Below, one piece after another: positions 1 to 64,000 of a DNA stretch of 64,000 nucleotides. Every line of letters begins with the position of its first letter. The first letter of the stretch is position 1. A model generated the notes under the pieces. The model was not told the origin of the DNA. It saw nothing but the letters and a program-made list of their open reading frames with translations, and searched no databases. The DNA lies in the NCBI GenBank assembly GCA_030524745.1, contig JAUNGC010000007.1, positions 62,001 through 126,000 of the forward strand. The letters are read 5' to 3'. The position numbers and the translations under genes are program-made. The stretch is from Eubacteriales bacterium (GTDB taxonomy: Bacteria; Bacillota; Clostridia; Lachnospirales; Lachnospiraceae).

Positions 1-53
1 AGTGTGTAATTGAGGTCTGCGGCTTCTGTCGGATGTTTCCGTTTTAGAAATAA

Positions 54-82
54 TGTCATATTCGCTGCAGTTATGCTATACT
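54..82 (+). promoter_or_regulatory. putative promoter of the MoxR operon
   Basis: A TATACT -10 box at 77-82 is preceded by TGC, which makes an extended -10. A poor -35 (TGTCAT, 54-59) lies 17 bp upstream. The moxR start follows about 30 bp later. The call is by motif only. Confidence 0.4.
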
Positions 83-113
83 AAAGGAAAATGCAGAGGA
101 AGAAGGTTTGGGG

Positions 114-1055
114 ATGAGAGATAAAATACAGGCAATTCTGGAAAATGCCGGGAAGGTCATTATCGGGAAAGAAAAGGTAACGACGCTGATGCTTGCGGCG
201 CTTCTGGCGGACGGGCACGTTCTTCTGGAAGATGTGCCGGGCACCGGGAAGACGAAGCTTGCGCGGGCGCTGGCGAAAAGTCTGGGACTGGAATTCGGGC
301 GTATTCAGTTTACGCCGGACATGTTGCCGGCGGATATCACGGGACTGCATATTTATAACAGGCAGTCGAATGAATTTGAATTGAAAAAGGGACCTGTGTT
401 CACCAACATTCTGCTGGCGGATGAGATCAACCGCGCGACGCCCAGAACCCAGGCAGGGCTGCTGGAGTGTATGGAAGAGCGTCAGGTGACCATCGACGGG
501 AAAACGGAGTATTTAGATATGCCGTTTTTTGTGGTGGCCACGCAGAATCCGGTGGAGACGGCGGGAACCTTTTCGCTGCCGGAGGCGCAGCTTGACCGCT
601 TTCTGATGAAGCTTTCCATGGGGCTTCCCGGCAGGGAGGAGGAAATCCGGATTCTGGAAACTTATCGAAACGAAGAGCCGCTGCCCGGGCTGCAGGCTGT
701 GGTATCGAAGGAAGAACTTCTGCAGATGAAGCGGGAGGTCGTGCAGGTTTATGTGCATCGGTCGATAGAAGAATATATGGTGGACCTCGTGGCGGCGACA
801 AGGGAAAATACCAAAACCGTCATGGGGGTCAGTCCCAGAGGAACGCTGGCGCTTTTGAGGGGGGCAAAGGCGTGGGCGTGGATTCATGACAGAGATTATG
901 TGATACCGGATGATGTAAAGGCGGTCGCGGCGGCGATTCTGGCGCATCGGGTAGTGCTTTCCTATGGGCAGAGCCGCTACCGGGACAGCGTGAAGCTGAT
1001 AGAAGAAATTCTGGAAAGCGTGGAGACGCCTACGGAAGAGTTTGAAAAGCCTTAA
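114..1055 (+). CDS. MoxR-family AAA+ ATPase
   Basis: This 313-residue protein is a MoxR-type AAA+ ATPase, a chaperone-like class thought to remodel or activate protein complexes, often together with DUF58 or VWA-domain partners. Walker A (VPGTGKTK) is at residues 41-48 and Walker B (LLADEIN) at about 100-106. The region around residues 130-160 (VVATQNPVE, LPEAQLDRF) matches the sensor 1 and arginine-finger segments. ATG at 114 is preferred over an in-frame TTG at 108 because AGAAGG (101-106) sits 7 nt before it. It is the first gene of a three-gene operon with the DUF58 and DUF4129-type membrane proteins, a common bacterial arrangement. The client is unknown. Family assignment is sure; the role is inferred. 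Confidence 0.93.
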   Translation: MRDKIQAILENAGKVIIGKEKVTTLMLAALLADGHVLLEDVPGTGKTKLARALAKSLGLEFGRIQFTPDMLPADITGLHIYNRQSNEFELKKGPVFTNILLADEINRATPRTQAGLLECMEERQVTIDGKTEYLDMPFFVVATQNPVETAGTFSLPEAQLDRFLMKLSMGLPGREEEIRILETYRNEEPLPGLQAVVSKEELLQMKREVVQVYVHRSIEEYMVDLVAATRENTKTVMGVSPRGTLALLRGAKAWAWIHDRDYVIPDDVKAVAAAILAHRVVLSYGQSRYRDSVKLIEEILESVETPTEEFEKP

Positions 1056-1071
1056 GACAGAGGGATGAAGG

Positions 1072-2229
1072 ATGGTCGTGATCTGGGTCATTTTGGGGGC
1101 GCTTGTGCTGGCGCTGCTGCAGGAAAAATTGTTTGCCCGCTATTGGGATAAAAACTTATCCGTGAGCCTGAAATTCATGGAGGAGAGCGTTATGCAGGGG
1201 GATACCTGCGTGCTTTGCGAACAGGTGGAAAATGCGAAGCTTCTGCCGATTCCGGCGCTGAAGGTGAAGTTTCAGGTGTCCAGACAACTGCAGTTTGAAG
1301 AAGCGGACGGTTCCAGCAGCGTGACGGATCAATATTACAGAAACGACGTGCTTTCCGTCCGCCCGTATATGCGCCATGTGCGCAAGCTTCCCTTTTTATG
1401 TAAAAAAAGAGGATATTATACGATTAACGGACTGGACCTGGTGGCGGGAAATCTGCTGCTTTCCGGGGAACTGCCCAAAAGCTGTCCCAGCGATACGCAG
1501 TTATATGTGTATCCCAGGCCCTTTGCAGGCATGGAGTTTGAGCAGGCGATTCAGAAGTTAAACGGCGAGATTCTGAGCCGGAGACATGTGCTGGAGGACC
1601 CGTTTGAGTACCGGGGAATACGGGAGTATAGTTTCCGTGACACGATGCGGGATATCAACTGGAAGGCCACAGCCAAAACGGGCGAACTGAAGGTCAATAT
1701 GAAAAATTATACGTCCCAGAAGGCGGTCAGGCTGTTTCTGAATCTGGAGGACGGGACAATCTGGCGGCAGGAGGCGTTGCTGGAGGCGGCAATCAGCATG
1801 GCGGCAGGAGCGGCGCAGACCTTTCTTTCCCAGGGAATCCGCACTGCCCTTTCCACCAACGGGCCGGATATTCTGACAGGAGAACTGGTCCGTCTGGAAG
1901 CGGCCAGCGGCGCGGGACATATGGAGAGCGTCAACAGAGGCCTGGCCAGAATCGATCTTGCCAAAAGCGCGCCGTCCTTTGTGCGCAATCTGAGAGATGA
2001 AGTTCTGGAAACGGGCGATTCGGCGGGGAAATTGTTTACGATTTTTTTCTCGCCGGATACGCAGGATGATTTTCAGGAACTGCTGGATACCTGCGCGCAA
2101 AAGAAAATGGATTTTGCCTGGATCTGTCCGGTGAAAGAGCGGGAAGAAGTGAAGGTGCGGCCTGCGCTGGAACGGTATGTGTCGATTGTGCCGGTTCGGG
2201 AAGGGGAAACGTTATGGAAAGCAGGATGA
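1072..2229 (+). CDS. DUF58 domain-containing protein
   Basis: This 385-residue protein begins with a hydrophobic segment (residues 1-15, VIWVILGALVLALLQ). It carries the DUF58 signature in the middle, with DPFEYRGIREYSFRDTMR followed by the INWKATAKTG motif at about residues 180-210. DUF58 proteins are the usual partners of MoxR ATPases, and the C-terminal part has a VWA-like layout. The start codon lies 16 nt after the moxR stop with GAAGG just upstream. The last 16 bases overlap the next gene, so the two are probably translationally coupled. A membrane-tethered partner of the MoxR ATPase is the best guess; the substrate is unknown. Confidence 0.9.
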   Translation: MVVIWVILGALVLALLQEKLFARYWDKNLSVSLKFMEESVMQGDTCVLCEQVENAKLLPIPALKVKFQVSRQLQFEEADGSSSVTDQYYRNDVLSVRPYMRHVRKLPFLCKKRGYYTINGLDLVAGNLLLSGELPKSCPSDTQLYVYPRPFAGMEFEQAIQKLNGEILSRRHVLEDPFEYRGIREYSFRDTMRDINWKATAKTGELKVNMKNYTSQKAVRLFLNLEDGTIWRQEALLEAAISMAAGAAQTFLSQGIRTALSTNGPDILTGELVRLEAASGAGHMESVNRGLARIDLAKSAPSFVRNLRDEVLETGDSAGKLFTIFFSPDTQDDFQELLDTCAQKKMDFAWICPVKEREEVKVRPALERYVSIVPVREGETLWKAG

Positions 2230-3509
2230 AACTGTTAGCCGATATTCTGGAAATTATTTTGAATTTTCTTGTGGTTATGTGCGTAGAAGCGGCGGCGGAT
2301 GCGGCTGTTGGGAGTCTTTTAACGCCTGAGCAGGCGCCGCTGTATGCGCTTGTCCTTCCGGTATTGGCGCCGCTCCTCTTTTACGGGGCCAGAAGACTGG
2401 TAAAAAATCTGCCGCTTTTTTTGTCCCTTCATCTGCTTGGCATTGCGGCGCTTTTTTATGCGGCGGGATTTTTTCCGGCTGCCGTTTTGTGGAGAACTGT
2501 GTATTTAGCAGTGGGAATTCTCTATGCGATCCATTCCGTCCGCGTCCGCCTGACCAGAGCGGAAGATGATGAAGGGGAATTGGGGCCGGTGTTTGCGGGA
2601 GTGATAGCGGCGGCCGCTTTTTTGCTGTGCAGTTATGCGGGCAGCGACGGAAACTGCGCCCGGATTTTATGGATCGCGCTGTTTTGGCTGCCGGGGTACT
2701 GGATCAAGGGTTATCTGGACAATTTTTTATCCTATGTGAAACTGAGCCGCCGGACGGCCGGCGCGATGCCGGAGAAAAAAATTCTGCAGGGCGGCATGAC
2801 CATGGTGGGGATTTATGGCGGTTTTTCTTTCGTCCTGCTGGCGGTCTGTTCCCGGACTTCGTTTGTGGCATGGCTGTCGGATCTGGTGAGAAAAGCAGGT
2901 TATGGGCTGCTTCGCCTGTTTTTCGGCCTTCTGGAAAAACTTGAAAGGGAACCGGAAGGGCCGCCTTCGGTTTCGGCGACTGCGGGCGGTGAAATGCAGA
3001 TGATGCTGCTGGAAAGCGTGGAAGAGCCGTCGGTGGTTGCGCAGATTTTAGAGCAGATTCTGGTTGTGATTGTGACGGTTTTTCTCATCGCCGGAGCGGT
3101 CATTTTACTGATACAGGCGGTTCGGTTTGTCATCCGGAGTTTTTACGGCAGAAAAACGGGAAAAAAAGAGAGAAAAGAAGAAGGATTTGTGGAAGAGGAA
3201 GAGCGCCTGAAGGAACCGGAGAGCAGACGAAAAGGCCGTCTGCCCGTAATAGGAGGCACGCCTGCGCAGCGGGTGCGGAAAATATTCAAAAGAACGGTTC
3301 TGGAATTATGGGGAGAAAGGGAGGCCAAACAGCTTACCGCAAAGACTGCCAGAGAACTGGAAACCCTTTGCGCAGGGCAGAATGGGGAAGCGTGGCGGAA
3401 GCTTGCCGGCCTTTATGAGCGGGCGCGGTATACAAAACAGACAATTACCAGACAGGAAGTAAAGGAAGCGGGTAAACTTTCCAGACAGATTATGCATACT
3501 ATAAAATAA
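2214..3509 (+). CDS. multi-pass membrane protein with DUF4129-like C-terminal domain
   Basis: This 431-residue protein has several membrane segments in residues 1-240. One further strong helix lies at about 275-300 (ILVVIVTVFLIAGAVILLIQ), followed by a charged cytoplasmic tail. The tail ends in a region like DUF4129 (RVRKIFKRTVLELWGERE through YERARYTKQ). In many MoxR/DUF58 operons this position holds a transglutaminase-like membrane protein with the same C-terminal domain. I see no Cys-His-Asp transglutaminase core here, so this may be a reduced version. AAGGGGAAA precedes the ATG at 2214. The gene overlaps DUF58 by 16 bp. Function is unknown. Confidence 0.75.
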   Translation: MESRMKLLADILEIILNFLVVMCVEAAADAAVGSLLTPEQAPLYALVLPVLAPLLFYGARRLVKNLPLFLSLHLLGIAALFYAAGFFPAAVLWRTVYLAVGILYAIHSVRVRLTRAEDDEGELGPVFAGVIAAAAFLLCSYAGSDGNCARILWIALFWLPGYWIKGYLDNFLSYVKLSRRTAGAMPEKKILQGGMTMVGIYGGFSFVLLAVCSRTSFVAWLSDLVRKAGYGLLRLFFGLLEKLEREPEGPPSVSATAGGEMQMMLLESVEEPSVVAQILEQILVVIVTVFLIAGAVILLIQAVRFVIRSFYGRKTGKKERKEEGFVEEEERLKEPESRRKGRLPVIGGTPAQRVRKIFKRTVLELWGEREAKQLTAKTARELETLCAGQNGEAWRKLAGLYERARYTKQTITRQEVKEAGKLSRQIMHTIK

Positions 3510-3531
3510 AGAATGCCCGAAAGGAAAGAGT

Positions 3532-3918
3532 ATGTTCCATAATCCGAAAATATTGCCGTTTTACATGACATATCCGATGCCGTTGTTTTATCAGGAAGAG
3601 GATGCCGTGATGCGGGATCTGGAATATCTGCAGGAAATGTATCCGAAGGAAGCGCGCCGGTATCAGAAAATGGTGAGCCGCATACTGGACCGCTTCGATT
3701 ATGACGGCAGCATCATTTATGATGAATATCCCGACCGGCTGGCCGTATATAAAATGGCGCAGGATATCATGGCGGTCATTGCGCAGGAAGAAAAGGACGC
3801 GCAGCGCGAGATTCCGGCAGAAAAGATGCCTGAAATCTCCGAAATCGTGCAGATACTGGTGTGCCATGAGATTTATAAGCGCAGACAGGCGAAGGGGAAC
3901 GGTTTTCTGAAATTTTAG
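3532..3918 (+). CDS. small conserved-looking protein of unknown function
   Basis: This 128-residue soluble protein is rich in Tyr, Met and acidic residues. It has no signal peptide, membrane helix or cysteine cluster. Predicted helices run through most of it (DLEYLQEMYPKEARRYQKMV, IMAVIAQEEKDAQRE, EIVQILVCHEIYKRRQ), suggesting a compact helical fold. A ribosome binding site (AAAGGAAAG) precedes the ATG, and the gene follows the DUF4129-type gene by 22 nt, so it may share the operon. I do not recognise a named family. It resembles small hypothetical proteins seen in Lachnospiraceae, but no function can be assigned. Confidence 0.7.
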   Translation: MFHNPKILPFYMTYPMPLFYQEEDAVMRDLEYLQEMYPKEARRYQKMVSRILDRFDYDGSIIYDEYPDRLAVYKMAQDIMAVIAQEEKDAQREIPAEKMPEISEIVQILVCHEIYKRRQAKGNGFLKF

Positions 3919-3947
3919 TTGTGAAACCCTGTGAAAAGCTATAGAAT
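3919..3947 (+). promoter_or_regulatory. putative promoter of the methyltransferase gene
   Basis: TTGTGA (3919-3924) and TAGAAT (3942-3947) are separated by 17 bp, immediately after the stop codon of the small upstream gene. The transcript would have a leader of about 135 nt. Confidence 0.35.
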
Positions 3948-3957
3948 AAAAGGGATC

Positions 3958-4008
3958 GCTGTAAAAGGCACTTTATCGGCGGGATGCAGATAAGGTTTCT
4001 TTTACAGC
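3958..4008 (+). other. inverted repeat in the methyltransferase leader
   Basis: A perfect 10-bp inverted repeat (GCTGTAAAAG / CTTTTACAGC) encloses a 31-nt loop. There is no clean T tract after it, so a terminator is doubtful. It lies between the putative promoter and the start codon and may be a leader hairpin. Confidence 0.35.
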
Positions 4009-4087
4009 AGTTCTTTGGGGATAAGCTGTTATCGGTCATAGAGGATACCGTGACGATAACTTTTCAATGAATGATAAAGAGGTATTT

Positions 4088-5251
4088 ATGGATGATCTCA
4101 AGCGATTGCTGCAGGAAAGTTTAAATAAAGACCTGTATCAGATTATTTTAAGCGGCGCCAAAGGTTTGCAGGACGGCGGACAAATCGCATCCAGAAAAAA
4201 AGTGAGGCCGGTCCTGATAAAGGGGCAGCTTCTTTTTCAGGTCAGCAGCTATGTGGGAAAGCAGATTTTTCACGAAAATCTTACCGCGGAAGCGGCGGCG
4301 GACAGGCTGTCGTCGGATCTGCTTCAAAACTATAAACAGATGCAGGTTGATGCGAAGTTTTTTTCGGCGGTGGCGCTGGCGAGCAAAAAAGGAAAAGTGA
4401 CGGTGAAAAAGAAGCTTCATGGGCAGCAGGAGCAGCGCCGGGTGGATTTATCCCATAACCGGACCAGGAAATATATTCTGGAGGAGGGGCGGCCGGTTCC
4501 GTTTCTCATTGATCTTGGCGTGCAGACGCAGGAAGGGAAAATTGTCCGCAGCCGCTATGACAAGTTCCGGCAGATCAACCGTTTCCTGGAGTTTATTGCG
4601 GATGTGCTTCCCTGTCTTCCGAAGGACAGAGCGGTGCATATCATCGATTTCGGGTGCGGAAAGTCCTACCTGACTTTTGCCATGTACTATTATCTGCATG
4701 AACTTCAGGGACTGGAGCTTGAAGTGACAGGTCTTGACTTAAAGGAAGATGTGATTGAAAACTGTTCCGCGCTGGCAAAAAAATACGGATATGACGGCCT
4801 GCATTTTTTGCACGGGGATATCGCAGATTATACGGGAACACAACGGGCGGATATGGTGGTGACGCTGCATGCCTGCGACACCGCGACGGATTATGCGCTT
4901 TACAAGGCAATCAAATGGGAGGCGAAGGTCATTTTGTCGGTGCCCTGCTGTCAGCATGAAGTGAACGGACAGATTGCCTGCGAAGCGCTGGACGGTGCGC
5001 TGCGTTACGGATTGATTAAAGAACGGTTGTCCGCGCTTTTTACGGACGCCCTGCGGGCGGATCTTCTGGAAGAAAACGGATATGATACCCAGGTATTGGA
5101 ATTTATCGATATGGAGCATACGCCGAAGAACATTCTGCTGCGGGCGGTGAAATCGGAAAAGCAGAAAAAGACGGATCCGGCAAGCCGGAAGCTTGCCGAA
5201 ACGCTGCACGTTTCCACCACGCTGCAGCGGCTTTTGGGGGAAGAAAAATAA
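4088..5251 (+). CDS. class I SAM-dependent methyltransferase (METTL25/Methyltransf_32 type)
   Basis: This 387-residue protein has a class I methyltransferase core in its second half. Motif I is IIDFGCGKSYLTFAMYYYL at about residues 188-206. An acidic residue follows in VTGLDLKEDV, and DIADYTGTQRADMVVTLHAC covers the later motifs. The SVPCCQHEVNGQ segment is characteristic of the Methyltransf_32 group. The N-terminal 110 residues are basic and may bind nucleic acid. The likely target is RNA, but that is inference. Start at 4088 is chosen over 4067 because AAAGAGG (4076-4082) lies 5 nt upstream of it. The next gene follows 34 nt downstream and may be cotranscribed. Confidence 0.85.
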   Translation: MDDLKRLLQESLNKDLYQIILSGAKGLQDGGQIASRKKVRPVLIKGQLLFQVSSYVGKQIFHENLTAEAAADRLSSDLLQNYKQMQVDAKFFSAVALASKKGKVTVKKKLHGQQEQRRVDLSHNRTRKYILEEGRPVPFLIDLGVQTQEGKIVRSRYDKFRQINRFLEFIADVLPCLPKDRAVHIIDFGCGKSYLTFAMYYYLHELQGLELEVTGLDLKEDVIENCSALAKKYGYDGLHFLHGDIADYTGTQRADMVVTLHACDTATDYALYKAIKWEAKVILSVPCCQHEVNGQIACEALDGALRYGLIKERLSALFTDALRADLLEENGYDTQVLEFIDMEHTPKNILLRAVKSEKQKKTDPASRKLAETLHVSTTLQRLLGEEK

Positions 5252-5285
5252 GATACTGTTGCAGTAAAGTAAAAGGAGATTTGGA

Positions 5286-7799
5286 TTGAAAAATGCGATT
5301 ATCAAGCTTGTCACTTTCATAGGCGTATTCATCATATCCCTGATTGTGATCAGTTTTTACATGAATAAAGGGAATACGGACATGACGGCCCAGATGAGCG
5401 GCGCAACATTGCCGACAGTTGCCGTGAAAGCAGGGAGCGCAGACATCAATCTGATGCGCGGCTATTGTACGGTGATGGAGACCGCAGGGATGCGGGAGAG
5501 CATTACGCCGGTCGGAGAACAGCGGCAGGTGGATATTGTAATTCATACGCATGGCCAGGAAATCAGGCAGGCGGCATATGAGGTGCGCAGCATTGACGGG
5601 ACGAGGCTGATTGAGAATACGGTTCTTTCGGGCTTTGAGAAAAGCGGATCGGATCTAAAGGCGTCTTTCAGACTGAAGGATTTGATCGAAAAGGGAGAGG
5701 AATATAGTCTGATCTTCATTCTGACGTTGGAGAATGACAGAGAAGTGCGCTACTATACCAGGGTGATTCAGGACGAATATAATCTGGAAGAGAAGCTGGA
5801 CTTCGTTTTACAGTTTTCCGAAGCCACGTTCGACTACGAAAAGCTGCAGGAATACACCAAATATCTGGAGAGCAATTCGGATGGAAATAATTCCACGCTG
5901 GCGAAGGTGGATATCCACAGCAGTGCGAAGCAGGTGGCGTGGGGCGGATTGGAAGTGCAGAAGGAAACGGAGACGGAAGTGCAGGTGAAGGAAATCGCGC
6001 CTCAGACTGCTTCTGTGGTTCTGACCTATCTTGTGAGTTATCTGCAAAACGATAAAAAAGTATATGCGCAGGTAGAAGAATATTACAGGGTGCGGTATAC
6101 GACCGACCGTATGTATCTGCTGAGTTACGAACGAACGGCGCAGCAGCTTCTGGAAGAGTCTTCCTGGAGTTTTGACAATGATAAAATCAATATCGGTATT
6201 GCGGATTCTGATATCGAGATGGTGGAAAACGACGGCGGAACAGTCTTTGCTTTTTCCCATGCGGGCGCGCTTTACAGCTACAATGGAGCGGACAGCAAGC
6301 TGGCGGTACTGTTTACCTTTTTGGATGAAAACGGGGATGACGAGAGGACGTGGTATAATGCGCACGGATTCCGCATTTTGCAGGTGGACGAAACCGGAAA
6401 TGTGACCTTTGCGGTTTACGGCTATATGAACCGGGGCAGACATGAAGGAAGCTGCGGCGTTCAGGTTTGCTATTACAGCAGTATGTTGAACGTGGTGGAA
6501 GAACTGGCTTACATTCCGTATACGAAATCTGCCGGAATCTTAGAGGCCGATATGGAAAATCTTTCATATGTAAACGGAAAAAATGATCTTTATCTGATGC
6601 TGGACGGCAGCATTTATCATATCGGACTGGAAAATAAGGAAAGCGATGTTGTTGTCCGGGGGCTGAGTGAAGAATGCTACCGGGTATCGGAAGAGGGGCG
6701 CGTGCTTGTCTGGCAGGAAGGCGGTCAGGAATTTTCCAGTGAGAAGCTGGTCCTGATGGATTTAAACAGCGGAAAGAAGGATGAGATTGAGGCCGGAGCA
6801 GGAAATTATATCAGACCGCTTGGCTTTATGGGAGACGATCTCATTTATGGCGTGGCATCAAAAGAGGACGTCACCGAGGATTCTTTGGGATATATCATTT
6901 TTCCGATGTACCGCATCGTAATCCGGGATTATGAAGGAACGATCCTCAAAACCTACGAACCGGACGGCGCTTACGTGACGGAATGTTCCATCGAGGACAA
7001 TCAGATCAGTCTCGAACGGGTCGTCAAAACGGGAAGCGGCTTTGAAAGCACGGCGGGGGATCAGATTCTTTACAGCGACCAGATGCCGGCTGGAAAAAAT
7101 TATGCGGATACCGTTGTGACCGAAAACCTGCAGACAATCGTGCAGATTGTGCTGAAAAGCCAGGTGGACAGCAAAAAGGTAAAAATATTGACGCCCAGGG
7201 AAGTGCTCTTTGAAGGAAGCAGGGAGGTGGCGCTGCAGCAGCAGGACCACCCGGCGCGTTATTATGTTTATGGAAAAACGGGAGTGGCGGACATTTTAAC
7301 TTCGCCCGCGGCTGCGGTCAGACTGGCCTACGAGAACTATGGAACGGTGGCCGCGGAGGACGGCAGCTATGTGTTGAAGCGTGACAGACTTCACACTTCC
7401 AATCAGATCATGGCGATTACGGGAGAGTTGGCGGAAGACGGAGAGAGCAGCCTGGCGGTGTGCCTGAATGCGATCCTGCAATTTGAAGGATTGATGCGCG
7501 ACAGCAATTATCTGCTGAAGGCCGGAAAGGATGTGCAGGAAATACTGGAAGACAATCTGGAAGGCAGGAAGGTTTTAAACCTTCAGGGCTGTAGCCTGGA
7601 CATGGTATTGTATTATCCGGACCGGGAGAAGCCGGTGCTGGCAGTTCTGGAGGACGGAAACGCTGTGCTCATCACAGGATTTAACGAGCAGAATGTGGTC
7701 ATCATGGACCCGCAGACGGGAACTGTCTATAAGAAGGGTATGAACGATGCGCGTGCATGGTTTGAGGAAAACGGAAATCAGTTCATTGCGTATTGGTAA
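5286..7799 (+). CDS. membrane-anchored extracytoplasmic protein with degenerate C39-like C-terminal domain
   Basis: This 837-residue protein starts at a TTG with AAGGAG (5273-5278) 7 nt upstream. One N-terminal membrane helix (about residues 5-27) anchors a long extracytoplasmic part. The middle has beta-propeller-like repeats with GTVFAFSHAGALYSYNG, DGSIYHIG and VLMDLNSGKKDEI. The last 115 residues look like a C39-like peptidase fold: Cys726 begins helix CLNAILQFEGL, then AVLEDGNAVLITGF, then VIMDPQTG with Asp808. The usual catalytic His is Asn792, so proteolysis is unlikely and a binding role is more probable. Similar large membrane proteins occur in Lachnospiraceae, but I know of no characterised homologue. 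The gene ends at a bidirectional terminator. Confidence 0.75.
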   Translation: MKNAIIKLVTFIGVFIISLIVISFYMNKGNTDMTAQMSGATLPTVAVKAGSADINLMRGYCTVMETAGMRESITPVGEQRQVDIVIHTHGQEIRQAAYEVRSIDGTRLIENTVLSGFEKSGSDLKASFRLKDLIEKGEEYSLIFILTLENDREVRYYTRVIQDEYNLEEKLDFVLQFSEATFDYEKLQEYTKYLESNSDGNNSTLAKVDIHSSAKQVAWGGLEVQKETETEVQVKEIAPQTASVVLTYLVSYLQNDKKVYAQVEEYYRVRYTTDRMYLLSYERTAQQLLEESSWSFDNDKINIGIADSDIEMVENDGGTVFAFSHAGALYSYNGADSKLAVLFTFLDENGDDERTWYNAHGFRILQVDETGNVTFAVYGYMNRGRHEGSCGVQVCYYSSMLNVVEELAYIPYTKSAGILEADMENLSYVNGKNDLYLMLDGSIYHIGLENKESDVVVRGLSEECYRVSEEGRVLVWQEGGQEFSSEKLVLMDLNSGKKDEIEAGAGNYIRPLGFMGDDLIYGVASKEDVTEDSLGYIIFPMYRIVIRDYEGTILKTYEPDGAYVTECSIEDNQISLERVVKTGSGFESTAGDQILYSDQMPAGKNYADTVVTENLQTIVQIVLKSQVDSKKVKILTPREVLFEGSREVALQQQDHPARYYVYGKTGVADILTSPAAAVRLAYENYGTVAAEDGSYVLKRDRLHTSNQIMAITGELAEDGESSLAVCLNAILQFEGLMRDSNYLLKAGKDVQEILEDNLEGRKVLNLQGCSLDMVLYYPDREKPVLAVLEDGNAVLITGFNEQNVVIMDPQTGTVYKKGMNDARAWFEENGNQFIAYW

Positions 7800-7824
7800 C
7801 AAAAGTAGTTTATAGGAATTTATC

Positions 7825-7864
7825 AAAAAAGCAACTCAACTCCGGCGGGAGCGGTTGCTTTTTT
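7825..7864. terminator. bidirectional intrinsic terminator
   Basis: AAAAAAGCAAC and GTTGCTTTTTT form a stem around a GC-rich loop, with T tracts on both strands. It serves the plus-strand gene ending at 7799 and the minus-strand queT ending at 7907. Confidence 0.8.
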
Positions 7865-7906
7865 GCTGTTTATCATTTCTGTGTGTAGTTTTGTAATGAA
7901 TATCTC

Positions 7907-8434
7907 TTACTCCAGTCCGAAGAGCTGATTTTTATATTTCTGCAGCGCAAAGAGCAGAATCAGACCGAAGATGCCGCAGGATATGATTTCTCCGGCAGTG
8001 ACTGTGATCACGGAAAACCATACGGGTACGATTCCGTAGGCATATTTTAATACGGGCGGAACCACGACGGCGTTTGCGAGGATGGGCGGCAGAGGAGACA
8101 GCCATTTGCAGACGGCAGCCTTTTTTCCTTCTCCACAGCGCCGGGCGGCTTTCCCGAGCGCCCATGTGCCGATCGCGCCGATAAGGGTCGCCAGAGGTCC
8201 GAAAATGATGTCGGGCAGTGCGGCGCCGGTCACGACGTTTGCAATCAGACAGCCGATGTATAAACCGGGTATGGCTGCGGGACTGAAAAAGGGAAGTACG
8301 GTGAGCGCTTCGGAAAAGCGGACCTGAATGTTGCCGCTGGCGATGCCGAGCGCATTGGCGATCATCGTGAGCACGACGTAGAGAGCGGCAATCATGGCCG
8401 CCTGGGTGAGGTACAGAACTTTTTTGTTTTTCAT
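7907..8434 (-). CDS. queT: QueT family queuosine-precursor ECF transporter substrate-binding protein
   Basis: This 175-residue hydrophobic protein has about five to six membrane helices and matches the QueT family throughout. Diagnostic segments are the N-terminal AAMIAALYVVLTMI, then NIQVRFSEALTVLPFF, IPGLYIGCLIANV and FGPLATLIGAIGTW. QueT is the S component of an ECF transporter that imports queuosine precursors such as preQ1. It would work with a shared EcfA/EcfT module encoded elsewhere. AAAGGAGA lies just upstream of the ATG. The gene has its own promoter at 8552-8579 and a leader of about 110 nt, as expected for riboswitch control. Family assignment is confident; the exact ligand is inferred. 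Confidence 0.92.
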   Translation of the reverse strand: MKNKKVLYLTQAAMIAALYVVLTMIANALGIASGNIQVRFSEALTVLPFFSPAAIPGLYIGCLIANVVTGAALPDIIFGPLATLIGAIGTWALGKAARRCGEGKKAAVCKWLSPLPPILANAVVVPPVLKYAYGIVPVWFSVITVTAGEIISCGIFGLILLFALQKYKNQLFGLE

Positions 8435-8439
8435 TTGTT

Positions 8440-8545
8440 TTCTCCTTTAGTTTTGTTTTTTTCTCCGCATGATGCGGTTCGGTCAGGAAGGTTTCGAACT
8501 GACCGGTTTAAAAGCTGCAGATGCGGTATTGCGTGCAACTGCGGC
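8440..8545 (-). ncRNA. structured queT leader, candidate preQ1 riboswitch
   Basis: In the minus-strand leader a 7-bp stem (CGGTCAG/CTGACCG) carries a 12-nt loop containing CCTT. Next come a small hairpin (CCGCA TCA TGCGG), an A-rich stretch and the AAAGGAG ribosome binding site. Loop CCTT could pair with AAGG of the ribosome binding site. That gives an H-type pseudoknot with an inserted hairpin, the general architecture of preQ1 riboswitches that hide the Shine-Dalgarno. The core does not match the class I consensus I know; class II or III is possible. The position before queT is the main support. Confidence 0.45.
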
Positions 8546-8551
8546 TTTTTC

Positions 8552-8579
8552 AGTATACCATGGCGGACGGAAATGTCAA
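8552..8579 (-). promoter_or_regulatory. queT promoter
   Basis: On the minus strand, TTGACA (8574-8579) and TATACT (8552-8557) are 16 bp apart. Transcription would begin near 8545, leaving a leader of about 110 nt. The -35 box sits only 18 bp from the long hairpin element to its right. Confidence 0.75.
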
Positions 8580-8596
8580 GAACAGGAAAAGGGAGT

Positions 8597-8990
8597 CCGT
8601 CCGCCGCCGGTCTTTACGCCGGGCAACCGGCTGTTCAGGCTGGGGCCTGCCGCTCTGTCCTGCCGGGTGTCCGGGGCGCACAGGTATTTTTGCCATTCCG
8701 ATATTCCAAACGGGAAATTCCGGCCAAAACGCCATCCCGTTCCAAGCTGTGAGTCAATGCGTAAACTCGCGCCAGGCAGCAGAAGCCGCGATATGCGCAG
8801 CTTCTGCTGCCTGGCCGCTCAGACAATACGCATTGACTCACAGGAACGTTCTGACGTTTGGGGGAATTTCACCGTCTGGAATATAAGTCATGGCTGCAAA
8901 TACCTGTGCGCCCCGGACACCCGGCAGGACAGGGCGGCAGGCCCCGGCCCGAACAGCCGGTCGCCCGGCGTAAAGACCGGCGGCGGACGG
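8597..8990 (+). repeat. long imperfect hairpin element, copy 1
   Basis: This 394-bp near-palindrome has outer arms that begin CCGTCCGCCGCC (8597) and end GGCGGCGGACGG (8990) and are complementary almost throughout. The conserved core runs from CACAGGTATTTTTGCCAT (8679-8696) to ATGGCTGCAAATACCTGTG (8890-8908). Near the tip, the stem is interrupted by an asymmetric loop, GTAAACTCGC (8761-8770) opposite GCTCAGACAATAC (8817-8829). The apical stem is GCCAGGCAGCAGAAGC and its complement. The same core blocks recur in the copies near 18.1 and 52.8 kb with unrelated stem sequences. Reading frames that cross it look spurious. Orientation is defined by the CACAGGT arm being on the left. Confidence 0.85.
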
Positions 8991-9057
8991 GTAAATTTAT
9001 CCTGTGGTTTTCCGCCCGCACGAATGATTTCTGTAGCGGTATATGATGTTGTATGGT

Positions 9058-9063
9058 AGAATA
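9058..9063 (+). promoter_or_regulatory. possible -10 box of the lipoprotein gene
   Basis: TAGAAT lies 21 bp before the lipoprotein ATG and 67 bp after hairpin copy 1. No convincing -35 is seen, and the short distance to the start codon weakens the call. Confidence 0.25.
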
Positions 9064-9083
9064 AAATAAAAGGGGGAAAAGGG

Positions 9084-9614
9084 ATGAAAAAGAGAATACT
9101 GACAGCGACGGTTTTTATCTGCCTGATTTTAGTTGGCTTGTCTGCCTGTGGAGATAAGGCGGGGCAGGAAGAGGTTTTTGATCTTAGCCGATTGCAGACG
9201 GAGGATGGCGCTTATCAATATAAGGATATTCCCTTTGGAAGTTCTTATGAGGAAGTCGCAAAGAAGATACCGCTGAAACTTGAAGAGATGACATCGGAAA
9301 GCGGTTCCGCCTGGTCTTTTTATTATTCTGTTGAACCGATAGCGTTTTACGGAGAAGAAGGAAAGTTTTCTCTTGAATTTACTGACGATAAGCTGGAAAC
9401 GGTAAAGGCGAGCGCAGAACTGTCCGGCGGCGAAGAGCAGTTTGAGGAACTTGCCGGAAAAATGGTGGAATGGTATGGGGAAGCGGAAGTGAACGTCAGT
9501 GAAACGGCGACGATCTATAGCTGGGAAAAGAACGGAGGCCATATCAATGCAATCTTGTTTGAAGACAGCGGAAAATATTATGGTATTTTTGGGGTCTTTT
9601 ACATGGAGGAGTGA
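9084..9614 (+). CDS. small secreted lipoprotein of unknown function
   Basis: This 176-residue protein has a lipoprotein signal peptide: basic MKKR, a hydrophobic stretch, and the lipobox LSAC with the lipidated Cys at residue 22. The mature part is acidic. It contains one segment, KDIPFGSSYEEVAKKIPLKL, that resembles the short helical repeats of small extracytoplasmic binding domains. No enzymatic motif is visible. A strong purine-rich site (AAAGGGGGAAAAGGG) precedes the ATG. The gene stands alone between hairpin copy 1 and a terminator. Surface-attached lipoprotein is a secure call; function is unknown. Confidence 0.8.
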   Translation: MKKRILTATVFICLILVGLSACGDKAGQEEVFDLSRLQTEDGAYQYKDIPFGSSYEEVAKKIPLKLEEMTSESGSAWSFYYSVEPIAFYGEEGKFSLEFTDDKLETVKASAELSGGEEQFEELAGKMVEWYGEAEVNVSETATIYSWEKNGGHINAILFEDSGKYYGIFGVFYMEE

Positions 9615-9682
9615 TGACGGATGCGGAAACGGTGAATTTCCGGATTCTCCGGTTTACAGGAATAAGCTGATGTAAAAGCTGA

Positions 9683-9717
9683 GAGCCGATGCGAACGAAT
9701 CTGCATCGGCTCTTTTT
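9683..9717 (+). terminator. intrinsic terminator of the lipoprotein gene
   Basis: A perfect 10-bp stem, GAGCCGATGC / GCATCGGCTC (9683-9692 and 9703-9712), is followed by TTTTT. It lies 69 bp after the lipoprotein stop. Confidence 0.85.
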
Positions 9718-9749
9718 GCGCAATACGACAGGATGTTTTAAATGCTGTT

Positions 9750-10949
9750 TTATTCAGAAGCTTTTTCCTGTTGTTTCTTTTTATACTTTGCAATGGCATT
9801 CTGAATCTTATCGCTGGGATCCAGCAGATCGCTGATGGATGTATCATGGTTTAAGGTATCGATCAGGTAAGCGATATATTTGCTCATATCACAGTTGATA
9901 TACCATTCCCGTTCCAGCAGTTCCGGCGTCTGATAAATGAGGTTGGTGGTCAGAACGCGGTCGATGAAGCCGTTTTGATAAGCGTCGTCGAATTTCTCCA
10001 GACCGTTTGTGAACAGGCCGAAAGTGGTGCAGATGAAAATTTTGCGCGCGCCGCGCTTTTTGAGCACCGCGGCCACTTCCAGAACGCTTTCCCCGGAGGA
10101 AATCATATCGTCTATGACGATCATGTCTTTGCCCTTTACGCTGGTACCCAGAAATTCATGAGCCACGATCGGGTTGCGTCCGTTTACAATGCGGGTATAA
10201 TCCCTTCTTTTGTAGAACATACCCATATCCAGGCCGAGGACGTTCGCAATATAAATTGCTCTGGTCATGCCGCCTTCATCCGGACTGATAACCATCATGT
10301 GATCGGAGTCGATCTGCAGATCCGGCACATTTTTCAGAAGATTCTTGATGAACTGATAGGCGGGCTGCACCGTTTCAAAACCGTGTAACGGAATGGAATT
10401 CTGCACGCGGGGATCGTGCGCGTCAAAAGTAATGATGTTGTCCACGCCCATACTGACAAGTTCCTGAAGGGCAATTGCACAGTCCAGGGATTCTCTGCTG
10501 GTGCGTTTGTGCTGTCTGCTTTCATATAGGAACGGCATGAAAACGGTAATTCTTCTGGCTTTGCCGCCGACTGCGGAAATAATACGTTTTAAATCCTGAT
10601 AATGATCGTCAGGGGACATGTGATTCTCATAGCCGCAAAGGGAGTAGGTCTGGCTGTGATTGGTTACGTCGACCAGCAGGTAGAGATCCGTGCCGCGGAC
10701 GGATTCCATAATAACGCCTTTGCCTTCGCCGGAATCGAAACGGGGGACGCTGCTCTTCAAAATATAGGAATCGCGCTGATAGCCTGCGAATGCAAGGCTG
10801 GTTTTGTGTTCGCTCTCCCGCTGCGTTCTCCATTTCACAAGATAAGAATTGATTTTTTCCGCCAGGGATTCACAGCCTCTTAAGGGAATGATCCCCAGTG
10901 AACCTACGGGGATTGTTTCCAGATCTCTGGTTTCCTCACGTGTAGTCAT
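9750..10949 (-). CDS. prs: ribose-phosphate pyrophosphokinase (PRPP synthetase)
   Basis: This enzyme makes phosphoribosyl pyrophosphate from ribose 5-phosphate and ATP for nucleotide, NAD, His and Trp synthesis. The 399-residue protein is longer than the usual roughly 315 residues, with extra sequence at the N-terminus and in the middle. Recognisable parts are FMPFLYESRQHKRTSRESL, the TFDAHDPRVQNSIPLHG segment, ISPDEGGMTRA and the PRPP-binding loop VIDDMISSGES. In that loop, SSGES replaces the common DTGGT-like sequence. The long form is, to my knowledge, typical of Lachnospiraceae. It follows the helicase loader gene by 93 bp with no obvious separate promoter, so it may be the last gene of the dnaD operon. 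Confidence 0.9.
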   Translation of the reverse strand: MTTREETRDLETIPVGSLGIIPLRGCESLAEKINSYLVKWRTQRESEHKTSLAFAGYQRDSYILKSSVPRFDSGEGKGVIMESVRGTDLYLLVDVTNHSQTYSLCGYENHMSPDDHYQDLKRIISAVGGKARRITVFMPFLYESRQHKRTSRESLDCAIALQELVSMGVDNIITFDAHDPRVQNSIPLHGFETVQPAYQFIKNLLKNVPDLQIDSDHMMVISPDEGGMTRAIYIANVLGLDMGMFYKRRDYTRIVNGRNPIVAHEFLGTSVKGKDMIVIDDMISSGESVLEVAAVLKKRGARKIFICTTFGLFTNGLEKFDDAYQNGFIDRVLTTNLIYQTPELLEREWYINCDMSKYIAYLIDTLNHDTSISDLLDPSDKIQNAIAKYKKKQQEKASE

Positions 10950-11042
10950 GAAAAATCCTCACTTTCTGATGTTCAGTTTACAAAGAAATGTGCTATGTGC
11001 GTCTCAAAAGCCCGTCCGATTCAAAAGGACTCAAAAGGCAGG

Positions 11043-12008
11043 TTACACCAGTCTTTTGGAAATCCGGATATCCGGGCCGGTCAGCTTACAGAATTCAAAA
11101 TTGCTGGTAATTCTGGAAAAAATGCGGTCCTGATATCTGTTCCGGCAATCCTCCAGGGACAGGTTGGTGGAAATGATAATGGACTTCTTCCGCAGCAGGC
11201 GTTCATTTAAACATGTGAAAAAATGGGACAGAGTAAAAGCTGAAGCTGTCTCAGTTCCCAGGTCGTCAATGACCAGCAGATCACAGGAATAAAGATTGCC
11301 GCAGAGGGAGGACATTTCTTCCTGATTCTTAAAATTATAGGCGTTGCGGGAAAGCAGATCGAAAAGATTGGCGGCGCTGAAATAGATGACAGAACAGCCC
11401 TGTTCGATGCATTCCTTTGCAATGCAGTTTGTCAAAAACGTTTTGCCCGTACCCACTGTACCATAAAAGAACAGATTTTGGTAGCTGGTTTTGAAATTTC
11501 CTGCAAAATTTTTGCATTTTTCGACCGCCTTGCGATAAGATGTGAGCGAATCGCCCTCAAAAAATGCGTAAGAAAGCGTGTTGAAATTCTCTTTTTCCAG
11601 CACTTGTTTTAAGTTTGACTGTTCATAAAGCAAAGCGATCTCAGCCTGCCGGAAACAATGGCATTTTTGTCCCTGCACGTAACCGGTATCTTTACAGTCG
11701 GGGCAGTCAAATACCGGCTGAAGAAAATTCTCCGGATAACCGTTTTCCACAAGCAGCCGGATGCGGTCTGCGGATAAGGCATGAAGCTTTTCCTTAAGCT
11801 GGCCGAGCGCGGCGCTGTCTCCCGCAAGCATTTTCTTGCCCTGGGTGACGGATACGGAAGCGACGGATTCGTCGATCGCCTGGTAGCCGTCGATGGTGTT
11901 ATAAATATGGCGGAGACGTTCTTCCCGCAAATGACGGTTGCGGGTCTGGCGCTCTTCATATTGCCGCATGATGGAATTATATTGGGAAACTGTCAGTGCC
12001 ACGTCCAT
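11043..12008 (-). CDS. DnaC/DnaI-type helicase loader ATPase
   Basis: This 321-residue AAA+ ATPase resembles DnaC and DnaI, which load the replicative helicase onto DNA. The N-terminal half has a zinc-like cysteine set (FDCPDCKDTGYVQGQKCHCF, about residues 98-117), as in DnaI-type loaders. Walker A is FYGTVGTGKTFL and Walker B is CDLLVIDDLGTE. SIIISTNLSLEDC fits sensor 1 and RIFSRI the arginine finger. The start lies 54 bp after the dnaD stop, in the order dnaD then loader. The pair probably acts together in primosome assembly. Assignment is confident at the family level. Confidence 0.9.
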   Translation of the reverse strand: MDVALTVSQYNSIMRQYEERQTRNRHLREERLRHIYNTIDGYQAIDESVASVSVTQGKKMLAGDSAALGQLKEKLHALSADRIRLLVENGYPENFLQPVFDCPDCKDTGYVQGQKCHCFRQAEIALLYEQSNLKQVLEKENFNTLSYAFFEGDSLTSYRKAVEKCKNFAGNFKTSYQNLFFYGTVGTGKTFLTNCIAKECIEQGCSVIYFSAANLFDLLSRNAYNFKNQEEMSSLCGNLYSCDLLVIDDLGTETASAFTLSHFFTCLNERLLRKKSIIISTNLSLEDCRNRYQDRIFSRITSNFEFCKLTGPDIRISKRLV

Positions 12009-12062
12009 ACTCCTTCATAAATATCTGATTCTGATGAAAAAGCCTGCAGGATACACGCTCTT

Positions 12063-13103
12063 TCATTTTAATAGTTCTTTCTCCAAAGCGTCAAAATCAT
12101 ACTTGGAGTGCATAAAGCGGTTGTACTCGGCTGCGGATCCGGAACGGGCCGGTTTTACAGTCTTTTCCTTCTGGTGAGAGATATCGAGTCCGGAAATATC
12201 GGAAACGTGATGAACTCCCGCTTTGAACCAGGCGGAAAGGATGCTGTCCGCATAGGCGAAACGATGCTTGTCCGTTGCCAGTACAGTACGGTTACAGGCT
12301 TCTAAAATGACTTCCAGTTCAAAACCGTATTCCGCAGTCCAGCGCTTTATGTAAGCGATTTCTGATTTGGCAGGAGCGCTCGTCTTGCCCAGCGCATTCA
12401 TGATGGAGTAGACATTCTTGTCGTAACGGGACGACTGACGTTCCGCTTCGGCGGGGGTAGTGACGCCGGATTCCGCCCAGCCGATCGCTACCTTTTCAAT
12501 ATAACGAAAATCCTTTTTGCCGCGCTCCACGCAATATTGCAGCAGATAGTCGATCAGATCGTCTGAAAAATGCAGCCTGTCCTTAAAGAACAGAATGGAT
12601 TTCATATCGGCAGGACTTAAGGTGCGGCCCAGGTACTGCTCTGCAATAAAGAAGAGTTGAGCGGCGCTTTCCTGCTGTCCGAATGCCTTCAGATCGTCCA
12701 GCGTGTAGGCCGGCTTCTCAAAGGAAGACAGAGAAGATATTGTCTGGTGCGATACGACGGAAACGGTTGCGGGAATGGGAGATTTATCTGTCCGGACAGG
12801 AGACTCCTGATTTAAATTCAGCAGACGGATGCCCGCAAGGCTCTTATCCGAAGCATATTCCAAAGTGAGAACACGGCATTTCTCCCAGTAGCGGAGAGCG
12901 CGCAGAACGTCCTTCTCCGTATGATTGAATTTATCCGCGATGTCGGAAATGCTGACAGAGGACTGCGCCTGCAGCATGCGCACGAGATAAAGATACACCT
13001 TTAGCTGTGCATCGTTGGCGTCTTTCATATACTCGTCTATAAAAATATTGGAGAGGATGGTTGCATCCGCACGGCCATCGCAGATCAGGGAAATTTTGTT
13101 CAT
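12063..13103 (-). CDS. dnaD: DnaD domain protein (primosome component)
   Basis: This 346-residue protein has an N-terminal winged-helix region (LKVYLYLVRMLQAQSSVSIS then FNHTEKDVLRALRYWEKCRV, residues 33-75). It has two C-terminal DnaD-type helical domains with the conserved RYIEKVAIGWAESGV and WFKAGVHHVSDI segments. DnaD proteins help remodel origin DNA and recruit the helicase loader in Firmicutes. The gene is followed by the DnaC/DnaI-type ATPase in the same direction, an arrangement that supports a common function. Its promoter region carries DnaA-box-like arrays. Domain assignment is confident. Confidence 0.88.
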   Translation of the reverse strand: MNKISLICDGRADATILSNIFIDEYMKDANDAQLKVYLYLVRMLQAQSSVSISDIADKFNHTEKDVLRALRYWEKCRVLTLEYASDKSLAGIRLLNLNQESPVRTDKSPIPATVSVVSHQTISSLSSFEKPAYTLDDLKAFGQQESAAQLFFIAEQYLGRTLSPADMKSILFFKDRLHFSDDLIDYLLQYCVERGKKDFRYIEKVAIGWAESGVTTPAEAERQSSRYDKNVYSIMNALGKTSAPAKSEIAYIKRWTAEYGFELEVILEACNRTVLATDKHRFAYADSILSAWFKAGVHHVSDISGLDISHQKEKTVKPARSGSAAEYNRFMHSKYDFDALEKELLK

Positions 13104-13173
13104 TGTTCACACCTTGCTTCATCGGATCTGCCCTGTTGGCCGGCAGACGCCGAATCATTTCGTTATGGAAAGT

Positions 13174-13179
13174 AGTATA
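13174..13179 (-). promoter_or_regulatory. extended -10 promoter of the dnaD operon
   Basis: On the minus strand the sequence is TGTGCTATACT, an extended -10 with TATACT at 13174-13179. It lies about 70 bp before the dnaD start. The -35 is poor. Confidence 0.45.
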
Positions 13180-13249
13180 GCACAACGTTTTTAAAAAAGA
13201 AACAGGCAATTTCCCGCAAAGCCTTGTAAACACTGGGATTGCGGGTTTT

Positions 13250-13276
13250 TGTGGAAAATGTGGAAAGTGTGGAAAC
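13250..13276 (+). repeat. three contiguous 9-bp DnaA-box-like repeats
   Basis: TGTGGAAAA, TGTGGAAAG and TGTGGAAAC follow each other with no gap. Each differs from the DnaA box TGTGGATAA by one or two bases. They lie upstream of dnaD and downstream of murC. Weak DnaA sites are the likely meaning; binding by DnaA is inferred. Confidence 0.6.
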
Positions 13277-13317
13277 AGGGAAAAAAAGCCGTGAATCGGG
13301 ACTTTTTTCGACAAAAA

Positions 13318-13374
13318 ATATCCACAGGCAGAGAGGACAGTTTTCCACTTCCGCGCTGTGGATAATGTGGATAA
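13318..13374 (+). promoter_or_regulatory. DnaA-box cluster with two perfect tandem boxes
   Basis: Two perfect TGTGGATAA boxes abut at 13357-13365 and 13366-13374, ending just before the murC stop. An inverted near-match, ATATCCACA, is at 13318-13326 and TTTTCCACT at 13341-13349. Together with the three 9-mers at 13250-13276, this makes seven DnaA-like sites in 125 bp. Confidence 0.65.
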
Positions 13375-13375
13375 C

Positions 13376-14761
13376 TTAGTGAGAAAGGAGAGTTTCGCCG
13401 ATATTTACAACATCTCCGGCCCCCATAGTTATCAACAGGTCACCGTGAATACAATTTTTTAAAATAAATTTTTCGATTTCCTCAAAAGTGTGGAAATAGT
13501 AGCACTCTTTTCCGGCATTCTGAATCCTCTTCTGAATGTCCGCGGAACTGATTCCTAAAGTATCCGTTTCGCGGGCGGCATAGATATCAGCCAGAATGAC
13601 TTTATCTGCCAGAGAGAGCGCGTGTGCAAAATCATCCAGAAACGCTTTGGTGCGGGTGTAGGTGTGAGGCTGGAAAACGCACCAGAGGGTTTTGTGGGGA
13701 TAATTTTGCGCCGCTTTCAAAGTTGCGGTAATTTCCGTGGGATGATGGGCATAATCATCTATTATAGTAACACCGTCCACAACGCCCTTGTACTCGAAAC
13801 GGCGATCGGTTCCATGGAAGGTGCGCAATGCGCCGCCTGCCGTCTGGGGAGAAATGCCGAGCAGATCGGAAAGCGCCAATGCGGCCAGCGCATTCAGGAT
13901 ATTATGTTCTCCGGGTACGCCCAGGGTGACGGAGTCTCCTGCATTGCCGAAGCGGTGCGCCAGGAAGGTGGCGTCAGCATATTCGTTGTAGGTGATATCC
14001 GTCGGATAATAGTCCGCGTCAGGATTTTTCCCGAATGTGATAATCCGGCAGGGCAGATCCGCTGTAATTTCTTCATAGTTGTCGATATCCGCGTTGATGA
14101 TGAGCGTGCCGTCTTTGGGAATCAACTGTGCAAAACGGCGGAAGGAAGCGCGGATATCGTTGATATCCTTGAAGAAATCGAGATGGTCTTCTTCTATATT
14201 TAATATAATGCCGATCTTCGGGAAAAAGCTTAAAAAGCTGTTCGTGTATTCGCATGCTTCCGTTACGAAAAGGCCGGATTTTCCTACCCGGACATTTCCA
14301 TGAATAGATTTTAAGATGCCGCCGACGGATAAAGTGGGATCCGCGCCTGCGCAGAGCAGGATCTCGGAAACCATGGAAGTGGTAGTGGTTTTACCGTGGG
14401 TGCCGCTGATGGCGACAGGGGTTTTGTAGTTGCGCATGAGCTGTCCCAAAAACTGTGCCCTTGTAAGGGACGGGATCTGTCTGCGAATCACTTCGGCAAA
14501 TTCGGGATTGTCATTGTGAACCGCGGCCGTATAGACCACGAGGTCGATATCGTCTGTGATGTTCTCCGCCTTCTGCGGCTTTCCGTAATTGATATGCGCG
14601 CCCTGGCTTTCCAGAAGCTGGGTCAGGGGAGAGCGGTTCCAGTCGGAACCGGATACGGTGAAGCCTTCGGAGAGAAGTATTTCCGCAAGGCCGGACATGC
14701 TGATGCCGCCGATTCCGATGAAGTAAACGTGAATGGGATGATTAAAATCTACATGATACAT
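13376..14761 (-). CDS. murC: UDP-N-acetylmuramate--L-alanine ligase
   Basis: MurC adds L-alanine to UDP-N-acetylmuramate, the first step of the peptidoglycan stem peptide, in the cytoplasm. The 461-residue protein has the UDP-binding start VYFIGIGGISMSGLAEIL, the ATP-binding loop ISGTHGKTTTTSM and the later Mur ligase motifs NIEEDHLDFF, GEHNILNALAALAL and DDYAHHPTEI. The ATG at 14761 is preferred to one 39 bp upstream. It gives the family's MYHVDF-like start and follows AGGAAG by 9 nt. No other cell-wall gene adjoins it. The promoter overlaps a perfect inverted repeat. Confidence 0.95.
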   Translation of the reverse strand: MYHVDFNHPIHVYFIGIGGISMSGLAEILLSEGFTVSGSDWNRSPLTQLLESQGAHINYGKPQKAENITDDIDLVVYTAAVHNDNPEFAEVIRRQIPSLTRAQFLGQLMRNYKTPVAISGTHGKTTTTSMVSEILLCAGADPTLSVGGILKSIHGNVRVGKSGLFVTEACEYTNSFLSFFPKIGIILNIEEDHLDFFKDINDIRASFRRFAQLIPKDGTLIINADIDNYEEITADLPCRIITFGKNPDADYYPTDITYNEYADATFLAHRFGNAGDSVTLGVPGEHNILNALAALALSDLLGISPQTAGGALRTFHGTDRRFEYKGVVDGVTIIDDYAHHPTEITATLKAAQNYPHKTLWCVFQPHTYTRTKAFLDDFAHALSLADKVILADIYAARETDTLGISSADIQKRIQNAGKECYYFHTFEEIEKFILKNCIHGDLLITMGAGDVVNIGETLLSH

Positions 14762-14802
14762 GAAAGTACACTTCCTGTCTGATGGAATATAGAGTTTCAT
14801 TG

Positions 14803-14847
14803 ATAAAGCAGGAATAAAAAACCGAAGATTTTTTATTCCTGCTTTAT
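14803..14847. promoter_or_regulatory. perfect 19-bp inverted repeat at the murC promoter
   Basis: ATAAAGCAGGAATAAAAAA (14803-14821) is exactly complementary to 14829-14847, with a 7-nt loop. It overlaps the last two bases of the murC -10 box and covers the expected start of transcription. It may be an operator, or may form a hairpin at the 5' end of the mRNA. Confidence 0.6.
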
Positions 14848-14874
14848 TATACGCAATTGGGGGAGAAAAACCAA
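14846..14874 (-). promoter_or_regulatory. murC promoter
   Basis: On the minus strand, TTGGTT (14869-14874) and TATAAT (14846-14851) are 17 bp apart. Transcription would start near 14839, inside the inverted repeat. Confidence 0.65.
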
Positions 14875-15097
14875 TAGGATTTTTGAAAAAGTGAAATATT
14901 AGAGAATATTATGAATTCCTGCGGGATGTCATAACGCGCAAAAAATGCCTTATTTTGTGAAAAATATGCGAATTTATCACGTCGAAGCGGCAAAATAGTT
15001 GGATAAAATGATTAAAAAAAAGAAGATTTACATTTTATTTATATGAATTTTACACAATTCAAATCGATTAATGTTGTATTTTGATGTAAAAATATTA

Positions 15098-15126
15098 TTC
15101 ACTTTTACAATAAGGTGTGCTATAAT
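15098..15126 (+). promoter_or_regulatory. glgCD promoter
   Basis: TTCACT (15098-15103) and TATAAT (15121-15126) are 17 bp apart, and TGC before TATAAT makes an extended -10. The rest of the gap from 14875 to 15097 is AT-rich, and I see no gene in it. Confidence 0.65.
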
Positions 15127-15183
15127 TCTGTTACATGAAAGCGCAATGCTATGCAATACATTATAAGCAGATGAGGTGATGAC

Positions 15184-16458
15184 ATGATTAAGAAAGAAAT
15201 GATTGCCATGTTGCTGGCGGGAGGACAGGGAAGCCGGCTTGGCGTGCTCACTTCCAAGGTGGCGAAGCCGGCAGTGTCCTTCGGCGGAAAATACCGCATT
15301 ATCGATTTTCCACTGAGCAATTGTATCAATTCGGGAGTTGATACGGTCGGCGTACTGACCCAGTATCAGCCGCTTCGGTTGAATACGCACATCGGGATCG
15401 GTATTCCGTGGGATTTGGACAGGAACATTGGCGGCGTTACCGTGCTGCCTCCTTATGAGAAGAGCGAGAACAGCGAATGGTATACAGGTACTGCGAATGC
15501 AATTTACCAGAATATCGATTATATGGACAGCTTTAATCCGGAGTATGTTTTGATTCTTTCCGGCGATCATATTTACAAGATGGATTATGAGGTAATGCTG
15601 GATTTTCATAAGAAGAACGGTTCCGAATGTACGATTGCCGTTATGCCTGTTCCGATTGAAGAGGCGAAGCGGTTCGGAATTATGATTACGGATGAGAACA
15701 AGCGGATTACCGATTTTGAGGAGAAACCGGAGAATCCCAGAAGCAATCTCGCTTCCATGGGTATTTACATATTCAATTGGAAGACTTTAAAAGAGGCGCT
15801 GATCGCAAAGGCGGATCAGCCGAATCTGGATTTTGGAAAACATGTCATCCCTTATTGCCATGATCTTGGTTCGCCTATGTATGCTTATGAATTCAACGGT
15901 TACTGGAAGGACGTCGGAACCCTGCAATCCTATTGGGAAGCCAATATGGAGTTGATCGATATTGTTCCTGAATTTAATTTATACGAAGAATATTGGAAGA
16001 TTTATACCAAGAGCGAGATCCTGCCGCCGCAATATATCGCGCCGGAAGGCGTAATTGAACGGAGTATTATCGGAGAGGGATCGGAGATTTTGGGAGAAAT
16101 TTATAATTCTGTCATTGGCTGCGGCGTTACGATCGGCAAAGGAACCGTGATACGCGATTCCATTATTATGAATAATACGGTGATTGGCGACGGATGCGAG
16201 TTGAATAAGGCGATTGTCGCAGAAAATGTACAGATCCAGAACAATGTGAAGCTGGGCGTCGGAGAAGAACTGCCGAATGATACGGCTCCGCACATTTACA
16301 ACAGCGGGCTTGTGACGATAGGCGAGAAGAGCGTGATACCGGCCGGAATATCCGTTGGAAAGAATTCGGTGGTATTCGGCATCACGTCGGCACAGGATTA
16401 TCCGGATGGATGTCTGGGAAGCGGAAAAACATTAATTAAGGCAGGTGACGAACAGTGA
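15184..16458 (+). CDS. glgC: glucose-1-phosphate adenylyltransferase, catalytic subunit
   Basis: GlgC makes ADP-glucose from glucose 1-phosphate and ATP, the committed step of bacterial glycogen synthesis. The 424-residue protein has the nucleotide-binding start [20 protein letters not shown], the [15 protein letters not shown] segment, the catalytic-site region [16 protein letters not shown] and the glucose-1-phosphate region [12 protein letters not shown]. The C-terminal part is a left-handed beta-helix ([21 protein letters not shown]). GATGAGGTGAT precedes the ATG. The next gene, glgD, overlaps by 4 bp, as is usual in Firmicutes, where GlgC and GlgD form a mixed enzyme. Confidence 0.95.
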
Positions 16459-17573
16459 GAGCGATCGGTATTATTTTAGCAGGCGGTAACAACCGCAGAA
16501 TGAAAGAATTGTCTCAGAAGCGCGCGATTGGCGCCATGCCGATAGCGGGCAGCTACAGAAGTATCGATTTTGCCTTAAGCAATATGAGCAATTCTCATAT
16601 CCAGAAGGTGGGAGTGCTGACACAGTATAATGCCAGAAGTCTTAACGAGCATTTGAGTTCTTCCAAGTGGTGGGATTTCGGGCGCAAACAGGGCGGCTTA
16701 TTTGTATTTACCCCTGCGGTGACCGCAGAAAACAGTTCCTGGTACAGGGGAACGGCAGATGCCATTTATCAGAATCTGTCTTTCTTAAAGAACAGCCATG
16801 AACCCTACGTCGTGATTTCTTCCGGCGACTGTATTTATAAAATGGATTACAATAAGGTGCTGGAATATCACATTGAACGCAAAGCGGACGTAACCGTCGT
16901 CTGCAAGGACATGCCCGCCGGCACCAATGTGGAGAGATACGGCACGCTGAAAATGAATGAAGAAAGCCGCGTGGAAGAGTTTGAAGAGAAACCGGTCGTG
17001 GCGAGGTCCAGCACGATTTCCTGCGGTATCTATGTCATCAGAAGGCGTCTGCTGATCGAAATGATCGAACGCTGTGCGATGGAAGACCGGTATGATTTTG
17101 TAAAGGATATTCTGATCCGCTACAAGAATCAGAAAAGGATTTTCGGTTATAAGATTAAAGAATACTGGAGAAATATTGCGACTGTGGAAGATTATTTTGC
17201 AACGAATATGGATTTCTTAAAGCCGGAAATCCGCAATTACTTTTTCCGTCAGTATCCCGATATTTATTCCAAGGTAGACGACCTTCCGCCGGCCAAATAT
17301 AATGTTGGCGCCAAAGTGTCAAACAGCCTGATTTCCAGCGGTTGTATCGTAAACGGCACTGTGGAGGATTCCGTCATTTTCAAGAAGTCCTTTATTGGGA
17401 ATAATTGTTACATCAAGAATTCCATCATCCTGAATGATGTGTATATTGGCGACAACACTCACATTGAGAACTGTATTGTAGAGAGCCGCGATACGATTCG
17501 TGCGAATTCCTTCTATAAAGGGGAGGACGGAATAAAAATCGTGATTGAAAAGAACGAGCGGTATGTTCTGTAG
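16455..17573 (+). CDS. glgD: GlgD, regulatory subunit of glucose-1-phosphate adenylyltransferase
   Basis: This 372-residue GlgC paralogue starts with [17 protein letters not shown]. The conserved lysine-containing sequence of GlgC is replaced here by [20 protein letters not shown]. GlgD in Firmicutes is poorly active alone but raises the activity of GlgC. The sequence keeps the sugar-binding region [12 protein letters not shown] and a short C-terminal beta-helix. It starts with GTG at 16455, inside the last codons of glgC, so the two are translationally coupled. No other glycogen gene is in the window. Confidence 0.93.
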
Positions 17574-17599
17574 AGAAAACGGCAAGGGGGAACGTTTGG

Positions 17600-17869
17600 A
17601 TGAAAATCACCGATGTGCGTGTGCGGAAAATTTCCAAAGAAGGAAAAATGAAGGCGATTGTGTCCATTACGATAGATGATGAGTTTGTCGTACATGACAT
17701 TAAAGTCATCGAAGGAGAAAAGGGACTGTTTATCGCTATGCCCAGTAAAAAGGCGAACGATGGGGAGTTCAGGGACGTTGCGCATCCGATCAGCCAGTCC
17801 ACGAGAGAAAACATTCAGCAAATGATTCTGGATGCTTATGCAAAAGCGCTGGAAGCGCCTGCTTTGTAA
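17600..17869 (+). CDS. spoVG: SpoVG, sporulation and regulatory RNA/DNA-binding protein
   Basis: This 89-residue protein matches the SpoVG family end to end: [40 protein letters not shown] and [15 protein letters not shown]. SpoVG acts in sporulation and cell-wall regulation and binds nucleic acid in several Firmicutes. AAGGGGGAACG precedes the ATG. It follows glgD by 26 bp and may be read from the same promoter, then stops at a strong terminator. Its presence supports a spore-forming host. Confidence 0.95.
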
Positions 17870-17892
17870 ACAAAATGAGTGTGCGGAATACG

Positions 17893-17934
17893 AACCGCCG
17901 CCGTATGGCCTGTGCCGTGCGGCGGCGGTTTTGC
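17893..17934 (+). terminator. spoVG terminator
   Basis: AACCGCCGCCG pairs with CGGCGGCGGTT (17893-17930) followed by TTTG. It ends about 20 bp before hairpin copy 2. Confidence 0.7.
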
Positions 17935-17949
17935 GCGCGGGGGGATGAA

Positions 17950-18272
17950 CGCCGCTGCCGTCCCCTTCTGCCCGCCGCCCAGCGGTTTCGCTTCCGGGGG
18001 CACAGGTATTTTTGCCATACCGATATCCAAAACGGGAAATTCTGCCCAAAACTCCTCTCCGCTCCAAACTGCCGTCCGGCACGCAAACTCGCCGTAGTCC
18101 ATGACTCTGTGCGAGCCATGGACTACGGCTCAAACAATGCGCGCCATACGGCAGGAACGGATCGAAGCTTTGGAGAATTTCTCCGTTTTGAATATAAGGT
18201 ATGGAAAAAATACCTGTGCCCCCGGAAGCGAAACCGCTGGGCGGCGGGCGAAAGGGAACGACAGCGGCGGCG
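17950..18272 (+). repeat. long imperfect hairpin element, copy 2
   Basis: This 323-bp near-palindrome is in the same orientation as the other copies. Outer arms start CGCCGCTGCCGT and end at GCGGCGGCG. The core begins CACAGGTATTTTTGCCAT (18001-18018) and ends ATGGAAAAAATACCTGTG (18201-18218). The tip loop is GCAAACTCG (18083-18091) opposite GCTCAAACAATGC (18128-18140). The apical stem CCGTAGTCCATG / CATGGACTACGG is unrelated to that of copy 1 but sits in the same place. It fills most of the spoVG to polyphosphate-polymerase gap. No gene is supported inside it. Confidence 0.85.
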
Positions 18273-18320
18273 CCAGGTCTCTTATAAAAGCCGTTTATCC
18301 CGCGACCCGCGCGAAATTGC

Positions 18321-18349
18321 TTGCTTAGCGGAAACATGTGTGCTAACAT
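18321..18349 (+). promoter_or_regulatory. promoter of the VTC-domain gene
   Basis: TTGCTT (18321-18326) and TAACAT (18344-18349) are 17 bp apart, just after hairpin copy 2 and 38 bp before the start codon. Confidence 0.55.
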
Positions 18350-18386
18350 GAAAAACAGGCATATGAAAGAAGAGAGGAGGACGCGG

Positions 18387-19088
18387 ATGAGAGAAGAAGG
18401 CGGCATGTGGCGGCATGAGTTGAAATTTGTGTGTGACGCGCCGCAGATGAGAATTGTGGAAAGCAGGATAAAGCCGCTTTTGAAACAGGATCCGCACGCC
18501 GGAAGGGATGGCAGATATACTGTCCGAAGCGTGTATTTTGATGATGAATGGGATACCTGTTACCGGGAAAATGAGGAGGGGACGGATCCGAGAGAAAAGT
18601 TCCGGATTCGGATTTATGACGGAAGCGCGGATCGAATCACGCTGGAATTGAAGCAAAAGCTGAGAGGGATGACAAGAAAGCTGTCCTGCCCGATCACCAG
18701 GGCGCAGTGCGAAGCCGCTTTGCGCGGAGAAGTTTTGCAAAATAAGGGGGATATGCCGCAGCTTCTGCAAAAATTTGCGCTGCAGCAAAGGGAGAGACTG
18801 CTTACGGCAAAGGTTATCGTGGAGTACGATCGTGTGCCGTATGTTTTCCGATTGGGAAATGTGAGAATTACGCTGGATGAGAATATCCGGTCCTCTTCGC
18901 AGACGGCGCGTTTTCTGGAACAGGATTTTTTGCGCAGGCCGGTGATGCCGGTCGGAAATCACGTGCTGGAAGTGAAATATGACGAATTCCTTCCGGACCC
19001 GATCCGGCAGGTGCTGCAGCTTGACACGCTTCGCAGAACCTCTTTTTCGAAATACTATTTATGCAGATACTTTGGAACAATGTATTAA
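18387..19088 (+). CDS. VTC domain polyphosphate polymerase-like protein
   Basis: This 233-residue protein belongs to the VTC-domain group, named after the yeast polyphosphate polymerase, which has a tunnel-shaped triphosphate-binding fold. Visible signatures are RHELKFVCD near the start, VRSVYFDDEWDTCY, KFRIRIYDG and ITLELKQKLRGMTRKLSC, with many basic and acidic residues lining the fold. HVLEVKYDEFLPD closes it. ATG at 18387 is chosen because AGGAGG (18375-18380) lies 6 nt upstream; in-frame ATGs upstream lack such a site. The DUF4956 gene follows, a pairing common in bacteria. Polyphosphate synthesis is a likely but unproven activity. Confidence 0.88.
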   Translation: MREEGGMWRHELKFVCDAPQMRIVESRIKPLLKQDPHAGRDGRYTVRSVYFDDEWDTCYRENEEGTDPREKFRIRIYDGSADRITLELKQKLRGMTRKLSCPITRAQCEAALRGEVLQNKGDMPQLLQKFALQQRERLLTAKVIVEYDRVPYVFRLGNVRITLDENIRSSSQTARFLEQDFLRRPVMPVGNHVLEVKYDEFLPDPIRQVLQLDTLRRTSFSKYYLCRYFGTMY

Positions 19089-19112
19089 GTTTATTCATAG
19101 GAGATTATAAGG

Positions 19113-19787
19113 ATGGGTTTTAGCGATATTTTCAAGAAGTCGTTTATCAATGGTTTTTATAATGTGGATATCGATCTGCCGACGATTTTGCTGAGTCTGG
19201 CGGTGGTGTGTCTGATCGCACTGTATATTTTCTTCGCGTACAGGCTTCTGACAAGAAGGACCTTTTATAATAAGAATTTCGGCATTGCGCTGGCGGCGCT
19301 GGCGATCATTACGGCGGCGATTATTCTGACGATCCAGTCGAGCATCGTGATTTCTCTGGGTATGGTCGGCGCCCTTTCCATCGTTCGTTTCCGTACGGCG
19401 ATCAAGGAGCCGATGGATCTGGTCTTTTTGTTCTGGGCGATCAGCGCGGGAATTATCTGCGGAGCGGGACTGTATTCCTTGGCGATCATTACCTCTTTGG
19501 TGATTACAATAGCGATTTTTGTACTGGATCTGATTCCGGTCACGAAAGCGCCCATGCTTCTGATTGTGAATACCCGTGATTTGGACGGTGAGGATGCGCT
19601 TCTTGCGGTTGTGGATAAATACAGCAAATATGCGAAAGTAAAGTCCCGGATCATGGCGGCGGGACAGCTTGACATGGTTATTGAGGTACGCGTCAGTAAG
19701 GAAAGCGAACTTGTGAAGGAAGTGAGCGCGCTGAAAGGAATGGACAGCGTTTCTCTGCTTTCTCATGATGGGGAAACGACGTATTAA
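19113..19787 (+). CDS. DUF4956 domain-containing membrane protein
   Basis: This 224-residue protein has about four membrane helices in residues 25-150. The conserved stretch ISLGMVGALSIVRFRTAIKE is the hallmark of DUF4956, followed by LVFLFWAISAGIICGAG. The cytoplasmic C-terminal part is an alpha/beta domain, about residues 155-224. DUF4956 genes commonly sit beside VTC-domain genes, as here with 24 bp between them. That suggests a membrane partner in polyphosphate or related metabolism. AGGAGATTATAAGG precedes the ATG. The function has not been shown. Confidence 0.88.
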   Translation: MGFSDIFKKSFINGFYNVDIDLPTILLSLAVVCLIALYIFFAYRLLTRRTFYNKNFGIALAALAIITAAIILTIQSSIVISLGMVGALSIVRFRTAIKEPMDLVFLFWAISAGIICGAGLYSLAIITSLVITIAIFVLDLIPVTKAPMLLIVNTRDLDGEDALLAVVDKYSKYAKVKSRIMAAGQLDMVIEVRVSKESELVKEVSALKGMDSVSLLSHDGETTY

Positions 19788-19804
19788 GAAGGCAGGTTTT
19801 GGGT

Positions 19805-20383
19805 GTGTATGTAATAGCAGGATTGGGAAATCCGAAAAAGGAATATGAAAATACCAGGCATAATATCGGTTTTGCCGTCATAGATATGTTAGCGGACAGG
19901 CACGGGATCCGCATGAATGAGGCGAAGCACAAGGGGCTGATCGGGAAAGGCTTTATCAACGGGGAAAAGGTGATTCTGGTGAAGCCGCTGACCTTCATGA
20001 ACCTGAGCGGGGAATGTATCCGGGAGGTTGTGGACTATTACAAGGTGGATGCGAAGGAAAATCTCATCGTGCTGCATGATGATATCAGTCTGGAGCCGGG
20101 CGTTGTGCGCATCCGCAAAAAGGGAAGCGCGGGCGGCCATAACGGGTTGAAAAATATTATTCTGCATCTGGGACACGATCAGTTTCAGCGGGTGAAGATC
20201 GGCGTGGGGGAGAAACCGGAAGGCTACGATCTTGCCGATTATGTGCTGGGGCATTTTTCAAAGCAGGAAAAAGAACTGATGAACCAGGTGGCAGAGGAAG
20301 TCTGCGATGCGGTGGAAGTGATGATGAAGGACGGTCCCGATGCGGCCATGAACCGGTTTAACAGCAAATCAAAGCGAGGTTAA
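19805..20383 (+). CDS. pth: peptidyl-tRNA hydrolase
   Basis: Pth frees tRNA from peptidyl-tRNA that drops off the ribosome. The 192-residue protein has the family start VIAGLGNPKKEYENTRHN with the catalytic His, LVKPLTFMNLSGE, and VLHDDISLEPGVVRIRKKGS with the conserved Asp. GTG at 19805 gives the family N-terminus (M-Y-V-I-A-G-L-G-N-P) with GGCAGG 8 nt upstream; a TTG at 19799 is the alternative. The gene ends 1 bp before mfd, so the two are coupled. The pth-mfd order is also found in Bacillus. Confidence 0.95.
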   Translation: MYVIAGLGNPKKEYENTRHNIGFAVIDMLADRHGIRMNEAKHKGLIGKGFINGEKVILVKPLTFMNLSGECIREVVDYYKVDAKENLIVLHDDISLEPGVVRIRKKGSAGGHNGLKNIILHLGHDQFQRVKIGVGEKPEGYDLADYVLGHFSKQEKELMNQVAEEVCDAVEVMMKDGPDAAMNRFNSKSKRG

Positions 20384-20384
20384 C

Positions 20385-23300
20385 ATGAAAGTTTTAACGG
20401 CTCCCCTTGAGGAGCTGGCGGAATTTGAGGAAGGAAAAAGGCTTCTGGAAAAGGAAGGCGCGGCGGTCGGTTTTGCCGGGCTGTACGATTCCCAGAAGCT
20501 TCATATGATTTATGGGCTCAGCGATGGTTTTTGTCAGAAAATCATCGTTACTTTCAGCGACAAAAAAGCGAGGGAAATCAGTGAGGAATACCGCTTTTAT
20601 GACCGCGGCACATATCTGTATCCGGCAAAGGATTTGATCTTTTACCAGGCGGATGTGGCCGGCGGGGAACTGACGCGGGAACGGATGCGGGTGCTGCGCG
20701 TTTTACTGGAAAAAAAGCCCGCGACGATTGTCACCACCTTTGCCGCCCTGATGATGCCGCAGGTGCCGCTTTCGGAGATCGAAAAGCGGGTCCTTTCTTT
20801 TGACAAACTGTCCTCGATAGACGAGACAGAACTTTCCCGCAAGCTGGTGGAAATGGGATATGAAAAAAGCTGGCAGGTGGAAGTGCCGGGACAGTTTTCC
20901 ATCCGGGGCGGTATCATTGACATTTTTGACATGACGGAAGAAAATCCCTATCGGATCGAACTGTGGGGGGACAGCGTGGATTCCATCCGCAGTTTTGATG
21001 TGCTTTCCCAGCGCTCGGTGGAAAACTTAAGCAGCGTGCGCATTTATCCCGCTACGGAATTGATGCTGTCGGAGGGCCGCAGGCACGACGGTTTTTTGAA
21101 AATAGAAAAAGAGACGAAGGCGTTTGCCAAAAAGATGCGGGAAGAAGGAAAAGCGGAAGAAGCGCATCGGATTGAAGCGCAGATCCGGGAGTTAAAAGAG
21201 TCTGCGCAGGAGTTCGCCGGTGTGGTCAATCTGGAAAGCTTTGTGCATTACTTTTATCCGGAGACGGAATCCTTTTTACAGTTTTTTGATCCTGCGGCTG
21301 CGGTGGTTTTTCTGGATGAACCCCAGCGCCTTTCGGAAAATGCGGATGCGCTGGAAGCAGAGTTTCGGGAGAGCATGGTGAATCGTCTGGAAAAGGGATA
21401 TATTCTGCCCGGGCAGGCGGATCTTTTATGTGCGCAAAAGCAGGTATCCGCTTACCTGACCCGTTACAGAGCAGTAGGGCTTTCAGCGATCGACGCCAGA
21501 AACGCGCTTTTTCGGGCAGAACGGAAATTTGAGATTACGGTCCGCAGCATCGCTTCTTATAATAACAGCTTTGAGGCCCTGCTGAAGGATTTGAAGCGGT
21601 ATAAAAAAACGGGCAGCAGAGTGCTGCTGTTATGTGCTTCCAGAACGCGGGCGAAGCGCCTGGCGATGGATCTGCGGGAGCAGGAACTGACGGCATTTTA
21701 CAGCGAGGATCCCGACCGGGTTGTGCAGCCCGGCGAGGTGGAACTGTTTTACGGACATGTGGCAAAGGGCTTTGAATATCCGCTTTTGAAGTTTGCCGTC
21801 ATTTCAGAGGGCGATATTTTCGGCGCGGAAAAAAAGAAAAAGCGGAAGAAGAGACAATATGAAGGCACGAAGATCCGGGATTTTGCGGAACTGAAGGTCG
21901 GCGATTACGTGGTGCATGAAACCCATGGGCTGGGCGTTTATCAGGGCATTGAGAAGGTGCAGATGGAAGGCACCATAAAGGATTACATGAAAATTTCCTA
22001 CCGTGACGGCGGGAATCTGTATGTGCTGGCAACCGGGCTGGACGTGATTCAGAAATATGCCTCCGCAGACGCCGCGAAGAAGCCGAAGCTGAACAAGCTG
22101 GGCACGCAGGAATGGACGAAGACGAAATCCAGAGTCCGGACGGCGGTCGATGAAGTGGCGAAGGACCTGGTGGAACTGTATGCGGTCAGACAGCAGAGCG
22201 AAGGCTATGCTTTCTCGGAAGATACGATCTGGCAGAAGGAATTTGAAGAGGTCTTTCCTTTTGAGGAGACGGAAGACCAGTTGTCTGCCATTGCCGCTAC
22301 GAAGCGGGATATGGAAAGCAAAAAGATTATGGACCGCCTGGTCTGCGGAGATGTGGGATACGGCAAGACGGAAATCGCCATACGGGCTGCGTTCAAAGCG
22401 GTGCAGGACAGCAAGCAGGTTGTTTTTCTGGTACCCACAACGATTCTGGCACAGCAGCATTACAATACGTTTACGCAGCGGATGAAGGACTTTCCGGTGC
22501 GGATCGATCTGATGTCCCGTTTCCGCACGCCGGCCCAGCAGAAAAAAACGATAGAAGATCTCAAAAAAGGCCTGGTGGACATTGTGATCGGTACCCATCG
22601 GGTGCTTTCCTCCGATATCCGGTATAAAGATCTGGGACTACTGATCATCGATGAGGAGCAGCGTTTCGGTGTGACCCATAAGGAAAAAATCAAAAAGATG
22701 AAGGAAAACGTGGATGTTCTGACGCTGACGGCGACGCCGATTCCGCGTACCCTGCACATGTCTTTGGTGGGAATCCGGGACATGAGCGTGCTGGAAGAAG
22801 CGCCGGAGGATCGTCTGCCGATCCAGACCTATGTCATGGAATATAACGATGAGATGGTGCGGGAGGCGATTGTGCGGGAACTTTCCCGCAACGGCCAGGT
22901 CTATTATGTTTATAACCGGGTGAATAACATTGCGGATGTCGCGGCGCAGATCGGAAAGCTGGTGCCGGAAGCATCGGTGGCCTTCGCGCACGGACAGATG
23001 AACGAACGGGAACTGGAACGGATCATGTATGATTTCATCAACGGAGAAATCGATGTGCTGGTGGCGACTACGATCATTGAAACCGGACTGGACATATCCA
23101 ATGTCAATACAATCATCATTCATGATTCCGATCAGATGGGCTTATCCCAACTCTATCAGCTTCGGGGCCGCGTGGGACGATCCAACCGGACGGCATATGC
23201 CTTTCTGATGTATAAACGGGATAAGATGCTAAAGGAAGTGGCGGAAAAGCGTCTGGCTGCGATCCGGGAATTTACGGACCTCGGCAGCGGCTTTAAGATC

Positions 23301-23927
23301 GCCATGAAGGACCTGGAAATCCGGGGAGCGGGAAACCTTTTGGGAGAGCGTCAGCACGGCCATATGGAGGCGGTGGGGTACGACCTGTACTGCAAGATGC
23401 TCAATGAGGCGGTTAAGGGGCTGAAGGGGATACAGACCGTGCCCGACTTCACCACAACGGTGGAACTGGATGTGGACGCTTTTATCCCGCCTTCCTATAT
23501 CGTGAACGAACAACAGAAGCTGGATATTTATAAACGGATCGCGGGCGTGGAAACGGCGGCGGAAAGCGATGAGATGAAAGAAGAACTTTTGGACCGTTTT
23601 GGAGCGGTGCCGAAATCCGTGGACAATCTGCTGCGCATTGCGCTGATGCGGGTGCAGGCGCACCAGCTTTATATCATGGAACTGAAAGGGCGTCCCGGCG
23701 AAATCCGTTTCGTATACCGCCCGGATGCGAAGGTGCACGGAGAGAACATTCCGAAGCTTCTCAACCTTTATGGAGAACGCCTGAAATTTCTTCCCCAGGG
23801 AAATCCGGTTTTCACGTATCGCTATCCGAAGAGCAGCCTGGTGGAACAAAAGGCGGAAGAACTGCTTACATTTTCGGAGAAAGTGCTGAATGATATGAAA
23901 AAATATCTGCGCGACGGCGCGGTATAA
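20385..23927 (+). CDS. mfd: transcription-repair coupling factor
   Basis: Mfd removes RNA polymerase stalled at DNA damage and recruits the UvrABC repair system. The 1,180-residue length fits the family. The N-terminal UvrB-like part is residues 1-400. The RNA polymerase interaction domain begins near 500 (VGDYVVHETHGLGVYQGIEK). The helicase core has Walker A (GDVGYGKTEIA), motif II (IIDEEQRFG), TATPIPRTLHMS and QLRGRVGRS. The C-terminal domain occupies about the last 150 residues. It follows pth by 1 bp. Nothing unusual is seen apart from a basic run KKKKRKKRQ just before the interaction domain. Confidence 0.97.
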   Translation: MKVLTAPLEELAEFEEGKRLLEKEGAAVGFAGLYDSQKLHMIYGLSDGFCQKIIVTFSDKKAREISEEYRFYDRGTYLYPAKDLIFYQADVAGGELTRERMRVLRVLLEKKPATIVTTFAALMMPQVPLSEIEKRVLSFDKLSSIDETELSRKLVEMGYEKSWQVEVPGQFSIRGGIIDIFDMTEENPYRIELWGDSVDSIRSFDVLSQRSVENLSSVRIYPATELMLSEGRRHDGFLKIEKETKAFAKKMREEGKAEEAHRIEAQIRELKESAQEFAGVVNLESFVHYFYPETESFLQFFDPAAAVVFLDEPQRLSENADALEAEFRESMVNRLEKGYILPGQADLLCAQKQVSAYLTRYRAVGLSAIDARNALFRAERKFEITVRSIASYNNSFEALLKDLKRYKKTGSRVLLLCASRTRAKRLAMDLREQELTAFYSEDPDRVVQPGEVELFYGHVAKGFEYPLLKFAVISEGDIFGAEKKKKRKKRQYEGTKIRDFAELKVGDYVVHETHGLGVYQGIEKVQMEGTIKDYMKISYRDGGNLYVLATGLDVIQKYASADAAKKPKLNKLGTQEWTKTKSRVRTAVDEVAKDLVELYAVRQQSEGYAFSEDTIWQKEFEEVFPFEETEDQLSAIAATKRDMESKKIMDRLVCGDVGYGKTEIAIRAAFKAVQDSKQVVFLVPTTILAQQHYNTFTQRMKDFPVRIDLMSRFRTPAQQKKTIEDLKKGLVDIVIGTHRVLSSDIRYKDLGLLIIDEEQRFGVTHKEKIKKMKENVDVLTLTATPIPRTLHMSLVGIRDMSVLEEAPEDRLPIQTYVMEYNDEMVREAIVRELSRNGQVYYVYNRVNNIADVAAQIGKLVPEASVAFAHGQMNERELERIMYDFINGEIDVLVATTIIETGLDISNVNTIIIHDSDQMGLSQLYQLRGRVGRSNRTAYAFLMYKRDKMLKEVAEKRLAAIREFTDLGSGFKIAMKDLEIRGAGNLLGERQHGHMEAVGYDLYCKMLNEAVKGLKGIQTVPDFTTTVELDVDAFIPPSYIVNEQQKLDIYKRIAGVETAAESDEMKEELLDRFGAVPKSVDNLLRIALMRVQAHQLYIMELKGRPGEIRFVYRPDAKVHGENIPKLLNLYGERLKFLPQGNPVFTYRYPKSSLVEQKAEELLTFSEKVLNDMKKYLRDGAV

Positions 23928-23981
23928 AATACAAGGTGTTGCCGTTTGCCGGGCGAGCGGCGGCAATGAGAGGAGAACGAT

Positions 23982-24527
23982 ATGAAAAAAATACTGGTTG
24001 TTGTGGATATGCAGAACGACTTCATCGACGGCGCGCTGGGCACGAAGGAGGCGGAAGCCATTGTGCCTGCCGTGATTGAAAAGATCAAAACCTATGCGCC
24101 GGATTGCATTTATGCCACCCGGGATACGCACGGGGAAAATTATCTGCAGACGCAGGAAGGGAAAAATCTTCCGGTGCCGCATTGCATCAAAGGCACTGAC
24201 GGCTGGGAGGTAAGACCGGAGATTGCGGCGGCAATGCCGCAGGCGGTATATGTGGACAAGCCTTCTTTTGGTTCGCCCGCTCTCGCCCATATGCTTTCCG
24301 CACTGTTTATGAAAGAATGCGAGGGGGATCCGGAGCGGATGGAAATTGAACTGGCGGGGCTTTGCACGGACATCTGTGTGGTCTCCAACGCTCTTTTATT
24401 AAAGGCGGCGATGCCGGAAGTGAAAATCAGCGTGGATGCGGCCTGCTGCGCGGGAGTAACGCCCCAAAGTCACAGCGCGGCGCTGACCACCATGCAGATG
24501 TGCCAGATCGAGGTGAAAAACCAATGA
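23982..24527 (+). CDS. nicotinamidase / isochorismatase-family hydrolase
   Basis: This 181-residue cysteine hydrolase fits nicotinamidase, which turns nicotinamide into nicotinate for NAD salvage. The N-terminal VVVDMQNDFIDGALGT has the catalytic Asp. ATRDTHGENY and PHCIKGTDGWEV are typical of nicotinamidases, and ELAGLCTDICVVSNAL holds the nucleophilic Cys. GAGGAGAACG precedes the ATG. Nicotinate made here could feed PncB, encoded 34 kb away in the window. The gene lies 54 bp after mfd and overlaps lrgA by 4 bp. Another isochorismatase-like substrate cannot be excluded. Confidence 0.85.
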   Translation: MKKILVVVDMQNDFIDGALGTKEAEAIVPAVIEKIKTYAPDCIYATRDTHGENYLQTQEGKNLPVPHCIKGTDGWEVRPEIAAAMPQAVYVDKPSFGSPALAHMLSALFMKECEGDPERMEIELAGLCTDICVVSNALLLKAAMPEVKISVDAACCAGVTPQSHSAALTTMQMCQIEVKNQ

Positions 24528-24910
24528 AAATTATCAAACAGATCGGTATTATATTTTTCATCTGCTGGATTGCGCAGATTCTGGAATCCGTGCTGCCCAT
24601 TGACTTTCCGGCCAGCGTGATCGGTATGGTACTGTTGTTTTTACTGCTGGCAAGCAGAATTCTGAAGGTGGATCATATCCGGGAAAAATCGGATTTTCTG
24701 CTTGCCAATATGGCTTTTTTCTTCATTCCGGCAGGAGTGAGTATCATCAACTATTTTGACGTCTTGCAAAGCTGCGTGCTGCAGTTGATCTTCATTTGCC
24801 TGGCGAGCACGGTCGTCACCTTTGCGGTCACGGCTTATAGCATGAAGCTGGTAATATGGCTGATGGGAAGAAAAAAGAAAGACGTGCATCCGGAAAGGGG
24901 GCGCGCATGA
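24524..24910 (+). CDS. lrgA: CidA/LrgA family holin-like protein
   Basis: This 128-residue protein has four membrane helices and matches the LrgA/CidA group (IGIIFFICWIAQILESVLPI, FPASVIGMVLLFLLLASRIL, LLANMAFFFIPAGVSIINYF). LrgA-type proteins are holin-like and linked to murein hydrolase control or to pyruvate/glycolate transport, depending on species. The ATG at 24524 overlaps the stop of the nicotinamidase gene in ATGA fashion. The next gene, lrgB, starts within its last codons. The family is clear; whether it should be called lrgA or cidA is not. Confidence 0.88.
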   Translation: MKIIKQIGIIFFICWIAQILESVLPIDFPASVIGMVLLFLLLASRILKVDHIREKSDFLLANMAFFFIPAGVSIINYFDVLQSCVLQLIFICLASTVVTFAVTAYSMKLVIWLMGRKKKDVHPERGRA

Positions 24911-25590
24911 TGCAGGAACTGTTTGCTTCACCCTTTTTCGGCATTGCCCTGAGCATTATTGCCTTCTGGATCGGCGTGAAGATTCAGAAGAAGACCGGGC
25001 TTGTGATCTGCAATCCGCTGATTATTGCGATCGTGCTGGTTTCGGCGGTGCTGCTGATTTTCCGGATTCCGTATGATTCCTATAATGAGGGCGGTTCGAT
25101 TATCAATATGTTTTTGGCTCCTGCCACGGCATGTCTGGCGGTTTCCATCTATACGAAAATGGAACTGCTAAAAAAGAACTGGCTTCCCATTGCGGTGGGA
25201 GCGGTATGCGGCTCCCTGGCCTCCATGGGTAGCGTCTATCTGATGTGCAGGATATTTAAACTGGACGAGGCCATGACCGCTTCCCTGATGCCTAAATCCG
25301 TCACGACGCCGATTGCGGTCAGCATCGCGGGCAGCCATGGCGGCATTGTGCCGATCACGGTTGTGGCTGTAATTTTTACCGGAATTCTCGGAAGCATTCT
25401 GGCGCCTGCCCTGATTAAAGTTTTTCGCGTGAATGACGCTATGACCGCGGGCCTTGCCATCGGCGCGTGTTCCCATGCGGTAGGAACGTCCAAAGCGATC
25501 GAACTGGGAGAAACGCAGGGTGCGATGAGCGGCCTCGCAATCGGAATCTGCGGTATTTTGACCGTGTTGTTTTCACTCGTGCTGATGTAG
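24907..25590 (+). CDS. lrgB: LrgB/CidB family membrane protein
   Basis: This 227-residue multi-pass membrane protein matches the LrgB family. Key segments are PFFGIALSIIAFWIGVKIQK, ATACLAVSIYTKMELLK, MPKSVTTPIAVSIAGSHGG, and AIGACSHAVGTSKAIELGET near the end. It forms a pair with lrgA, and the ATG at 24907 overlaps the lrgA stop. The pair is usually regulated by LytSR, but no such genes are in the window. The gene is the last of a run that begins with nicotinamidase. Confidence 0.9.
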   Translation: MMQELFASPFFGIALSIIAFWIGVKIQKKTGLVICNPLIIAIVLVSAVLLIFRIPYDSYNEGGSIINMFLAPATACLAVSIYTKMELLKKNWLPIAVGAVCGSLASMGSVYLMCRIFKLDEAMTASLMPKSVTTPIAVSIAGSHGGIVPITVVAVIFTGILGSILAPALIKVFRVNDAMTAGLAIGACSHAVGTSKAIELGETQGAMSGLAIGICGILTVLFSLVLM

Positions 25591-25607
25591 TTGACAAATG
25601 TAGAGCA

Positions 25608-25650
25608 AAGCGCCCTGCCCCGAAAAGAAGTTTAGCGGAGCAGGGCGCTT
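25608..25650 (+). terminator. possible terminator after lrgB
   Basis: AAGCGCCCTGC pairs perfectly with GCAGGGCGCTT (25608-25618, 25640-25650), followed by AATT rather than a T tract. It lies just before the duplicated Rpn segment. Confidence 0.5.
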
Positions 25651-25653
25651 AAT

Positions 25654-26756
25654 TGTACTCACTTCCAAAATCGAGTTACATATTCAGATGCTTTCTGGAA
25701 TGGAATAGAAAATTTTTCAGATATTTTCAGGATGGTATCTTCTTTGGAAAAGCCGAGTTCTGCATAAGTTGAAATCAGAACGTTGATGACTTCTTCAATT
25801 CCGGTATTTCTGCCGATTGTCTCACCCTCAGCTTTTCCGAGATTGTATTCATCTTCGCGGATTTTTTTCATTTCAATTTCTTCGTTATATTCAAAAATCG
25901 ACATGGCTATAACCTCCGCTTTCTGCGCTGCTAAAAAGTCGGAAAGAATTCCGTCCCGGATGCACTCGTCCACTGTGAGCCGCACGGCATCTTCAATTGA
26001 CATTTCTTTCGCATAATTTCTGACGCGGTCTACATAGATACAATATTCCTTCAGCGTTTTGCACTTTTCAAGGAGTTCCTTATTGTGCCCCAGATTAATG
26101 TTGAGCATCAATACCTTCAACTCTAATTCGGGCTCATTGTTATTACTTTTGAATGAATCCGAAAGCTTTAGTATCTTACGTTCCGGCTGTAAAGAAGTGC
26201 CGTTATAAAAGACGACAAATCGGGGAGCCGGAATCCGGATCAATTTCGAGGAATAAATAGACTCTCTGCGCACATATTTTTCCAATTGCCGCGAAACATA
26301 AATCAAATCCCTTAAAGGCATATTCGGATTGAAGGAGGATTGCTGTTCATAAAGACTCAAAACAGAATCCAGAAGAAAAGAAACATCGTTTTTAACATTC
26401 ATGAAAATCGCGTTTTCCAGCGTGCAGACTTCCAGATCTTCCGGATTATTGTAAGTTGTTTCATTTAGTGCATTGTAGAGTTGCAATAACTCCTTTTTAT
26501 CCCGGTACAGCATTCGGAATACCGTATCCTTATACTCTCTTATTACTTTTACCTGTTCTGCCATAGGCCGCTCCTTTCTGAGACATAATGTCAGAAGCGG
26601 CCGCATTTTCAGTCGCTCCTGCCTGTTGTTGGGAATGTAAGCATAGAGTTTCTGAAATGAAATGCGAAGGTGTCTTGATGGTTTGTGACAGTCCGCATAA
26701 AAGAATATAGATAACAGATCGGATTCATAGAAATTTATGCTTGTTTTCAGATTAGC
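25654..26756. repeat. duplicated segment, left copy
   Basis: From TGTACTCACTTCC (25654), about 1.1 kb is nearly identical to the segment starting at 27451, offset 1,797 bp. Identity fades after the upstream region, near 26756. It holds one whole Rpn-family gene with its leader. Differences are few inside the gene and more frequent upstream of it. Confidence 0.85.
25659..26564 (-). CDS. Rpn-family recombination-promoting nuclease/putative transposase, copy A
   Basis: This 301-residue protein belongs to the widespread Rpn family, with a PD-(D/E)XK-like nuclease fold related to YhgA-type transposases. Signatures are REYKDTVFRMLYRDKKELLQ, LLDSVLSLYEQQSSFNPNMP, PRFVVFYNG, ELELKVLMLNINLG and SMSIFEYN-like MSIFEYNEE. 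Start at 26564 is set by AAGGAG 6 nt upstream. A longer frame begins upstream, but its extra residues do not fit the family. A nearly identical copy lies 1.8 kb away. Rpn proteins are thought to promote RecA-independent recombination; whether this copy is active is unknown. Confidence 0.85.
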   Translation of the reverse strand: MAEQVKVIREYKDTVFRMLYRDKKELLQLYNALNETTYNNPEDLEVCTLENAIFMNVKNDVSFLLDSVLSLYEQQSSFNPNMPLRDLIYVSRQLEKYVRRESIYSSKLIRIPAPRFVVFYNGTSLQPERKILKLSDSFKSNNNEPELELKVLMLNINLGHNKELLEKCKTLKEYCIYVDRVRNYAKEMSIEDAVRLTVDECIRDGILSDFLAAQKAEVIAMSIFEYNEEIEMKKIREDEYNLGKAEGETIGRNTGIEEVINVLISTYAELGFSKEDTILKISEKFSIPFQKASEYVTRFWK

Positions 26757-27045
26757 ACGATTGCAGTGGATTTTCAAGATTTATCTTTCGGATATATTTT
26801 ATAGCTATTGATCTTTGGGGCGTCAAAATCAAGCAGTTTAGCGGTTTGAAGCTGACCGGAATTGAGAGAGGGCCTGCAACACTCTCCGGAAGAAAACTGA
26901 TGCCGTCAAACTCGAACAGGTAAGGTATCAGCTTGGTGCTGTTGTCAATTTCAAAGCCGAATTGATAATGCGGTGGAAATAGCGCTGGTGGCGGTGAACT
27001 GGGCAATAAACAGCGAACTTGCTGTTCCGGTAAAGTCTGGAAACA
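26757..27045. other. unassigned sequence between the Rpn copies
   Basis: No gene is supported here. A minus-strand frame over 26752-26970 keeps open but shows no family I recognise. The sequence may be remnants left by insertion of the duplicated segments. Confidence 0.3.
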
Positions 27046-27423
27046 ATGGATTATGTCATTGTTGCATATGGGGATGAAGAGGCCATTGGCTGTGCTGCGC
27101 TGCGGGAGTATTCCAAAGAAAGTATTGAGGTAAAGAGGGGCTTGGTTCAGGAAGACTGCAAGGGAAAAAATGTTGGTGAGAAACTGATTGGTCTGGCGGA
27201 GATACTGGATGATGGAGAAGTAAATGCCTATATCCATAATTTGCTGGTTTGTCCGACATATCAGAATCAGGGGGCTCATATGGTTGAAATGATAAAGCAG
27301 AAATATAGAAATTATTTGTATATAGTTTTGATTTGTGAAAAAAAGGATACAGTTCCGTTTTATGCGCGCAATGGTTTTTCGACGGCAACAGATGCAACAC
27401 CGTTGCAGATCAGGACACTGTAA
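27046..27423 (+). pseudogene. chimeric GNAT acetyltransferase remnant
   Basis: This 125-codon frame joins two GNAT pieces. Residues 1-48 look like the middle of one acetyltransferase, with the acetyl-CoA loop region (VKRGLVQEDCKGKNVGEKLI). Residues 49-125 look like the second half of another, again with a strand and acetyl-CoA loop region (NAYIHNLLVCPTYQNQGAHM) and the closing PFYARNGF. A normal GNAT protein has one such loop. There is no N-terminal domain and no clear ribosome binding site. It lies between two copies of the Rpn segment, so recombination may have made it. It is probably not functional. Confidence 0.55.
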
Positions 27424-27450
27424 TTGGCAAGATGTCTGCACCGTGTAATA

Positions 27451-28555
27451 TGTACTCACTTCCAAAATCGAGTTACATATTCAGATGCTTTCTGGAACGG
27501 AATAGAAAATTTTTCGGATATTTTCAGGATGGTATCTTCTTTGGAAAAGCCGAGTTCTGCATAAGTTGAAATCAGAACGTTGATGACTTCTTCAATTCCG
27601 GTATTTCTGCCGATTGTCTCACCCTCAGCTTTTCCGAGATTGTATTCATCTTCGCGGATTTTTTTCATTTCAATTTCTTCGTTATATTCAAAAATCGACA
27701 TGGCTATAACCTCCGCTTTCTGCGCTGCTAAAAAGTCGGAAAGAATTCCGTCCCGGATGCACTCGTCCACTGTGAGCCGCACGGCATCTTCAATTGACAT
27801 TTCTTTCGCATAATTTCTGACGCGGTCTACATAGATACAATATTCCTTCAGCGTTTTGCACTTTTCAAGGAGTTCCTTATTGTGCCCCAGATTAATGTTG
27901 AGCATCAATACCTTCAACTCTAATTCGGGCTCATTGTTATTACTTTTGAATGAATCCGAAAGCTTTAGTATCTTACGTTCCGGCTGTAAAGAAGTGCCGT
28001 TATAAAAGACGACAAATCGGGGAGCCGGAATCCGGATCAATTTCGAGGAATAAATAGACTCTCTGCGCACATATTTTTCCAATTGCCGCGAAACATAAAT
28101 CAAATCCCTTAAAGGCATATTCGGATTGAAGGAGGATTGCTGTTCATAAAGACTCAAAACAGAATCCAGAAGAAAAGAAACATCGTTTTTAACATTCATG
28201 AAAATCGCGTTTTCCAGCGTGCAGACTTCCAGATCTTCCGGATTATTGTAAGTTGTTTCATTTAGTGCATTGTAGAGTTGCAATAACTCCTTTTTATCCC
28301 GGTACAGCATTCGGAATACCGTATCCTTATACTCTCTTATTACTTTTACCTGTTCTGCCATAGGCCGCTCCTTTCTGAGACATAATGTCAGAAGCGGCCG
28401 CATTTTCAGTCGCTCCTGCCTGTTGTTGGGAATGTAAGCATAGAGTTTCTGAAATGAAATGCGAAGGAGTCCTGGTATTTGTGACTGTCCGCATAAAAGA
28501 ATATAGATAACAGATCGGATTCAAAGAAATTTTATGCTTGTTTTCAACTTAGCAT
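27451..28555. repeat. duplicated segment, right copy
   Basis: This is the partner of 25654-26756, in direct orientation. Early differences include TGGAACGG for TGGAATGG. Past the gene start the leaders drift apart, with small changes near 28465 and 28525. Confidence 0.85.
27456..28361 (-). CDS. Rpn-family recombination-promoting nuclease/putative transposase, copy B
   Basis: This 301-residue protein appears identical in sequence to copy A over its whole length; the nucleotide changes I could find are silent. It has the same family signatures, the same AAGGAG site before the ATG at 28361, and the same orientation. Both copies are intact, so neither has had time to decay. The copies are separated by about 0.7 kb holding a broken GNAT frame. 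The high identity suggests recent duplication or gene conversion. Activity is unknown. Confidence 0.85.
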   Translation of the reverse strand: MAEQVKVIREYKDTVFRMLYRDKKELLQLYNALNETTYNNPEDLEVCTLENAIFMNVKNDVSFLLDSVLSLYEQQSSFNPNMPLRDLIYVSRQLEKYVRRESIYSSKLIRIPAPRFVVFYNGTSLQPERKILKLSDSFKSNNNEPELELKVLMLNINLGHNKELLEKCKTLKEYCIYVDRVRNYAKEMSIEDAVRLTVDECIRDGILSDFLAAQKAEVIAMSIFEYNEEIEMKKIREDEYNLGKAEGETIGRNTGIEEVINVLISTYAELGFSKEDTILKISEKFSIPFQKASEYVTRFWK

Positions 28556-28579
28556 GATTTCAACTGTTTTTCAATAGTC

Positions 28580-28619
28580 AAATTGGAAATTCTTCAAGGG
28601 CACAAATTGGAAACTCTTC
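28580..28619. repeat. two 16-bp direct repeats
   Basis: AAATTGGAAATTCTTC (28580-28595) and AAATTGGAAACTCTTC (28604-28619) are 24 bp apart, between the right Rpn copy and the GNAT gene. They may be a mobile-element footprint. Confidence 0.4.
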
Positions 28620-28640
28620 CGGGATGCCGGGATAAACGAA

Positions 28641-29270
28641 TCAATCCGTGTTGAGCCTGGAATTCACAGAAAGCGGGTCGCCGATTTCGCAAAAAGGGAT
28701 TACCGGCGGCTGGCTTGGCTGATGTGTGCCGATGTGTTTTTCCATCCATACCATATTGTACCAGCGGTTGAATTTGTAACCGCACTGATGGAATTCCCCC
28801 ACCAGCCGGTAACCGAGGCGGCGATGAAAGCCGACGCTGTCTTTGGTGAGATATTCGTCTTCTGTTTCCGGATAAGCGATACAGGCATTTAAGTTCACAA
28901 TATTTTGCCGGGCCAGAATTTTTTCCAGAGCATCATACAGAAGCCTGCCGGTGCCTTTTCCCCGGCGGTTTTGATCTACGTAAATGGAAGTTTCGACAGC
29001 CCAGTCGTATGCGGCTCTTTCATGAAAGGGAGCTGCATACGCGTACCCCAGAATTTTGCCGTTTTGTACGGCAGCCAGCCAGGGATACTTTTGTAATGTG
29101 CGGCAGATTCTTTTTTCAAATTCCTGTATGGAAGGTACGTCATATTCGAAGGTAATTGCGGTATGCAAAACGTATGGCGCGTAAATGGAAAGCAGCGCCT
29201 CTGCATCCTGCCCTTCTGCAATTCTTATATATATTTGTTCGTGATTTTCGTTATTGTTCATATTTCTCAC
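28641..29270 (-). CDS. GNAT family N-acetyltransferase (phosphinothricin acetyltransferase type)
   Basis: This 209-residue protein resembles the Pat group of GNAT enzymes, which acetylate small amines using acetyl-CoA. Signatures are IRIAEGQDAEALLSIYAPYV, TFEYDVPSIQEFEKRI, YAYAAPFHERAAYDWAVETS and the acetyl-CoA loop NRRGKGTGRLLYDAL. The ending GFHRRLGYRLVGEFHQCGYK is typical of the group. The start is GTG at 29270, since AAAGGAGA lies 8 nt upstream; the ATG at 29261 is too far from it. The C-terminal 25 residues extend beyond the usual end. The substrate is unknown. Confidence 0.88.
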   Translation of the reverse strand: MRNMNNNENHEQIYIRIAEGQDAEALLSIYAPYVLHTAITFEYDVPSIQEFEKRICRTLQKYPWLAAVQNGKILGYAYAAPFHERAAYDWAVETSIYVDQNRRGKGTGRLLYDALEKILARQNIVNLNACIAYPETEDEYLTKDSVGFHRRLGYRLVGEFHQCGYKFNRWYNMVWMEKHIGTHQPSQPPVIPFCEIGDPLSVNSRLNTD

Positions 29271-29546
29271 GACGAATTCTCCTTTATTGCGCAGAGATAT
29301 ATTTGAGCGCGTCTGACCGTTTCCAAAACATGTATTTTTATCTGATTATAGCGATGCGGACGGACAATTACAAGGAGCGGCAGGGAGATTTGGACCGCAC
29401 ATTTTAATTTTACGCAAAACTTCTGAAAATTTACAGAAATGCAATCATATTTATAAGATAATGATAATATCGGAAATTTATATACAAAACATCTCGTAAA
29501 AAAAGCACAAAAAAATAAATTTTTACTACAAAATTTGGGAGCAGAG

Positions 29547-29576
29547 TTGACGAATGCTATTTATTAATTATATACT
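29547..29576 (+). promoter_or_regulatory. putative promoter of the pilus locus
   Basis: TTGACG (29547-29552) and TATACT (29571-29576) are 18 bp apart, 83 bp before the giant adhesin start. A second TATAAT is at 29584-29589 without a good -35. The rest of 29271-29546 is very AT-rich, and I see no gene in it. Confidence 0.5.
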
Positions 29577-29658
29577 TGTTGTGTATAATTATTAAATTTG
29601 TATATTGACACGGGTATAGCTTGGACAACAGGGTAAATTTATTGTGAGGGATATGTAC

Positions 29659-32600
29659 ATGAAGAAGAAAAGAACCGGATGGATCAGACAGGCGACGGCA
29701 TGGATTATGGCCATGGCGCTTATCATAAACAGCTATTCTTTTAGCGGTATCGCCAAAGTTGTGCACGCAGAAGAAACGAACCAGAACGTGATTTCTGATG
29801 TTGCAGGTTCAGGAGAAAGTGACAGCGGACAAAATGGTCAGTCCGACAATGCGGCTTCCGGTTCGGAAGAGCATCCGGAAACGCCGGAAGGCAGCCAGGA
29901 AGCGCCGGAAAATGCAGGCGGCGGGCAGGAAAATCCATCCGGTAATCCCGAAAACGGCGGAGAAAGCCGGCCGGAAAGTTCGGAAGAAAATTCAGAGGGA
30001 CAGCCGGGAAATGCCGGCGAAGGGACCGGCGCAATTCCTCCTTCAGAGCAGACGACCGAAAGCGGTGAGGAAGGTGAAAGTTGGGAAACAGTCCTGACAG
30101 AGGAAGATACGGAAGAAGAGACGACGGAAATGCAGGAGGAATTACTCCCGCCCGCCGGAATGATGACCGTTCTTTTGGGAGCGGACGAAGAACTGACGTT
30201 GCAGCAGCAGATTGATGCGGCTGAGGACGGCGTGGAAACGCTTGTACAGATGACGGAAGATTGCCGGGAGATTCTTACCATTCCGGACGGCAAGATCATC
30301 ATTCTGGATTTGAACGGATATACCTTGAGTTCTGTAGGAGCATCCGGCGTGGAGAACGGTGAACAGGATGCGGTTACAGTTTCCGGCATGCTGACGCTCA
30401 GGGATGGAAGTCAGAGCGGCGGTATGCTGTCCGGAGAAGGACTTGATTCTTCCATGCGCGGCGTCGCGGTGTCCAGCGGCGGCAGCTTTGTTCTGGAATC
30501 TGGGACGATTGCCGGCTTTGCGGTCAGCGGCAACGGCGGCGGCGTATATGTGGAAAACGGCGGCAGCTTTGAAATGCAGGGGGGAACGATAGAGAACAAC
30601 AAAGCCGGCAGATATGGCGGCGGTATTTTTATGTATAACGGCAGCGCAGGCGTTTTTGAGAACGGCACGGTGCAGAATAATGAGGCGCAAAACGGCGGCG
30701 GTCTGGCGATTCATACACTCAGTACGGATGTTTCAGGCTTTCGGTCTGAAAATTTCGTAATACGGGGAAATCTGGCTTCGGTAAACGGCGGAGGCATTTA
30801 TCTGGCGTCAATGGGAACCCGGGCCGTGATCGGTTCCTGTACGGTGGAAGAAAATGAGGCCGCGCAAAACGGCGGAGGCATTTATCTGGCACAGAGCGGA
30901 ACCTGTGTGATAGATGGCGCGGCCATTTTGAAAAATACCAGCCGGGGAAGCGGCGGCGGTCTGTGTTTCGCGGCAACAGGCAGCGCCTGTGAGATTGTGC
31001 GCGGTACGATAGGGGAAAACAGAAGCGACAGTCTGGGCGGCGGCATTTCCTTTGCATTGGGCAGTCAGGTGGTGATGAGCGGCGGCGAGATCAGGGGGAA
31101 TATTGCAGGCGCGGGCGGCGGTATTCATTTGCTCACCAATACCACGTACAGAAGCAGCTTTCAAATGTCCGGCGGACGGATCGGTGAAAACATGACAGAG
31201 GACAGCGGTTCGCTGGGAGGCGGCATCTATGTGAACGGAAGCTATGCGCAGATCACAATGCTGGGGGACGCTGTCATCGAAGAGAACAGCGCGGTCGGGA
31301 ACGGCGGCGGCATCTATATGTATACCTATAATACGTTTACCATGGAAGGCGGCACGCTTTGTAAAAACAGTGCACAGGGACACGGCGGCGGTATATTTCT
31401 GCATGATGGCGGAAAAATGACCATGAGCGGCGGTGAGATTGGCGAGAACATGAGCGGCGGAAACGGGGGAGGAATTTATGGTTCCCGTACAGCCATTACG
31501 GTCAGCAATGCGGTCATTTCGGACAACCGGTCGTCAGGTTCCGGCGGCGGAATTTTCAGCAGTCTTGGCGTCGTAACGCTGGGAGAAGAGACTCAGATTT
31601 GCCGGAATGAGGCGACAACAAGCGGCGGCGGAATTTATGATGGAAATGGTACTGTAAATCTCCGGGGAAATGTGCAGGTTTTTGAGAATACGACTGGGGG
31701 AAATGGCGGGGGCGTATGGGCGACGACCCTAAACATGGAGAGTGGGATTATACGGGATAACCGGGCAAAAGAAGGCGCTGGTTTGGCAACATGCGGCGGC
31801 ACGATTTCCGGTGGGGAGATTCTGCGCAACGATGCGACGGCAGGCTCTGGCGGAGGAATTTTTAATGTACTAGGCACATTGAGTATTGCAGATGTATATA
31901 TCGCGGAGAATACAGCCGCAGAAAACGGCGGCGGTATCTACATTGGGCGCGGCGGCGTGGAAATGGACGGAGGAATTATCACAAAAAACACGGCCAATGC
32001 GGGCGGCGGCGTGATGGGGTCTCAGTTGATGAACGGATTCTGGCAAAACGGCGGCCTGTTATATGGCAATACTGCCAGGATAAAGAACGGCGGTTCGGAT
32101 TTCTGTTTCACAAAGGTATCTACGAAAAATGAGGTTTTTTTAAGGCCGGCCAATGAAGTTGAGATCGATGGAATCAGCCGGGGAAACGCCTGGTATTTTG
32201 AAAATGAGAAAACTTATGTAACCGATACGGCGGTGGAATACGACGGCAGTACGGCTGCGGGAACTTATAGTTATACCTTCCTGCCGGGAGGCCGGGACGA
32301 CGCGGTGGCCTCTGTGGATGGAACGACATATGCTTCTGTGCAGGAGGCGGTGGACAGCCTGAGAGGGGATTTTTCCGGCAAAACGGTTCTGATGTTGCAG
32401 GACAGCCGGGAAAACGTGGTGATTCCTGAGAATACAAAAGTGAGTCTGGATTTGAACGGTCATATTCTGCGCGGTCAGGGAAGCAGCGTGCTCACGGTGG
32501 AGGAGACGGCGGAACTGACGATTCTCGATGCAACAGAGGAGAAAAACGGACAAATCACAGGGGGAGTCGGCTCGGCAAATCCTTATAGTTCCGGCACGGA

Positions 32601-35600
32601 AACCGTGGGCGGCGGTCTTTTCGTAAAAGGAACAGCGGCGCTGGAGAGCGGAACGATAGTCAATAACAGGGCAGACTATGGCGGGGGCGTTTATGTCGGC
32701 GGCTCCGGTGTTTTTATGCTGCGTAAAGACGGCGTCATTACGCAGAACACGGGGGAAGGCGTTTGTGTCAATTATAATGAAGGAGAAGGCGGAGCGGGCA
32801 GCTTTTTGATGACCGGCGGCGAAATATCCGAAAATACCGGCGGCGTTTTGATGGGTGCGGCAAATGCAGTGTTTACGATGGACGAGGGCGCGGACGGAAA
32901 CAGCGGCCTGATTACGGCAAATACGAGAAGCAATAACGCTTACGGCGGCGGCGTTCTTCTTTATGGGGGAACGATGCGCCTAAAGGCGGGGGCGATTACC
33001 GGTAACCAGTCGACATATGGGGGCGGAATTTATATCGGAAGAACGGAAGCCGCCGATTTTTACATGAGCGGCGGTCTGATCGCGGAGAATACGGCAAATG
33101 CGGGAGGCGGTATTTATGTCCTGAAGGAGAGCGGCTGCACGTTTGAGATATCAGGAGGAAGCATTACGCATAATATGGCGGAGATCGGCGAAGGCGGCGG
33201 TATTTATTTTGCGAATTCTACCGCCCAGTTGCAGAGGAACGCCGTGATTGGCGGTCTGGTATATGACAATAAAAGCGCCGGACTGGCAAGGGATATTTTT
33301 GTGGGCAATTTGTATCAGATAAATATCCTGAAAGCGGCGGATATGGGACTGGAGGACTATGATTGCTGGTATGAGGCGGGCGCTGCCGAATACCTGACAG
33401 AAGAAATTGTAAAAACACAAAACAGGGTCTTTTATCTGACGGCTGCCCAAAATCCTTTCGCGGCAGATGGGGCTGCCAGAATCGGCGATACCTATTATGA
33501 AACGATACAGAAGGCGGTGGATGCGGCCGGACAGGGCGATATCATTTATTTATTAAAGGATCATACAGAAAGCGTTATCGTGGAAAAGGATATCATTTTT
33601 GATATGAACGGCTATACCCTGACGGGAAGCGGAACGAATATTTTCCGGGTTTTGTCCGGAAGTCTGACTCTGCGGGATACACAGGATCAGCCGGATGCGA
33701 AGCCGGATTCAGAAGGCGGCGTTCTGACCATGCAGGCGGGGAAGAGCAGCGGACGGGCGGTATATGTGAGCAGCGGCGGGGCGTTTTCAATGGAGAGCGG
33801 CACGCTGACCGGTTTTAAAGGAGTGGAGTATGGGGGCGCGGTTTGTCTGGAAGCGAATACCAGTTTTACTATGAGCGGCGGTTCCATCGAATATAACGAG
33901 GCTTCTTTTGGAGGAGCCGTGGCGAGCAGAAATATTGGCGCAGCGGGACCGGTGACGGTACATATGTCAGGCGGTGTCGTGAAGGAAAATTATGCGAAAT
34001 ACGGCGGCGGGTTCTGGCTGCAATTCACAAGAACCGGGGTTGAAAATGTGCTGGAGTTTACAGGCGGGGAACTTGCAAATAATGAAGCAACTGGACACGG
34101 AGGCGCGATATATGTCGAGGCGGCGGCTTCGGAAGCGGATCAATCCTGTCTGACGCTGGGCGGCAAAGGTACGACAATGCTGATTTCGGGCAATAAAGCG
34201 GGAATTTACGGCGGCGGTATTTTCACCACACAGGTTGGCCGGGTGAACCTCATGGATGGGGTGGAGATGGCTGAAAATACCGCGTCTTATTATGGAGGCG
34301 CATATATCTATAATGATTTGAATACGGGCAAAACTGTTGAGATGACAGGCGGAATTATTCGGGGAAACCGGGCTACAGTGGGAAACGGCGGCGGCGCACT
34401 TTTCAGAAATATTGTTCACATATCTGGCGGGGAAATTTATGAAAATGCGGCGGCGGCAAGCGGCGGCGGTCTGGTCATCGACGGCAGTGAAGTAGTCATA
34501 AGCGGAGACACCGTCATTCGCAACAATACTGCGGCAAGCGGAGCAGGTCTCAGCGTGGCGGCCGCACAGAGTTTTGTGATGGAAGAAAATCCGGAAATCC
34601 GTGAAAATAAAGCGTCCGGCAATGGCGGCGGTCTGTTGCTGAATTCCTGCGCCGAAGTGTGCATCAGTGGCGGAATAATTGAAAATAACAGCGCGGGCAG
34701 CTATGGCGGCGGACTCGGTTTTGCGTTGGCGGCGGTGCTTCCGGACGTGGCGCTGGAAGGCGTGCAGATCAGAAATAACGCTGCAGAGGCAGGCGGCGGT
34801 ATCTATATAAATCCGACAAAAGCGGCGTCTGTGGAGATAAAAAATTCCACGGTTATTGCAGGAAATACAACGGATGGCCCGGGCGGCGGCTTATATAATC
34901 GCGGGAGCACGGTAAAGCTTTCCGGCGGGGAGATCTGCGATAATATTTCGGCATCGTACGGAGGCGGCGTTTATCTGCTGACGGGAGAATTCCGGATGGA
35001 AGGCGGAACCATTCAGGATAATACCGCCTTTCATGCTACGGGCGGAGGCGGCGGTATTTATGCGGGAAACCTTGCAGAAATCGATATATCCGGCGGCAGT
35101 ATCTGCGGAAACAAGGCTGTCAACGGCGGGGGTATTTTCAGCACTACCAGTTCCACGATCAATATGTCCGGCGGCAGTATGGTGCAAAATACAGCGACAG
35201 CGAGCGGAGGCGGCGTCTATCTTCAGAATGAGGCGCTGAAGATGACCATGACAGGAGGCGTCATCAGCAACAATACGGCGGGAAGCTATGGCGGCGGCAT
35301 TTATATGGGGCTGAACCGTACCAGCCTGGCGCTGAAAAAAGACGCGGAAAGCGGAAAAACGGGACAACTGTATGATAACAGGGCGAAGGCGGGACAGGAT
35401 ATTTATGCGCTCGTATCAACGAGTGCTACCGCGGTAAACAGTCTGGAACTGATCGCCGCATCTGAAATGTTCGGCGCAGACGAGGGCAGGCAGGGGATCG
35501 GTTGGTATGATGAAAGCCAGAATACCGTCACCACCGGGGAGATCAGCTATGTGCCGAGAATCCTTCGCACTTATCCGCTGACGCTCCGGTACAAAACCAG

Positions 35601-38600
35601 CGGAAAAGCGGTGGCCCGGATTGCGGATCAGGACGGCGCGGTTCATGACTATGAAAGCGTACAGTCTGCGGCAGATGCAGTGAAAAACGGTGAAATCGCT
35701 CTGAAAGAGGGAGAAGTGCCGGTCATTGTGATGATCGATGATTCTGTGGAAAATGTGACGGTTCCCGGAGGCGTGGAGATGGTTCTGAATCTGAATGGTC
35801 ATACGCTGCAGGGATCTTCGACGGCGATTACCTGCTATGGAAATCTGACCATTCGGGACGAAAAAACGGCGGACGGCACAGAAGGAATGGGAACCGGAAC
35901 GATTACGGGTTATAACACAGCGCTTTACGGCGGCGGCGTGAAGGTGTGCTCCGGCGGCTATGTAAAGCTTGTGAGCGGACAAATCTCGGATTGCAGAACC
36001 CTGGGATCTTCTACCACGGCATATGGCGGGGCCGGCGTCTGCATAGACAACGGCACCTTTGAAATGGCGGGAGGCAGCATCAATCACTGTATAGGCTATA
36101 CCGGGACTGCGGTCTTTGTCAGGGGCGGCGCCGGCGTCTTTCTGATGAACGGAGGCGTGATCGAAAACAACACGGGTTCTTATATCGGAACCGTTTATGT
36201 GGAAAGCGGAACGATGCGGATGACAGGCGGAGAAATCCGGGATAACAATGCGGCCTATGGCGGTGCGGTATCCATGGCGTCCGGCAAGACGATTATCAGT
36301 GGCGGCGCGCTGCGCAACAATACGGCGACCACAAACGGCGGCGCGCTTCGGCTGGCCGGGGGTACCATGCAGCTTTCCGATGTGGAAATCAGCGGCAATA
36401 CCGTAACGGGTGCGAAGAACACGAATCTTATCCAGGCCGCAGGGGGCGGCATCTATCAGGGCGGCGGCACGCTCAATATTTATGAGGGAACCATTATAAA
36501 AGGAAATGAGGCCGGACGGGGCGGCGGCATTTATCAGTACAGCGGAACAGCCAGGATGATCGGCGGTGTTGTGCAGGATAATGACGCCCTGCTGGGAGGC
36601 GGTATCGCGCAGAATCCCCGCTCGACGGCGAGTTTTACGGTTTCCGGCGGCGCGGTATACGGAAACTGCGCCAATGAAAACGCCAGCGGCAACGATATTT
36701 ATTCCGCATATGAGGGAACGGACAGCTATCCGGGAACGAATGTGAGCAATGTGCCCAGGATGACGCTGCCTGCGGCTGTCAAAATGGGAAACCGTGCCTA
36801 TAATGTCTGGAAGGACGATACCTATGAAGGAACCATCCGGGTCGGTGAGACGTTGCTTGACGGCGAATACGTGACCGGACAGATTATAGAGGCTTATGGT
36901 CTGCAGCTTACGGCGGCAAAATACGCGCTGACCGTGCCGGATGATGGCAGCAGCAATCTTTCCGTTCTGGAAGTGACGATTCAGGGAACCGGAGGCGGCA
37001 GTCTGACGGACGGCCAGTTGGACGGGACGTCAATATGGGATAGCTGCAAGGGGCAGGAAAAAACAGCCGACGATTTCCTGACAGAGGGAAAAGCAAAAGA
37101 ATCTGATAAAACTTATCTCTATAATGGAGAAGAATACAACTATATCGAATATGACGGAAAACTTTATGAACGCGCCCAGGCGGTGGAATGGAGTCCGGGA
37201 GACGACAGCGGAGCGGCCAACGGTATTGTTCGTACCTATGATCTTGTTACTTATAAACTGCATAGCGCGGTAAATTATAGCGGTGAGGAACCGGACGGAG
37301 AAGAAGCGGCGGATGGCGAGGTTTGTCTGTACGTGGAAGCGCTTCTGCCCTGTGACAGCGTGGAAGCGGAGTTTGTGCCCTCTGCCAGCAAAATGGATGA
37401 TTATGAGATCCGCGAGATCATGCAGGACGGAAAAATCATGCAGAAGCTGACCGGTTATTGGAAAGTGGCTGCACAGCCCGGAAATTATGAAAGGGATATT
37501 GATATCCGGGTGAAGGGGATGGAAAATGGGGAAACCATGAAGCCCGTGTTTCGTTCCTGGATCGGAGAAAATGCGGAAAATGCCGCTGATCCGGCGCAGT
37601 GCAGCGCCAGAACTCTCACCGTGTCTGCAGCGCCCCGTTACAACGTCGTGCTGCTGCGAAATTCGGAACTTGCCTATACCGGTTATTTTGATCTTGCGAG
37701 CGGACAGGAAGCGAGCGGGGAGGAAGGCGGCGAAAATGTGATTTACGGCACGATGCTGGGTTACGGTATTACGCTGGAATTGTATAACAACAGCAGCGGG
37801 AAGGGAATGAAGGGAATCGAACTCCCGAAGGGAGATATTGAATTTGACGTGACGCTGAGCGGTTCCCTATATATGAACGGAACGCAGATCACGGATGAAA
37901 ACGGCGAACCGGTATTCTCCGCGCCTTATGTATGGGCCTATAAGGAGAACGAGAATACTTCTTACGGCGCCAATATCGGGAATACGGCCTATGATTTCCG
38001 TATGAACTGGAACGACGTGGATGATGTGGAAAAAACCACCCAATACGCTTATGACGCGGCTCCTTTTAACAGCGGTGATAATGCTTATAGCTGCTATAGC
38101 GGCGGTGTGTGGAGCGCCTCTGCGCTGCCGGCGGGGGCTGAGGATACCCGGATGACCATGCACTTTACTGTTTCCGGCTATTCCTTTGATTTTACCGGAT
38201 CGGCCGCGCCCAGTCAGGCTTCGGATAAAGTGGCCAATGCGCTGTTTTCACCGGCGCAGATTAAGCCTTTTTCGGCGGGGTATGTGCAGGTGATTTTCCC
38301 TGTTGATTCGGAACTTGCCGGAGAACAGACCGGATTTCTGGAAATAAACATGGACAGCATGGTGTCGGATCTGAAGGCATCCGGTATGTCCGGACAGGCT
38401 CCGGAGAGCACGGAAGACGGCATGGATGTGATGCAGGAATATTTCGGGTATGAGACATACCGGGAGCATGCGGTAAATGAAATGCAGTATGCGGATAACT
38501 ATTTGAAATTCACGACAGGGCTTTATATCAGGCGCGGCGGCAACGGAGATGTGCTGCAAAAGACGAATTATTTCAATAAAGCGGATAATACGGCTCTTTC

Positions 38601-41600
38601 AAAGGACAGCGGAACCGGTTCGACGCCGATCCAATCCCAGGTATATATCGGCGCCACGGTGAGTTATGGCAGCGAACAATTCGATACTTTGGATGAAACG
38701 AACAAACATTATAATGAGAATTACAATCCGCAGAAGGATAACCAACTGGAATATAATTATCTGACGGCGTTCAATCTGTTGCAGAAATTTGATGCGGATG
38801 CTTATAAGCCTGTTTATACGGATCCTGTGGTGGATAAAATGTTTGAACTGGGAAGTCAGTCCAATGTGATAAATGGCGGGGCATTCCGTATTACCACCAC
38901 GGAAACGAAAACCACGTGGGACAGCACGTCTCCTTATACGACGGAGAGTTATAAGCTGACGATCCTCTATGCGGCCAAAACGGACGGTACGAACTGGGCG
39001 AAAGGAGAGGCCAGGCAGCAACTGGGCGGCGAGGCGGATATGGACGCCCATAAGGAGGAGGATCTGGTTTATTTTACCAGCTTACAGGAGTTGGAGAACT
39101 ATTTTGGGTATGATGAAAACGGTGAGCCGCTGGGAAGATGCGTGGGAATTCTTTATGAATTCCGCGATTGCTGTATCCGCACCGGAAGAAGCGTTTCCGC
39201 AAACGCTAAAATGCAGGTGACGGATGAATTTGAGCGGACAGGCGGCACCTATTGTACCACCAATGACGTCCGGGGCTGGTCCACATACCGGCCGACCTTC
39301 AAGCAGTATTACAGCGCAAACGGCAATAAGATTCCGTCGGATATTTTGTACCAGCGTTCCTGGCTGGAAATAACCGGGGAAAACCGGAACGGCGTAACCT
39401 CATATGGCGCCGGAAACGGAGAACTTCCCGGAAATTACAGAAACGGAGGACTGGATGCAACGCTGATCGGTCAGTATATCGAATATTACGAAGACGGCTA
39501 TGTGAAGACGGAATATGAAAAGGGAAATAAAGTAAACGGTACGCATACAGGATGGTACGCCGGAAACACGCTTCTGCTTTATACCCTGACCAGCGAAATC
39601 AGCATTCAGAATACGGATATTCTGGAAGGCTCCAATCGTCCGAAAGAATATTACAATGTCAGCAGGGGCGAGCGGACGGCAAACTTTGCGATTCAGCCCA
39701 GACTCTGGATCGCCAGCGAGGCCAAGGACCATGAACTGGTTTCCAACGGATCTCAGGCGACGGATGTGGAAATCCGGCTGGAATTGCCGGCGGGACTGCA
39801 TTACTGGCCCGGAAGTATCAGTTTTGCTTACGGAGCGGAAGGATGCGAATATGAGGACGGGGATCTTTCCTGGGATGTGATTGTGGAGAGCGAACCGGAC
39901 GACGAAACGGATAACAGCAAAGGGACGGTGCTCATCCTGCGGACTACGGTGTCGGATATTGAAAAAGGACTTCCGGATATTCATTATACCTGTACCATCG
40001 GAACGCCGGGCATTGCGGAGGAACTGGATGTAAAAAGCAATACGGCTCTTGTGACAAAGGTAGGAATCAGCACGGTCTATGAGGAAAGGAATCAACTGGC
40101 GGCGTCGTCGAAGACGGCGCAGGTGGCGATTACGCCCATCAGAGAGCGGGATGAAAATATTTATAAAACGGTGGACAGGACGTTGGTGGAACTGGGGGAT
40201 GACCTGGTATATTATTTGCACTATATAAACCACTCGTTAGATCCAACCGATATCGAACTGTGCGATGTGCTTCCGTATAACGGAGACGGCAGAAACACGG
40301 AGTTTGGCGGGGCTTATCGTGTGACCGGACTGGAACTCGAGTTTGAGGATGAGGAAAGCTATTTGAGTTTTACCGACCAGGCGGGCAACGGCGTTTTGAA
40401 GTATCGGGATGGTATTGCGTATACCAGCGACAGCGCCGGTCAGAAGAAAGTGCTGGATGATGCGAAGAATTCCGGAGAGGGATGGAGTAAAATTGGCGTT
40501 TTGGAGACGGTTCCCGGCGACGAATCGGCGCAGAAGAAGTGGATTGTGCGATTTGATCCGGAGGCGGTTTCCATAGAACAAAAGGCAAAGTCGGATACGG
40601 CCAATGCGCTGTATGCAGTCATACCGCAGATAGCGGCGAACAGATCTGTGGTGATGAAGGTGGTGCTGTCTCCCATGGGAACGGATAACCGGTTGCTGAA
40701 GGATATAGACAATAAGAGTGTGCAGTCCGGGGATAACAGCTACTGGAATAACTTTTTCTACCGGCCGTATACATCGGAACAAAATACAATCGCGGCTGTA
40801 ACCAGCAGTTCTGTGTTTATCAAAACCGTGTCCCGTTCGATCAGCGGTATTGTCTGGATGGACCGGGATAAGGACGGCAATTATGTGGCGGGAACGACAT
40901 CCTATGAGAGCGTGGATCAGCCCCTTGGCGGTATCGACGTTTACCTGTACAGCATGGATGCGCCGGACGGCGGGTACATCACGGATAACGGTGATGGAAC
41001 CTGGACGCAGGATGGCGTTACGCTGGGCGCAAAAACGATAGAGGGCGTGATTTACTATCCCGTGGCGGATGTGCTGGGGAATCTGGTTGGCAATATTATC
41101 ACGAAAGAAGATGGAAGATACAGCTTTGACAATCTGGCTGCAGGCAATTACTACGTGATATTCCAGGATGATGGCGGCGACTATCAGGCGTTTTCCGAAC
41201 CTGAAAAGCCGTTGCCTTTTGAAAAACTCAGCGTGACGCCGGTGCGCTATAGCGGTATGGAAAGGCTGATCGGAGGGGAAACGGATAAAGCCTGGCCGTT
41301 GTATTTAAATGAAGATGGTTCCATGGCGGAAGATTCCCAGGCGGGAGCGGCGTCCCTGTCAGGCGCGGTGATCGATGTGAGGCGCAGGGGAATCCAGCTT
41401 CCCGGTTTGGAAGAGATTCAGCTTGGACACTATATCAGTAATCATTGGAACTGCGGTCTGTATTATACGGATCTGGAAGTGGAAAAGCAATGGCTCGGGA
41501 CGAGAAATGTGCCGGAAGGGGCGAAAGTGGATTTACTCCTCGAAGCGCAGATCAAAACCGACGACGGCATTGTGAAATCCGCATGGCAGGAAGGGGTCTA

Positions 41601-42465
41601 TTGCTTTGAGCAGACGGCGGACGGCGTCACCGCTTTGAAGGACGGTTATGCGCTGGAAAAGGATGCGTACACCATAACGTCTCTGCCGGATGAACTGACC
41701 GTAAACTGGACGCTCAATCGCCGGTATTTGCAGGCGGAAGGAGCCGGCGGCGAAATCTGTTACAACCTGTCGGAATCCGCGGCGATCGTAAAGAACGGCG
41801 TGACCGGACCGCTGAACGGCTATATCATGAAGGTGGAGCAGGAAGACAGCGTCAACGGAGAGGTGAGCCTGCAGGCTCAAAATACAGGTCTGCTTTACAA
41901 CCTGCGGTTGAGGAAGGAGAGCATGACGGACCAGAATCCCGTGGTGCCGAATGCGCAGTTTACAATTTATAAGGACAGCGGATGTACGGAAAAACTGGCC
42001 GTATCCTGCTTTGAAAACGATCAGGTGAGCGGCACAGACGGATATGCGGTTTTTGAGAACCTGGAAGCGGGGACGTATTACATAAAAGAAACGAAAGCGC
42101 CCACCGGCTATCGCCTGAACAGGGGAATTTTTGAGGTCACCGTTTTCTATCAGGCGGCGGCCGGCGGACAGGCGAGCGCAGTGCCCCAGGTGACGGTGAA
42201 GCAGATCACAGATGAGACGACCGGAAAGGCTCTGTCTGAAAGCGAACAAATTCCGGTGCATTACACGGTGACGCCTGATCCAAAGACAGTAGATCCGGCA
42301 GAACCGCCTGCCGTTTACAGCATAGAGTTTACGGTGAGGGACGAGTGTATTTACGAACTGCCCAAAACCGGAGGACTGGGAGTTTTATGGAATATGCTGG
42401 CGGGCATGGCGTTGCTGGCAACAGGCTTCTGGCTGTTTGGCAATAAAAAGAAATATTTTCAATAA
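29659..42465 (+). CDS. giant LPXTG-anchored beta-helix surface adhesin, probable pilus tip protein
   Basis: This 4,268-residue secreted protein has a signal peptide (cleaved near VHA-EE, residues 36-38) and an acidic Gly/Ser/Glu/Pro linker to about residue 155. Four parallel beta-helix modules begin near residues 180, 890, 1277 and 1996. Each opens with a strand ending in a DLNG- or DMNG-type motif (LDLNGYTL, LDLNGHIL, FDMNGYTL, LNLNGHTL) and continues with dozens of GGGIY-type rungs like those of polymorphic membrane proteins. About 1,000 residues of unassigned beta-rich sequence follow. After them come a DUF11-like domain (near 3500), an SdrD B-like domain (ISGIVWMDRDKDGNY, near 3730), Cna-B-like domains and an SpaA-like domain (IKETKAPTGYRLN). 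LPKTG is at residues 4234-4238, then a helix and a basic tail. ATG at 29659 has GAGGG upstream. Adhesion is inferred. Confidence 0.9.
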   Translation: MKKKRTGWIRQATAWIMAMALIINSYSFSGIAKVVHAEETNQNVISDVAGSGESDSGQNGQSDNAASGSEEHPETPEGSQEAPENAGGGQENPSGNPENGGESRPESSEENSEGQPGNAGEGTGAIPPSEQTTESGEEGESWETVLTEEDTEEETTEMQEELLPPAGMMTVLLGADEELTLQQQIDAAEDGVETLVQMTEDCREILTIPDGKIIILDLNGYTLSSVGASGVENGEQDAVTVSGMLTLRDGSQSGGMLSGEGLDSSMRGVAVSSGGSFVLESGTIAGFAVSGNGGGVYVENGGSFEMQGGTIENNKAGRYGGGIFMYNGSAGVFENGTVQNNEAQNGGGLAIHTLSTDVSGFRSENFVIRGNLASVNGGGIYLASMGTRAVIGSCTVEENEAAQNGGGIYLAQSGTCVIDGAAILKNTSRGSGGGLCFAATGSACEIVRGTIGENRSDSLGGGISFALGSQVVMSGGEIRGNIAGAGGGIHLLTNTTYRSSFQMSGGRIGENMTEDSGSLGGGIYVNGSYAQITMLGDAVIEENSAVGNGGGIYMYTYNTFTMEGGTLCKNSAQGHGGGIFLHDGGKMTMSGGEIGENMSGGNGGGIYGSRTAITVSNAVISDNRSSGSGGGIFSSLGVVTLGEETQICRNEATTSGGGIYDGNGTVNLRGNVQVFENTTGGNGGGVWATTLNMESGIIRDNRAKEGAGLATCGGTISGGEILRNDATAGSGGGIFNVLGTLSIADVYIAENTAAENGGGIYIGRGGVEMDGGIITKNTANAGGGVMGSQLMNGFWQNGGLLYGNTARIKNGGSDFCFTKVSTKNEVFLRPANEVEIDGISRGNAWYFENEKTYVTDTAVEYDGSTAAGTYSYTFLPGGRDDAVASVDGTTYASVQEAVDSLRGDFSGKTVLMLQDSRENVVIPENTKVSLDLNGHILRGQGSSVLTVEETAELTILDATEEKNGQITGGVGSANPYSSGTETVGGGLFVKGTAALESGTIVNNRADYGGGVYVGGSGVFMLRKDGVITQNTGEGVCVNYNEGEGGAGSFLMTGGEISENTGGVLMGAANAVFTMDEGADGNSGLITANTRSNNAYGGGVLLYGGTMRLKAGAITGNQSTYGGGIYIGRTEAADFYMSGGLIAENTANAGGGIYVLKESGCTFEISGGSITHNMAEIGEGGGIYFANSTAQLQRNAVIGGLVYDNKSAGLARDIFVGNLYQINILKAADMGLEDYDCWYEAGAAEYLTEEIVKTQNRVFYLTAAQNPFAADGAARIGDTYYETIQKAVDAAGQGDIIYLLKDHTESVIVEKDIIFDMNGYTLTGSGTNIFRVLSGSLTLRDTQDQPDAKPDSEGGVLTMQAGKSSGRAVYVSSGGAFSMESGTLTGFKGVEYGGAVCLEANTSFTMSGGSIEYNEASFGGAVASRNIGAAGPVTVHMSGGVVKENYAKYGGGFWLQFTRTGVENVLEFTGGELANNEATGHGGAIYVEAAASEADQSCLTLGGKGTTMLISGNKAGIYGGGIFTTQVGRVNLMDGVEMAENTASYYGGAYIYNDLNTGKTVEMTGGIIRGNRATVGNGGGALFRNIVHISGGEIYENAAAASGGGLVIDGSEVVISGDTVIRNNTAASGAGLSVAAAQSFVMEENPEIRENKASGNGGGLLLNSCAEVCISGGIIENNSAGSYGGGLGFALAAVLPDVALEGVQIRNNAAEAGGGIYINPTKAASVEIKNSTVIAGNTTDGPGGGLYNRGSTVKLSGGEICDNISASYGGGVYLLTGEFRMEGGTIQDNTAFHATGGGGGIYAGNLAEIDISGGSICGNKAVNGGGIFSTTSSTINMSGGSMVQNTATASGGGVYLQNEALKMTMTGGVISNNTAGSYGGGIYMGLNRTSLALKKDAESGKTGQLYDNRAKAGQDIYALVSTSATAVNSLELIAASEMFGADEGRQGIGWYDESQNTVTTGEISYVPRILRTYPLTLRYKTSGKAVARIADQDGAVHDYESVQSAADAVKNGEIALKEGEVPVIVMIDDSVENVTVPGGVEMVLNLNGHTLQGSSTAITCYGNLTIRDEKTADGTEGMGTGTITGYNTALYGGGVKVCSGGYVKLVSGQISDCRTLGSSTTAYGGAGVCIDNGTFEMAGGSINHCIGYTGTAVFVRGGAGVFLMNGGVIENNTGSYIGTVYVESGTMRMTGGEIRDNNAAYGGAVSMASGKTIISGGALRNNTATTNGGALRLAGGTMQLSDVEISGNTVTGAKNTNLIQAAGGGIYQGGGTLNIYEGTIIKGNEAGRGGGIYQYSGTARMIGGVVQDNDALLGGGIAQNPRSTASFTVSGGAVYGNCANENASGNDIYSAYEGTDSYPGTNVSNVPRMTLPAAVKMGNRAYNVWKDDTYEGTIRVGETLLDGEYVTGQIIEAYGLQLTAAKYALTVPDDGSSNLSVLEVTIQGTGGGSLTDGQLDGTSIWDSCKGQEKTADDFLTEGKAKESDKTYLYNGEEYNYIEYDGKLYERAQAVEWSPGDDSGAANGIVRTYDLVTYKLHSAVNYSGEEPDGEEAADGEVCLYVEALLPCDSVEAEFVPSASKMDDYEIREIMQDGKIMQKLTGYWKVAAQPGNYERDIDIRVKGMENGETMKPVFRSWIGENAENAADPAQCSARTLTVSAAPRYNVVLLRNSELAYTGYFDLASGQEASGEEGGENVIYGTMLGYGITLELYNNSSGKGMKGIELPKGDIEFDVTLSGSLYMNGTQITDENGEPVFSAPYVWAYKENENTSYGANIGNTAYDFRMNWNDVDDVEKTTQYAYDAAPFNSGDNAYSCYSGGVWSASALPAGAEDTRMTMHFTVSGYSFDFTGSAAPSQASDKVANALFSPAQIKPFSAGYVQVIFPVDSELAGEQTGFLEINMDSMVSDLKASGMSGQAPESTEDGMDVMQEYFGYETYREHAVNEMQYADNYLKFTTGLYIRRGGNGDVLQKTNYFNKADNTALSKDSGTGSTPIQSQVYIGATVSYGSEQFDTLDETNKHYNENYNPQKDNQLEYNYLTAFNLLQKFDADAYKPVYTDPVVDKMFELGSQSNVINGGAFRITTTETKTTWDSTSPYTTESYKLTILYAAKTDGTNWAKGEARQQLGGEADMDAHKEEDLVYFTSLQELENYFGYDENGEPLGRCVGILYEFRDCCIRTGRSVSANAKMQVTDEFERTGGTYCTTNDVRGWSTYRPTFKQYYSANGNKIPSDILYQRSWLEITGENRNGVTSYGAGNGELPGNYRNGGLDATLIGQYIEYYEDGYVKTEYEKGNKVNGTHTGWYAGNTLLLYTLTSEISIQNTDILEGSNRPKEYYNVSRGERTANFAIQPRLWIASEAKDHELVSNGSQATDVEIRLELPAGLHYWPGSISFAYGAEGCEYEDGDLSWDVIVESEPDDETDNSKGTVLILRTTVSDIEKGLPDIHYTCTIGTPGIAEELDVKSNTALVTKVGISTVYEERNQLAASSKTAQVAITPIRERDENIYKTVDRTLVELGDDLVYYLHYINHSLDPTDIELCDVLPYNGDGRNTEFGGAYRVTGLELEFEDEESYLSFTDQAGNGVLKYRDGIAYTSDSAGQKKVLDDAKNSGEGWSKIGVLETVPGDESAQKKWIVRFDPEAVSIEQKAKSDTANALYAVIPQIAANRSVVMKVVLSPMGTDNRLLKDIDNKSVQSGDNSYWNNFFYRPYTSEQNTIAAVTSSSVFIKTVSRSISGIVWMDRDKDGNYVAGTTSYESVDQPLGGIDVYLYSMDAPDGGYITDNGDGTWTQDGVTLGAKTIEGVIYYPVADVLGNLVGNIITKEDGRYSFDNLAAGNYYVIFQDDGGDYQAFSEPEKPLPFEKLSVTPVRYSGMERLIGGETDKAWPLYLNEDGSMAEDSQAGAASLSGAVIDVRRRGIQLPGLEEIQLGHYISNHWNCGLYYTDLEVEKQWLGTRNVPEGAKVDLLLEAQIKTDDGIVKSAWQEGVYCFEQTADGVTALKDGYALEKDAYTITSLPDELTVNWTLNRRYLQAEGAGGEICYNLSESAAIVKNGVTGPLNGYIMKVEQEDSVNGEVSLQAQNTGLLYNLRLRKESMTDQNPVVPNAQFTIYKDSGCTEKLAVSCFENDQVSGTDGYAVFENLEAGTYYIKETKAPTGYRLNRGIFEVTVFYQAAAGGQASAVPQVTVKQITDETTGKALSESEQIPVHYTVTPDPKTVDPAEPPAVYSIEFTVRDECIYELPKTGGLGVLWNMLAGMALLATGFWLFGNKKKYFQ

Positions 42466-42496
42466 ATTCCATAGGGGAAAGGGAACAGAGAAAACA

Positions 42497-42510
42497 GCCG
42501 GACGTCCGGC
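42497..42510. promoter_or_regulatory. 14-bp perfect palindrome before the backbone pilin
   Basis: GCCGGACGTCCGGC lies in the 69-bp gap between the adhesin and pilin genes. It has no T tract. It could be an mRNA processing or stability hairpin that raises pilin output over the giant gene. Confidence 0.35.
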
Positions 42511-42534
42511 CACACAAAAGAAAGGGAAAATGAC

Positions 42535-44370
42535 ATGAAAAAAATGTGGAAAAAAGTAATATCCTTTGCGGCGGCGGCAACGCTGCTGCTGGGAATGACC
42601 AAAACCGCCCAGGCGGCGGCGCTTACGACTTCAGGCACGGCGCCGGATCCGGCAAAGCCGGCTTATGAAACGGTGACCAGCGCCGCCGGGGTGACGATCA
42701 GCAACGTAAAGAACATTCCTGAAAAATCGGAAGGCGTGGAAGAGGACATAAGCTTTACAACTTATCAGGTCGTTTATGCGGTATACGACAAAGACGCCAA
42801 TGCGCTGGAATACCATCTGACGGATTGGGCCAGGAGCGCGCTGGTAGACGGGCAGGCGGCGCCGGAGAGCGGGAAGTATGCAACGGAAGAGGCTGCCTTA
42901 GAGGCCTTAAGCGGGATTACCACCACGGGAAAGACGGATGCACAAAGCGCCGAAGCGGCGTTGGAGAGCAGCGGCATTGTAAATCTTCTGGCCGCATATG
43001 CGGACAAGGTCGTTTATAACGCCGCGTGGACAAGACAGGACGATACCGCGACAGCTTCCCTGCCTGTGGGATCCTATCTGGTTATGCCGGTCTGTAACGG
43101 AATGTCCTTTTTGAACATGCTGGTGAGCGTGGACGTTTCCGGTACGGAGAAAACAGGGACCGGCGATTGGGAACTGACGGCTCACAATGCAAGCTTAAAA
43201 GGCCGGCCGCTGGATATTGATAAGAAGATCGTACAGACAGCGGCGGACGGATCGGAGATTTTGGCGGATACCGAATCCGCAGGAATCGGCGATACGGTAA
43301 ACTATAAGATTACGGCTGATGTACCGAGGTTTCCCGCTAACGCTGTAAAAACAACCTTTAAGGTAGTTGATACGCCTGTAAATCTGAGCATTGATACGGC
43401 ATCGGTGGCTGTAAAGGGCGTCAAAGCGGACGGCACAAAAGAAAATCTGGTGAAGGATAGCGCATATGTTCTGAATCCGGCGGGCAGTGAGAGCGATCAT
43501 AACAGCGGTAAGCTGGTGGTGGATTTTTCCGACTTCTATTTGAGCGGGTTTTATGATGCTGCTGCCGACAGCTATCCTTATGATTCTGTGGAAATCACTT
43601 ACAGCGCAAAAGTGTTGCTCTCCGCGGAAATGGGAACGGATGAGAATAAGAATACCGCTGTGTTAGTGTACGACAAAGATCCTTATACGGAAAGCGATTA
43701 TGAAATAGAGTCTCCTGTTCCGAAGGTATATACCTATGGACTTGTGCTCACAAAGCGGGCGGAGGCGACGGACAACGGGGACGGAACCGTGACGCCCGGC
43801 AAGACGCTGGCAAATGCGGAATTCCGGATTAAAAAAGTGAACGATGACGGGACGGAAAAGGAAGCGCTTTGGTGCGAATGGGATGCGGTAAATTCCATGT
43901 ACGTGGTGTATGACGGAACAGCGGAACAGGAACCGGACGATCTTACGCAGAACCTGGCGACAGGTCAGGACGGAACCGTCACGATAAAAGGCCTGGATGC
44001 GGAGCGGAAATATGTGCTGGAAGAGGTAAAAGCGCCCTCCGGTTATTCCTTAAATAAGGACAGGATAAGCATTGTGATCCATGCGCAGAAAAACGGCGAG
44101 GCAGTAAAGGAAATCCAGAGCGTGGACAGCTTTGATAAGGATGGTAACAAGCTGACGGCAGATTCCGAGTATAGCTGGAGCGCGGCGGGAATCAGCGCCG
44201 ATCATAGCGCAATGGTATCCTTAAGCCTTACGGATACCCGTCTGTTCTCCCTGCCTGCAACCGGCGGTCTGGGAATCGTTTTGTTCACCATCGGCGGAGC
44301 CGGACTTCTGTTGCTTGCGGCGGTGCTGCTCCTATATGGGAAAAAGCGCTTTTTTCCCGAAACAAAGTGA
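42535..44370 (+). CDS. backbone pilin with isopeptide-forming (SpaH/EbpB-like) domains, LPXTG-anchored
   Basis: This 611-residue protein has a signal peptide (MKKMWKKVISFAAAATLLLG, cleaved near AQA-AA). An N-terminal pilin domain is followed by a fimbrial isopeptide-type domain (KGRPLDIDKKIVQTAADGSE to about residue 400). A final Cna-B-like domain has the E-box sequence YVLEEVKAPSGY at 493-504, the source of the catalytic Glu in isopeptide bonds. The sorting signal LPATG is at 573-577, then a hydrophobic helix and basic tail. It is the likely main subunit polymerised by the downstream sortase. A pilin-motif lysine may lie in HNASLKGRP, but no YPKN motif is present. A purine-rich site (AAGAAAGGGAAAA) precedes the ATG. 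Confidence 0.88.
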   Translation: MKKMWKKVISFAAAATLLLGMTKTAQAAALTTSGTAPDPAKPAYETVTSAAGVTISNVKNIPEKSEGVEEDISFTTYQVVYAVYDKDANALEYHLTDWARSALVDGQAAPESGKYATEEAALEALSGITTTGKTDAQSAEAALESSGIVNLLAAYADKVVYNAAWTRQDDTATASLPVGSYLVMPVCNGMSFLNMLVSVDVSGTEKTGTGDWELTAHNASLKGRPLDIDKKIVQTAADGSEILADTESAGIGDTVNYKITADVPRFPANAVKTTFKVVDTPVNLSIDTASVAVKGVKADGTKENLVKDSAYVLNPAGSESDHNSGKLVVDFSDFYLSGFYDAAADSYPYDSVEITYSAKVLLSAEMGTDENKNTAVLVYDKDPYTESDYEIESPVPKVYTYGLVLTKRAEATDNGDGTVTPGKTLANAEFRIKKVNDDGTEKEALWCEWDAVNSMYVVYDGTAEQEPDDLTQNLATGQDGTVTIKGLDAERKYVLEEVKAPSGYSLNKDRISIVIHAQKNGEAVKEIQSVDSFDKDGNKLTADSEYSWSAAGISADHSAMVSLSLTDTRLFSLPATGGLGIVLFTIGGAGLLLLAAVLLLYGKKRFFPETK

Positions 44371-44386
44371 CGGAAAGTGAAGGCAG

Positions 44387-45994
44387 ATGAAGAAGCTGAT
44401 ATATTATCTGCTCATTATAGCCTTGATCGGTTCCGGCTCTGCGATTTTGTTTTATCCGGCCGTCAGCACAGCCTGGAACAAATATCGTGAAAAAAGACTG
44501 ATCAACACCTATGAAGAAAACGTCCGGCAGATGGAGCAGGAGGATTTTCTGAAATATTGGGAGGATGCCAGGGCCTATAATGAGGGACAGGTGGAAAACA
44601 TCATACCGGACGCTTTTGCCGCCGGGGAAAACGTGGTGGATGAAGTTTATGAGAGCCTGTTGAATTATGGGAACGATTCCATCATGGGATATGTGGAGAT
44701 TCCGTGCATAGAGGTAAAACTGCCGATTTTCCATGGAACCGGGGAAGAGGCGCTGCTGCATGGAGCGGGCCATCTGGAGGGATCCTCCCTGCCAATCGGC
44801 GGAGAGGGGACGCATGCGATTCTGGCAGCCCATCGGGGACTGCCGTCGGCCATGCTGTTTACGGATCTGAATCTGGTGCAGGAGGGGGATTTGTTCTATA
44901 TCTATGTGCTGGATGAGGTGCTGGCCTATGAGGTGGATCAGATCCTTGTGGTGGAGCCGGATGAGACTCAATCCTTAAATATCGTGCCGGGAAAGGATTA
45001 TGTGACGCTTTTAACCTGTACGCCTTACGGCGTGAACAGTCATCGCCTGTTGGTGCGGGGACATAGAGTGGAATACAACGAAGAGGCTCATGAGGAAGAA
45101 AAGGCGCAGGTGCGCAGTTCTGTAGGAACAAACTACCTTTTGATTGCCTGTCTCGGATTCGGAGCGGTGATTGTAGCGGCCATTATTCTCTTCATGATTT
45201 CAGGAAGGAAGAAAATGAGATATTTCGTGATCGGGATATGCGCCATTTTCTGCCTGCTTGCGGGAAAAGGATTCACGGCGCTGGCGCAGGAAGGGCAGGA
45301 AGCGGGGCGTCTCACCATATCTTTTGAGAATCACGCGGAGTATGAAGCAACGTTTTGGGTATATGAGGCGGCAAGGCTGGAAAACGGACGATATACGCTG
45401 ACGGAAGACTTTGCGGAACTGGCAGGCGGGATAGACTTTAATCAGGATTTTACGTCGCCGGAGAAACGCGACCAAATGGAGATCCGGGAGTTAAAGGAAA
45501 TCATAGAAAAGCTGTCGGAACATGTGAAAGAAAAGAAACTGGAACCTGATGCGGAACTTGCGGTAAAGGGAACGGCCGCCCTTTCGCTGAAGGAAGAGGG
45601 AATTTATCTGCTGATCCCCCTTGAGAATGACAGACTGCAGATAGAAGCCTTTTTAGCGCAGGTGCCCGCCTGGGAGGAAGGAACCAAAGACGGAGAAAAC
45701 AAGGATGTATGGAACCGGAATGTGGAGGCGCATCCGAAGGTGATACCAAAAGAAGAGGAATCTGACCCGCCGGAAAAGACGACGGAAGCAGAAACGGCAG
45801 AGGAGCCGGAAAGCAAATCCGAAACGGAAAGCGTTCCGGCAGACCGGGAGCCGGGCGGTTTTTGGCCCGGCATAAGGACCGGGGATGAGGCCGGGGCCCG
45901 CATCATAAGCCTTGCGCTGCTGGCGGCGGCGATGCTGCTTATCATTTTGTATGTGGGATTGAGTCGCAGGAGAAAAGGAAAAGAAAAGCAATAA
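44387..45994 (+). CDS. class C sortase fused to a minor-pilin-like protein
   Basis: This 535-residue protein joins two parts. Residues 1-276 form a class C sortase: an N-terminal helix, HAILAAHRG with His149, LLTCTPYG with Cys211, NSHRLLVRGHR with Arg220, then a helix (249-272) and the basic end SGRKK, where such sortases normally stop. The lid region has PDAF (74-77) instead of the usual DPF/DPW. Residue 277 is Met, opening a second signal-peptide-like stretch (MRYFVIGICAIFCLLAG), a beta-rich pilin-like domain, an acidic linker, an IRTGDE sequence near 496-501, and a final helix and basic tail. AGGAAGGA (45202-45209) sits 5 nt before ATG 45215. That site could start the second part separately. 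Placed after the pilin, it probably builds the pilus. Confidence 0.85.
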   Translation: MKKLIYYLLIIALIGSGSAILFYPAVSTAWNKYREKRLINTYEENVRQMEQEDFLKYWEDARAYNEGQVENIIPDAFAAGENVVDEVYESLLNYGNDSIMGYVEIPCIEVKLPIFHGTGEEALLHGAGHLEGSSLPIGGEGTHAILAAHRGLPSAMLFTDLNLVQEGDLFYIYVLDEVLAYEVDQILVVEPDETQSLNIVPGKDYVTLLTCTPYGVNSHRLLVRGHRVEYNEEAHEEEKAQVRSSVGTNYLLIACLGFGAVIVAAIILFMISGRKKMRYFVIGICAIFCLLAGKGFTALAQEGQEAGRLTISFENHAEYEATFWVYEAARLENGRYTLTEDFAELAGGIDFNQDFTSPEKRDQMEIRELKEIIEKLSEHVKEKKLEPDAELAVKGTAALSLKEEGIYLLIPLENDRLQIEAFLAQVPAWEEGTKDGENKDVWNRNVEAHPKVIPKEEESDPPEKTTEAETAEEPESKSETESVPADREPGGFWPGIRTGDEAGARIISLALLAAAMLLIILYVGLSRRRKGKEKQ

Positions 45995-46006
45995 ACGGTT
46001 GGAAAG

Positions 46007-46040
46007 AGCCCATGTGGAACGTTTTCACATGGGCTTTTTT
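46007..46040 (+). terminator. pilus locus terminator
   Basis: A 10-bp stem, AGCCCATGTG / CACATGGGCT (46007-46016, 46026-46035), is followed by five T residues, 12 bp after the sortase-fusion stop. Confidence 0.9.
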
Positions 46041-46094
46041 GCAGACAGAAATTTGGGAACCCCCGTTTTTGCAGACAGGATCGGATTTAGGCGG

Positions 46095-46123
46095 TTGACA
46101 CTCCTTTGAAAGCAAACTATAAT
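46095..46123 (+). promoter_or_regulatory. promoter of the glycosyltransferase operon
   Basis: TTGACA (46095-46100) and TATAAT (46118-46123) with a 17-bp spacer, both perfect matches. It rules out an in-frame ATG at 46106, which lies inside it. Confidence 0.85.
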
Positions 46124-46150
46124 TTTTTTACAATGAGGGAGTCAAAAAGT

Positions 46151-47500
46151 ATGGATCAGCGAAAATGGGACAAACAAAAAATGACGGCTATATTGGGGGC
46201 GGGATTTCTGCTGCGCCTTTTTTATGTGCTGTTTTCCACGATATATGACAGGCAGTATGACATCGGCATGATCGATCTGGACGCCGGGCGTACGGTGACG
46301 GGCGGGCATCTCGCCTATATTCAGTATTTGTATGAGAACTGGCGGCTGCCGGACTTTGATCCGACCACGGTCTATCAGTTCAATCATCCGCCGCTACATC
46401 ATTATCTCTGCGCAGTCTGGATGAAATTCTGTTCGTTTTTCATTCACAACACGGACGTGCTGGAGGAGTCCATTCAGGTCGTCCCTTTTGTGTGTTCTTT
46501 GCTCATTCTGCTGGTGCTGTTAAAAATTCTGCGCTGTCTTGAACTGCGGGAACAGACGGTACGCTTTCTCATGGTGTTGTTTTGTTTTCATCCGGCGCTG
46601 GTGCTATTGTCCGGCAGTGTGAATAATGACTGCATGAGCCTGCTTTTTACGCTGCTTTGCGTCTATACGACGATCCGGTGGAGCCGGACGCAGAGGATGA
46701 GGGATATCATTTTCGTTGCGCTGTCGGTTTCTCTGGGAATGCTGACGAAGCAGAACGTGGCGGAAATGGCGTTTCCCATCGGAATGGTATTTTTGTATGT
46801 GCTGCAAAAAGAATGGAAAAAGAGCGGTTTTCCCAAAAAGCTGATCGGTCAGTTCGCGGCCTTTGGCGCAGTTTCCGTTCCGCTGGGCATGAGTTTTTAT
46901 GTGCGCAATATGATTTTGTATAAAATGCCGCTGGTATGGATTTATACGCTGCCGGAGGATTCCTGGCAGTATACGGGAAATGTGCCGGCGCTGAATCGTT
47001 TTCTGTGGCCGGTTCCTTCGGAAATGGCGGATAACCTGCTGCATTTTAAGATCGGATGCGGTTATAATGTCTGGATGCAGATCATCCGCACTTCCGTGCT
47101 GGGCGAATGGGACATGGCGAACGTGGGACGCAGCGTGAAGGCGCTGGCGGTGCTTTTGATGGTTGCCGGAGCCGTGCTGGCCGTCGCCGCTTTGATCGCC
47201 TTTTTGGATGTGTTTCTCACAGGACAAAAAAAATACCGGATCGATATGCCCTGCCGGATTCTGTTTGTCGCCGGTTATCTGGTGAATCTTCTTTTCTATC
47301 TGAAATTTGCGTATGATTATCCGCAGGAGTGCAGTATGCACTTTCGGTATATTGAGATTGAACTGCTGTTTCCGGCGGCGGCGCTGGGATTTTTGTGGCA
47401 GCGGACGCAGAAAAAGTGGGTAAAATACGGGCTGTCGGCGGTGTTGGCAGCATTTTGCGCGCTGAGCGCGGCAATGATAGCCGTGTGGTGTCTGGGGTGA
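46151..47500 (+). CDS. GT-C-type membrane glycosyltransferase
   Basis: This 449-residue polytopic protein resembles GT-C glycosyltransferases (PMT/ArnT group), which use lipid-linked sugars outside the membrane. After the first helix, an acidic loop holds YDIGMIDLDAGR and VYQFNHPPLHHYLCAVWMK, the region where GT-C enzymes keep their catalytic Asp. About ten more helices follow. ATG at 46151 is chosen for GAGGGAG 8 nt upstream, and because the earlier ATG lies within the promoter. YfhO follows 22 bp later. The acceptor is probably a cell-envelope polymer or surface protein, which is inference. Confidence 0.78.
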   Translation: MDQRKWDKQKMTAILGAGFLLRLFYVLFSTIYDRQYDIGMIDLDAGRTVTGGHLAYIQYLYENWRLPDFDPTTVYQFNHPPLHHYLCAVWMKFCSFFIHNTDVLEESIQVVPFVCSLLILLVLLKILRCLELREQTVRFLMVLFCFHPALVLLSGSVNNDCMSLLFTLLCVYTTIRWSRTQRMRDIIFVALSVSLGMLTKQNVAEMAFPIGMVFLYVLQKEWKKSGFPKKLIGQFAAFGAVSVPLGMSFYVRNMILYKMPLVWIYTLPEDSWQYTGNVPALNRFLWPVPSEMADNLLHFKIGCGYNVWMQIIRTSVLGEWDMANVGRSVKALAVLLMVAGAVLAVAALIAFLDVFLTGQKKYRIDMPCRILFVAGYLVNLLFYLKFAYDYPQECSMHFRYIEIELLFPAAALGFLWQRTQKKWVKYGLSAVLAAFCALSAAMIAVWCLG

Positions 47501-47522
47501 ACCGCACAGGGAGAAAACGAAT

Positions 47523-50153
47523 ATGTCTGTGAAAAATGGAAGAAAAGGAGCATACGGGCAGGTTGCCCTTGCCGCCCTGTGCGCGGCAGGGCTTTTTTCC
47601 GTTGTGTATCTGATGAAGGGTTTTTATCCTTTCGGGGACGGTTCGATCGTCATTACGGATCTGTATTCCCAGTACGTGCCGCTTTTGTACCGCTTTTATG
47701 ATGTGGTGGCAGGGGAGAAGAATCTGTTTCTGGATTTTTCAGTATCAGGCGGGGCGAATCTGTATGCGGATACGATCAACGAGGTGCTCAATCCTTTTAA
47801 CTATGTGCTGTTTTTGTTCGGCAGGGATATGCTTTACCAGGCGGTCAATGTGGTGCTGCTTTTGTATGCGGCGGCAGCGGCGGCGGCGGCGGATTTTTTT
47901 CTGTTGAAGATGTGGCCCGGACAGAAAAAATGGAATATGGTTCTGAGCCTGTGTTATGCGCTTTCCGGCTATCTGGTGTATAATTACCAGATCATCAAAT
48001 GGATGTATTTCCCGGTGCTGTTTCCGCTGTTTGCGCTGGCCCTTGTCCGCCTGTTTAAAGAAAAAAAAGGCGCGGCTTATGCAATCCTGCTGGGGTATCA
48101 GCTTGTTCTGAGCATTCAATTGGGGTTTATGACCCTGCTGTTTGTGCTGTTTGGCAGCGGGATTTATTTTTATACCTGTGTGAAAAAGGAGGACAGAACG
48201 GCGCTGATGTGCCGGCTGGGCCTGTATACCCTTGCGGGGGTGCTGCTTTCGGGCGTTGTGCTGGCGCCGAATGTGCTGATTCTTCTGGATTCCTCCCGGG
48301 CGGGGGAAAATCTGTCCTATTGGGGCGTGATGAAGCGCCACGGCCTGGACGATCTGTTTGAGCGGCTGTTTCAGATCGGGCATCCGGTTCTGCTTTCCCT
48401 TTTTTTGTGGCAGACGGTGAAACAAAAAAAGCGGCGCAGAGGGGAAACGGCGGGAAAGAGGCAGGCGGGACAGCGGATATCCTTCGGGAAGGAAGCGAAA
48501 TTTCTGATATTGCTGAACGGCTTTTTATGGCTGACCGTGCTGCTGGAACCGGCCAATCTGCTGTGGCACATGGGATCCTATGTGTGCTTTCCGGTGCGTT
48601 ACGCCTACATGGCGCTGCTGAGCGAAGTCTGTCTGATCAAACGGATGACTGTCAGCGATGAAGAAGGGAAAAGGGAAGAAAGCGCTCCGGGAAAATCGGG
48701 GAAGACGATCAAAAGCGGCCTTTTGTGTGTGGTTGCCGTTGTTTTGTGTCTGGGAGCCATGTTTATGACACTGCAAAAGGAGACGGAGATCGTACAGGCT
48801 TTTTCTTCTCTGGCGATCAGCAAGGTGCCGGGAACGCTCGTCCTGGTTTTAGCGGTTCTGGGCGTGCTTTTCCTTGCGGGACTGTGCGCTTTGGCGGCGG
48901 GAAAATACAGAAGGCAGTGCGTGTTTGTGGTAACGGCGTTGTGCAGCGTCTGTCTGAACCTGTTTTTCTTTTTCCCCAAAGATTATGAGGTGCGCCTGGA
49001 AAATGAGGAGATATACGGGATTCTGACGCAGCAGGCCAAAGAACCCGAAAAGGATATACTGGACCGGGAGAAGGAAGAGCCGGGATTTCCCTTAAACGCC
49101 GCCCTGGTGAACAAAAAAAGTTCGCTGACCGGATACTTTCCGACTGCCAGCCGGGATTTTCAGAACGTGATGGAAAGGCTGGGGTATCTGGTTCCCTGGG
49201 TTGCCACCCAGTCCGTGGGCGGAACGAAAATTTCCGACGATCTTTTGTCCATGGGGGCGCTTTTGGAGAGGACGGCGGAGGAACTGAAGCTTTGCGGCGA
49301 TACCGTGCTGGAATGTCAGGAAGAATTGTCTGTTTTGACTGCGGGGAAAAGCTATCTTACGCGCATTGCGGGAGACGAACTGAAGCAGGAAGCGGACGGA
49401 ACGATTCGCGTGCGTGCGGACGGACGAAAAACGATCTATCTGGATCCGGGAATGACGGCGGATTGTTTTGATATCCGGGTGAACGGAGAACTGCTGGAAG
49501 TGCCGGAAGCGGCGTCGGCATTCAGTTCTCACAGGATCATAGAGGTGGGAACTTTTGAAAACTGCGAAGTCGCAATTCTGGTGGCAGAGAACAGAAGAAT
49601 GGAAACGACGGCTTTTGCGGAACTGGGACTTTTGGACGCAGAGGGCTGGGAGCAGGCCGCAGAAGAGATGGGAGCGGCGGGACACGGCGCGCTGACGGAG
49701 GAAGAATTGTCCGTTGACCCGGCAAAGGGGACGATTGCGGTGAAGCTTTCCGAAGCTGTAGAGGGACAGACTCTGTTTTTGCCCTTTGCCGCCCTGAACG
49801 GATGGAAATGTGAATTGAACGGGAAAAATGTGGATATCGCTCCGGTTCTGGGCGGTTTTCTGGGGATAACAACAGAAAGCGGCGGCAACGAAATTGTGCT
49901 GCGTTTTACGCCGCCGGGGCTGACGGCCGGACTGTGGCTGTCCGTTTTGGGAGTAGCAGGACTGGCTGTGGGAACGGCGCTGCAATCAAAAAGCAGGCGG
50001 AGAGACTTCGGGAAACCGGAGAGGATACTGACGGCTGCGGTGGGAATCCTTTATCGGGTTTTACTCGCCGGAGGTCTGGCGGCGGTATACGTGATACCGG
50101 CAGCAGGGCTTTTTGGGTATCTGGCGGGGAAAGTGACGGGAATAGGTGGTTGA
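47523..50153 (+). CDS. YfhO family membrane protein
   Basis: This 876-residue protein matches the YfhO family: a dozen or more membrane helices, the loop GDGSIVITDLYSQYVPLLYR after the first helix, NPFNYVLFLFGRDM, and a beta-rich extracytoplasmic domain in residues about 480-760 (LTGYFPTASRDFQNVMERLG). YfhO-type proteins glycosylate lipoteichoic acid or other envelope polymers in Bacillus and Listeria. AGGGAGAA precedes the ATG. The stop overlaps the start of the GH20 gene. Together with the preceding GT-C gene it suggests an envelope glycan modification operon. Confidence 0.9.
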   Translation: MSVKNGRKGAYGQVALAALCAAGLFSVVYLMKGFYPFGDGSIVITDLYSQYVPLLYRFYDVVAGEKNLFLDFSVSGGANLYADTINEVLNPFNYVLFLFGRDMLYQAVNVVLLLYAAAAAAAADFFLLKMWPGQKKWNMVLSLCYALSGYLVYNYQIIKWMYFPVLFPLFALALVRLFKEKKGAAYAILLGYQLVLSIQLGFMTLLFVLFGSGIYFYTCVKKEDRTALMCRLGLYTLAGVLLSGVVLAPNVLILLDSSRAGENLSYWGVMKRHGLDDLFERLFQIGHPVLLSLFLWQTVKQKKRRRGETAGKRQAGQRISFGKEAKFLILLNGFLWLTVLLEPANLLWHMGSYVCFPVRYAYMALLSEVCLIKRMTVSDEEGKREESAPGKSGKTIKSGLLCVVAVVLCLGAMFMTLQKETEIVQAFSSLAISKVPGTLVLVLAVLGVLFLAGLCALAAGKYRRQCVFVVTALCSVCLNLFFFFPKDYEVRLENEEIYGILTQQAKEPEKDILDREKEEPGFPLNAALVNKKSSLTGYFPTASRDFQNVMERLGYLVPWVATQSVGGTKISDDLLSMGALLERTAEELKLCGDTVLECQEELSVLTAGKSYLTRIAGDELKQEADGTIRVRADGRKTIYLDPGMTADCFDIRVNGELLEVPEAASAFSSHRIIEVGTFENCEVAILVAENRRMETTAFAELGLLDAEGWEQAAEEMGAAGHGALTEEELSVDPAKGTIAVKLSEAVEGQTLFLPFAALNGWKCELNGKNVDIAPVLGGFLGITTESGGNEIVLRFTPPGLTAGLWLSVLGVAGLAVGTALQSKSRRRDFGKPERILTAAVGILYRVLLAGGLAAVYVIPAAGLFGYLAGKVTGIGG

Positions 50154-52597
50154 TGCTTTTGGAAGGGAAAAAGAAAGAGAAATTTCGGCATGCCGGACGC
50201 TTGTCCAAAAGAATCTTCCGGACGGCGGGCGTGCTGGCGGCGGCAGCGCTGATCGCCCGGATGGGAAAGGCCGGGGTGGAAGCGGACCGGGTGGAACAGG
50301 ATAGCTGGCATCTGCTTTGTGCAAAAACGGCGGAGGAAGGTATTGCCGTTGAAATTGCAGGAGAAAATCTGATGCTGCATTCCGGCGTGAAGGTAAAAGC
50401 GGACAGTCAGGAAGGGCAAAGCTTTTCCGCCGCGAAGGTACGGGACGGCATATGCGACGAAACCGATCTGCGCTGGTCTTCCGAAAATGACTGGGAAAAT
50501 AACGAACACTGGCTGGAGGTTTCTTTTCAGGAGACGGAGACGGTGGGATTTGTGCGCATTTACTGGGAAAGGAATAACGCCGCAGAGTATGCGCTGGAAT
50601 ATTCGCAGGATCAAAAAAGCTGGAATGTTGCGGCAAAATTCAATGCCCGTCCGGAAAGTACAGTGCAGGATATCCGGCTTGAGTATCCGGTGGAGGCGAA
50701 ATATCTGCGCCTTCATGTGACGGCTGTGGCCAAAGAGGAAGCGGATCTGAGCCTGTATTATCAGAACGTTTCCGTGCTGGAACTGGAAGTATATGAGGGA
50801 ATTGAAGATTCGTTTCTGATTGAAAAACCGGAAATTCCGGGCGGCAGCTTCCGGCAGCTTGTACCGGCAAAGAAAATGGAGGATGCGGCGGACGAACAGG
50901 CCAAAATCCGGGTGGAATATCCTGCCGTGCCGGAGGGATACCGCCTTACGTTTGTGGGGGCGGATTATGAAATGCTGGTGGATTCCTCCGGCCGGATTGC
51001 CGATACGATAGCGGATACGCAGGCGGAACTGGGATTCGCCCTGGAAAAGGACGGGGTGAGCCGGGAACTGCCCGGCATGACGGTGGAAATCCCGGCCGAA
51101 AGCGGGGCGGCAGGCGCGGAAAATGAGGATTTTGATTTTCCCGTGATGGAATGGAAATCCCGGGGAGGCGTCTGCAGTCTGGCCGAAACGTCCCGCGTTG
51201 TGTTCCGGAAAGCGGAGGAAGAAGAACTGGCTGCCGCGGCGGAGTTGTTTGCGCGGGAACTTTCCTCTTATCTGGGCCGGGAAGTGGAAGCGCTTGCGGT
51301 GGATGATTTTTCCGGAGAAGGAGATATTTGCCTCGCCCTTTTGGAAGAAGAGGGGGAAGCTTCGGCCGCCGCGTGGAATGACGGTCTGGGCGCGGAAGGC
51401 TATGAAATTTGGATAGGCGGCGCGGCGCAAAAAGACGAACATATGTCCGAAGGAGAGGAACCGGAAGAAATCAGGATCTGCGCCAATACCGTACAGGGCG
51501 TGCGGTGGGGCTGCGTCACCCTTCTCTCTTTGCTGGAAAAGACGCAGGGGGAATTGCCCGAAGGACAGATCAGGGACTATCCCCGCTACAGCGTCCGGGG
51601 CTTTGGCATCGACGTGGGGCGCAGGCCGGTTTCCCTGGAACTTCTTTACCGGATTGTGGAGGAAATGTCGGCGCAGAAGATGAACACGCTGCAGGTGCAT
51701 TTAAATGACAACCAGATTATTTCCCAGAGCGATTATGACGGCACGGTTTCCGGCGCGCGCAGCCTTTATGCGGGCTTTCGGCTGGAATCCGATCTGAAAA
51801 ATGAAGCCGGGGAAGGGATCACTTCTTCCGACCTTTTTTACACGAAGGAGGAATTTGCGCAGTTCATTGAGGACGCCGCCGCATACGGCGTGGAAGTGGT
51901 GCCGGAAATCGATACGCCCGCCCACAGTCTGGCGTTCACCAAAGTTTTTCCTGAATTGGGGCTTTCCCGGAATCCGGAGAGCGCGGACCAATTGGATCTT
52001 TCCAATCCGGAGGCGGTAGAACTGGGGAAAGCTTTGTGGAGCGAGTATTTGACGGGTGAGGACAGCGTTTTTGGGGGCTGTCAGGCCGTGCATATCGGCA
52101 TGGACGAATATTTCGGGGATGGAGAGGACTATATTTCTTATTTGCTGGCCATCGCGGATCATGTAGGAACGCTTGCGCCTGATAAAGAAATCCGCATTTG
52201 GGGCAGTCTTTCTCTGATGGATGCGGATCATGCAGAAGTGTCCACAAGCCTGCAGATGCACATTTGGGATACAAGCTGGGCAGACCCGCAGGATATGTAC
52301 GACGAGGGATTTTCCATTATCAATTCCTTAAGCAGCAGCCTTTATATCATACCGGGCGGCGGTTATGACTGGCTGGATCAGGATTTTCTGACCGGAAGCT
52401 GGCAACCGAATGTGTTTGAAACCCGGGAGCGCACATGGACGATTCCGGCCTATTCTCCGAAGATGCTGGGCGCCTGCTATATGATGTGGAACGACTGGTG
52501 GCAGGCAAACGGGGAAAGCCTGACGGAGGAGGATCTGTTTGCGCGCTTTGAAAGGCCGCTGGAGGTGATCGCGGGGAAGCTGTGGGGCGGAAAATGA
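50153..52597 (+). CDS. secreted GH20 beta-N-acetylhexosaminidase with discoidin domain
   Basis: This 814-residue protein has a signal-like N-terminus (RTAGVLAAAALIARM) and an F5/8 type C (discoidin) domain at about residues 70-215. The GH20 catalytic domain begins near 470. Catalytic-domain marks are YSVRGFGIDVGRRPVSLELL, KMNTLQVHLNDNQ, VVPEIDTPAHS and HIGMDEYF, where Asp651-Glu652 form the catalytic pair. The family usually has HIGGDE. The enzyme would remove terminal N-acetylhexosamine from glycans. The ATG overlaps the YfhO stop as TGATG. Hairpin copy 3 begins at its last codons. Confidence 0.85.
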   Translation: MLLEGKKKEKFRHAGRLSKRIFRTAGVLAAAALIARMGKAGVEADRVEQDSWHLLCAKTAEEGIAVEIAGENLMLHSGVKVKADSQEGQSFSAAKVRDGICDETDLRWSSENDWENNEHWLEVSFQETETVGFVRIYWERNNAAEYALEYSQDQKSWNVAAKFNARPESTVQDIRLEYPVEAKYLRLHVTAVAKEEADLSLYYQNVSVLELEVYEGIEDSFLIEKPEIPGGSFRQLVPAKKMEDAADEQAKIRVEYPAVPEGYRLTFVGADYEMLVDSSGRIADTIADTQAELGFALEKDGVSRELPGMTVEIPAESGAAGAENEDFDFPVMEWKSRGGVCSLAETSRVVFRKAEEEELAAAAELFARELSSYLGREVEALAVDDFSGEGDICLALLEEEGEASAAAWNDGLGAEGYEIWIGGAAQKDEHMSEGEEPEEIRICANTVQGVRWGCVTLLSLLEKTQGELPEGQIRDYPRYSVRGFGIDVGRRPVSLELLYRIVEEMSAQKMNTLQVHLNDNQIISQSDYDGTVSGARSLYAGFRLESDLKNEAGEGITSSDLFYTKEEFAQFIEDAAAYGVEVVPEIDTPAHSLAFTKVFPELGLSRNPESADQLDLSNPEAVELGKALWSEYLTGEDSVFGGCQAVHIGMDEYFGDGEDYISYLLAIADHVGTLAPDKEIRIWGSLSLMDADHAEVSTSLQMHIWDTSWADPQDMYDEGFSIINSLSSSLYIIPGGGYDWLDQDFLTGSWQPNVFETRERTWTIPAYSPKMLGACYMMWNDWWQANGESLTEEDLFARFERPLEVIAGKLWGGK

Positions 52598-53025
52598 TCC
52601 AAAAGGGGGATCTCTGCCCGCTGCCGGCTGTCCGTCTGCCGCCATGCGCGGAGCCGCTCTGCCCCCTCCCGCCTGCCGTCCCGGGCCGGGGCCCACAGGT
52701 ATTTTTGCCATTCCGATACACAAAACGGAAAATTCTGACCAAAGTATCATTCCGTTCCAAACTGTAATCCAATGCGTAAACTCGCGTCAAGTCAACGGCC
52801 TCGCAGCAAGCTGCGGGCCGTTGCTTTGACGCTCAGACAGTACGCATTGGATCACAGGAACGGCCTGACACTTTGGAGAATTTTACCGTTTTGCGTATAA
52901 GTCATGGCTGCAAATACCTGTGGGCCCCGGACCGGGACGGCAGGCGGGAGGGTGCAGAGCGGCTCCGCGTATGGCGGCAGACGGACAGCCGGCAGCGGGC
53001 AGAGACCTTCTTTTCGGATCGTTTT
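52591..53025 (+). repeat. long imperfect hairpin element, copy 3
   Basis: This 435-bp near-palindrome is the longest copy. Its left arm starts at the GH20 stop codon (AAATGATCC, near 52593) and its right arm ends GGATCGTTTT (53016-53025). The outer 100 bp of each arm match almost perfectly. The core runs from CACAGGTATTTTTGCCAT (52694-52711) to ATGGCTGCAAATACCTGTG (52904-52922). The tip loop is GTAAACTCGC (52776-52785) opposite GCTCAGACAGTAC (52831-52843). The apical stem GTCAAGTCAACGGCC and its near complement differ from those of the other copies. No gene is supported within it. Confidence 0.85.
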
Positions 53026-53245
53026 GGCCCACAGCCTGTAAACGTGGATTCTGCCGGGCGGAATGATCCGGCCTGTAGGTGCGTTTAGTTTCAATTTTAC
53101 GTGGAAGTGTCATTATTTTAGATGTGCTGGATTTCCTTTCCGGAGTATTGTATAAAGAAATTACAGGTCCGTAAATTGTTGCCGGGAAAGCCGGAACGTA
53201 TTTGGGGATATTTGATTGAGAAGAATGGATACAAGGAGAGGAAAG
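53026..53245 (+). other. leader region of the GH3 gene
   Basis: There is no gene here. TATAAA near 53150 could be a -10 box about 95 bp before the GH3 start, but the -35 is weak. AAGGAG (53233-53238) is the GH3 ribosome binding site. Confidence 0.35.
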
Positions 53246-55225
53246 ATGAAAAAAAGAGTGCGGATATATGCGGTTTTGCTGGCTTTGGCGCTGCTACTTT
53301 CCGGCTGCGGGAATGCGCAGACCCAAACCGGGATGGACGGAACGGCAGGTCAGACGGAGCGAGAAAACGGACAGGGGAGCCTGGCGGATGACAGAGAAAC
53401 GGCGGAGGCTGACAAGAGCGTTTATATGGATCCGGCGCAGGATGTGGAAAGCAGAGTGGAAGCGCTGCTGGCTCAGATGACGCTGGAGGAAAAAATAGCC
53501 CAGATGGTGCAGCCGGAGCAGGCTGGTATTACGGCAGAAGATGTGAGCGAATATGGTTTCGGTTCCGTTTTGAGCGGCGGTGGGTCTGCGCCGTCCACCG
53601 GAAATTCGGCGCAGGATTGGCAGCAGAGAGTGAATGAACTGAAGGCGGCGGCTTTGCAGACGAGACTGGGCATTCCGCTTTTATATGGCGTCGATGCTGT
53701 CCATGGAAATAACAATGTTTTCGGAACGGTTATTTTTCCGCATAATATCGGACTTGGAGCCGCCGGAGATCCCGAACTGACAGAACGCGTTGCGCAGGCG
53801 GCGGCCGAAGAGGTGCGGGCCATCGGCGTGCAGTGGACTTTTGCGCCGACGCTGGGAAATCCGCAGAATGAACGTTGGGGCAGGACTTATGAGTGCTTTA
53901 GCGAAGATCCGCAGGAAGTGGCGGTTTATGGAGCCGCTTCTATCCGGGGCTTTCAGGGGGAACTGGGAACAGAGGAATATCTGGATGAAAAGCATGTGCT
54001 GGCCTGTGCGAAGCATTTTATCGGAGAGGGATATACCACGGACGGGATCAATCAGGGGGATGTGGCAATGACGCAGGAGGAGTTTGATCTGCTTTTGGAA
54101 AGCGGCGTTATCGATCCCTATGCGGCGGCTTTAAACGAAGGCGTGCGGACTGTCATGATTTCCTTTAACAGCGTGGATGGCGTGAAATGTCATGAAAACA
54201 GGCATTTGATTCGGGATATTTTAAAGGGGGAACTGGGATTTACCGGACTGGTGGTCAGCGACTATAACGCGATACAGCAGCTTTCCGGTGCGACCTATAA
54301 AGAACAGATCCGGCAGGGCATCGACGCCGGAGTGGACCTTTTCATGGAGGTTTACAGTTGGCAGGATTTTATGAAAAATATGAAGGCGCTTGTGGAAGAG
54401 GGGAGCGTTTCTGCGGAACAGATTGACGATGCGGTGAGCAGGATTCTGCGGGTGAAGTTTGAGGCAGGGCTTTTTGAGGAGACGATCGGGGCGGAAACGG
54501 AGCAGGCTTTGCTGAAAAAGGTTGGAGGTGAAGAACATCGGGAAATCGCCCGGGAAGCGGTGCGGAAATCTCTGGTTCTTTTGAAAAATGAGACACAGGA
54601 CGGAAAAAGCGCCCTGGAAAGGCTGAATGCCGCAGAAAATATCCGTGTCTGCGGTCAGAAGGCTTATGATCTGGGGAGCCAGTGCGGCGGCTGGACGATC
54701 AGTTGGCAGGGGATGTCCGGAAAGACCACGCAGGGAACGACGATCATTGATGGGATCGCGGCGCAGGTGATGCCGGAAAAGAAGCTGTCCCACGATGTGA
54801 AGGGTGAAGTTCTGGAAGAAAACGACGCTGTGATCGTTGTGATCGGGGAAGGTCCTTATGCCGAGACGGACGGCGACAGAACTGCGGATGCCCTGAAGGT
54901 CAGCGCGGATGATGCCGTGATGCTGGAAAATCTGAAAGCTTCTCTTAAGGAACAGGGAAAACAGGATATTCCGGTGATTGCCATTCTCATTGCGGGACGT
55001 CCGCTGAATATTACGGAATATCTGGACGATTTTGATGCGCTCATCATGGCATGGCTGCCGGGGACGGAAGGGGAAGGCGTTGCGGATGTGCTTTTCGGGG
55101 AATATGATTTTACCGGAAAGCTGCAGTATACCTGGATGAAGGATCCAGCGGATATCGAAGATAAATTTGCGGAAGGAAATGAGGATAAGGTTCTGTTTCC
55201 TGCCGGGTTCGGCCTGAGCAAATAA
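53246..55225 (+). CDS. GH3 beta-glucosidase-like lipoprotein
   Basis: This 659-residue exported glycoside hydrolase has a lipoprotein signal, MKKRVRIYAVLLALALLLSG, with the lipidated Cys after it. The GH3 N-terminal domain starts near 55 (VESRVEALLAQMTLEEKIAQ). It includes PLLYGVDAVHGNN, QWTFAPTLGNPQNERWGRTY, CAKHFIGEGYT and LVVSDYNAIQQL with the nucleophile Asp339. The second domain (EIAREAVRKSLVLLKNE) should supply the acid/base residue. ATG at 53246 has AAGGAG 7 nt upstream. It would split beta-linked glucose from oligosaccharides at the cell surface. It has its own terminator. Confidence 0.92.
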   Translation: MKKRVRIYAVLLALALLLSGCGNAQTQTGMDGTAGQTERENGQGSLADDRETAEADKSVYMDPAQDVESRVEALLAQMTLEEKIAQMVQPEQAGITAEDVSEYGFGSVLSGGGSAPSTGNSAQDWQQRVNELKAAALQTRLGIPLLYGVDAVHGNNNVFGTVIFPHNIGLGAAGDPELTERVAQAAAEEVRAIGVQWTFAPTLGNPQNERWGRTYECFSEDPQEVAVYGAASIRGFQGELGTEEYLDEKHVLACAKHFIGEGYTTDGINQGDVAMTQEEFDLLLESGVIDPYAAALNEGVRTVMISFNSVDGVKCHENRHLIRDILKGELGFTGLVVSDYNAIQQLSGATYKEQIRQGIDAGVDLFMEVYSWQDFMKNMKALVEEGSVSAEQIDDAVSRILRVKFEAGLFEETIGAETEQALLKKVGGEEHREIAREAVRKSLVLLKNETQDGKSALERLNAAENIRVCGQKAYDLGSQCGGWTISWQGMSGKTTQGTTIIDGIAAQVMPEKKLSHDVKGEVLEENDAVIVVIGEGPYAETDGDRTADALKVSADDAVMLENLKASLKEQGKQDIPVIAILIAGRPLNITEYLDDFDALIMAWLPGTEGEGVADVLFGEYDFTGKLQYTWMKDPADIEDKFAEGNEDKVLFPAGFGLSK

Positions 55226-55250
55226 TAGATTTAAGATATTTTTCGTGAAG

Positions 55251-55271
55251 GAAAAAACGCATCGTTTTTTC
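55251..55271 (+). terminator. GH3 terminator hairpin
   Basis: GAAAAAACG and CGTTTTTTC are a perfect 9-bp inverted repeat with a CAT loop, 26 bp after the GH3 stop. The T run is part of the stem. Confidence 0.6.
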
Positions 55272-55272
55272 A

Positions 55273-55285
55273 GGTATAAAATACC
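55273..55285. promoter_or_regulatory. palindrome in the spoVT upstream region
   Basis: GGTATAAAATACC is a 5-bp inverted repeat with a 3-bp centre, about 70 bp before spoVT. It may be a regulator site or part of a sporulation promoter. Confidence 0.3.
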
Positions 55286-55352
55286 TTCATTTACAGATAA
55301 TAGTTTCAAAGAAAATTTGAACATTATCAATTAGTAAATGGAGGTTTTTTAT

Positions 55353-55898
55353 ATGAAGGCAACCGGAATTGTGAGAAGAATAGATGATCTGGGGCGGATT
55401 GTGATTCCAAAGGAGATACGGCGCACGTTGCGCATCCGGGAGGCGGATCCGCTGGAAATTTTTACGGACCGGGAAGGAGAAATTATCTTAAAAAAGTATT
55501 CCCCGATCGGCGAAATGAGTACCTTTGCAAAGCAGTATGCGGAAAGTCTGGCGCAGGTTTCCGGTCATGCGGCGCTGATTTCGGACCGGGACCAGTTTAT
55601 TGCAGCGGCGGGGGGCTGTAAGCAGGTGCTGGGAAAGGCCATCAGTAAGGAATTGGAGAACAGGATTGAAAATCGGGAGAGCGTGATGGCGGCGAAAGGG
55701 GAAAAGAATTTCGTACAGATTGCAGAGGAAGGGATGGAAGACTATGTGCATGAGGCTATCAGTCCGATTATTTGCGAGGGAGATGTGATCGGAGCCGTCG
55801 TTTTGCTCGACAGCGATCCGAAAAATGAAATGGGGGAAGTGGAACAAAAGCTGATTCAGTCCGCCGCCGGTTTTCTGGGAAGGCAAATGGAACAGTAA
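55353..55898 (+). CDS. spoVT: stage V sporulation protein T (AbrB-type regulator)
   Basis: This 181-residue protein has an N-terminal SpoVT/AbrB swapped-hairpin DNA-binding domain (TGIVRRIDDLGRIVIPKEIR, then LRIREADPLEIFTDREG, residues 4-50). A C-terminal GAF-like domain follows (about 60-180, SGHAALISDRDQFIAAAGG, ISPIICEGDVIGAVVLLDSD). SpoVT controls forespore genes under sigma G. The ATG at 55353 is preferred to one at 55338 because GGAGG lies 8 nt upstream. It stands alone between two hydrolase/transport genes. The assignment is strong and again points to a spore former. Confidence 0.95.
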   Translation: MKATGIVRRIDDLGRIVIPKEIRRTLRIREADPLEIFTDREGEIILKKYSPIGEMSTFAKQYAESLAQVSGHAALISDRDQFIAAAGGCKQVLGKAISKELENRIENRESVMAAKGEKNFVQIAEEGMEDYVHEAISPIICEGDVIGAVVLLDSDPKNEMGEVEQKLIQSAAGFLGRQMEQ

Positions 55899-55943
55899 TG
55901 TCTTTTTTTGCATTTTACTCTTTCTTCTGACAGGGATTCCCTG

Positions 55944-55949
55944 TATAAT
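55944..55949 (+). promoter_or_regulatory. -10 box of the MATE gene
   Basis: TATAAT preceded by CTG lies 42 bp before the MATE start. The -35 is not clear. Confidence 0.4.
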
Positions 55950-55990
55950 GGGTTCACGGTTCAGAATGTAATAAAATGGAGAGAGTTATG

Positions 55991-57388
55991 ATGTGGAAAA
56001 GATGGAAAAAGAAATTTATTGGAGACCGGGAGTTTTACGGACGGGTGCTGTATCTGGCAGTTCCGATGATCATTCAGAACGCCATAACCAGCTTTGTCAG
56101 TTTTCTGGACAATATCATGGTGGGCCAGATCGGCACGGAACAGATGTCGGGCGTAGCGATTGTCAATCAGTTGCTGTTTGTTTTTAACATCTGTGTTTTC
56201 GGAGGCGTTTCCGGCGCCGGTATTTTCGGTACCCAGTTTTTTGGCAAAGGGGATTTTGAAGGGCAGAAATATACGTTCCGCTTTAAAATGTATGCCAGCC
56301 TGCTGATCGGCTTTTTGGCGCTGGGCCTGTTTGGCGCATTCCGTACGGAATTGATTTCCCTGTATTTAAATGATACCGGGAGCGTGGGTGATATTGCGCT
56401 GGCGTTGGAATACGGTAAAGAGTATATGCTGATTATGATGGCTTCACTGATTCCCTTTGCCGTCAATCAGGCTTATGTAAATACCATCCGGGAAACCGGG
56501 CAGACGTTTGTGCCCATGCTGGCGAGCGTTATCGCGGTTCTGACCAATCTGGCGCTGGACTATCTGCTCATTTTCGGAATCGGCATATTTCCGCAGATGG
56601 GAGTTGCCGGAGCGGCGGTTGCCACCGTTATTGCACGGCTGGCGGAATGCCTGATCGTACTGGTATGGACACATACCCACAAGGAGAAGAATCAGTTTAT
56701 AAAAGGGGCGTACAAAAGCCTTCTGATTCCCAAAAAGATTTGCCGGGATATTTTAAGGAAAGGTACGCCGCTGATGCTCAATGAGATGTTATGGGCCTCC
56801 GGCATGGCGGTGATTGTTCAGTGCTATGCGGTGCGCGGCCTTGAGGTGGTCGCGGCGCAGAATATTTCTTCCACTATTACCAATCTGTTTAATATTGTTT
56901 ATCTTCAACTCGGCTCCTGTATTGCAATCGTTGTAGGGCAGCTTCTGGGGGCGGGAAAAATTGAAGAGGCAAAAGAGGCCGATACGAAGATGATTTTCTT
57001 CAGCGTTGGGTGCTGTGCGGTAGTGGCGGCTGTTATGGCGGTGATCGGAAGGTTTTTCCCTTCCATTTACAATACGGAGGAAAGCATTAAAGAACTGGCA
57101 AGGAATTTCATTACGATTTCCGCCCTGGTCATGCCCCTTTGCTCGTTCTCCCACTGTACATATTTTACGCTGCGTTCCGGCGGAAAAACGGGCGTTACCT
57201 TCCTGTTTGACAGCGTATATACCTGGGTTCTGGTCATCCCGCTGGCTTATATTCTGGCGAATTATACCGCGCTGGCCGTGACCACGGTGTTTTTCATCGT
57301 TCAGTTTACGGAGATCATAAAAGTGACGATGGGATTCTTCATGGTGCGCAGCGGCGTCTGGGTTCAGAATATTGTGGAAAAAAGCTGA
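55991..57388 (+). CDS. MATE family efflux transporter
   Basis: This 465-residue protein has 12 membrane helices and matches the MATE family, which exports cationic drugs or metabolites using Na+ or H+. Typical parts are LAVPMIIQNAITSFVSFLDN, IMVGQIGTEQMSGVAIVNQL, and the second-half repeat TPLMLNEMLWASGMAVIVQC. ATG at 55991 is chosen because GGAGAG lies 7 nt upstream; ATGs at 55976 and 55988 are less well placed. It ends at a bidirectional terminator facing degV. The substrate cannot be told from sequence. Confidence 0.93.
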   Translation: MWKRWKKKFIGDREFYGRVLYLAVPMIIQNAITSFVSFLDNIMVGQIGTEQMSGVAIVNQLLFVFNICVFGGVSGAGIFGTQFFGKGDFEGQKYTFRFKMYASLLIGFLALGLFGAFRTELISLYLNDTGSVGDIALALEYGKEYMLIMMASLIPFAVNQAYVNTIRETGQTFVPMLASVIAVLTNLALDYLLIFGIGIFPQMGVAGAAVATVIARLAECLIVLVWTHTHKEKNQFIKGAYKSLLIPKKICRDILRKGTPLMLNEMLWASGMAVIVQCYAVRGLEVVAAQNISSTITNLFNIVYLQLGSCIAIVVGQLLGAGKIEEAKEADTKMIFFSVGCCAVVAAVMAVIGRFFPSIYNTEESIKELARNFITISALVMPLCSFSHCTYFTLRSGGKTGVTFLFDSVYTWVLVIPLAYILANYTALAVTTVFFIVQFTEIIKVTMGFFMVRSGVWVQNIVEKS

Positions 57389-57411
57389 TAATGCAGGGAA
57401 GTTTGTAAAAA

Positions 57412-57476
57412 ACCTCCTGTTTTGAACAAGGTCCGGACGGATCATGGATTTTCAAAACAGGAGGTCTTATTTTTGT
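57412..57476. terminator. bidirectional terminator between MATE and degV
   Basis: A 15-bp inverted repeat (ACCTCCTGTTTTGAA / TTCAAAACAGGAGGT, 57412-57426 and 57451-57465), with T-rich ends on both strands. Confidence 0.85.
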
Positions 57477-57483
57477 AATGGAT

Positions 57484-58383
57484 TTATTGCTGTGCGGAGC
57501 GATACAGGTGAGGCTCGAATTCCTCGCTTACGGCATCGAAGAAAACGATGCCGATAATGCCGCGTCCGGTATGCGCGCCGATCGCGCAGCCAACCGTGGC
57601 CTCCACAAGTTCTTTGGGAGAAATGGTTTCAAGCAGCATGTTTTTGGCAAGGGCAAGGGTTTCAGCATCTTCGCCGTGGCAGATTCCCATAATCTGGGCG
57701 GACGGATCGGCAATATTTTCCTGCACGTAGTCCACCAAAGCTTTCAGGGATTTCTTGTGTCCGCGCACGGTTTTGAGCACCTGCAGACAGCCGTCCTGAT
57801 CCACAATGAGCACCGGCTTCATGTCCAGAAGTTCACCGGCGGTGCCTTTGAACCTGGAAAGACGTCCGCCTTTAATCAGGTATTTCAGCGTTCTGACCGT
57901 GAAAACATGGCGGACATGGCTGATATAAAACTGGGCTGCGCGAACCAGCGTTTCCTTGTCAGCGCCTTTTTCCTGGAGCAGGAGAAGCTTATAAACGATA
58001 AGGCCGAATCCGATGGAAGCGGATTTTGAGTCGATGATGGTCAGGTCAAAATCGGGATAGTCTTCCAATACAGCCTGTTTTGCAAGATTTGCGGCGTTAA
58101 AGGTACCCGCAATGCCGGTGGAAAAGCAGAGATAAATGACGGAATCGCCCCTTTCGGCATAGGGCCGAAACGCCTGCTCGAACATATCGGGATTGATGTG
58201 GTATGTCTTGATATCCCGGTTAACGTCGTCAAGAATCGTATAAAACTCGCCGGTGGAAATTGTGGCTCCGTCCAGGTAGTCCACATTGTCAATCACAACC
58301 GGGGTGGGAATCACGTGCAGATGAAAACGTTCAATGATTTCTCCGGGCATATCTGTTGCTGAATCAGTAATAATTTTTAACAT
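57484..58383 (-). CDS. DegV family fatty-acid-binding protein
   Basis: This 299-residue protein matches the DegV family, whose members bind fatty acids and in some species partner with a fatty-acid kinase (FakB). It starts LKIITDSATDMP, the usual DegV opening. TSQPS-like residues are replaced by TISTGEFY, and it has the IYLCFSTGIAGTFNAANLA and GGRLSRFKGTAGELLDMKPV segments. The start at 58383 follows GGAGG by 5 nt. It faces the MATE gene across a shared terminator. No fatty-acid kinase gene is nearby. Confidence 0.9.
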   Translation of the reverse strand: MLKIITDSATDMPGEIIERFHLHVIPTPVVIDNVDYLDGATISTGEFYTILDDVNRDIKTYHINPDMFEQAFRPYAERGDSVIYLCFSTGIAGTFNAANLAKQAVLEDYPDFDLTIIDSKSASIGFGLIVYKLLLLQEKGADKETLVRAAQFYISHVRHVFTVRTLKYLIKGGRLSRFKGTAGELLDMKPVLIVDQDGCLQVLKTVRGHKKSLKALVDYVQENIADPSAQIMGICHGEDAETLALAKNMLLETISPKELVEATVGCAIGAHTGRGIIGIVFFDAVSEEFEPHLYRSAQQ

Positions 58384-58543
58384 GGTCGCCTCCAAACTTT
58401 CTTTCTATCTGTTGCGGCGTCCGCCGGTCCTGTTTGCCTGTATCCGGTCAGGGACGCATAATAATCACACACAGAAACATTGTAACACAAAATAAACAGA
58501 AATGCTTTCTATTTCTCTTAATTTTCACTAAAAATAAACCAAA

Positions 58544-58578
58544 GAGTAACAGTTCGGCCTTTGGCTGAACTGTTACTC
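58544..58578 (-). terminator. pncB terminator
   Basis: GAGTAACAGTTC pairs with GAACTGTTACTC (58544-58555, 58567-58578). On the minus strand a T-rich stretch follows. Confidence 0.75.
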
Positions 58579-58600
58579 AAAGGAATCAAAGCGCGGAAAA

Positions 58601-60058
58601 TCAGATTTTACTCATTTCATTGAGCAATCCGATCTTCATGTCATAGAGTTTTTGAGAAAGATCGACATAAACGTTATGAGGATTGACCAGACGTCTCGTT
58701 TCGTCCCAGAGGGTTTCCAGTTCCTCCTGACAATATTTCCGGATATCCATGACTTTGGGGGAGCGGTAAACGCATTCGCCGTTTTTGAAAACCGGAATCA
58801 TCATTTCACGCATGCGGTATTCGCCCGGTTCCAGCTTCGTCTTTTTCCATGGTTCGTTCGGATCGAATAAAATCAAAGGTTCTTTTTCATCGAATGTTTC
58901 ATCGGTCAGACAGATCAGATCCGCTTTGATTTTACCGGTAGCCGTCTCATAAATACGATAAATCGTTTTATTTCCGGGATTTGTGACTTTTTCCGTATTT
59001 TCGGAGAGTTTGATTTTGGGAATGAATTCTCCTGTTTTCCCGTCGGCGATGGCCGCCAGCTTATAAACGCCGCCGAAGGAAGGCCAGTCTTTACTGGTGA
59101 TCAGATGGGTGCCGACGCCCCAGGAAGTGATCTTACAGCCCTGAACCTTCAAACTGTCGATCAGATTTTCATCCAGGTCATTGGACGCGGAGATGACGGC
59201 GTCGGGGAATCCGGCTTCGTCCAGCATTTTACGCGCCTTTTTGGAAAGATAGGCAAGGTCGCCGCTGTCTAATCGTATGCCGTAAAAAGTGAGCGGTATG
59301 CCGCTGTTGCGCATTTCGGTAAAGACGCGGATCGCATTGGGCACGCCCGACCGCAATGTATCATAGGTATCCACCAGCAAAACGCATGCGGAAGGATACA
59401 TGTCGGCGTAGGTCTTAAACGCGATGTATTCGTCCGGAAAACTCATGATCCAACTGTGCGCGTGCGTGCCTTTTACCGGAACGTCAAAAAGCCGTCCGGC
59501 CAGCACGTTGCTGGTGCCTATACAGCCGCCGATCATGGCGGCTCTCGCACCGTAGGTTCCGGCGTCGGGTCCCTGGGCGCGGCGCAGGCCGAACTCCATG
59601 ATGCCGTCTCCGCGGGCGGCATAGCAAACGCGGGAAGTCTTGGTCGCAATCAGGCTCTGATGATTGATGATGTTTAAAATGGCGGTTTCTACAAGCTGTG
59701 CTTCCATGATCGGCGCGATCACCTTAATCATGGGTTCTCTGGGGAACATGACGCTGCCCTCCGGAATTGCGTATATATCGCCGGAGAATCTGAAATCCTT
59801 CAGATAATTCAGAAAATCCTCTTCAAAGATGCCCAGACTTCTCAGATAATCGATATCGTCATCGGAAAAATGCAGGTTATTGATGTATTCGATGACCTGC
59901 TCTAAGCCTGCGCAGACGGCATATCCGGAGTTCATCGGATTATTGCGGTAAAAGGCGTCAAAAATGACGGTTTCGTTGCGGTCCTTGTTTTTAAAATAAC
60001 CCTGCATCATGGTTAGTTCATAAAGGTCGGTCATCAGGGTCAGATTCTGTTTTCCCAT
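58601..60058 (-). CDS. pncB: nicotinate phosphoribosyltransferase
   Basis: PncB joins nicotinate to PRPP to give nicotinate mononucleotide in NAD salvage. The 485-residue length fits the family. Signatures are LTLMTDLYELTMMQGYFKNK at the start, VKGTHAHSWIMSF with the His that is phosphorylated in the family, GIRLDSGDLAYLSKKAR, and TSWGVGTHLITS. AAAGGAGCG precedes the ATG. With the nicotinamidase at 24 kb and PRPP synthase at 10 kb it completes a salvage route. The leader has an AGACGA/TCGTCT palindrome that could be a regulator site. Confidence 0.95.
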   Translation of the reverse strand: MGKQNLTLMTDLYELTMMQGYFKNKDRNETVIFDAFYRNNPMNSGYAVCAGLEQVIEYINNLHFSDDDIDYLRSLGIFEEDFLNYLKDFRFSGDIYAIPEGSVMFPREPMIKVIAPIMEAQLVETAILNIINHQSLIATKTSRVCYAARGDGIMEFGLRRAQGPDAGTYGARAAMIGGCIGTSNVLAGRLFDVPVKGTHAHSWIMSFPDEYIAFKTYADMYPSACVLLVDTYDTLRSGVPNAIRVFTEMRNSGIPLTFYGIRLDSGDLAYLSKKARKMLDEAGFPDAVISASNDLDENLIDSLKVQGCKITSWGVGTHLITSKDWPSFGGVYKLAAIADGKTGEFIPKIKLSENTEKVTNPGNKTIYRIYETATGKIKADLICLTDETFDEKEPLILFDPNEPWKKTKLEPGEYRMREMMIPVFKNGECVYRSPKVMDIRKYCQEELETLWDETRRLVNPHNVYVDLSQKLYDMKIGLLNEMSKI

Positions 60059-60098
60059 TTTTTTTCGCTCCTTTGCAGAAATTTTTTATTGATCATAT

Positions 60099-60113
60099 AG
60101 ACGAAAATCGTCT
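60099..60113. promoter_or_regulatory. palindrome upstream of pncB
   Basis: AGACGA-AAA-TCGTCT lies 41 bp upstream of the pncB start codon. It may be an operator of an NAD-responsive regulator, but the motif is not one I recognise. Confidence 0.35.
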
Positions 60114-60184
60114 TATAAGTCTTTGTAAGTGTTTATTAAAGAACGTTTGAAAGTGGCTTAAATCAAGGCTTTTTCACATATTTT

Positions 60185-60246
60185 TATTTATCGCTTTATA
60201 TCCCCGTATAAGTTGGTTTTGTAAAGTTGGGCACCATTTGAGCACC
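60185..60246. repeat. left imperfect repeat flanking the flavodoxin islet
   Basis: This stretch (TATCGCTTTATATCCCC, then TTGGGCACCATTTGAGCACC at 60227-60246) resembles the one at 61392-61450. On the minus strand both could encode the tail of an integrase-like protein (GAQMVPNF here). Bases 60247-60606 are AT-rich with no supported gene. Confidence 0.45.
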
Positions 60247-60606
60247 GCAAATAAGATGATACACATAACTGTGTTATTACTCCCATAAAGGCAGTTTAGA
60301 ATTGCCTTGTTTTACCTCTTACGTTACGCATTAGAGGGGTAATAAGCCTTGTAAACAAGACCTTACGGACACGAAAATCAATGGAACAGAACATTTACAT
60401 ATCTTCTCTCAAAAATGCCCTTTAACTGCGTAACATTTCAAAGAGAAACGCTACTCGTTTAGAGTGTCCTTTCCATTCCGTTGTTAAAAGTTCCGTAGCA
60501 AGCATAGGAAAAGGGTACCCTTTCCATAAAAATACTCGCTTCTGCTTGCGACAGTAAGAGAGACTTTCGCTTGTCGGAAATATCACAAACTCTATTAACT
60601 TGGAAT

Positions 60607-61155
60607 TCATGCAAGAATATTCTTTTCGCAAAACGACTTTATTTCATCAACTCTGCTTGTGACATCTTCTTTGTATTCAACAGAGCATAATCCTAGACTG
60701 CCACATGATTTTATTTCAAGATGTCCATAGAAATGTTCGATGCTTCCAATTATTTTTTCACACTCAGGCATACTGGGACCGGTTCTTAAGGCAATCACAT
60801 AACCACGCTTGCCTTGTGGTATCGTTGCATGAGGTTCATGGGTATTGCACCAAGGAGTGCACCTATCGATAAATACTTTGAATTGTCCTGGAATGTCAGC
60901 CCAATACGACGGAGATACAGACACAATTCTATCAGCCCATTTATAGTGTTCAATTAGTTTCTCTGTATCATCTTTTTGAAAACACTCCGCTGTTGTATGA
61001 CACTGCCTGCATCCTTTACAGAATTTTATATCAAAATCATCAATACATACACATCTTACATCATTATTCTCTTTGGTATATGTATTTACAAGGTTTACTA
61101 TTTCAGAAGTAGCACCGTTTTTCACTGGACTACAATTTATAATCAATATATTCAT
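60607..61155 (-). CDS. flavodoxin-like NAD(P)H-dependent oxidoreductase
   Basis: This 182-residue protein has a flavodoxin fold. It starts MNILIINCSPVKNGATSEIV, the FMN phosphate loop, and has SPSYWADIPGQFKVFIDR, typical of FMN-dependent NAD(P)H reductases. A Cys cluster, KFCKGCRQCHTTAEC, sits at about residues 45-59, as in iron-sulfur flavoprotein-like reductases. GAAGG lies 5 nt before the ATG at 61155; an in-frame TTG at 61167 is less likely. A TATAAT box on the minus strand (61190-61195 region) may be its promoter. The surrounding DNA is AT-rich, unlike the neighbours, suggesting transfer. Confidence 0.85.
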   Translation of the reverse strand: MNILIINCSPVKNGATSEIVNLVNTYTKENNDVRCVCIDDFDIKFCKGCRQCHTTAECFQKDDTEKLIEHYKWADRIVSVSPSYWADIPGQFKVFIDRCTPWCNTHEPHATIPQGKRGYVIALRTGPSMPECEKIIGSIEHFYGHLEIKSCGSLGLCSVEYKEDVTSRVDEIKSFCEKNILA

Positions 61156-61391
61156 ATCTACCTTCAAAAACTCCTGCTTTACTGATTTGTATTATAACAT
61201 TGTAGCACTCACATATGGATTTTTCAATCACAATCCTATCATGCACAAGATAGCAGAGCCAACTACTTTCGTTAATAATCAAAGTGCTCGGGCTTTGCCC
61301 TCTGTTGACAAGTGTATCTGTCACTGCTTATGTGACAGACAAGAGAGCAAAAGCAACGAGTTCTTTCGCTCTCGCATAATCTGTTTTTTCT
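61156..61391. other. AT-rich gap upstream of the flavodoxin gene
   Basis: I see no gene that is supported. It contains a likely -10 box for the flavodoxin gene and short inverted repeats such as CTGTCACTGC with TATGTGACAG around 61318. Confidence 0.35.
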
Positions 61392-61450
61392 TTTTATCTG
61401 CCCGTATCGTTTTATATCGCCACAGGAAACTTGGGCACCATTTTGGCACC
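61392..61450. repeat. right imperfect repeat flanking the flavodoxin islet
   Basis: This stretch (TATCGTTTTATATCGCC, then TTGGGCACCATTTTGGCACC at 61431-61450) is a direct, imperfect repeat of 60185-60246, about 1.2 kb apart. The minus strand reads GAKMVPKF before a stop, like the other copy. Confidence 0.45.
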
Positions 61451-61561
61451 AAAGCGTCAAAAAACCTTATTGTTTTGATTTCCTTAATCTACAAAATGTC
61501 AGTATTATCAAAGGTTTTTCTAGTTAAATCCATTTTGGAAAACGAAATCAAATACTATTTT

Positions 61562-62806
61562 TTATTGTTTTTCTGATTTTGTGATCAAAATCAGGCCGAT
61601 TACAAATAAAAGAATCAGGGAGAGCACGCCGTATTTGGATTCATGCAGGAAAAAAGCGCAGGCCGAAATGATGAGCGGGCCAAAGAAGTCTGCAAATTTT
61701 CCGAATACGTCGAAAAATCCAAAATATTCGCTGGATTCATCCTTGGGGATGAGCTTGCCGAAGTAAGAACGGGACAGGGCCTGAATGCCGCCCTGACATA
61801 TGCCGACGCATAAAGCGAGAATCCAGAATTCCAACTCGGTATCCAGCCCGAAACCGATAATGCAGATACCTATATACATGACAATGAATATTTTAATCAG
61901 CCGCATGGCTCCCAGTTTTTTCGCAAGCATGCCGCTCAATATGGAGCAGGGGAATGCGACGAACTGCGTGAGCAAAAGGGCTAACACCATGGCGTTTGAG
62001 TCGATGCCAACCTCGCTGCCGTAGGTGGTGGACATGGAAATAATGGTATAAACGCCGTCGATGTAGCAGAAGTATCCGATAATGAAATATAAAAGCTTCT
62101 TATCCTTCGCCAGCTTTTTAAAAGTAGCGCCCAGACGGCTGAAGGTATGGGAAATCAGATGTTCCTGATGGGGCAGAGAATATTTCTGATGGACATTTTT
62201 ATAAAGCGGAATGGTCATTACAGCCCACCAGACCATCGTGATGACGAAGGAAATCCGGGTGGCCGTCAGCATGGGAAGATCCAGCGCGTCACAGTTCAAA
62301 ATGAGCAACAGCCCGGCAATGAAGGGAATGCAGCTTCCAATGTAGCCGAAGGCATAGCCGTAGGTGGAGATGCGGTCCATCCTCTCGTCCGTCGTGACGT
62401 CAATGAGCATGGCGTCATAGAAAATGTTGCAGGCGGCGTAGCCGATGCGCGACAGGATGAAGAAAACCAGGAATGCAATCCAGTTCGGCGCGAAAGTGAA
62501 CAGCACGCCCCCGGCGATAGCGAGAAGGAAAAAGACCGTAAAGATCCTTTTTTTCATATTTTCGTAATCGGCGATGGCTCCGAGAATCGGGGAGAGAACG
62601 GCAAGAATCAGGATAGATATGCTGGTTGCGCTGCCCCAGACGGAAGTGGAGGTGGCAGCCGCCATGCCCGCGCTTTCCGTCAGGCCGCGAAAGTAAATCG
62701 GAATGGTCGCGGTGACGATCATGATGAAGGCGGAGTTGGCAACGTCATACAGAATCCAGCTTTTCTCAGCTTTTGTGAGCCGTGCTTCGTTATTTTTCTC
62801 TTTCAT
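61562..62806 (-). CDS. MFS transporter, UMF1/Atg22-like
   Basis: This 414-residue protein has 12 membrane helices and fits the UMF1 (Atg22-like) branch of the major facilitator superfamily. It starts with charged residues then WILYDVANSAFIMIVTATIP, and has ISILILAVLSPILGAIADYE, typical of the group, plus QGGIQALSRSYFGKLIPKDE. ATG at 62806 is chosen because AAAGGAG lies 6 nt upstream; an ATG 33 bp earlier lacks such a site. The cargo is unknown. The right repeat of the flavodoxin islet lies about 110 bp from its stop. Confidence 0.88.
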   Translation of the reverse strand: MKEKNNEARLTKAEKSWILYDVANSAFIMIVTATIPIYFRGLTESAGMAAATSTSVWGSATSISILILAVLSPILGAIADYENMKKRIFTVFFLLAIAGGVLFTFAPNWIAFLVFFILSRIGYAACNIFYDAMLIDVTTDERMDRISTYGYAFGYIGSCIPFIAGLLLILNCDALDLPMLTATRISFVITMVWWAVMTIPLYKNVHQKYSLPHQEHLISHTFSRLGATFKKLAKDKKLLYFIIGYFCYIDGVYTIISMSTTYGSEVGIDSNAMVLALLLTQFVAFPCSILSGMLAKKLGAMRLIKIFIVMYIGICIIGFGLDTELEFWILALCVGICQGGIQALSRSYFGKLIPKDESSEYFGFFDVFGKFADFFGPLIISACAFFLHESKYGVLSLILLFVIGLILITKSEKQ

Positions 62807-62936
62807 GGGAGACTCCTTTGCATGGAAAATAATCGGCAATGCCCCTTTTATCAGGGCGCATTGCAGTTAACTAAATTGTAACTGATGGAAAAGAAGAAAG
62901 CAATGAAATTTCCCAAACGTTTTGAAATGTTATTCA

Positions 62937-62965
62937 TTGAACAGGAGATTCATATATAGTATAAT
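62937..62965 (+). promoter_or_regulatory. promoter of the last gene
   Basis: TTGAAC (62937-62942) and TATAAT (62960-62965) with a 17-bp spacer, 67 bp before the ATG at 63032. Confidence 0.75.
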
Positions 62966-63031
62966 TATGTCATCAGATTTATACTTTTGGCGACAAAAGA
63001 AGAAAAAATGTATTATGAGGAGGAAAAGCGA

Positions 63032-64000
63032 ATGACAGGAAGGGAAAGTCCGCAGGGGCAGTATATGGATAAGCCGTTGCCGCGTGACTACAATCAGGAA
63101 CCGGAAAGGGAGCAGGGCTGGAAACTGAATCAGGAAGAAGTGGTAAAACAGTGGAAGAAATTACCGCGCCTGAAGATGAGCAGTAAGCAGCTTAACACGG
63201 TGAAGTGGGTTGTTATCGTATTGGTTCTGGCGGTTGTATTGATTAAGTTTATCGGTTATATGAACGGACCGAAGCGCATGGCGGCCAGTTTCTTCAAAGC
63301 CGAGATCGCAGACGGCGACAGCGGTAAGTTATATGATATGCAGGATCTGCCGGACGGCAAATTCCTGACGAAAGAGATGTTTTTGAAAGTCTATGCCCAG
63401 CCGGAAGGGCAAGACGTCACAAATTATGAGGTGGTGAGCGACGGGACGGCAAAAGTATCCTCCGGCGACAGCTATTTTTACAATGAAGAGGAAGGGGAAG
63501 AACTGGATTTTATCGCCAATTATTCCGTCTACTATACGGTAAAAGGAGAGAGCAGCCTGCAGAAGAGAAGTTATCAGTTGATACGCCAGAGCGGGGCTTT
63601 TGGAGGACTGTTTGCGCAGTGGAAGGTTTCCGCCTCTGATATTGTGGCAAAGCGGGTGAGAATTTACGCGCCGGAGAGCGTGCAGCTTACACTGGACGGC
63701 GTTGCCCTGGGCGAAGAGGAATTGGCGGACAGCGGCAATTACGGTGAAAATTACCGCTGCTATCAGATGGATCTTTTTGCAGGAACGCATGAAATCTATG
63801 CGGAAGCGAATTATATGGAGCCGCAGAATTTTGAAGTGACGTTTTATGGTTCGGGCGACAGCTATGAAGTGCCGATGCTGTCTTTGAGCAGCGCCGCGCA
63901 GGAGACCATGCAGCAGACGATGATCGACTTGCTGAATGATGTTTATGAACTGTCCTATAATCAGGGTGATATTACCGAGTTATTGGACAATTTTACGAAT
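63032..64000 (+). CDS. membrane-anchored extracytoplasmic protein, TcaA-like, cut off by the window end
   Basis: The frame is open for 323 codons to the right edge, so the gene is incomplete. A cytoplasmic N-terminus of about 60 residues is followed by one membrane helix (VKWVVIVLVLAVVLIKFIGY, residues 66-85). The outer part has a small helical/beta domain (FFKAEIADGDSGKLYDMQ), then a PEGA-like segment with RVRIYAPESVQLTLDGVALG and AGTHEIYAEANYME, as in TcaA/YvbJ-type proteins. AGGAGGA lies 9 nt before the ATG. No N-terminal zinc ribbon is visible, unlike typical TcaA. The role is unknown. Confidence 0.75.
   Translation, partial: MTGRESPQGQYMDKPLPRDYNQEPEREQGWKLNQEEVVKQWKKLPRLKMSSKQLNTVKWVVIVLVLAVVLIKFIGYMNGPKRMAASFFKAEIADGDSGKLYDMQDLPDGKFLTKEMFLKVYAQPEGQDVTNYEVVSDGTAKVSSGDSYFYNEEEGEELDFIANYSVYYTVKGESSLQKRSYQLIRQSGAFGGLFAQWKVSASDIVAKRVRIYAPESVQLTLDGVALGEEELADSGNYGENYRCYQMDLFAGTHEIYAEANYMEPQNFEVTFYGSGDSYEVPMLSLSSAAQETMQQTMIDLLNDVYELSYNQGDITELLDNFTN

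Follow-up and report, generated by a model that had tools for sequence, protein, structure and literature searches.

Results

Three long palindromes in the window

The DNA analysed (the window) is a stretch of 64,000 nucleotides, G000:C52:62001-126000, from a genome of 3.57 Mb in 63 contigs whose glgC has its closest records among uncultured Lachnospiraceae. It contains three near-palindromes of 320-457 bp with a common layout, designated family A and given here on the plus strand. Copy 1 (8597..8990, 394 bp, arms 95% paired) is a complete long hairpin situated between divergent genes: a QueT-family gene on the minus strand at its left (7907-8434, start at 8434) and an ORF of 176 aa on the plus strand at its right (9084-9614). 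It is composed of a left outer arm (8597..8680, 84 bp, 95% paired with the right arm), a conserved core (8681..8906) that reads CAGGTATTT ... AAATACCTG and contains asymmetric internal loops, and a right outer arm (8907..8990). Inside the core the left side of the tip loop carries the motif CGTAAACTCG (8760..8769), in which AACTC is invariant and the preceding A near-invariant among the 27 aligned family-A copies (see below). The right side carries GCTCAGACAATAC (8817..8829), which is conserved in the same 27 copies. The boundaries of the copies were set by extending the arms by alignment; the cores were delimited by extraction, in copy 1 together with alignment.

Copy 2 (17950..18269, 320 bp, arms 92.5% paired, conserved core 18003..18216) is located downstream of spoVG and a terminator-like hairpin, and upstream of a VTC-domain gene. 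Copy 3 (52579..53035, 457 bp, arms 91% paired, conserved core 52696..52920) extends with its left arm into the final codons of the ORF upstream (49934-52597), which matches glycosyl hydrolase family 20. The end of this gene thus occupies 52579-52597 inside the arm, and the opposite arm carries the gene end in inverted, diverged form.

Each of the three palindromes folds end to end into a single hairpin. Folding of 8582-9005, 17950-18272 and 52591-53025 gave energies of -348.7, -231.3 and -361.5 kcal/mol for copies 1, 2 and 3, compared with means of -166, -112 and -160 for shuffled sequences. With 100 shuffles each this corresponds to z-scores of -28.0, -19.9 and -35.2, and 0 of 100 shuffles folded as low.

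A preliminary description of the window had reported three near-palindromes of one layout, with coordinates that are identical to ours for copy 1 and within 3 and 12 bases of ours for copies 2 and 3. The motifs quoted in it (CACAGGTATTTTTGCCAT on the left, GYAAACTCG facing GCTCARACARTRC at the tip and AATACCTGTG on the right) were found in the copies. It had regarded the frames encoding GKNTCAP as spurious; this peptide results when the left-arm motif is reverse-complemented and translated, and is therefore a reading of the element itself. Its authoring model had recognised no named family, and a search of the window and eight loci against Rfam at curated cut-offs likewise returned 0 matches. 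Sub-threshold hits to Rfam microRNAs reflect a long hairpin. The elements had no match in the plasmid and phage collections searched. The surroundings of the hits to two viral patterns showed no long palindrome or hairpin, so these were taken as chance, and a third viral pattern gave 0 matches. No recognised description of these Lachnospiraceae elements was met in the literature, most subscription papers and all preprints lying outside the scope of that search.

Family A is dispersed in one genome and has a conserved core

A BLAST search with copy 1 revealed family A at 30 places in the window genome, namely 29 distinct loci and a split match on contig C42. From the 29 loci 27 intact elements were extracted, L016 and L017 being half copies. 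The preliminary description had named one-off local duplication and a conserved protein as findings that would speak against it. An origin by local duplication is ruled out, as the copies are spread over many contigs.

The core of 189-246 bp aligned well over the 27 copies (alignment A1), with single-base insertions and deletions, whereas the outer arms (9-167 bp, 82-100% paired) vary in sequence from copy to copy; only the first ~45 bp of the arm are common to a few copies. In A1, 95.7% of the cells are paired, 55 of the 81 pairs show double-sided change, and 310 cells are doubly changed against a shuffled mean of 86, the structure scored having been derived from A1 itself. Near-invariant letters occupy the loops (TTTTTGCCATTCC facing AAGTCATGG, AAACTC facing CTCARACA, and a 3-nt bulge), and the family-A element is therefore structured and asymmetric. 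Together with the comparison to shuffled sequences, the 27-copy alignment bears out the earlier proposal of a large structured family with conserved internal loops and variable paired stems. Given the indels in the core and the free sequence of the arms, coding of a protein by the element is thought unlikely. Ninety-five open frames from 32 loci that clustered together were mostly the element's own (92 from the window genome).

The ends of the element are unrecognisable in most copies. Conserved terminal inverted repeats were not found across the 27 copies, and a terminal motif, GGATAAACG, present at a few, was rejected as a common terminus since it barely beats shuffled flanks overall (mean mismatches over both ends 9.0 versus 10.4). 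By eye no clear target duplication was seen in family A; one copy has a 6-bp T-rich repeat. At L002 and L027 a further repeat, AGCGAACG..GTGAGCTG..GAAGCG.., follows the elements downstream in tandem units, with a promoter-like site in between.

Outside the window genome the family is sparse. Of 60 relatives one, G004 of the same genus, gave a match, and it has its own diverged set at 20 places (21 matches, one place being hit twice). A covariance model of the inner family-A core (R2) detected each of the window copies 1-3 as well as 10 of 17 loci of G004; it matched none of 40 other sources, six family-B loci (see below) among them. The exact pattern TTTTYGCCATNCCRATAT occurs 21 times in the window genome and singly in each of 4 of 396 other genomes, and these four loci, also among the 40 sources, gave no R2 match.

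At two loci the site could be compared with relatives. The insert at the gpr-spoIIP locus of the window genome is absent from all 12 other genus members (560 nt examined), and the insert at phoU is absent from all 8 orthologues (620 nt examined, one with a run of N). Among 80 Lachnospiraceae loci compared at spoVG, no match extends to the element. The dispersion and the empty sites suggest that family A is mobile.

A second family of long hairpins with the same design

When regions were scanned for long palindromes, the window genome proved to contain a second family, family B, whose core is different (TTTTCCGGACACGCTYNCGCTCGG..GCGYAGCGGTAC..tip..GTACCGRCGC..ACGGTCC). The first copies seen in the window genome are L157:1463-1682, L160:3099-3309 and L148:9271-9466. 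The design, a conserved asymmetric core within long copy-specific arms, is common to A and B. That the two are one family was considered and rejected: R2 has no match at family-B loci, and the family-B covariance model (R1) finds nothing in the window.

By BLAST, family B is present in the window genome and in G002, G003 and G007 among 13 genus members. Sixty-six copies were extracted from these four, with arms of 39-134 bp and a median pairing of 93%. Beyond the genus, R1 gave matches in 142 of 397 sampled Lachnospiraceae genomes. Any long hairpin makes the E-values of such models look too good, a microRNA family reaching 6e-19, and for this reason a sequence pattern and reading of the loci were preferred. 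The sequence-only pattern was found in 126 of the 397 genomes, compared with 11 for the reversed pattern. The number of matches ranges from none to 299, 84, 67 and 59 in the richest genomes, and a genome with a single match may have it by chance. The family-B core or a close variant was recognised in 27 of the 30 best loci displayed; L302, L303 and L321 had been cut at the wrong place, and R1 recovered L303 and L321. In 83 distinct R1 hits both sides change in 29 of 32 pairs, with a covariation of 0.588 versus 0.18 after shuffling, and a mini hairpin of two pairs covaries as well. The covariance-model search of related genomes that had been proposed at the outset has thus located both families elsewhere. 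Family A would be an unnamed, gene-free long-hairpin element, and family B, of the same design, appears to be widespread in gut Lachnospiraceae.

In G028, the genome with 299 matches, copies often occur as inverted pairs ~400-600 bp apart (C4:6999/7564, C5:13345/13733 and C12:15877/16411). Several matches in G004 and G028 lie 40 bases or less from a contig start. Long hairpins of other sequence, none of them matched by R1 or R2, were also encountered: a 623-nt near-palindrome in another uncultured Lachnospiraceae (L040:17985-18607), perhaps a third family, with an R1 match elsewhere in the same region at 3745-3852; two adjacent hairpins in Butyrivibrio proteoclasticus P18 (L102:19543-19732 and 19776-19975); and one in Lachnoclostridium sp. 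An131 (L103:19521-19688).

Position relative to genes

None of the 66 family-B copies is inside or spans a called gene, according to our rough gene caller. The distance from the start of the arm to the stop codon has a median of 7 nt for 35 left genes and 11.5 nt for 34 right genes, and the most frequent location is between convergent genes (19 of the 56 copies with both neighbours called). No orientation bias was seen in family B. In family A, for which the counts likewise rest on rough gene calls, the left neighbour ends at the element in 18 of 27 copies, and many copies directly follow a stop codon.

This placement would be expected of terminators or insulators that benefit the host and are kept after genes by the cell. 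Such a role is nevertheless very unlikely. The orthologous genes in the relatives compared do without the element, and several copies come, as judged by eye, after a complete terminator-like hairpin. A T-run after the arms is inconsistent, being present at L002 and absent at most loci, and a terminator has no need of a conserved asymmetric core.

The inverted pairs of extragenic hairpins in G028 recall the arrangement of REPs, and Y1 genes are present in the carrier G007. Movement as REPIN-like elements by a Y1 (RAYT) transposase was rejected all the same, and we give it hardly any weight, because the transposase does not track the carriers. No Y1_Tnp match was obtained in the carriers G002, G003 and G004 (68, 95 and 58% complete) and the window genome has a broken Y1 fragment only, whereas the non-carriers G008 and G010 have matches. 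REPs are described as 20-40 bp (PMC3733652), and the elements here, of ~200-450 bp, are ten times that size and have copy-specific arms. The likeness lies in a high copy number of extragenic palindromes with an asymmetric feature that spread within a genome.

Pairing of the arms shows no overall preference for G-U

If the pairing were read in RNA it should tolerate G-U and not A-C. Mismatches in the arms were G-T:A-C 60:91 in family A, 97:74 in family B and 15:7 in 23 copies of G028, which sums to 172:172, whereas six tRNAs from the same DNA, a small control, gave 12:1. In the cores the ratio was 32:62 for family A and 73:29 for family B. The latter excess counts against a DNA reading; 38 of the 73 are in two columns. 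In several columns of the family-B core GC changes to AU with almost no G-U intermediates. Arm sequences change and yet remain paired, with no sign of the favouring of G-U that marks RNA helices. Taken together, the counts suggest that pairing is preserved irrespective of wobble, which is the behaviour expected of a process acting on DNA. From the lack of preference for G-U over A-C in the arms we therefore regard the elements as foldback DNA, palindromic by correction at the DNA level, rather than as an RNA gene. On the opposite strand the ratios of family A would be 91:60 (arms) and 62:32 (core), which leaves room for a minus-strand RNA in this family.

A large structured RNA, either regulatory or SINE-like and copied by a reverse transcriptase in trans, would account for the asymmetric internal loops with invariant letters, the covarying stems, the covarying mini hairpin of family B and the G-T excess in its core. 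It would also suit the orientation of family A: 21 of 23 copies are aligned with the G-rich, coding strand (four of the 27 copies being without a wider region), and in 23 of 26 the gene to the right runs in the direction of the element. In the wider regions strand skew and gene direction go together, so that effects of replication and of transcription could not be told apart. We consider such an RNA improbable in view of the arm ratios, the G-T deficit in the family-A core, the scarcity of G-U intermediates, the lack of an Rfam family and of orientation bias in family B, and the sequence-free arms of 39-134 bp, which seem longer than an RNA needs. The preliminary description had left the choice between RNA and DNA hairpin open. 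Its hairpin stands, and the ratios, the insertions and the target duplications of the sister family (see below) lean to DNA.

Changes in the arms were also followed between the sister species G003 and G007 in six orthologous pairs of family-B copies. Of 350 arm positions 304 are unchanged, 12 are double-changed and still paired, at 27 a mismatch is present in one of the species, and at 7 in both. The double changes come from three of the six pairs, with none in the other three, and are outnumbered by the one-sided changes (27 versus 12).

From what is known of E. coli, cells with SbcCD would not be expected to maintain long near-perfect palindromes stably. SbcD, for which alone we searched, is encoded by 12 of the 13 genus members including all five carriers, and survival of the palindromes is therefore not owed to its loss.

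Family B probably transposes or did so recently

Copies of family B in some genomes are alike over their whole length, and these similar copies define the unit. Seven copies of 254-273 bp in G087 are 85-98% alike including the arms and have terminal repeats in common (GTTACTTTTCATGGGG), and five copies in G365 share 272-350 bp. In G028, of which 30 loci were read, five copies have long-form ends (TAGGTGATTGCGAAA). Two of these five have a perfect direct repeat at their flanks, of 11 bp in one and 10 bp in the other, a third has a repeat of 7 of 8, and the other two have none. In G087 (8 copies) a perfect repeat of 8 bp is present at one copy and of 6 bp at one. Perfect target duplications of 11, 10 and 8 bp are thus found at L381, L393 and L338, 3 of the 13 family-B copies examined. 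With swapped flanks a score of 7 was reached in 0 of 20 and 0 of 56 controls. These duplications and their controls suggest that family B transposes or did recently.

Two sites in the sister species deserve mention. The orthologous copies L209:148-270 (G003) and L210:2831-2952 (G007) are opposite relative to their flanks, an in-place inversion. At one intergenic site, L258 in G003 and L213 in G007, two family-B copies have unrelated arms and tips, which may represent reinsertion or replacement.

The target duplications, the terminal inverted repeats of the well-preserved copies in G028 and G087 and the high and variable copy number would also fit a conventional MITE. The elements would then be internally deleted derivatives of an insertion sequence with a DDE transposase, whose terminal repeats reach the centre and whose conserved core is a leftover. 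However, in a MITE the ends should be the conserved part. Terminal inverted repeats were seen here within G087 and in a subset of the G028 copies, and the ends are common within a genome and differ between genomes, while the core is common to roughly 28 other genomes displayed. In most family-A copies the ends are unrecognisable, as noted above, and a search that was not systematic found no parent insertion sequence. We consider a MITE origin possible, if rather unlikely. ERIC, RUP and NEMIS are named bacterial MITEs. Elements of that kind resemble those described here in being intergenic, with inverted repeats, without an autonomous gene seen and, for some family-B copies, with target duplications; ours differ in being palindromic throughout, with a conserved centre and ends that vary between genomes.

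No mobilising enzyme was found, and no transposase family recurs near the copies. Among 1,166 open frames near copies there is no widespread partner gene, the widest real cluster being an ABC transporter in 4 genomes.

Discussion

The palindromes of the window are present at 30 places in their genome and absent from the orthologous loci compared. The element is probably mobile. The earlier interpretation of the palindromes is partly supported. We consider the best explanation, at a probability of roughly 0.55, to be that they are copies of a non-coding foldback element that is moved in trans and whose arms are corrected at the DNA level. The whole element would be the substrate of transposition. 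A putative enzyme acting in trans would recognise the folded asymmetric core, as a hairpin or cruciform in DNA, and move the element. After insertion the arms would drift and be re-paired at the DNA level during replication, by template switching or arm-to-arm conversion, and the copies would in this way become unique in sequence yet stay palindromic. The core loops would be held by selection for mobility and be kept only in lineages in which the element still moves. Selection would keep copies out of genes, so that they persist where they are least harmful, after a stop codon and ahead of the following promoter. As some arms overlap last codons (window copy 3), one might guess that arms lengthen through copying of the host sequence next to them.

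Several observations go against this explanation. Among them are the failure to find a mobilising enzyme, the ends that differ between genomes, the G-T excess in the family-B core and the low number of double changes in the orthologous pairs. Target duplications are seen only in family B, at 2 of 5 copies in G028 and 1 of 8 in G087, and are of unequal length; and a neutral foldback element would not explain why 21 of 23 family-A copies are oriented with the coding strand.

Template switching and arm-to-arm conversion during replication are known for quasipalindromes of E. coli. A template switch in replication at quasipalindromes is described as raising the complementarity of the arms (PMC7202029), and template switching has been proposed for the concerted evolution of inverted-repeat arms (PMC6649704). 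That process is a mechanism of mutation and does not define a family of elements; in the present case its target would be mobile elements that conserve their core. The palindromic elements of Rickettsia are likewise structured palindromes dispersed in a bacterial genome. They are reported to insert in coding sequence and to lose the identity of their repeats over time (PMC6649704), in contrast to the absence of family B from called genes and the arms that stay paired.

More tentatively, these elements could be mobile DNA that is addressed by its shape. The enzyme would read a folded hairpin through its conserved asymmetric core of junction or loop, the arms would need only to pair and could have any sequence, and correction coupled to replication would keep them near-perfect. 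Each copy would then become a unique long palindrome that persists despite SbcD.

The genomes studied here carry tens to hundreds of long near-perfect palindromes while encoding SbcD. If the foldback explanation is true, a mobile element has been overlooked in gut Lachnospiraceae, one at which some draft-genome contigs end. The elements would provide a natural record of bacterial arm-to-arm correction, and the question of this correction is directly testable, since compensated changes are already visible between sister species. They would also hint at an enzyme, so far unnamed, that recognises folded DNA.
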